Assembly: GCA_043820025.1 (NCBI GenBank)
Contig: JBDRED010000019.1
Location: forward strand, 1-24,661
Direction of reading: 5' to 3'
DNA from: JBDRED01 sp043820025 [NCBI: Elusimicrobiota bacterium]
Lineage (GTDB): Bacteria; RUG730; JBDRED01
DNA: 24,661 nt
Shown: positions 1 to 24,661 of the stretch, in pieces
Layout of the letters: the number at the start of each line of letters is the position of its first letter
How positions within the stretch are numbered: the first letter of the stretch is position 1
Notes under the pieces: model-generated
The model's input: only the letters and a program-made list of their open reading frames with translations
Told to the model about the DNA's origin: nothing
The model's database searches: none
Position numbers and translations under genes: made by a program

Positions 1-1937
1 GCGCCGCCGCGGAGACGGAGAGCAGGAACCTTATTTTCCATATAACCTTTTAATAACGAATCTAATTGGTTTTTTAATTCTGCTATCCTGGGATCACTTA
101 TCTCAGACCATTCCCAGAAACTTGATTCTATTCCTTCAATACCGGCATTCTTTACTGTAAATGTTTTACCCTGCGGTGTTTTTACGGTAAATACAACCTG
201 CTCTTCTTCAACAGCAAATGAAATATCCAAATTCATTGCATTAATATCAGCTAAAATCTGCGCTCTAGGCGTATCCTCAGCTAAATATTCAACTAATGTC
301 CTGCCGAGCATTGCCTGCCACAGCGCGCCAAATAGTGTCGAAGGATTAAGCGCCTTTGCTTCCATACCGGGAGTTATGGTTTTGCCTGCTACGGTTATTG
401 TATTTATTCCTGCTACTCTTGCCTGCAGATGCAGTCTGTCCTCATATATTCTTCTGTCTGCAGCGCCTGATATTGACGGAGAAACTACTATATATGATAC
501 TCCTTTGCTTCTTAATATACCCGCTACTTCTTCTGTATGATATCCGCCTATGACTGCGGCTGACACATGCGCTTTTTTATTGCGCGCTTCTTTCAATAAA
601 TTTGAGACCATAATATCGCTTCGTTTATCAGCCAGTTTATAAAACCTTTGCATGTTGTCTTCTGCTTCATTTAATATTTCCCTGCTATCCTTAAACTGAT
701 TCTTTAAAGCCAATCTGCCGTTTATATCCTCCATAAATCCGTAAAACTCATTCTTATTACCCTGCCAGTCCGCCATATCCTTAAAACTTACCGCATTATT
801 AAAATAATCCTGCATAAGGCTCATGTAATATTCGCAGTACACCAACTGCTTCGCATCCTTTCTCTTCTCAACTATTTTCTGCTTAATCTTAAACCTTATA
901 TGCTCCATTTCCTCAAAGAGTAGCTCGTATGAGACGTTTTCCAAATAATCTGTGTATGCAAAATATTTTTTTAGGCCCGGATAGCCTTCTCCAATGTCAA
1001 CCTTATGCCTTTTTAGAACATTTTTTAGAAACGCGTAGTATGCCTCAGTCTGCGACGGCGCTAGTTTCTTAAGCTGTAAATATTCCTTTTCAGTAACAAT
1101 ATCCTTAATGCGGCTTATTACTGCTTCTGATTCAACGGCAATTACCGCCGGCTCAAGGTTCCTGCTCATCTCTCTTGCTTTTAGAAAATTAAATATATTC
1201 TGGTAGCCGCGGGAAAGGTCTATATTCTCCTGCAATGCTGTGTCCCGGATAAATAACAGAAACGCGTGCAATGAAATTTTATGTTCCTTATACTCTCTCT
1301 CCCTTTCTTCAAACTTAAGAAGTTTCGAAGGATATAAAAGAGTCTTGCCATAATCCATTGCAGGCGTTATTCCGGAAATTATAGCTTCTGCGTCATTGCG
1401 GTAATAGAGCGATTTAAAAAGAAGCAGAAAATCTTCGTCATAAATAGTCTTATTCTCAAGCCCAAACAATTCAACTGATCCGGGATACAGCACATCATAC
1501 GCCTCAGCGCCTGTAACCTGCCCTCTCTCCATAAAGTATTCTAAAACCTTTTGCTTTACCTTCCGGTTAGGAATTACGCCGAGGATTGACGTGTCAATCG
1601 CGCCCTGGTCGCCTTCAACGCCGACAAGCTTAAAGTCATTGCCATAATAATCTTTAGTTGTTTTTATTATTCGCGTTATATTTTCCTGAGCTTCCTTTTG
1701 GCAGTGCAGGTCATTAATAAAGACAACAAGGTTTTCGCCTTTACCCGTAAATGTCTGTGTGATTGTGCCTATATCTTGAGGAATAAAGAGAGGAAGAGGC
1801 GCGCCAATAGGCTGAGCTATGCTATAATCACGGCATAAAACTACCATGAAAGCTGTCAGCGCTATAGCGGAAATTGAGCGCGTGAGCTTGGAAAATTTAA
1901 AAATATACTTATTTCCCAAAGCTTTTTTGATAAACAT
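1..1937 (-). CDS. Partial large exported protein, possible TraB/ChaN (Tiki-like) fold
   Basis: The frame is open from an ATG at 1937 to the window edge (about 645 codons), so the C-terminus is missing. A GGGGGG-containing ribosome site lies just upstream. Residues about 20-36 form a hydrophobic segment after basic residues, consistent with a signal peptide or anchor. A first half holds NDLHCQKEAQENI with His78, then GVEGD with Glu108; a second half holds GGYHTEEVAGIL with His467 followed by a hydrophobic strand (YIVVSP). Paired Gly/His motifs plus an early Glu are what TraB/PrgY, ChaN and EreA-type proteins show, so a distant member is possible, but the linking sequence is not recognisable. 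It resembles, from memory, hypothetical proteins of Omnitrophota. The middle (about 200-430) is charged and helical. No function can be assigned. Confidence 0.75.
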   Translation of the reverse strand, partial: MFIKKALGNKYIFKFSKLTRSISAIALTAFMVVLCRDYSIAQPIGAPLPLFIPQDIGTITQTFTGKGENLVVFINDLHCQKEAQENITRIIKTTKDYYGNDFKLVGVEGDQGAIDTSILGVIPNRKVKQKVLEYFMERGQVTGAEAYDVLYPGSVELFGLENKTIYDEDFLLLFKSLYYRNDAEAIISGITPAMDYGKTLLYPSKLLKFEEREREYKEHKISLHAFLLFIRDTALQENIDLSRGYQNIFNFLKAREMSRNLEPAVIAVESEAVISRIKDIVTEKEYLQLKKLAPSQTEAYYAFLKNVLKRHKVDIGEGYPGLKKYFAYTDYLENVSYELLFEEMEHIRFKIKQKIVEKRKDAKQLVYCEYYMSLMQDYFNNAVSFKDMADWQGNKNEFYGFMEDINGRLALKNQFKDSREILNEAEDNMQRFYKLADKRSDIMVSNLLKEARNKKAHVSAAVIGGYHTEEVAGILRSKGVSYIVVSPSISGAADRRIYEDRLHLQARVAGINTITVAGKTITPGMEAKALNPSTLFGALWQAMLGRTLVEYLAEDTPRAQILADINAMNLDISFAVEEEQVVFTVKTPQGKTFTVKNAGIEGIESSFWEWSEISDPRIAELKNQLDSLLKGYMENKVPALRLRGG

Positions 1938-1962
1938 ATTTTTCTGCCCCCCTTCTATATAT

Positions 1963-1991
1963 ATTAAAGGTTATAAAGACCCCATCTTCAA
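1963..1991 (-). promoter_or_regulatory. Sigma70-like promoter for the left-edge gene
   Basis: On the minus strand TTGAAG is followed after 17 bases by TTTAAT. The predicted start falls about 20 bases before the ATG at 1937, leaving just room for the G-rich ribosome site. It is divergent from the promoter at 2033-2061, with their -35 ends about 40 bases apart. Confidence 0.45.
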
Positions 1992-2032
1992 GCGAAGTTA
2001 TTATGAATTAATGTGAATTTATTGCGAAATAT

Positions 2033-2061
2033 TTGCAAACACGATTTTTGTGGGATATAAT
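2033..2061 (+). promoter_or_regulatory. Strong sigma70-like promoter for the GAF-GspE gene
   Basis: TTGCAA at 2033-2038, a 17-base spacer and a perfect TATAAT at 2056-2061. Predicted transcription start is near 2068, about 60 bases before the ATG at 2127. Confidence 0.65.
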
Positions 2062-2126
2062 ATTTATGGAATGCGCAGGAATGACAAAGAAAAGGCAGTA
2101 AAGAAAATAAATATGGATGTGATATT

Positions 2127-4280
2127 ATGCCAAAACAAAAATCAAAGCTTGATGAAATATTAGAGCCTCTGATAAAAAACCTTGTTTTTAAAAAGACCAT
2201 TACAGAGTCTGACCTAAATACAGTTATTGATATTACTATAAAGAACGTTGTAGAGAGTATTGGCGCGCAGTCAATAACCGTATATCTAATAGGCAAGGAC
2301 GATTTAATATATTTTTCATACGTCTACTTTTCAGATACTCTCTATAAAGATGACCCTAAACTTAAGGAAGCGTTCGATAAAAAAACCGAGCTCTTAAAAA
2401 ACATGACGCTTAAAAGAGGGCAGGGCGTTGTCGGCAAGGTAATAGCGTCAAAGGATTCATATATCTGCGTTGACGCTGACAAGGACCCTGATTTCTATCA
2501 GACGGTTGATAAGGAAATAGGTTACAAGACACGCACAATGATAACTGTTCCGTTCATGGTAGATAACAACGCAATTGGAGCGATACAGGTAATAAACAAA
2601 GGCTCAAATGATTATTTCACAAAAGAAGACAAACTTTTTTTAGAACATGTGGCTAATTATTCGGCGAAAATAATACAAAAGGTATATTTTCCGGAGGTTG
2701 AATTTTCAGAGCAGGAGCTCGCGTCTTACATAGCGCAGCTGGCCAAATACCCTTACCTGGCGCTGGATGATAAGTTCGAGTATGATGAACAAGTGTTAGA
2801 TTCGATAGATATTGAAATTTTAAAAAAATACGCGATTCTGCCTATAAAAAAGCACGGCCTGCATTCATTAGACGTTGTTTTAAGCAATCCGTTTGATCTG
2901 CAAACTATAGAAGCATTTGAATATTCGTCAAAGATGAAAATTAAATCAATCACAATCAGCGCGCAGGGAGATATTGTAGAAGTTTTAAACAGGTATTTAA
3001 AACAGCATAACGCTCAATTCGCAGCGTCTGAAATGTCGGATGTTGCGGCAAAGCTTGACGAGTCTTTGGAAGAGGATGTTCAAACAATCAGCATTGATAC
3101 CAATGATGTTGTTGACGAGCAGAGCGCGCCAATCGTACAGCTCGCTAATCAGATCATAGAAGACGCCTTTCATAAAGGCGCAAGCGATATACATATAGAG
3201 CCGTTTGAAACGCAGGTTATTGTAAGATACCGTATTGACGGAGTCCTGCATGAACAGTTAAAACTCCCTATAAACGCTATAAACGCTCTTATCGCGAGAT
3301 ACAAAATAATGTCCAGTTTAAATATAACCGAAAAGAGAGTTCCTCAGGACGGCAGGATTAAATTTAAAAACTATACTAAAAAGGATGTTGATATTGAGCT
3401 CAGGGTCAGTACAGCGCCGCTGGTATTTGGGGAAAAAATAGTGATGCGTATCTTAAATAAAACATCAACCCTGCTCGGCCTTGAAGTCATGGGGTTTTCC
3501 GAGCATAATTTAAAAACTTATAGAGAGATACTAAGCCAGCCCTATGGCATGATTTTGCACGTCGGGCCAACAGGCTCCGGAAAAACAACAACGCTATACT
3601 CTGCTCTCAATGAACTTAACAGCCCTGACGTAAATATCCAAACTGCTGAGGATCCCGTGGAATATATGATCCAGGGAATTAACCAGATGCAGATGCAGTC
3701 AAAGGTAGGCCTTACATTCGCAGCTGCGCTCAGATGTTTTCTTCGCCAGGATCCGGATATTATAATGGTCGGAGAAATCCGCGACCGGGAAACAGCGGAA
3801 ACAGCAATCGAAGCGTCGTTAACAGGCCATCTTGTTATATCAACACTGCACACAAACGACGCGGCAACGACTGTGACACGGTTTATTGATATGGGAATCG
3901 AGCCGTTTCTGGTATCCTCCAGCCTCTTAGGCGTATGCGCGCAGAGGCTTGTTAGAAAACTCTGCCCTGACTGCAAAAAGGAATACACATTATCCGACGC
4001 TGAATGTAAAAACCTCGGACTGAGCAAAGGCGCAAAAATGTTTAAACCCGTTGGATGTAAGAAGTGCCATGATTTAGGTTATAAAGGCAGAATAGGAGTG
4101 CATGAACTTCTCACTTTAAATGATGAAATGCGCGTATTAATAAATGAGAGAAAAAGCGCGGATATTATAAATGCCGCCGCTGTTAAAAACGGCCTTATCC
4201 CATTATTCCGGGACGGGCTTGAAAAGGCTGTTAAAGGCATCACCTCGCTCGAAGAAGTTTTCGCAAACTTAAGAAAATAA
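2127..4280 (+). CDS. GspE/PilB-type secretion or pilus assembly ATPase with N-terminal GAF domain
   Basis: A cytoplasmic hexameric ATPase family that powers type IV pilus extension or type II secretion. Domain order: GAF domain at about 15-190, a GspE/MshE N-terminal domain at about 195-290, then the ATPase. Seen directly: Walker A GPTGSGKT at 480-487 (Lys486), Walker B region DPDIIMVGEIRD with Glu550, His box around GHLVISTLHT (His568), and the four-Cys zinc element CPDC (613, 616) and CKKC (644, 647). All catalytic elements look intact. The length of 717 exceeds the usual 500-570 because of the GAF domain, which suggests control by a small ligand. No other pilus or secretion gene is adjacent. 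The ribosome site before 2127 is weak (GGA about 9 bases upstream). Whether it serves a pilus or secretion system cannot be told from here. Confidence 0.93.
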   Translation: MPKQKSKLDEILEPLIKNLVFKKTITESDLNTVIDITIKNVVESIGAQSITVYLIGKDDLIYFSYVYFSDTLYKDDPKLKEAFDKKTELLKNMTLKRGQGVVGKVIASKDSYICVDADKDPDFYQTVDKEIGYKTRTMITVPFMVDNNAIGAIQVINKGSNDYFTKEDKLFLEHVANYSAKIIQKVYFPEVEFSEQELASYIAQLAKYPYLALDDKFEYDEQVLDSIDIEILKKYAILPIKKHGLHSLDVVLSNPFDLQTIEAFEYSSKMKIKSITISAQGDIVEVLNRYLKQHNAQFAASEMSDVAAKLDESLEEDVQTISIDTNDVVDEQSAPIVQLANQIIEDAFHKGASDIHIEPFETQVIVRYRIDGVLHEQLKLPINAINALIARYKIMSSLNITEKRVPQDGRIKFKNYTKKDVDIELRVSTAPLVFGEKIVMRILNKTSTLLGLEVMGFSEHNLKTYREILSQPYGMILHVGPTGSGKTTTLYSALNELNSPDVNIQTAEDPVEYMIQGINQMQMQSKVGLTFAAALRCFLRQDPDIIMVGEIRDRETAETAIEASLTGHLVISTLHTNDAATTVTRFIDMGIEPFLVSSSLLGVCAQRLVRKLCPDCKKEYTLSDAECKNLGLSKGAKMFKPVGCKKCHDLGYKGRIGVHELLTLNDEMRVLINERKSADIINAAAVKNGLIPLFRDGLEKAVKGITSLEEVFANLRK

Positions 4281-4306
4281 TCATAATTCGCTTACAATAT
4301 TTTTTT

Positions 4307-4315
4307 TGCTATAAT
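4307..4315 (+). promoter_or_regulatory. Extended -10 promoter for the nucleotidyltransferase gene
   Basis: TGCTATAAT is a perfect extended -10 (TGn plus TATAAT). No good -35 is visible, which is tolerated with an extended -10. Predicted start near 4322, followed by an AAGGA ribosome site at about 4332 and the ATG at 4345. Confidence 0.5.
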
Positions 4316-4344
4316 TGCTTATACGATTTACAAGGAATAACTAA

Positions 4345-4632
4345 ATGAAAAATAACTTCAATACTATTAAAAGACGCATAATTCCCTCATTAAAACGCGG
4401 TAATGTTAAAAGAGCGTCTATATTTGGGTCATATTCTCAAAGAAACGCAACTACATCCGGCGATTTAGATTTATTGATTGAATTCCAAGGCAAAAAAAGC
4501 CTTATTGATTTAGCAAGATTAAAGCTGGGCCTCGAGAAGCTTTTAAAAATAAAGGTTGATCTTATCACATATAAGTCTCTACATCCATTGCTCAAAGAAC
4601 AAATTTTAAAGGAACAAAAAAGGATATTATAA
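4345..4632 (+). CDS. MNT-type minimal nucleotidyltransferase
   Basis: A 95-residue protein of the MNT nucleotidyltransferase family, whose members transfer AMP or a similar group and often act as the antitoxin half of MNT/HEPN pairs. The signature GSx10DxD is complete: Gly28-Ser29, Asp40 and Asp42, with the third metal-binding Asp at 72 in KVDLIT. The length is typical and the end (LKEQKRIL) is the normal C-terminal helix. AAGGA about 8 bases upstream supports the start. The usual HEPN partner does not follow: the next gene is convergent and begins its 3' end about 35 bases downstream. It may be an orphan, may modify another target, or may have lost its partner. Confidence 0.85.
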   Translation: MKNNFNTIKRRIIPSLKRGNVKRASIFGSYSQRNATTSGDLDLLIEFQGKKSLIDLARLKLGLEKLLKIKVDLITYKSLHPLLKEQILKEQKRIL

Positions 4633-4659
4633 AACTTGATAAACAAATCCGTAAAATTC

Positions 4660-4686
4660 AGAAAGATTTAATCTTCTGATTTTTTT
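4660..4686 (+). terminator. Possible weak terminator between convergent genes
   Basis: A short imperfect stem (AGAAAGAT with ATCTTCT around a small loop) is followed by GA and a run of T residues. It overlaps the 3' end of the convergent gene. The stem is AT-rich, so function is doubtful. Confidence 0.3.
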
Positions 4687-5429
4687 CGCCTGTAATATGG
4701 CTCGTTTAGAATAGACCCCAATAAATACACTCCTTTAAGTTTCTTAACTTCCTTGGCGCCGATTTCGAGATAATTTACAAACTCCACCTTGTCAAACCCT
4801 CTAAGAAATTCTGAAACATCCTCAAGCTTTAAATTACACTCCTTTGTTTTGTACGCCATAGGAATAATTATTTTTGGGTTTATTTTATTCACAACATCAA
4901 TAGCCTCCTTTGGCGAAAGCATATACAGCCCGCCTACGGGAATTATTAATATATCTATATCTCCCAGCTTTTTATACTGCCTGTCTGTCAATGTTTCTCC
5001 CAGCGCTCCGCAATGAAGTATGCGCAATCCATCGGTTTCGATAATATACATGATGTTTTGTTTTTTCTTAAGCGCCGTCTCGGAATCATTAACAAATGAC
5101 TGGAAGCCCTGAATAATAATTGATTTGTATTTATGCGGCCCAAGCTCCTTAATAATCTGCGGCCTGCCATGCGCCCATGTTAGAGAGCTGTGTTCTGGAC
5201 GAGAATTGCTTATTGTCACAATGTCAGAAATAATATACGGCGCCTCATATCCGATTGACGTATCAAAGGGATCCATTAATATACGCGTTCCATCGGATGA
5301 TTTTATTAAAAAGCCGGCGTGGCCGCACGAATATATCTGCACATCGCTATACTTGGCCATAGCGTGCAGAAGCAATACTGAAGATATGATGATTATTATT
5401 CCAATACTGATAAGAATTAATTTCCGCAT
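4668..5429 (-). CDS. Membrane-anchored metallo-beta-lactamase-fold protein with degenerate metal site
   Basis: Related to the UlaG-like (COG2220) branch of MBL-fold hydrolases: GHAGFLIKSSDGTRILMDPF near the start, PVGGLYMLSPKEAIDVV and KIIIPMAY later. Residues about 4-22 form one hydrophobic segment, so the rest probably lies outside the cytoplasmic membrane. The metal ligands are mostly gone. Where the family has THxHxDH this protein reads SNSRPEH, the later GD reads GA (HCGALG), and the family's PMHY reads PMAY. It is therefore probably a non-catalytic relative. The ATG at 5429 is preferred because AGGATGGG lies 6 bases before it; an in-frame TTG at 5462 has no such site. It lies 76 bases downstream of argS on the same strand and may be the last gene of that operon. 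Confidence 0.82.
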   Translation of the reverse strand: MRKLILISIGIIIIISSVLLLHAMAKYSDVQIYSCGHAGFLIKSSDGTRILMDPFDTSIGYEAPYIISDIVTISNSRPEHSSLTWAHGRPQIIKELGPHKYKSIIIQGFQSFVNDSETALKKKQNIMYIIETDGLRILHCGALGETLTDRQYKKLGDIDILIIPVGGLYMLSPKEAIDVVNKINPKIIIPMAYKTKECNLKLEDVSEFLRGFDKVEFVNYLEIGAKEVKKLKGVYLLGSILNEPYYRRKKSED

Positions 5430-5505
5430 ATTTTTCCCATCCTGTATCCTGAATCTAATCAAGTAAATATTTTACCTTAAGCCGAGTAAAAATATATTCT
5501 GTTCG

Positions 5506-7161
5506 TCACATCTTTTCCGGAGCGCTGATACCTAAAATATTTAATCCGTTCTTAATCACTGCCGCGACTGCGCTGCACATAATAAGCCTCGCGCGCGTTG
5601 ATTTATTGTCGTCAGTGATAACGCGTTGTTTATTGTAGTATGAATGAAATGCCGCCGCAACTTCCTGGAGATAGCTGGTCATAAAATGCGGGGAGTATTC
5701 CCTAACGCATCTGCGCAGAACTTCCGGAATTCTTGTGATCTCCTTTATAACCTCTAATTCATTGTCTCCAATATAATTATCAATCTCCTTGAACGCTTCT
5801 TCAAACGAATAATTATTTTCCTTCTCAGCTTCTCTAAAAATACTTGATACCCGCGCATGCGCGTACTGCACATAATAAACCGGATTATCATTAGACTGTT
5901 TTTTCGCAAGCTCAAGATCAAAATCAACCGGAGAATCGCCGCTGCGCATCAGCATAAAAAAACGCGCCGCATCGCTTCCAACCTCATCCAGGACCTCCTT
6001 CAGAGTTACAAACTCGCCCTGCCGCGTCGACATAGCAACCTTTGTCCCATTACGAAATAAATTAACCAGCTGATATAGCATGATACCCAAACTGTCCGGA
6101 TCATATCCTAAATATGACACTGCGGCTTTCAGCCTCGGTATATATCCATGATGGTCAGCGCCCCAAACATCAATAAGCTGATTAAATCCTCTTTTGTATT
6201 TATGATAATGATATGCAATGTCCGAAGCAAAATATGTAGGCCTTCCGTCAGCGCGTATTACTACCCTATCCTTTTCATCTTCATTCTCGCTCATTGCTTT
6301 CAGCCACCACGCTCCATCCTTTTCAAATATAAAGCCTTTTTGTTTTAGCATTTCAAGAGTTTTATCTATGTATTCTTTTTTATGATCATCGTTATATAAA
6401 GCTGATTCATGGAACCATGTGTCGAATATCACTCCAAACTCAGCAAGGTCATTTTTGATTGCGCCTAAAACATACTCTCCGGCTTCTCTCTTGATAAAAT
6501 CGCTGTCTACCTCGTTATTCTCATCAATCATACTTATTATTTTTTTCGCTATATCTACAATATATTCTCCCTTATAATAATTCTCCGGAAACTCAACCTT
6601 CTCTCCATTAAGCTCTCTAATTCTTAGTTCAACGCTTCTGCCTAAAATATCTATTTGATTTCCAAAATCATTAACATAATATTCCCTTTCAACATACGCT
6701 CCTGAAGCCTCCAATATTCTTGCCATTGTGTCGCCGAGCACAGCGCCTCTGCCATGTCCTATATGAAGCGGGCCTGTGGGATTTGCAGACACAAACTCTA
6801 TCAGCACTCTCTTATCTTTATTTTGAGCTGAATACCCGTATTTATCCTTTTCTCTAAAGATACGTTCCAGTTCTTCAATATAAACATTTTTCTTAAGCAC
6901 AAAATTAATAAATCCGGGGCCGGCGATAGAAACGCTTTCAATAATATCACTGCCGATATTTTCTCTCTGTATTGTTTTTATAAACTCGTCCGCCAGCGCT
7001 CTAGGCGCTTTTTTTAGAATGCGCGCTCCTGTCATACATATACTAGCCGCAAAATCCGCGTTTATTTCCTTTGGCGGTATATCAATCTGAAACTGGCACT
7101 TATCATATCCCATTCTTTCCCAGACGTATTCGACTAATTTAGAAACTTTATTTCTGATCAT
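5506..7161 (-). CDS. argS: Arginine--tRNA ligase
   Basis: Class I aminoacyl-tRNA synthetase that charges tRNA-Arg with arginine using ATP in the cytoplasm. Length 551 is normal. The N-terminal Arg-specific domain covers about 1-100. The HIGH motif is intact at 133-136 inside PTGPLHIGHGRGAVLGD. The KMSKS region is the variant AMSTRQGEFVTL at about 376-387, as is common in ArgRS. The C-terminal DALR anticodon-binding domain starts near VYYVQYAHARVSSIF. GGGAGAAGG before the ATG at 7161 supports the start. The first 14 bases overlap the end of rsfS, implying coupled translation at the end of the proA-rsfS cluster. Confidence 0.97.
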   Translation of the reverse strand: MIRNKVSKLVEYVWERMGYDKCQFQIDIPPKEINADFAASICMTGARILKKAPRALADEFIKTIQRENIGSDIIESVSIAGPGFINFVLKKNVYIEELERIFREKDKYGYSAQNKDKRVLIEFVSANPTGPLHIGHGRGAVLGDTMARILEASGAYVEREYYVNDFGNQIDILGRSVELRIRELNGEKVEFPENYYKGEYIVDIAKKIISMIDENNEVDSDFIKREAGEYVLGAIKNDLAEFGVIFDTWFHESALYNDDHKKEYIDKTLEMLKQKGFIFEKDGAWWLKAMSENEDEKDRVVIRADGRPTYFASDIAYHYHKYKRGFNQLIDVWGADHHGYIPRLKAAVSYLGYDPDSLGIMLYQLVNLFRNGTKVAMSTRQGEFVTLKEVLDEVGSDAARFFMLMRSGDSPVDFDLELAKKQSNDNPVYYVQYAHARVSSIFREAEKENNYSFEEAFKEIDNYIGDNELEVIKEITRIPEVLRRCVREYSPHFMTSYLQEVAAAFHSYYNKQRVITDDNKSTRARLIMCSAVAAVIKNGLNILGISAPEKM

Positions 7162-7528
7162 GCGCCTTCTCCCATTTTACATTTTTTGATCCATGCCAAT
7201 TTTCGTCCAGGCTGTAATGCATACGCGCCTCGCGCGTGCAGATATGCACGATTAAATCGCCGTAGTCAAGAACCGTCCATCTAGACTCTTTATATACTCC
7301 TTCTCTATGCAGAGTATGCACGCCGGCGTCTGAAAAATGTCCGCGCAGATCATGGGCTGTTCTCACTACATGCATTGTGCTTCGCCCGGTGGCTAATATC
7401 ATATAATCCGTTATATCGCAGATTCCTCTGACATCAATAATTTTTACGTCCTCTGCCTTTCTCTGATCCAGATACTGCGCCATTTCTTTTGTAAGGCTGC
7501 GCGCGTTCTTTTTTTTAGTTATTTCCAA
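7148..7528 (-). CDS. rsfS: Ribosomal silencing factor RsfS
   Basis: RsfS (formerly YbeB/YqeL, Iojap family) binds uL14 on the large ribosomal subunit and blocks subunit joining when nutrients are scarce. Length 126 is typical. Characteristic segments are visible: DVRGICDITDYMILATGRS, WTVLDYGDLIVHICTREAR and the HYSLDENW end. The start is probably TTG at 7528, because a strong AGGAGA lies 7 bases upstream and the first ATG would remove 15 residues. The gene overlaps the preceding LCP-like gene by 14 bases and argS by 14. The nadD-yqeK-rsfS neighbourhood is conserved in many bacteria, here with an LCP-like gene inserted. Confidence 0.94.
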   Translation of the reverse strand: MEITKKKNARSLTKEMAQYLDQRKAEDVKIIDVRGICDITDYMILATGRSTMHVVRTAHDLRGHFSDAGVHTLHREGVYKESRWTVLDYGDLIVHICTREARMHYSLDENWHGSKNVKWEKAHDQK

Positions 7529-8570
7529 TGTCTTCTCCTAATATTATAGATACATCAACAAACCGCGATGAATCTGTTTCTGTGTACACCTCTTTGCAGT
7601 GAAGTATATCAGCGACCGCCTTTGCGTTATTCCAATTCCCCAGCCTGTCTATAACCATGGTCACAGGCTGTATTATATCATAATTTCCCCAGTTTTGCAC
7701 ATCAACGCCGGCCTCGCGCAAAGTGCTTGTTACAGCCAACGCCATACCGCTTTTTGAAGAAGCGTTTAGCACTTCAACGCTTATTATTTTTTTTGCGCGC
7801 CCTGTATTAACATTCTCAAAAAGTTCTTTTATATAACTATCCATATTAACTGTCTGCGCGTCCTGATCAGCTGTTATGTGTATTGGAATAATATTATTCT
7901 CATCAAAATACTTTTGTTCCGCAAATAAAGCTGCTGTATCCATCCATGAAAGGAATGCGTGCGTATTTTTTATTTGCCGTAGAAAAAACATAACTCTCTT
8001 TTTAGGAGAAGTATTATATAATTTTATCAGAATACTTTTTAACAGTCGTGTATCATTGCGTAAGCTCGTCTCTTCATGATTGCCGGCGCCGTCAATTATC
8101 ATTGCCCATAGTTCGTCAATTTCTTCGCCGGTAAAAACCCTTCTTCCTCCAAATTCTATGCCGTCCAAATCATGTATAATGTTTTTTAATTTCTCGTAAT
8201 TAAGGTACATGCAATGAGGGATGTTTAAACCAAACTTTTCTTCGTATATTTTTAAGAGCACTTCACAGCTTTCTTTTCTGTTTCCGGTTTTTGAAAACAA
8301 TATTCGCGTTCTCCATAGGTTGCCGTCATAAGGCAGTCTTGTATCAGGAGACATTGAGCAAAGAATATAATTTCTGTTTCCGGGATTATATCTAAATAAC
8401 ATAATGCCTTTCAATGGATACGCCGCATTATCGTCAATAATATAAACCATGCCTAATATCTTCTCATTTTGCCGTATATACCGCGCAAAATTACTCTTAG
8501 CGACAAAACTAACTGAGTTTATTATTCCGATTATTATTATTCCTAATATTAACCATTTTAATATTTTCAT
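7515..8570 (-). CDS. LCP-like/LytR_C-domain membrane protein with degenerate LCP site
   Basis: A 351-residue single-pass protein: residues 5-20 are a membrane segment and the rest is probably extracytoplasmic. Residues about 40-240 follow the LytR-CpsA-Psr layout, including a strand-loop SMSPDT at 72-77 where LCP enzymes have SIPRDT, and FGLNIPHCMYLNYEKLKNIIHDLDGIEF, which matches the 'gi.id.yv.vd...lvd.lGGv' stretch. The Arg of PRDT and the R-x-D pair that hold the pyrophosphate are missing, so phosphotransferase activity is unlikely. Residues about 259-345 (VEVLNASSKSGMALAVTSTL onward) are a good LytR_C domain. AGGAG upstream of the ATG at 8570 supports the start. LCP proteins attach glycopolymers to cell walls; this one may only bind a wall or glycan component. 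It sits between yqeK and rsfS. Confidence 0.75.
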   Translation of the reverse strand: MKILKWLILGIIIIGIINSVSFVAKSNFARYIRQNEKILGMVYIIDDNAAYPLKGIMLFRYNPGNRNYILCSMSPDTRLPYDGNLWRTRILFSKTGNRKESCEVLLKIYEEKFGLNIPHCMYLNYEKLKNIIHDLDGIEFGGRRVFTGEEIDELWAMIIDGAGNHEETSLRNDTRLLKSILIKLYNTSPKKRVMFFLRQIKNTHAFLSWMDTAALFAEQKYFDENNIIPIHITADQDAQTVNMDSYIKELFENVNTGRAKKIISVEVLNASSKSGMALAVTSTLREAGVDVQNWGNYDIIQPVTMVIDRLGNWNNAKAVADILHCKEVYTETDSSRFVDVSIILGEDIGNN

Positions 8571-8678
8571 CTATCAAGCGCTCCTGAGAATATTATTCCT
8601 TAGCAATTAAACGTTCCGTTTATAACTATAAAAGCATATTATTGAGCCTGCCGTAATGCGTTTTTTAAATTACTCCAA

Positions 8679-9260
8679 TCAATACTTGCATCCTTTTGTA
8701 ACTATATCATTCCATGCGTCAATTGTTTCCCCGCACATATAACCTTTATAATCTAACACGGTTCTTATCTTACTAATAAACGCAAGCTCTAACGCTTTAT
8801 CAAGATGCCTATACGCGTATCTTCTTATTTCATTCACGCCATCGAATTTTCTAAGCGGCTCTATGCAGTCAGAGACAAATATTATTTTGTCTATCAGCGA
8901 CATATTCTTACAGCCTGTTGTATGGCGCTTCACAGCGTTAAGAATTTTATTATTTTTTATTCCAAATAAATTCGCGGCTATCTGTTCTCCCGCATAACTA
9001 TGAATAACTCCCGGCGCGCGCGCAAGCAATGTTTTAAAATTAGGAATTTTGTCCGGGTTTACGCCAAAGTCAGGCAGATGCGCAAATGGTATATCCTTTG
9101 CTGAATCGTGCAGGTACCCCGCTATCTCGCAATCATTCTCGTTTTCGCCATAGCGCGCTCCCAAAGCCTTTGCTATACGCGCAACATGCGCAGAATGCTT
9201 AAAACGCCTTTCTGTCATTAATGTTTGCAGTGTGTATTTTATATCGTCTGGTGATTTCAT
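8679..9260 (-). CDS. yqeK: YqeK-type HD-domain nucleotide hydrolase
   Basis: HD-superfamily protein of the YqeK family, which hydrolyses diadenosine tetraphosphate symmetrically. Seen: an N-terminal RFKHSAHVARIAKALG carrying the first His, the HD pair in IAGYLHDSAKDIPF, an RAPGVIHSYAGEQIA segment and KRHTTGCKNMSLIDKIIFVSD with the later His and Asp of the di-iron site. Length 193 is typical. The ATG shares 4 bases (ATGA) with the stop of nadD and has no ribosome site of its own, so translation is probably coupled to nadD. NadD next to YqeK is a widespread pairing. Confidence 0.93.
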   Translation of the reverse strand: MKSPDDIKYTLQTLMTERRFKHSAHVARIAKALGARYGENENDCEIAGYLHDSAKDIPFAHLPDFGVNPDKIPNFKTLLARAPGVIHSYAGEQIAANLFGIKNNKILNAVKRHTTGCKNMSLIDKIIFVSDCIEPLRKFDGVNEIRRYAYRHLDKALELAFISKIRTVLDYKGYMCGETIDAWNDIVTKGCKY

Positions 9261-9838
9261 ATTTTGTTTGTGTATAATTTATGTCTTTTTATATATTCTT
9301 CTATCTTGCGCGGAGCTAAGTACTTAATGCTTTTTTTTTCTGCGCATTTTTTTCTTATATCAGTTGCTGAAATTCCCTGCTGAATGTCTTGCGCGTATTT
9401 TACCTTTTTCAAAAGCTTATTTGTGTTTTTTATTTCACTGCCAATTCTTTTTATAACAATGAACTCGCACATATCCAGCAGCGCTTCTTTTTTTCTCCAT
9501 TTATTAATAGCCAGGAAGGAATCCGCGCCTATGATAAAATATATTTTATCTTTTGAATATTTTGCCTTAAAATACTCGATGGCCTGATATGTGTACCTGT
9601 ATTCTCCGGACAATTCAAGCGGAGAAACGCGAAAATATTTATTATCAGCTATTGAGACAGCTATCATTCTATATCTATCCAAAGCAGGCGCTAATCCTTT
9701 TATTGACTTATGCGGCGGCTTGCCTGCAGGCACAAAAATTATTTGTTCAAGATCAAACTTTTGACGAACCGCTTCAGCGATTATTAAATGCCCGTTATGT
9801 ATTGGGTTAAAGGATCCGCCAAAAATTCCAATATTCAT
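9257..9838 (-). CDS. nadD: Nicotinate-nucleotide adenylyltransferase
   Basis: Joins nicotinate mononucleotide with ATP to form deamido-NAD in NAD synthesis. The nucleotidyltransferase motif GGSFNPIHNGHL is at residues 6-17, including the HxGH signature. FVPAGKPPHK, the IIGADSF loop and the C-terminal ISATDIRKK are also typical. The start at 9838 gives 193 residues beginning MNIGIFGG, as in most homologues, and has AAGGGAG five bases upstream. An in-frame ATG at 9880 would add 14 residues and lacks a well-placed ribosome site. It lies 78 bases after proA and overlaps yqeK by 4. Confidence 0.96.
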   Translation of the reverse strand: MNIGIFGGSFNPIHNGHLIIAEAVRQKFDLEQIIFVPAGKPPHKSIKGLAPALDRYRMIAVSIADNKYFRVSPLELSGEYRYTYQAIEYFKAKYSKDKIYFIIGADSFLAINKWRKKEALLDMCEFIVIKRIGSEIKNTNKLLKKVKYAQDIQQGISATDIRKKCAEKKSIKYLAPRKIEEYIKRHKLYTNKI

Positions 9839-9916
9839 AAAAACTCCCTTTACCGGCGTAAGCAATGAATTATTATCCATTGCTTTTATTCATTTTCCTT
9901 CCTTCAATTCTCTATT

Positions 9917-11182
9917 CTATTCCCTTATCTGTCCGTTCCCAAATATAATATATTTATAGCTCGTAAGTTCCTTTATCCCCATAGGGCCCCGCGCATGCAG
10001 TTTTTGCGTCGAGATTCCTATCTCAGCGCCAAGTCCGAACTCGCCGCCGTCTGTAAATCTTGTTGAAGCGTTCCAATACACTGCCGCAGCGTCAATATTC
10101 ATTAAAAAGATATGCGCGCGGTTCTTATCTTTAGTGACAATCGCCTCAGAATGGCCTGATCCATGCTCCTGCACATGCTTAATCGCATCGCCCATGCTGT
10201 CTACTACTCGAATGGCTAGAACAAGCGATAAATATTCCGTATCCCAATCTTCCGGAACAGCATGCTCCGACGCGATACCCTGATTCATCAATATTTTATA
10301 CGCTTTTTCGCATGCTTTTAGCGTTACGCCTGCTTCTCTTAATTTTTTACTTATAAGAGGCAGGAACTTTTCAGCAATATCCTTATGCACAAGCAATGAC
10401 TCCATTGCATTGCAGACTCCCGGCCTCTGCGCCTTTGCGTTAAACGCGATTGACACTGCCATATCAATATCAGCCTGCTTATCAATATATGTATGGCAAA
10501 TGCCTTCTCCATGCTGTATCACAGGTATCTTTGAATAAGAAACTATTGTATCTATCATACTATGACTGCCCCTTGGAATAATTACGTCTATATATTTATT
10601 AAGCTCTAGTAGTTCCTTTATAGCCTCTCTGTCAGTTGTGTCTATAAACTGGATCGCGCCGTTAGGAAGCCCCGCCTCATATCCTGCCTTGGAGATTATC
10701 TGCGCAAGCGCGTGATTAGAGTTTAATGCTTCGGACCCTCCTCGTAAAATAACCGCGTTCCCTGATTTTATACAAAGAACGGTTGTATCAACCGTTACAT
10801 TTGGGCGAGACTCATAAATTATTCCAATAACTCCTAATGGCACTCTTAATTTTTTTATTACTAATCCGTTAGGCCTGTTTATTGTTTCTAATATTTCGCC
10901 GACAGGATCTTTGAGCGCGATTATCTCGCGCACGCTTTTCGCGATATTTTTCACTCTTTCCTTTGTAAGCGTCAGCCTGTCAATCAGCGCCTCATTCAAC
11001 CCGGCGTCTTTAGCTGCTTGAACGTCAATTTCATTCTTGAAGATTATATCATCCATATTTTCCTCAAGAGCTTTTGCAATAGCCTCCAAAATCTCATTTT
11101 TCTTCTCACTGCTCAGGCCCATCATCATGCGCGACGCTTCTTTAGCGGCCTGCGCCTGCCCTATAATATTTGACTTACTCAT
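9917..11182 (-). CDS. proA: Glutamate-5-semialdehyde dehydrogenase (gamma-glutamyl phosphate reductase)
   Basis: Second step of proline synthesis: NADPH-dependent reduction of gamma-glutamyl phosphate to glutamate-5-semialdehyde. Length 421 is typical. Seen: PLGVIGIIYESRPNVTVD, the GNAVILRGGSEA loop, PVIQHGEGICHTYID and the catalytic Cys257 in QRPGVCNAMESLLVH. The end GPMGIKELTSYKYI is also family-typical. GAGGTGAAAT before the ATG at 11182 is a strong ribosome site. It is the first gene of the minus-strand cluster. The usual partner proB is not in the window. Confidence 0.97.
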   Translation of the reverse strand: MSKSNIIGQAQAAKEASRMMMGLSSEKKNEILEAIAKALEENMDDIIFKNEIDVQAAKDAGLNEALIDRLTLTKERVKNIAKSVREIIALKDPVGEILETINRPNGLVIKKLRVPLGVIGIIYESRPNVTVDTTVLCIKSGNAVILRGGSEALNSNHALAQIISKAGYEAGLPNGAIQFIDTTDREAIKELLELNKYIDVIIPRGSHSMIDTIVSYSKIPVIQHGEGICHTYIDKQADIDMAVSIAFNAKAQRPGVCNAMESLLVHKDIAEKFLPLISKKLREAGVTLKACEKAYKILMNQGIASEHAVPEDWDTEYLSLVLAIRVVDSMGDAIKHVQEHGSGHSEAIVTKDKNRAHIFLMNIDAAAVYWNASTRFTDGGEFGLGAEIGISTQKLHARGPMGIKELTSYKYIIFGNGQIRE

Positions 11183-11263
11183 ATTTCACCTCTTTATTCG
11201 TTTCGCGCGGCGCGTAATGCGCTGAGCGGATTATTATAATATTCCAGCCTCTGTATTTTGTAT

Positions 11264-11292
11264 ATTATATAATAACCTTCTGTGTTGTTCAA
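11264..11292 (-). promoter_or_regulatory. Promoter of the proA-nadD-yqeK-lcp-rsfS-argS cluster
   Basis: On the minus strand TTGAAC, a 17-base spacer and a perfect TATAAT. Predicted start is near 11257, leaving a leader of about 75 bases before proA. A second TATAAT at 11233-11238 on the same strand has no good -35. Confidence 0.55.
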
Positions 11293-11304
11293 TTATTATC
11301 TTCA

Positions 11305-11333
11305 TTGCGTTATACGGATATAATTTGTAAAAT
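11305..11333 (+). promoter_or_regulatory. Candidate promoter for the endonuclease Q gene
   Basis: TTGCGT, 17 bases, then TAAAAT. The -35 is only a partial match. A perfect TATAAT at 11319-11324 lies nearby but has no matching -35, so the exact start is uncertain. Confidence 0.3.
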
Positions 11334-11407
11334 AAGAACAAGTTTAAAATCTTATCTGATTTGAATATTTTTTTAACTATTACAAAATAAAATAACCGGG
11401 AAATTTT

Positions 11408-12802
11408 ATGAAATTTATAGCTGATTTTCACATTCATTCTCATTATTCCATGGCTACAAGCAAAAAACTCACGCCTGAACATCTTGATTATTGGGCAAAA
11501 ATAAAAGGCATTAATATTATTGGCACAGGCGACTGCATACACCCGGGCTGGCTTAATGAACTAAAGGAAAAGCTCGAGCCTTGCGGAAACGGGCTCTTTA
11601 AACTTAAACCCGCTTATATATTACAGGATGAAACTATTCCTAAAACCTGCCCTGATATACAGCCGTTATTTATGCTCACAGGCGAAATAAGCAGTATTTA
11701 TAAAAAAGCCGGCAAAGTAAGGAAGGTGCATAATGTATGCGTGTTCCCGAGCTTTGAAGCAGTAGAAAAAGTTCAGTCAAAACTAGACGTAATCGGGAAT
11801 ATTAGATCCGACGGCAGGCCTATTCTGGGCCTGGATGCGAAGAACGTTCTTGAATTAACTCTTGAATCAGCTGAGAACTCCTTTGTTATACCTGCTCATA
11901 TTTGGACTCCTTGGTTTTCCGTGTTAGGCGCAAAATCAGGTTTTGATAATTTGGAAGAATGCTATGAAGATTTAACTAAACATATTTTTGCTGTTGAGAC
12001 CGGTTTATCCAGCGACCCGCCCATGAACTGGGCGTGCAGTTTCTTGGATAAGTTTAGGCTTGTGTCAAACTCAGACTGCCATTCGCCTGACAAGCTCGGC
12101 CGCGAGGCGAATATATTTGACACTGAATTAAGTTATAACGGGATATATAACGCTCTCAAAAATGATAAAGGTTTTATCGGCACAATCGAATTTTTCAGCC
12201 AGGAAGGAAAGTATCATTATGACGGCCATAGAAAATGCAATATTTCTTGGGACCCGCTTGAAACATTGAAACACGGCGGTATTTGCGCTGTATGCGGAAA
12301 ACCTGTCACAAAGGGCGTAATGTACCGAGTCGCAGAACTAGCTGACAGAAACCCTGATGATCCCTCTGTCCCAAAAAAGATATTTTATTCTAAAACAAGC
12401 CTCATAAATATTATTGCAGAAACACTGCGGAAGAATGTAACTGCGAAAGCAGTTGCCCAAGAATATTTCAAAACAATAAATCTGCTTGGATGTGAATTTG
12501 ATATACTACTTAATATTCCATTAGAAGATATAAAGAATAAGGCCGGATATTTATTAGCGGAAGCTTTGCGCCGCCAACGCTTGGGCGAAATACATATTGT
12601 TGATGGTTTCGACGGAGAGTTTGGCCATATCTCAATGTTCAAGAATAACGAAATTCAAAAACTATCAACCGGCCCCGAACTACTAAATACCAACACTGCC
12701 TCAAAGCAAAGAAACAGCGTTACATTTAATATTAAAGAATTTAAAAAACAACAATTAAAAAAGAAAAAAGAAACCGAACCCAAAGAATTGTCTCTCTTTT
12801 GA
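11408..12802 (+). CDS. Endonuclease Q family (PHP-domain) DNA repair nuclease
   Basis: EndoQ family (TIGR00375-like). Characterised members cut DNA 5' of deaminated bases such as hypoxanthine and uracil, and at abasic sites. The PHP metal site starts the protein: ADFHIHSHYSMATSKKL (Asp6, His8, His10). Further PHP motifs are TGDCIHPGW, GEISSIYK, VIPAHIWTPWFS and SNSDCHSPDKLGREANIF. The family-specific zinc segment follows at about 272-317: KYHYDGHRKCNISWDPLET, then CAVCGKP and KGVMYRVAELADRN. A C-terminal region with helix-hairpin-helix-like features (EVGLL-type, here LLAEALRRQRLGEI) is present. Length 464 is longer than usual because of a Lys-rich tail ending in ELSLF, which resembles a beta-clamp-binding motif. 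GGGA before the ATG supports the start. It stands alone between divergent proA and a downstream MFS gene. Confidence 0.9.
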   Translation: MKFIADFHIHSHYSMATSKKLTPEHLDYWAKIKGINIIGTGDCIHPGWLNELKEKLEPCGNGLFKLKPAYILQDETIPKTCPDIQPLFMLTGEISSIYKKAGKVRKVHNVCVFPSFEAVEKVQSKLDVIGNIRSDGRPILGLDAKNVLELTLESAENSFVIPAHIWTPWFSVLGAKSGFDNLEECYEDLTKHIFAVETGLSSDPPMNWACSFLDKFRLVSNSDCHSPDKLGREANIFDTELSYNGIYNALKNDKGFIGTIEFFSQEGKYHYDGHRKCNISWDPLETLKHGGICAVCGKPVTKGVMYRVAELADRNPDDPSVPKKIFYSKTSLINIIAETLRKNVTAKAVAQEYFKTINLLGCEFDILLNIPLEDIKNKAGYLLAEALRRQRLGEIHIVDGFDGEFGHISMFKNNEIQKLSTGPELLNTNTASKQRNSVTFNIKEFKKQQLKKKKETEPKELSLF

Positions 12803-12847
12803 GGCTTTTTTATAATTTGTCAAAACCGCTTCTGATGTTTTCAATTC

Positions 12848-12877
12848 TTTACAAACTTGAAAAATAATTACTATAAT
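12848..12877 (+). promoter_or_regulatory. Promoter of the MFS gene, probably giving a leaderless mRNA
   Basis: TTTACA, an 18-base spacer and TATAAT at 12872-12877. The -10 overlaps the first ATG (12876), so that ATG cannot be inside the transcript. The next ATG at 12885 is 7 bases after the -10, where transcription should begin. Confidence 0.5.
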
Positions 12878-12884
12878 GCGCATA

Positions 12885-14039
12885 ATGAGTACCGTTGAAA
12901 ATAAAACCAGTAGAAATATTTATATCTTAGGCTTTGTCTCTCTTTTTACGGATATTTCAACGCAGATGATCTATCCTCTGATGCCTGAATTTTTAGTCAG
13001 CCTGGGAGCAAGCACAACAATTATCGGAGTAATAGAAGGCATTGCAGAAAGCACAGCGTCAATACTACGCACCATTTTCGGCAACCTGTCGGATAAACTA
13101 AAAAAAAGAAAGCTTTTTATATTTTTAGGTTATGGATTATCAACTCTCTCAAAACCATTTTTATTCTTTGCTAATTCATGGACAACTGTTCTTGTTGTTA
13201 AGTTTTTCGACCGCACAGGCAAGGCCATGCGCGCTCCGTCGAGAGACGCTCTAATTTCATCATCCGCTAATCATAAAATGAAGGGGTCTGCATTCGGTAT
13301 TCATAGAGCGATGGACAGAACAGGCGCGTTATTAGGCCCGTTATTGGCTCTTGTAATATTACATTTCTCGAGTAATAACCTGCGCCTTGTTTTTATTCTT
13401 TCCGTTATTCCCGGTATTATATCAGTTCTTTTTATTAAATTCGCGAAAGAGGCCCAAATAGAATCGGCTATTGACTCCTCGCGAATCAAGTCAATCAAGA
13501 GTAAGCCGTTTATTATGTTTTTAACTGCTATCACAGTATTTACTCTAGGGAATTCTTCAAATGTCTTTCTAATATTAAAGGCGCGGGAAGCCGGCCTTCC
13601 TTTATTATTAATACCTTTTATTTGGGCAGTGTACAATTTATTCTGCAGCGTCACAGCGCCTATGCTTGGATCTCTATCCGATAAAGTTGGCAGAAGGCCA
13701 ATAATTATAATTTCATTTTTATACTACGCTTTGATTTATTTTCTTTTCGGCATAAGCGCGTCATTAATAATGGTCTGGATACTCTTCTGCGGATATGGAG
13801 TATATTATGGATTGTCGGAAGGGATATTCCGCGCTTACATCGCAGATCTTATTGAGCCGAGCGCGCGCGCAACAGCATACGGAATGTTTAATACCGCAAT
13901 CGGCCTTGCGTTATTTCCCGCGTCGCTTATTATGGGAACTATGTGGCATACCTTTGGGAGTAAATACGCATTCCTTTTATGTTCTATCTTCAGCCTTCTG
14001 GGTTTTTTGATTTTTCTGTTCAGCAGTCAAAAAGATTAA
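12885..14039 (+). CDS. Major facilitator superfamily transporter
   Basis: A 384-residue integral membrane protein with about 11-12 hydrophobic segments in two halves. MFS motif A is visible after the second helix (GNLSDKLKKRK) and again in the second half (GSLSDKVGRRP). The segment RDALISSSANHKMKGSAFGIHRAMDRTGALLGPLLAL is typical of a drug/metabolite-type MFS subgroup with unknown substrates. The start at 12885 is chosen because no ribosome site exists and the TATAAT box overlaps the upstream in-frame ATG at 12876, which would add only 3 residues. The 3' end overlaps the convergent small gene by 4 bases. Substrate and direction cannot be inferred. Confidence 0.9.
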   Translation: MSTVENKTSRNIYILGFVSLFTDISTQMIYPLMPEFLVSLGASTTIIGVIEGIAESTASILRTIFGNLSDKLKKRKLFIFLGYGLSTLSKPFLFFANSWTTVLVVKFFDRTGKAMRAPSRDALISSSANHKMKGSAFGIHRAMDRTGALLGPLLALVILHFSSNNLRLVFILSVIPGIISVLFIKFAKEAQIESAIDSSRIKSIKSKPFIMFLTAITVFTLGNSSNVFLILKAREAGLPLLLIPFIWAVYNLFCSVTAPMLGSLSDKVGRRPIIIISFLYYALIYFLFGISASLIMVWILFCGYGVYYGLSEGIFRAYIADLIEPSARATAYGMFNTAIGLALFPASLIMGTMWHTFGSKYAFLLCSIFSLLGFLIFLFSSQKD

Positions 14040-14356
14040 TCCATTAATCCGTATGAATAAGTCTCATATAATCTGTAAACCATCTCAAGGCCTGTGTATA
14101 CTGAAATCAGAGGGTTATCATTTGATGTAACCATTAGTTCAAGCTCATCAAGCGACACTAATTTTGATTCATTATGAACTTCGTCCTTTGAATGCATAAC
14201 CAGCCTTACAGGTTTATTAAAAAAATCTCCGAGTATGTATGTGTTTTTATCTTTAGGAGCGGCTCCTAATAGAATATAGTAATTGCCTGAAAATAATATT
14301 ATATCTCCAATATTAAGCTTATCCTGCTCATTTTTTACTTTATTATATATTCTCAT
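14036..14356 (-). CDS. Hypothetical 106-residue protein
   Basis: Not recognised. It is predicted soluble, acidic and without signal peptide or membrane segment. An N-terminal part (LNIGDIILFSGNYYILLGA) looks like a small beta-barrel beginning, and the middle is strand-rich. GAAGAGGA lies immediately before the ATG at 14356, unusually close, which leaves some doubt about the start. The stop overlaps the stop of the MFS gene by 4 bases, tail to tail. It follows the fibre-like gene on the same strand after a 78-base gap. Confidence 0.6.
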   Translation of the reverse strand: MRIYNKVKNEQDKLNIGDIILFSGNYYILLGAAPKDKNTYILGDFFNKPVRLVMHSKDEVHNESKLVSLDELELMVTSNDNPLISVYTGLEMVYRLYETYSYGLMD

Positions 14357-14434
14357 ATCCTCTTCTTTTTAATTTATTTTTAAATAATGCTACTATATTG
14401 TTTTCTATTGCATCATCGCAGCTAATATTCGATA

Positions 14435-15841
14435 TTAATTTTTCCATGCAAAAATACGAATATCGCCATTTGTTAAAACGATATTTGATGTTCCGTTATA
14501 CGCATACCCCCAGCTTCCTCCTCCTGCGCGCACATAAATACTAGAGCCATCATAACGCAATTGAGCGCCGCCCCACATGGAATCGTCTCCTTGAAAAGAT
14601 ATTGGGTAGTACATAGTTGAGCTCGAGTCAGCTCTCCAAACTATCTCTAATCTATTAAATATTGGGTTTGTTAATCCATGCGAAAGTGTGTATTGAGTAA
14701 TACCTGATGTTGTAAACCAGCCGCTGTCATAGTCAGGGCCATTACCATTCTGCCAGTTTCCCTTTCCACTGCCGTCAGATGTCCATACACTGCCGCTCGT
14801 TCCTGCGCTGTCTATCATATATTCGCCATTCTGGATTTTTGACGAAGATAATGTCCCATCCGCCAAATCTTGTAAATCTGCGTCAAGCCTTGCATTAGCT
14901 ACTGTCCCCTCTGTTAGATTATCCGCATTCGTCCATGGAGTAGATCCATTTGCGAGACTCTGCAAATCCGTATCCAATAAATTATTATTTATCGTTCCTG
15001 TATTGATATTATCCGCATCTGTCCACGGCGTTGTTCCGTCGTCTAATTTTCCTGTTCTTAAATTATCTACCTCTGCCTGCGTAAAATCATCCGCCGCTAT
15101 TGTAACACTGCTTATTGCTCCCACATCTCCGGCTATTGCTCCTGTTTTATCTATTTTACTCCACGCTATCATTGCGGCGGCATTTATGTCATCATTCGTT
15201 ATTGTCCCATTCGTTATCTCACTTCCTTCTATCATATCTCCCAGCTTTGTCACGCTCGTTGATAATCTTAGGTCTGATAATATTCCGCTCGTTATATCTT
15301 CCGCGTCTATTTCATCTGTTATTATTCCTGTTAATGCAGACCCGTCTCCCATAAATTTAACAGCCTTTATTGTGCCTGTGCTTTCTATATCTCCGTTTAT
15401 AGTTAACTGCGACGATGTTATACTTAAAGGCTCAGTATTCCCTATTTTAAAACTGATTGTTTCTCCGGCTTCTTTTCGCAAGCCTTCGGCTGTCTCTGAA
15501 TGCAGGGCATACGCGTCTGCGGTTATCTTATTTCTTGGAGTAAGAGTTCTGTCATTTACCATTGTCTCTATCCAATATTCTGCGCCTGACCAATCTATGC
15601 CTACAGGCTCTAACACACATCTAAACACCCCATTTGCCACATTTTGCGCTTTAAATTCCTGGCTCCATATTGGTGTTGTTTTATCTTCTTTGTCATACAA
15701 TAATATCTTAATATCCCTGGTCCCTGTTACTGCCGCGCCATATTCTTTTAATATCCCCCGATATGTAATCTCACTCGGCATTGCGCTGTATAACTGCCCT
15801 GTAAATAGTAATATAAATATTATGCCTAATATTTTTTTCAT
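14435..15841 (-). CDS. Secreted fibre-like repeat protein
   Basis: A 468-residue protein with a clear signal peptide (residues 1-20, MKKILGIIFILLFTGQLYSA). Residues about 27-106 are a module also found inside the 1209-residue protein at 19835-23464 (GTRDIKILLYD, IDW, YWIE, PRNKI). A linker with KFMGDGSALTGI resembles collar or tail-fibre segments. Then come Thr/Asp-rich repeats, including two copies of a unit containing PWTxADNxxxGT and DLQxLAxG. The last about 95 residues, from YDSGWFTTSGITQYTLSHGL, form a separate C-terminal domain ending NGDIRIFAWK, which is repeated in the relic at 17361-17530. AGGAGG before the ATG at 15841 is a strong ribosome site. Likely a surface or extracellular structural or binding protein; partner unknown. 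No FlgD/T9SS-like tail is present. Confidence 0.8.
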   Translation of the reverse strand: MKKILGIIFILLFTGQLYSAMPSEITYRGILKEYGAAVTGTRDIKILLYDKEDKTTPIWSQEFKAQNVANGVFRCVLEPVGIDWSGAEYWIETMVNDRTLTPRNKITADAYALHSETAEGLRKEAGETISFKIGNTEPLSITSSQLTINGDIESTGTIKAVKFMGDGSALTGIITDEIDAEDITSGILSDLRLSTSVTKLGDMIEGSEITNGTITNDDINAAAMIAWSKIDKTGAIAGDVGAISSVTIAADDFTQAEVDNLRTGKLDDGTTPWTDADNINTGTINNNLLDTDLQSLANGSTPWTNADNLTEGTVANARLDADLQDLADGTLSSSKIQNGEYMIDSAGTSGSVWTSDGSGKGNWQNGNGPDYDSGWFTTSGITQYTLSHGLTNPIFNRLEIVWRADSSSTMYYPISFQGDDSMWGGAQLRYDGSSIYVRAGGGSWGYAYNGTSNIVLTNGDIRIFAWKN

Positions 15842-15946
15842 AAATGATCCTCCTGTCTTTATTACGCTTACATATTAGACAGACAGAAGATAATTTTGTT
15901 CCAGATATTTGCAATTAAAGCAATTTTAGCAAAAGTGTATCTAATA

Positions 15947-15975
15947 TTGACAAATTTGGGAAATTATTATATATA
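15947..15975 (+). promoter_or_regulatory. Sigma70-like promoter of the first DUF4143-type ATPase
   Basis: Perfect TTGACA, a 17-base spacer and TATATA. Predicted start is near 15982, about 50 bases before the ATG, with AAAGGAG in the leader. Confidence 0.65.
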
Positions 15976-16034
15976 TATAAATATCACTAGTGAATTTTAT
16001 ATATTTCTTTCATTTTCACTAAAAGGAGCTGATA

Positions 16035-17342
16035 ATGTATATTAAACGCAATAAACTAGCCTACTTAAAAAAAACAATAGCAAAAGAACCTGCGATAATA
16101 CTCATTGGGACAAGACAGGTTGGCAAAACAACATTAATGAAAAAACTGGAACAAGACTTAAAAAATGAAGAACAAAACACATTTTTTTTCAATCTTGAGC
16201 TTCCTTCTGCATTAAACATATTTTCTTCCGGGGTTGAATCATTTGTAGAATATTTAAAAATTCATGAAAATAAAAAGAATGCAAATAACGCTTTTATCTA
16301 TATTTTTATAGATGAATTTCAATACATTCCAAAGGCCGGTAAATTTTTTAAAGCATTAATAGATAATTATCCTCAGTTTAAAATTGTAGCTTCCGGATCA
16401 TCGTCAATTGAAATTCAACAATCACTTCAAGAATCATTAGTTGGAAGAAAGAGAATTATTAAAATATTTCCATTAGATTTTCATGAGTTTTTAAATTTTC
16501 GCAATTTAAAAGAAGCTGATTATTATGAAGATATTGATATTCAAAAACCTATACCAAAAAATATTTGCGAAATATTCAACAATGAATTCAGTGAATTTGT
16601 TATATGGGGCGGCATGCCAAAAACAATTCTAGAAAACGATTTTGAAGAACGAAAATATTTATTAGAAGAAATCTGCAGTTCCTATCTGCAAAAAGATATA
16701 AAAGGCCTCTTGGGGGCTGAAAATCTCGGTAATTTTAATAAACTTATGATATTATTATCTCAAGAAAGCAGTACAATATTAAGCACGCATTCATTATCAA
16801 ATGATTTGAATATAAAAAGAAGCAATTTAGAAAATCACCTTTTTATTCTGGAAAATACGTTCGTAAATTTTCAGATAGCGCCCTTTTTCAAAAACAAAAG
16901 AAAAGAATTATCAAAGTCAAAAAAAACTATCTTCTACGACACCGGAATAAGAAATAATTTAATAAAAGATTTTTCTAGTCTCGAATCAAGAATAGATAAG
17001 GGCATTCTAATAGAAACTGCTGTGTTTAATGAAATTATAAAGAATATGCATCCTGCTATGGAAATATATTATTGGCGCACGCAACATCAAACAGAAATTG
17101 ATATTATCATAAAACACAACAACGCTTTAATTCCCATTGAAATAAAATTCGGAGATAAAGACAATATCCCCCCATCTCTTCTATCATTCGCAGGCGAATA
17201 TAAGAGCCCCTTTGTTATAGTTATAAATAAAAGCACTTGGAAGGAATTGAATATAAAAGGAACGAGAGTATTTTTCGTGCCCGCATTTTTATCAAGTTAT
17301 ATTCCTTCTTTTATTTCAGATATCACAACGTCTTTAGTTTGA
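16035..17342 (+). CDS. AAA+ ATPase with DUF4143-type C-terminus (copy 1)
   Basis: A 435-residue predicted cytoplasmic ATPase. Walker A GTRQVGKT is at 25-32 and Walker B ending in Asp93-Glu94 (IYIFIDEFQ). The sensor-like segment FKIVASGSSSIEIQQSLQES and the GRKRIIKIFPLDFHEFL strand are typical of the family. The C-terminal half has the DUF4143 pattern FYDTGIRNNLI, GILIETAVFNEI and a nuclease-like strand set TEIDIII and IPIEIKFGD (Asp, ExK). The family is common in anaerobes and candidate phyla, often in variable regions, and its role is unknown. AAAGGAG before the ATG is a strong ribosome site. GCGC-type codons are few compared with the housekeeping genes, which fits acquisition. It is only distantly similar to the second ATPase. 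Confidence 0.88.
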   Translation: MYIKRNKLAYLKKTIAKEPAIILIGTRQVGKTTLMKKLEQDLKNEEQNTFFFNLELPSALNIFSSGVESFVEYLKIHENKKNANNAFIYIFIDEFQYIPKAGKFFKALIDNYPQFKIVASGSSSIEIQQSLQESLVGRKRIIKIFPLDFHEFLNFRNLKEADYYEDIDIQKPIPKNICEIFNNEFSEFVIWGGMPKTILENDFEERKYLLEEICSSYLQKDIKGLLGAENLGNFNKLMILLSQESSTILSTHSLSNDLNIKRSNLENHLFILENTFVNFQIAPFFKNKRKELSKSKKTIFYDTGIRNNLIKDFSSLESRIDKGILIETAVFNEIIKNMHPAMEIYYWRTQHQTEIDIIIKHNNALIPIEIKFGDKDNIPPSLLSFAGEYKSPFVIVINKSTWKELNIKGTRVFFVPAFLSSYIPSFISDITTSLV

Positions 17343-17360
17343 TATAAAATTCTAAATTAC

Positions 17361-17530
17361 TTAGATAATTTTCCATGCTAAGATCCTTATTTCACCGTTC
17401 CCGCTTGAAAGCGTTGACCCTGCGCTATCTACATATCCATTCCATATACTAACTGCTTTAACAAAAATATTAGCGCTATTATATGACATTATTGTTGAGC
17501 ATCCTGATGAACCATGGTCATTATCATGTA
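17361..17530 (-). pseudogene. 3' relic of a paralogue of the fibre-like protein
   Basis: Read on the minus strand, this stretch ends at a TAA (17361-17363) and encodes ANIFVKAVSIWNGY and NGEIRILAWK, which align without gaps to the last roughly 55 residues of the protein at 14435-15841 (SSIYVRAGGGSWGY and NGDIRIFAWK). Going upstream, the similarity stops near 17519-17530, exactly where the 23-bp direct repeat begins, and an in-frame TGA occurs at 17538-17540. There is no start codon context and no ribosome site. It is the remaining tail of a gene whose 5' part has been removed. Confidence 0.8.
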
Positions 17531-17553
17531 TATGTGGTCAGGTCTTGAAATAT
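17531..17553 (+). repeat. 23-bp direct repeat, copy 1
   Basis: Identical over 23 bases to 18817-18839; the core reads GTGGTCAGGTCTTGAAATAT. It abuts the broken end of the fibre-gene relic and lies about 50 bases beyond the stop of the second ATPase. Confidence 0.85.
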
Positions 17554-17580
17554 CACAAATTGAAGTTTTTGGCTAAGCTC

Positions 17581-17598
17581 TCTAAATTAACATTTAGA
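17581..17598. repeat. Hairpin just beyond the second ATPase gene
   Basis: Perfect 7-bp inverted repeat TCTAAAT / ATTTAGA around a 4-base loop, located 4 bases after the stop codon. No T-run follows in the direction of transcription, so it is not a standard terminator. Confidence 0.5.
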
Positions 17599-17602
17599 AT
17601 CT

Positions 17603-18748
17603 TTATAAATTGGATATTGCTTCCAAGTGTTTAATTGATATAACTGTAATATTCTTATCAAGCTTATAGGTTTCTTCTCCTGGATATACAACCCAAAGAT
17701 GCTCTAATTTAAGATCGTTAAACGCGCTATGCATAGATTTTGTAATTTTAGGAGCATCCTGATATTTGCATTCAATGCCCCACCTTTTCCCTTTATCCTG
17801 CCAAAACAAATCTAATTCAGCGCCACCATGAGTATTCCAGAAGAAAACATCCTCATCGCTTTTCTTTATTGTCTTTATACAATTTTCAAGAGCAAAACCT
17901 TCCCACGAAGCCCCCAGCTTATTATAGGTATATAATTGATCCGGCGCTTTAATAGTATTTATCGCATGAAAAACACCCGAGTCTCTTAAATAAATTTTAG
18001 GCCTCTTAACCAATCTCTTACCTACATTTTCATACCATGGAAATAAAACCCGGATCATATATGTATCTTTTAAAATATCGATATAATGTCTTACTGTCAT
18101 ATCAGAAATCCCGAAAGACCTTCCAATTTCCGAATAGTTTATTATTTGTCCATGATAATGACTTAACATTATCCAAAATCGTCTTAAAGTATTTGCAGGG
18201 ATCCTTATTCCTAATTGAGGGATGTCTCGTTCTAAATATGTAGTTATATAGTTCTCTAACCATAAGGCCGCGGCTTCATCTGAATCAGCAAGATAAGCCC
18301 GAGGGAACCCGCCCCTTAACCAAAGCTTTTTTATGTTTGATGCTCCAATATCTCGTATACTAAGACCATCTAAATAATAATATCCGATTCTTCCGGCAAG
18401 AGACTCTGAACTTTTATTAACAAGCTCTTTTGAAGCGCTGCCTAAAATTAAATATTTTTGTTTTTTATTTGTATCAACCAGGTATCGTATTAAAGGAAAT
18501 AGATTTGGCAACCGTTGAATTTCATCTATAACTATTAATCCTTCTAAATCACCTAACGCAAGCTGCGGCTGTCCAAGCTTTTCTAAATCTCTTGGGTTTT
18601 CAAGATCAAAATAATAATCAGCTTTTATCTGTTTAGAAATAAAGGTCTTACCTGCCTGTCTTGGTCCTAAAATAGCAGTAATTGGAAATAATCCAATATA
18701 TTTTCTAATTTTTTCTATATCTTGTTTACGATCTATTATCTTTTTCAT
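17603..18748 (-). CDS. AAA+ ATPase with DUF4143-type C-terminus (copy 2)
   Basis: A 381-residue ATPase. Walker A GPRQAGKT is at 28-35 and Walker B GLIVIDEIQ with Asp75-Glu76. YLILGSASKELV, the SLAGRIGYYYLDGLS strand and the LRGGFPRAYL motif are characteristic. A central winged-helix-like part (INYSEIGRSFGISDMTVRHYIDIL) precedes the DUF4143 end with PKIYLRDSGVFHAI, GASWEGFALENCI and the nuclease-like AELDLFW and GIECKYQD. The ATG at 18748 is chosen over an in-frame TTG at 18763. A perfect TTGACA-16-TATAAT promoter ends 6 bases before this ATG and no ribosome site exists, so the mRNA is probably leaderless. The gene is bracketed by identical 23-bp repeats and appears to be an insertion. Function unknown. 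Confidence 0.9.
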   Translation of the reverse strand: MKKIIDRKQDIEKIRKYIGLFPITAILGPRQAGKTFISKQIKADYYFDLENPRDLEKLGQPQLALGDLEGLIVIDEIQRLPNLFPLIRYLVDTNKKQKYLILGSASKELVNKSSESLAGRIGYYYLDGLSIRDIGASNIKKLWLRGGFPRAYLADSDEAAALWLENYITTYLERDIPQLGIRIPANTLRRFWIMLSHYHGQIINYSEIGRSFGISDMTVRHYIDILKDTYMIRVLFPWYENVGKRLVKRPKIYLRDSGVFHAINTIKAPDQLYTYNKLGASWEGFALENCIKTIKKSDEDVFFWNTHGGAELDLFWQDKGKRWGIECKYQDAPKITKSMHSAFNDLKLEHLWVVYPGEETYKLDKNITVISIKHLEAISNL

Positions 18749-18754
18749 GATATA

Positions 18755-18782
18755 ATTATACAATTTATCATTGAAATGTCAA
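18755..18782 (-). promoter_or_regulatory. Consensus promoter of the second ATPase, leaderless
   Basis: On the minus strand TTGACA, 16 bases, TATAAT, then 6 bases to the ATG at 18748. The predicted transcription start coincides with the A of the ATG. Confidence 0.7.
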
Positions 18783-18794
18783 GGATTGAGTTTG

Positions 18795-18839
18795 ATATTT
18801 CACCGATAAGGGTCAGTATGTGGTCAGGTCTTGAAATAT
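18795..18839. repeat. Inverted repeat at the right boundary of the ATPase insertion
   Basis: ATATTTCA at 18795-18802 pairs with TGAAATAT at 18832-18839, enclosing two copies of GGTCA. The right arm is the end of the second 23-bp direct repeat. Confidence 0.5.
18817..18839 (+). repeat. 23-bp direct repeat, copy 2
   Basis: Identical to 17531-17553, 1286 bases away in the same orientation. It lies between the second ATPase and the 3' end of the PorV-like gene, and outside the ATPase promoter. Confidence 0.85.
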
Positions 18840-18887
18840 TGTAAATTTAACTTTTTAAATAGCGTTCCTGCATTATACATATTATTT

Positions 18888-19820
18888 TTAATCAAATCTC
18901 AAGAGAAGTGACATTTGATGAGCCATTCCTAACTCCCCATAAGGAGTCCACGCATAATCAAGCTCTATATCATTAAACAAAATTCCCCATCCCAAACTAA
19001 TATCTTTTGTCCCTTCCAACTCACTATGGTCTGTTCTATATCCGGCTCTTGGGCTAATACTAAACTTTTCATTTATTTTTATTTTATACTCAGCGCCTAA
19101 ATTAAATCCTATCTTGTTGTCTATAGGCGCATTAACATCTCCCGTTATAATAAGCTCGCCCATACCGACTGGTGTCTTGTAAGCCAACCCTGTTTTTATA
19201 TTAAGAGGAAGAGAAGTCCCTTCTTTTATATAAACTAAATCCTGTCCAATATTTTGCACCGCTATTCCTAATGATACCACATCTTCCGCAAGTTCAAACT
19301 GCATCCCTACATCGCCGGCTATACCTACCGCTCTTTCAGTATCTATATTGCTTGAGATATATTTTAGATTAACTCCGACCGGCGCGCCAAACATCACTCT
19401 TGCATAACTGAGCGTAACCGCAATATCCGAAGGACTATATTTATCACCCAGCGACTGGCCTGTATTTGTTACCTTGCCTATTGGATCCATACCCAAATAG
19501 TTTACCATAAGCCCGTAAGAAGCGTCTGATGTGGGGTGCGCAAACACCAATGATTGATATCTGATATCTTCAAACCAAATGCAATGCATAAGAGAAACTT
19601 CATTCCTCTCTATCTTATTTAATCCGGCAGGATTCCAATAGATTGCATTAACATCATCGCTAAGCCCTGCGTATGCTCCGCCCATTCCCACTGCGCGCAC
19701 TCCTACCCCAATCTTTAAGAATTGCAGGCCTCTTGTGCCTGCGTCATTTTTTGAAAATCCGGCAAAGCTTATTCCAATACATACAATCGTAAATATAATT
19801 ATTGCTATTATTTTTTTCAT
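18888..19820 (-). CDS. PorV/PorQ-like outer-membrane beta-barrel protein
   Basis: A 310-residue exported protein with signal peptide (about 1-20, MKKIIAIIIFTIVCIGISFA). The segment GLQFLKIGVGVRAVGMGGAY and AIYWNPAGLNKI is the hallmark of the PorV/PorQ (UPF0164-like) family, FadL-related barrels. In Bacteroidota, PorV shuttles T9SS substrates at the outer membrane. Alternating hydrophobic strands continue to the end, which closes with an aromatic/hydrophobic strand (MSLLLRFD). The ATG at 19820 is preferred because GGAGG lies 5 bases upstream; the ATG at 19832 has no such spacing. It follows the large secreted protein by 14 bases on the same strand, so the two are probably co-transcribed and the barrel may help export that protein. 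Confidence 0.85.
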   Translation of the reverse strand: MKKIIAIIIFTIVCIGISFAGFSKNDAGTRGLQFLKIGVGVRAVGMGGAYAGLSDDVNAIYWNPAGLNKIERNEVSLMHCIWFEDIRYQSLVFAHPTSDASYGLMVNYLGMDPIGKVTNTGQSLGDKYSPSDIAVTLSYARVMFGAPVGVNLKYISSNIDTERAVGIAGDVGMQFELAEDVVSLGIAVQNIGQDLVYIKEGTSLPLNIKTGLAYKTPVGMGELIITGDVNAPIDNKIGFNLGAEYKIKINEKFSISPRAGYRTDHSELEGTKDISLGWGILFNDIELDYAWTPYGELGMAHQMSLLLRFD

Positions 19821-19834
19821 TTTTTCCTCCATCC

Positions 19835-22800
19835 CTATCTTATCACCGCTATCTTGCCTTTTGATTTTTCGCTCTCATTATCTAGGTTAGTTATAATATA
19901 AATATATACTCCGCTCGCTATCCTTTGATTTGCGTTGTTCTCTGCCTTCCATTCAAATTTCCCGTCACCATCTTCTTCATAGCCTTCATAAACCAGCTCT
20001 CCAGCGATTGTATATATTCGAATCTTTGCTCTTTTTGTGAGCTTATCGAATAACACACCGCCCTCTCTATCATAATCGCCGCCTGTTCCGGGCTTATATG
20101 GATTTGGATATACTATTGCTTTACTTAAATCATTTTCTGCGCCTGGAGCGCCAAACACGGTGTACACTGAAAAATGACTTAACGCTAATGTAATTGTGTT
20201 CTGCTCCTCATCAACTATGCCGCCTTGAAGAATCCATTCCTCTAAATTCTCGTCCAATAAATAAACATTTAAGTTTTTTTCATAAATATCTGTATTATCC
20301 ACAACCCCATCCTGATTTTCGTCTAAGTATGGAATGGTTATTGTTACTGGGAATAAAAATTCTTGATTTAATCTTTCGCCATTTAACTTATACATATTCA
20401 GCTCAATAGCTATTGACCCTTTTTGAATATCTCCTGCTTCTATTATCTTGTCCTCTGCTTGTTGAATCTTATCTACAGCTGCTTCGCTTGAAGAGATTAA
20501 AGGATTAATATTAATATCAATATATACCTCATCATTTGTTTGTATTGCTCCTGCGGGAATATTTATTATAATGTCTCTAGATTTCCCATCGAGCATTACC
20601 TGTTTAACCTGTTTTCCTCCTGTATTTGGATTGATTATTTTTTCATTTAATTCCGCTGTTGTGACTTGAGTAAATGCTGCGTTCATAGTTAAGATATTGT
20701 CTCCATTATATCCCCATACTTTAATCGAATATGCGGTGTTTGGGATTAGTCCTGTTAAACGGTATTCGTTTATCGTAGATTCATATGTATTTAAGACTGT
20801 ATCATTACTTGAAACTTCAATTTTATATTTTGAGCACCCATTGCCCTGCCATTCAATATCTGCTGTATGCGCTGAATAAGCTTTAATTTGTAAATCAGTC
20901 GGATCATTTGCCAGTGTGTATACGCTCATTAAAGCCGTTGTGGATGTTCCTGCAACATTGTAGCCCTCAAAATACCTTTCGTATGTAGTATTAGGGCTAA
21001 GGTTGTCTTCGATATAATAAACGAAATGATATTCTTTGATTTGATCATCTTTATCAACCACCCCATAATCAAACGAAATAATATTTGTGTCATCTGCTAT
21101 AAGATTGCCTTCACGATCAAAAATATTGTATTCGTCCTTCATTTCAGGATCCAGCCATCTCCATAGAATACTCCCGGTTGATACGGCTATACTGTCAAAG
21201 GTTCCATCCGTAGTATGCATTGTGCCATTCCTGTATGCAGAAAATCCCTGATTTTCTTGATCTCCGTTTAATGTCACATATGTATGCTTATTTGGAATAA
21301 AGCAATAATCGGAATTATAAGGCTGGACTATATATGAATATGAATAAGCTACAGGCCCCAATTCATAATATCCCTGCTCATTCGTTACTGTTTCCATACA
21401 GCTTAATGGATTTGGATCCCCTAGGTTCTCATAGATTAACGCTGATACAAGCACTCCTTCTATTGGGACATCTTCTTCATTCTTTATACAGCCGCTGATT
21501 ACATAGAGTTTTGGCGCTCCAATAAAATCCTGCGTCTGATCGCTATTTAATTCGCTGAAATAAACGCTTGGATAGTTAAATGCAGAAACATGTTCGTACA
21601 CAGGCGTTATTGTATAATCGCCTTTGATTAGATTTGTAAATTCATAATACCCCTCGCTGTTTGTAATACATAAAGCGTCAGCTGATCCTGACAGGGTTAC
21701 AGTCGCTCCTTGTATAATATAATCAAGACTATCCTTTAAATGTCCGTTTATTGAATATGTTTTTTCTGCGCCAATAAAATCTTGGCCTATACACATTACA
21801 TGATGCGGCTTTGTTATTTTATATCGCGGCATCTTCACAAGACCATCCACAGTTTCTTCCATCCAATAATCTTTTGCTTCCCAATCTATTTCAGAAGGAG
21901 TGAATTCTATAACATAGTTTCCTGATGATATTACAATAGAATTAAAAAATTGTGCCCAGACAGGCATTCCGCCGGTCTGCTGATCGTATAATTTTATCTG
22001 AATGTCTCTGGTTCCTATTACAGGATAGCCATACTCACTCAGCCATCCAACGCACCGCACACTGTCTGCGCCAATTGGCTCTTCATTAAATAAGGAATAT
22101 CCTCTTACGTCAGGCGAGAAATTGTAGTCTTCGTTTTCAATGTAAAAAGAAACTGCTCCGCTTTCAGTATTTAATAATTCATAATAACCGTCTTCATCAT
22201 ATTCAAAAATGCTTGGATACTTAGTAAACATACCTGATACTTTTATGGTTGATCCTGTTATCGCATAATTCGAAGCATCCTTAATATGCCCGAAAAAACT
22301 TACTGTAGGCCTTGCTCCAATAAAATCTTGATTCGTTTGATCAGCGCTTAAGCCGATATATGTTTTACTGCTTATTTCAAATCTATAATTATCTCGTTTA
22401 ACCTCTATAATATAATCTCCCTGCGCTAATCCTTTGAATTCATAATATCCGTTACTCGCAGTTAAATAGGCTTCTGTTACCCCGCCGGACAATGTAACCG
22501 TAGAATTTTCAATACCCTCGCCATCTGCATTCTTAACATATCCGCTTAATCTTACTTTTGACATGTCTCTAAACTTTTGAACTCTATTGCTTACACTATC
22601 TAATACATATGCACTGTCTATATTATCTACCCCAACTTTTGTAATATAATCAAACTCGCTTTCTCCTGTGCCGCTAGTCCCCCATTTTGTAAGAAAATTA
22701 CCATTTTTATCAAATACTTGGACCCTATCATTATTGCTATCTGCCACATATATTTTATCCGCACTATCAATTGAAAGGCCTTTAGCATAATTTATATCCC

Positions 22801-23464
22801 CATCCTCACTTCCATAGTCTCCCCATTCTTTGATAAATACTCCTATTGAATTGTATTTTTTTATTATGCAATTTTGTAAGAGATAAAGATTCCCTTCGCT
22901 ATCTGCATCAATACATGATACAGGATTGGATGTAGCAGTTCCCCCTGTATTCCAAAACTCCGATAATAAATCCCCGTCTAAATTAAAACTTTGGATTTTT
23001 CCATTATTATAATCAGCAACATATATAAGTCCCGCATTATTTATTGTTATTGAATACCCGCTGCTGCTCCATTTTCCGAGAAAATCGCCATCTGAATTAA
23101 ACTTTTGAACTCTATAATTTTTAGTATCAACCACATACACATTTCCTGTATTGTCTATTGCTATTCCAACAGGAAAATCAAACTCTCCGTCTCCCGCCCC
23201 GCAAGAACCCCATTTTTTTATAAATGTTCCATTGCTACTAAATTTTTGTATTCTATTATTATTACTGTCTGCTACATATATATACTCATCGCTGTCAATT
23301 GCTATTCCTCTAGGATTATTGAACTCTCCCTCTTCGATGCCAGAATTCCCCCATGTAGTTTCAAATTCGTATGTTTCTGCATGCAATTGGGAATAGAATA
23401 TTATGCTTAATAACACGCTCAATATCAGCATTACTTTATTTATTAATCTTGTTTGTATTTTCAT
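19835..23464 (-). CDS. Large secreted multidomain protein: NHL propeller, carboxypeptidase-regulatory repeats, Fn3, FlgD/T9SS-type tail
   Basis: A 1209-residue protein. Signal peptide at about 1-28. Residues about 30-305 carry six NHL-type repeats (for example GIAIDSDEYIYVADSNNNRIQKF), forming a propeller. About five carboxypeptidase-regulatory-like beta-sandwich units follow (GYVKNADGEGIENSTVTLSG, GYYEFKGLAQGDYIIEV). At about 470-550 they are interrupted by the GTRDIxIxLYD...PRxKI module shared with the fibre-like protein. A fibronectin III-like unit near 865-950 (TADIEWQG, YRLTGLIPNTAYSIKVWGY) comes next, then a beta-rich domain. The last about 85 residues (YPNPYKPGTGG to GKIAVIR) are a FlgD-Ig/T9SS type A-like sorting domain. 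The start at 23464 has GGGAG 6 bases upstream; the ATG at 23470 directly abuts that site. Likely an extracellular or surface adhesin or binding protein. Confidence 0.88.
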   Translation of the reverse strand: MKIQTRLINKVMLILSVLLSIIFYSQLHAETYEFETTWGNSGIEEGEFNNPRGIAIDSDEYIYVADSNNNRIQKFSSNGTFIKKWGSCGAGDGEFDFPVGIAIDNTGNVYVVDTKNYRVQKFNSDGDFLGKWSSSGYSITINNAGLIYVADYNNGKIQSFNLDGDLLSEFWNTGGTATSNPVSCIDADSEGNLYLLQNCIIKKYNSIGVFIKEWGDYGSEDGDINYAKGLSIDSADKIYVADSNNDRVQVFDKNGNFLTKWGTSGTGESEFDYITKVGVDNIDSAYVLDSVSNRVQKFRDMSKVRLSGYVKNADGEGIENSTVTLSGGVTEAYLTASNGYYEFKGLAQGDYIIEVKRDNYRFEISSKTYIGLSADQTNQDFIGARPTVSFFGHIKDASNYAITGSTIKVSGMFTKYPSIFEYDEDGYYELLNTESGAVSFYIENEDYNFSPDVRGYSLFNEEPIGADSVRCVGWLSEYGYPVIGTRDIQIKLYDQQTGGMPVWAQFFNSIVISSGNYVIEFTPSEIDWEAKDYWMEETVDGLVKMPRYKITKPHHVMCIGQDFIGAEKTYSINGHLKDSLDYIIQGATVTLSGSADALCITNSEGYYEFTNLIKGDYTITPVYEHVSAFNYPSVYFSELNSDQTQDFIGAPKLYVISGCIKNEEDVPIEGVLVSALIYENLGDPNPLSCMETVTNEQGYYELGPVAYSYSYIVQPYNSDYCFIPNKHTYVTLNGDQENQGFSAYRNGTMHTTDGTFDSIAVSTGSILWRWLDPEMKDEYNIFDREGNLIADDTNIISFDYGVVDKDDQIKEYHFVYYIEDNLSPNTTYERYFEGYNVAGTSTTALMSVYTLANDPTDLQIKAYSAHTADIEWQGNGCSKYKIEVSSNDTVLNTYESTINEYRLTGLIPNTAYSIKVWGYNGDNILTMNAAFTQVTTAELNEKIINPNTGGKQVKQVMLDGKSRDIIINIPAGAIQTNDEVYIDININPLISSSEAAVDKIQQAEDKIIEAGDIQKGSIAIELNMYKLNGERLNQEFLFPVTITIPYLDENQDGVVDNTDIYEKNLNVYLLDENLEEWILQGGIVDEEQNTITLALSHFSVYTVFGAPGAENDLSKAIVYPNPYKPGTGGDYDREGGVLFDKLTKRAKIRIYTIAGELVYEGYEEDGDGKFEWKAENNANQRIASGVYIYIITNLDNESEKSKGKIAVIR

Positions 23465-23602
23465 AACCATCTCCCGGGAATAATTATTTTATACTCCTTT
23501 ATCTAAACGTATTATGCGAAATAATTTTGATTTTTTACGCTTGTATTGATTAGACAGATGCTAATATAAAATGTTCCTGTTTATGTTTGCGAATTTACGA
23601 AT

Positions 23603-23628
23603 TTAGGGACGTTGTTCAAATTGTTCAA
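23603..23628 (+). repeat. Left 26-bp terminal inverted repeat of the transposase unit
   Basis: Exact inverse complement of 24627-24652. It begins TTAGGGACG and contains a tandem TTGTTCAAA/TTGTTCAA. The promoter of the transposase starts 9 bases inside it. Confidence 0.9.
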
Positions 23629-23636
23629 TTTTCTTG

Positions 23637-23664
23637 TTGTAATTGCGTAAAATATTTATATAAT
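23637..23664 (+). promoter_or_regulatory. Promoter of the transposase, probably leaderless
   Basis: TTGTAA, 16 bases, TATAAT at 23659-23664, then 6 bases to the ATG at 23671. No ribosome site is present. The geometry is the same as for the second ATPase. Confidence 0.55.
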
Positions 23665-23670
23665 ATTTTT

Positions 23671-24630
23671 ATGCCTAGACAACCTAGAATAGATCATCCT
23701 GGAATGTTGTATCATGTAATAGGCAGAGGTTTAGAACAAAAGAAAATCTTTGCGAACAACACTCTAAAACAAGAATTCTATAAACGCTTTTCTAATATAT
23801 TATCTAAGAGTAGTATACAATGTTATGCTTGGTGCATAATGGACAATCACTTTCATTTTTTAATCCAAACAGGCACTACAAAATTATCACATTTTATGAG
23901 TAGATTATTGACAGGATATGCTATCTACTATAATAAAAAACACAAGCGCAGAGGCCATTTATTTGAGAATAGATATAAATCGATACTCTGTGAAAAAGAT
24001 AAGTATTTGTTTTCTCTAGTTAGATATATTCATTTAAACCCTGTAAAAGCTAAGATTATTTCGTATGAAACATTGAAAGACTATTTATGGACAGGACACC
24101 ATGAATTTTTCACAACACAAAAGGGAATTGTTAATAAAGATGATTTATTAGAGCATTTTGGAGATAGTAGAAAAAAAGCATTAAAACAATACAAACAATA
24201 TATTTTAGACGGGCTTAATCTGGAAGAGAATTTTGACAAAATCACCAAAAATTTAGAGAATAATCAAGAAAATGTGTTATTTGACAATCGCATATTAGGA
24301 AGAGCTGACTTTGTTCAAAGTATAGTTAATAAAATAGAAAATAATGAAAACATAGCGCTAAGAAAAATGACATTACAGGATTTGGAAAATTGTATTAAGA
24401 ATTACTATAATATAGATAAAAAAATGCTGTTTAAAAATATGGATAGAAAATTAAAAGATTATCGTACTCTTTATATCTATCTTGGAAATACTTATCTCGG
24501 GAAATCGCTAACAGATATAGGGCTAAGTATTAACTTAAATAGATCCTCTGTTAGTATGATAATGACTAGATGTCTAAATGATGATAAAATTTTAAAGATG
24601 GCGGATAAAGTGATAAAAGCTATTTTTTGA
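23671..24630 (+). CDS. Y1-type (REP-associated) transposase with DnaA domain IV-like C-terminus
   Basis: A 319-residue HUH single-strand transposase. The HUH motif is His60-Phe61-His62 in MDNHFHFLIQ. The tyrosine candidates lie in LLTGYAIYYNKKH (Tyr83 is the likeliest), followed by RRGHLFENRYKSI and RYIHLNPVKAKI, all hallmarks of the TnpA-REP branch of Y1 transposases. Residues about 225-319 (MTLQDLENCIKNYYNI, RTLYIYLGNTYLG, LTDIGLSINLNRSSVSMIM) resemble the DNA-binding domain IV of DnaA. The ATG at 23671 gives the usual N-terminus MPRQPRIDHPG; an in-frame TTG at 23587 would run through the left repeat and is rejected. The stop codon lies inside the right inverted repeat. Few GCGC codons, consistent with a mobile gene. 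Confidence 0.92.
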   Translation: MPRQPRIDHPGMLYHVIGRGLEQKKIFANNTLKQEFYKRFSNILSKSSIQCYAWCIMDNHFHFLIQTGTTKLSHFMSRLLTGYAIYYNKKHKRRGHLFENRYKSILCEKDKYLFSLVRYIHLNPVKAKIISYETLKDYLWTGHHEFFTTQKGIVNKDDLLEHFGDSRKKALKQYKQYILDGLNLEENFDKITKNLENNQENVLFDNRILGRADFVQSIVNKIENNENIALRKMTLQDLENCIKNYYNIDKKMLFKNMDRKLKDYRTLYIYLGNTYLGKSLTDIGLSINLNRSSVSMIMTRCLNDDKILKMADKVIKAIF

Positions 24631-24652
24631 ACAATTTGAACAACGTCCCTAA
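24627..24652 (-). repeat. Right 26-bp terminal inverted repeat of the transposase unit
   Basis: Exact inverse complement of 23603-23628. Its inner edge contains the TGA stop codon of the transposase (24628-24630). Confidence 0.9.
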
Positions 24653-24661
24653 TTATTCCCA

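What the first reader, a model, noticed from the sequence alone, without database searches (positions are those of the whole stretch)
23603..24652. Y1 HUH transposase enclosed by perfect 26-bp inverted repeats, stop codon inside the repeat
Seen directly: the two 26-mers are exact inverse complements, carry an internal tandem TTGTTCAA repeat, and the right copy contains the stop codon. HUH Y1 transposases of the IS200/IS605 type do not normally use long terminal inverted repeats; REP-associated ones recognise dispersed hairpins. A single gene with its own promoter between such ends suggests a minimal, possibly currently mobile unit, or a REP-like system in which the 26-mer is the recognised sequence.
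Basis: partly seen in the sequence, partly recalled or inferred. Interest (0 to 1): 0.6.

Follow-up and report, generated by a model that had tools for sequence, protein, structure and literature searches.

The report
Self-flanked Y1 transposon with stuttered ends
The window holds a small mobile element, one tyrosine (HUH) transposase gene between two matching inverted ends, of a known but little-studied kind; comparing a hundred relatives suggests that the enzyme nicks the DNA about ten bases outside the ends and leaves tandem copies there.

Summary
In detail: a 319-aa Y1 (HUH) transposase gene lies between exact inverted 26-mers, with its stop codon inside the right one. It is neither a typical IS200/IS605 nor a GTAG-REP system; it fits a described kind, the TIRtron/TIRYT (Di Nocera 2013; subclass 2.1 of Quentin 2018). 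Of 120 distinct homologues (117 from Omnitrophota), 95 have flanking inverted repeats; in 80 both arms share an outer GG[G/T][A/T]C (GGG in 79) plus an inner part private to each element. Near-identical copies in different surroundings end at that motif, so the repeats are the ends of a mobile unit. In long (mostly HTH-bearing) members the inner arm tends to hold two tandem 7-9-bp boxes.

New here: 37 of 200 element ends, the window's left end included, carry an exact tandem duplication at the end/host junction (1-3 at control points). Its outer breakpoint is nearly fixed, about 10 nt outside GGG; the inner one varies, 700-920 nt inside in three cases. No excess microhomology. I infer that the transposase nicks about 10 nt outside its end, the 3'-OH is extended, and the tyrosine-held strand is rejoined: testable, unproven, sequence evidence only.

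The parts
23590..23605 (+). tandem duplication CGAATTTA x2 abutting the GGG of the left end (junction duplication)
   Evidence: sequence; flagged by the scan, period 8, -16 to 0 from GGG
23603..23628 (+). left inverted repeat, 26 nt; family core GGGACGTTGTTCAAATTGTTCAA = 23606-23628
   Evidence: family comparison
23606..23610 (+). outer motif GGGAC, in the family GGG[A/T]C
   Evidence: GG[GT][AT]C was the anchor, found at matching places in both arms of 80 of 120 elements
23612..23619 (+). inner box 1, TTGTTCAA
   Evidence: sequence; tandem boxes of period 7-8 in the long class
23621..23628 (+). inner box 2, TTGTTCAA
   Evidence: as above
23637..23664 (+). promoter-like TTGTAA-16-TATAAT just inside the left arm
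   Evidence: consensus match only; TTGAC just inside the left arm in 33 of 61 and inside the right arm in 0 of 61 long elements of the first set
23671..24630 (+). Y1 HUH transposase gene, 319 aa, with a DnaA-C/HTH-like C-terminal domain
23848..23856 (+). HUH motif codons H60-F61-H62
   Evidence: invariant H60 and H62
24025..24027 (+). codon of the presumed catalytic tyrosine Y119 (YIHLNP)
   Evidence: Y[IV]HLNP is a subclass 2.1 motif
24627..24652 (-). right inverted repeat, 26 nt, containing the TGA stop 24628-24630
   Evidence: stop codon inside the arm in 55 of 61 long elements of the first set

Best explanation
The window holds one TIRtron: a 1,044-bp unit (23606-24649) made of a single Y1 HUH transposase gene between terminal inverted repeats. 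Shown by comparison: the repeats are the ends of the mobile unit; in two thirds of the homologues examined both arms carry the same outer GGG[A/T]C-type motif, and the inner part is private to each element but matched between its two arms; in the long class the inner part tends to be two tandem boxes, and the right arm usually supplies the stop codon. Inferred: the HUH domain reads the outer motif and the C-terminal HTH the inner boxes, and since the left arm abuts a likely promoter, binding may also repress the gene; the enzyme nicks one strand about 7-13 nt outside GGG[A/T]C and stays bound to the 5' end by its tyrosine, the free 3'-OH is extended by a polymerase into the element, and strand transfer of that 3'-OH to the tyrosine-held 5' end leaves a tandem duplication that starts at the nick. 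How the whole element moves is not known.
For: Inverted repeats round 95 of 120 distinct homologues (score >=13; 3.5% of 953 mismatched pairs). Copies with unrelated flanks end at GGG: L115/L125 95% identical in one genome, L048/L082 98% in one genome, L024/L025 80% in two genomes, ends within 3 nt. Arms of one element are 92-100% alike over the first 15 positions; arms of different elements 33-77% at positions 3 and 5-14, the others being fixed by the anchor (61 long elements). Inner-arm period 7 and 8 (z 8.4, 7.0 in 61 long elements of the first set; z 8.8 at 7 but 0.6 at 8 in 39 of the second set; none in 19 short ones); box 1 resembles box 2 of its own element more than of others (4.90 against 3.74 of 7, p 0.0002). 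Outer-arm distance follows the Y1 domain (partial r 0.62, p 0.001) and not the C-terminal domain (-0.02, p 0.6), also in the second set (0.21, p 0.004; -0.07, p 0.85). Junction duplications: 37 of 200 ends; coverage of the outer 20 nt 19.7% in 122 first-set ends against 1.6% in other non-ORF DNA; 1 of 64 hairpin ends. Outer breakpoint mean -9.6, SD 2.9 (null SD 6.65, 0 of 5000); inner breakpoint as spread as chance; slack mean 0.73 nt. Same geometry in duplications of 836 bp x3, 931 bp x2 and 706 bp x2.
Against: No cleavage, binding or transposition was measured. No empty site was found. The link of inner arm to C-terminal domain holds in the first set (0.25, p 0.001) but not in the second (0.01, p 0.46), and in the first set the inner arm also follows the Y1 domain (0.20, p 0.002). 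I see by eye no base consensus at the outer breakpoint, whereas TnpA_REP cuts at CT. Some related copies share flanks and are inherited in place (L136/L138; right flank of L034/L035). Short elements hardly show the duplications (2 of 38 ends). At least one extra outside motif is native host sequence, not a duplication (L125). The scan starts at period 7, so duplications of host DNA alone cannot start closer than about 7 nt; periods 4-6 were checked and are not enriched. 25 of 120 homologues gave no clear inverted repeat. The window's right flank is only 9 nt long.
Confidence: 0.7

Rival explanations
1. The tandem duplications are ordinary replication slippage at a pause caused by the inverted repeats folding back on each other; the transposase plays no part in them.
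For: They sit at the base of a potential long stem, and many inner breakpoints fall at the stem base or 5-6 nt into it (weights 10.5 and 10.4 of 37).
Against: By my reasoning slippage at a pause should fix the inner breakpoint and use microhomology; here the outer one is nearly fixed, the inner one is free up to about 900 nt, and slack is 0.73 nt. Local hairpins show 1 of 64. Short-class elements with the same inverted layout show 2 of 38. The control used local hairpins, not stems with arms 1 kb apart.
Confidence: 0.25
2. A REP-like, domesticated system: the gene stays put and the enzyme works on dispersed copies of the arm sequence.
For: tnpA_REP genes are mostly single copies with no evidence of mobility (PMC8266576, passages); G002 carries a clustered family of repeats that begins with an arm-like end.
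Against: Element copies with unrelated flanks end at the arms. GGGACGTTGTTNAA with 1 mismatch has only 6, 8 and 4 hits in three relatives, against 6, 10 and 0 for the reversed control pattern, so no REP-like excess. The window arms do not fold.
Confidence: 0.12
3. Target-site duplications or a different transposase (DDE type) explain ends and duplications.
For: Perfect inverted repeats are typical of DDE ISs (recalled).
Against: The only catalytic domain found is Y1 (window; ten relatives). The duplications lie side by side at one end rather than bracketing the element, and their period varies from 7 to 40 bp and up to 931 bp.
Confidence: 0.04

Closest known systems
TIRtron / TIRYT (Di Nocera et al. 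2013, PMC3733652; abstract, section 16 and passages read)
   Same: RAYT-like Y1 gene between long inverted repeats, several TIRs sharing a G-run motif (GGGGWSAS) at about the same distance from the gene.
   Different: The window motif is A-GGGACGTT, which fits GGGGWSAS only in part. Tandem inner boxes and junction duplications are not mentioned in the passages I read; overlap of the 3' repeat with the gene is (figure legends).
TnpA_Y1 subclass 2.1/2.1.2 (Quentin et al. 2018, PMC6006769; abstract, sections 11 and 12 and part 1 of 15 read)
   Same: NH[YF]H and Y[IV]HLNP motifs, C-terminal Bac_DnaA_C/HTH-like extension, no REP-like sequence found near the gene.
   Different: The paper left the role of the C-terminal domain open; here the inner arm carries tandem boxes in the long class, and their sequence tracks that domain in one of two sets.
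RAYT/TnpA_REP REPtrons (Nunvar 2010 PMC2817692; PMC8266576; passages read)
   Same: Y1 enzyme with Y--NP motif, gene between inverted end sequences that go with the enzyme.
   Different: REPs are mostly GTAG-tagged hairpins, usually in more than 100 copies per genome; here linear, unfolded arms with private cores.
Tandem REPIN clusters that include flanking DNA (Bertels & Rainey 2011, PMC3116915; passages read)
   Same: Tandem units made of an end structure plus adjacent host DNA; the authors infer a second mechanism for cluster formation.
   Different: Here they sit at transposon ends with a nearly fixed outer and a free inner breakpoint.
IS200/IS605
   Same: HUH Y1 fold family (Pfam Y1_Tnp).
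   Different: These lack terminal inverted repeats (PMC2817692) and use subterminal hairpins (PMC6006769).

Membership tests
TIRtron/TIRYT | Y1 HUH transposase with HUH and Y--NP motifs | tested here: met
   H60FH62, Y119IHLNP
TIRtron/TIRYT | long terminal inverted repeats flanking or overlapping the gene | tested here: met
   relatives
TIRtron/TIRYT | GGGGWSAS motif in the repeat (in some TIRs only, per the paper) | tested here: inconclusive
   window has AGGGACGTT; in the 61 long elements GGG[A/T]C is preceded by G in 79-80%
TnpA_Y1 subclass 2.1.2 | C-terminal Bac_DnaA_C/HTH domain | tested here: met
   PF08299 E 1.3e-4 but 22.4 bits, under the cut-off of 31.5, residues 239-295; also in 4 of 5 long (2 above cut-off) and 0 of 5 short relatives scanned
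TnpA_Y1 subclass 2.1.2 | place in the published phylogeny | not tested
   no tree was built with the published sequences
RAYT/REPtron | flanking GTAG-tagged hairpin REPs | tested here: not met
   arms lack GTAG and do not fold; NF047646 REP_Tyr_transpos 66.5 bits, under its cut-off of 80
RAYT/REPtron | many dispersed copies of the end sequence in the host genome | not testable with these tools
   own genome not held; no excess over control in three relatives
IS200/IS605 (class 1) | about 150 aa, Y---Q motif, no terminal inverted repeats | tested here: not met
   319 aa, YIHLNP, perfect inverted repeats; NF033573 16.9 bits, cut-off 55

The most novel reading that the evidence does not exclude
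TIRYT transposases are end-anchored DNA duplicators: they nick a fixed 7-13 nt outside their end, let a polymerase extend the 3'-OH a variable distance (a few to about 900 nt), then rejoin the tyrosine-held strand. This builds tandem copies of the end plus host DNA and could be the missing second mechanism behind tandem REPIN/BIME arrays. The end has two parts, an outer pentamer read by the HUH domain and inner tandem boxes read by the HTH.
Probability: 0.45. Interest if true: 0.75.

Novelty: new member of a known kind. Interest (0 to 1): 0.55.

Why it matters
TIRtrons were named in 2013 and their mechanism left open; of the 8 papers in the library that hold the string TIRYT, two are on the subject. 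If the duplications are the enzyme's footprint, genomes already record where it nicks and how it rejoins, which makes the biochemistry directly testable. It also offers a concrete route for tandem arrays of REP-like repeats, for which a second mechanism was inferred in 2011 but not named in the passages I read.

Tried and rejected
REP-like dispersal of the window's own 26-mer: core pattern in 368 genomes, 2 hits without an intact GGGACG. One exact 18-mer hit in viral contigs (L156) is a lone match, with no second arm in the 11.3 kb held and no significant homologue (best E 0.064), judged chance. A protein scan of viral contigs found no relative.

Structure: AlphaFold2 on a four-sequence alignment gave pLDDT 54.9, too poor for a fold search, so none was run.

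Empty sites: a genus search for G327 held one genome; family searches (9 genomes each) with the two G253 copies gave no clean empty site. In L125 the right flank matches the 3' part of a gene seen elsewhere, but the left flank does not match there.

Slippage at hairpins: tested with 64 local hairpin ends, 1 hit, itself GGGGTC-like. Periods 4-6 are not enriched (8 against 5-16).

Host: the window's ArgS is 42-49% identical to its match in each of 86 genomes out of 97 Omnitrophota searched, so the host's phylum stays open.

Rows dropped before counts; 8 running off the contig, 7 duplicates, 4 not reaching the N-terminus, 4 short or broken, 1 start off the contig; 6 with short flanks were kept; 5 off, 6 duplicates, 5 not reaching the N-terminus, 1 short, 1 short flank; from its 56 elements one search set aside three of L168-L171 (not of that phylum). 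Elements without a GG[GT][AT]C motif at matching places in both arms (40 of 120; 14 of 53) were left out of the end analyses. Of the places I had 30 as loci and fetched 80 more as regions; of those.

Full report
1. What is there. The gene, the two exact 26-mers and the stop codon inside the right one are as reported. The protein is a Y1 transposase with a weak DnaA-C-like HTH match at its C-terminus, HUH motif HFH and YIHLNP around the tyrosine. Chance is excluded: score 26 against a 99.9th percentile of 19.1 for mismatched flank pairs. The window's genome is not held.

2. The family. A scan of genome contigs gave four homologues; 218 of 384 Omnitrophota genomes searched have one at E <= 1e-20. 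From the loci and 80 further regions I took 120 distinct homologues: the window, 2 from G001 (a different phylum with 3 genomes held) and 117 from Omnitrophota; below, the first set. Flanking inverted repeats score >= 13 in 95 of 120, against 3.5% of 953 mismatched pairs. In 80 of 120 a GG[GT][AT]C motif (GGG in 79) sits at matching places in both arms: 61 of 81 long proteins (>= 280 aa) and 19 of 39 short ones. In 48 of the 61 the left GGG lies 50-71 nt before the ATG. The right arm overlaps the gene end: stop codon inside the arm in 55 of 61, and in 34 of 61 it is the TGA of TGACCC, the complement of GGGTCA; in the second set (below) 28 and 11 of 39. TTGAC lies just inside the left arm in 33 of 61 and inside the right in 0 of 61 (second set 12 and 1 of 39), so the left arm often abuts a likely promoter. 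This fits autoregulation (inference).

3. The repeats are the element's ends. Aligned copies in different places lose similarity at GGG: L115/L125 (two contigs of G253, 95%), L048/L082 (G279, 98%, 3.25 kb apart), L024/L025 (two genomes, 80%), within 3 nt. Other pairs share flanks too (L136/L138; right flank of L034/L035), so some copies are old and stay in place. The TnpA_REP paper states that there is no evidence of tnpA_REP mobility (PMC8266576, passages); for this TIR group the copies above are such evidence.

4. Anatomy of an arm. The inner part differs between elements but is matched between the two arms of one element. In the long class it tends to be two tandem boxes: autocorrelation at 7 and 8 nt (z 8.4, 7.0), absent in the 19 short elements, and seen again in an independent second set, from the phylum of G388, whose L004 is a Verrucomicrobiales record (period 7, z 8.8; period 8, z 0.6; 39 elements, being those of 53 with anchored arms). 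Boxes differ between elements yet match within one (4.90 against 3.74 of 7, p 0.0002; first set). Window: TTGTTCAA twice, 9 apart. Outer-arm differences follow the Y1 domain and not the C-terminal domain in both sets (first 0.62 and -0.02; second 0.21 and -0.07). Inner-arm differences follow the C-terminal domain in the first set (0.25, p 0.001; also the Y1 domain, 0.20) but not in the second (0.01, p 0.46). The HTH-reads-boxes idea is therefore only partly supported. Permutation tests of this kind do not fully remove shared ancestry.

5. Stuttered ends. In the first set an extra copy of the arm's own GGG[A/T]C in the same orientation lies within 30 nt outside 23 of 119 long-class arms with enough flank, against 16 of 933 farther windows (p 1.9e-13) and 2 of 119 in the opposite orientation. 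Of the 28 arms (both classes) with such a copy within 45 nt, 14 are exact tandem duplications of host flank plus the first part of the arm. In the 61 + 39 elements, 37 of 200 ends have an exact tandem duplication (periods 7-40) touching the junction; the same count at shifted points is 36 at offset 0 and 1-3 at five others. Coverage of the outer 20 nt is 19.7% (first set) against 1.6% in other non-ORF DNA and 0.3% in ORFs. The second set alone gives 12 of 78 ends. The window's left end is one: CGAATTTA twice, ending at GGG. Short class: 2 of 38.

6. Geometry. The outer breakpoint is nearly fixed: mean 9.6 nt outside GGG, SD 2.9; random placement of the same lengths gives SD 6.65, and 0 of 5000 trials were as tight. 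The inner breakpoint is as spread as chance (SD 6.5 against 6.6), with peaks at the two edges of GGG[A/T]C (positions 0-1 and 5-6, weights 10.5 and 10.4 of 37). Extra matched bases average 0.73, close to what I estimate for random joining (about 0.8, my arithmetic, no call), so no microhomology is needed. Three large tandem duplications, all in the second set's phylum, have the same kind of outer edge: 836 bp x3 in G528 (13 nt outside GGG), 931 bp x2 in G560 (11 nt; 930 bases matched, one extra base at the joint), 706 bp x2 in G536 (7-9 nt), running about 700-920 nt into the element. Nick, extension of the 3'-OH, and rejoining of the tyrosine-held 5' end would produce exactly this. HUH enzymes leave a 5'-tyrosine link and a 3'-OH that can prime synthesis or attack the link, and TnpA_REP cuts mainly close to its REP, on either side (PMC8266576, passages). 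That this happens here is inference.

7. Known or new. Long TIRs round RAYT-like genes are the TIRtrons of Di Nocera 2013; Quentin 2018 puts 20 of the 26 examples in subclass 2.1 and leaves the HTH's role open. Tandem REPIN clusters that include flanking DNA were reported in 2011, with a second mechanism inferred (PMC3116915, passages). I found no paper describing end-anchored duplications at TIR ends; searches: listings only, in a library that lacks most subscription journals. The window element is a new member of a known kind; the footprint and the mechanism read from it are the new part.

8. Limits. Everything is sequence comparison. The window ends 9 nt after the right arm. No empty site was obtained. 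A DDE-element control for the duplications was not run. Many of the genomes are in many contigs, so tandem copies rest on their assembly.

Noticed in passing
L006, L018, L020-L022, L254-L257, L259-L261 (genome G002): A repeat of about 100 bp or more beginning with an arm-like end (GGGACGTTGTTTGATAAATTGAT) occurs 7 times in three contigs, all on one strand, with matches starting 4-7 nt outside GGG and several different 3' ends. It could be one-ended dispersal.
   Followed up: partly
L208 (G528), L209 and L210 (G560), L219 (G536): Transposase genes or large parts of them amplified in tandem (836 bp x3, 931 bp x2, 706 bp x2) and a 99.8% identical pair 2.2 kb apart.
   Followed up: yes
L067, L068, L071, L090, L122, L139: Arms of short-class relatives contain local palindromes around GGGAC/GGGTC (for example AAATAG-GGACAGCGA-CTATTT), more REP-like than the long class; seen by eye in the list.
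   Followed up: no
L127, L136, L138, L140, L141: A class of about 196 aa has flanks with GGGAC-type motifs, several of them with more than one unit (for example GGGACGTGTC...GGGACACTC).
   Followed up: no
L164, right of the element: The right flank of the L125 copy matches the 3' end of a gene (HD-GYP-like by recall) that runs on upstream in G338 C10 and G253 C14; its native sequence contains GACCCC near the element end, a possible target preference.
   Followed up: partly
L075 right flank and G327:C28:17463-18388: The DNA from about 150 nt right of the L075 element recurs at 87% identity elsewhere in G327 without the element; not examined.
   Followed up: no
window 16035-17342 and 17603-18763: Two convergent ATPase-like ORFs (435 and 386 aa; they resemble DUF4143-type AAA proteins by recall).
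   Followed up: no
window 19835-23470: A 1211-aa ORF that looks like a beta-propeller (NHL-like, by recall) surface protein, next to the element and divergent from its gene.
   Followed up: no
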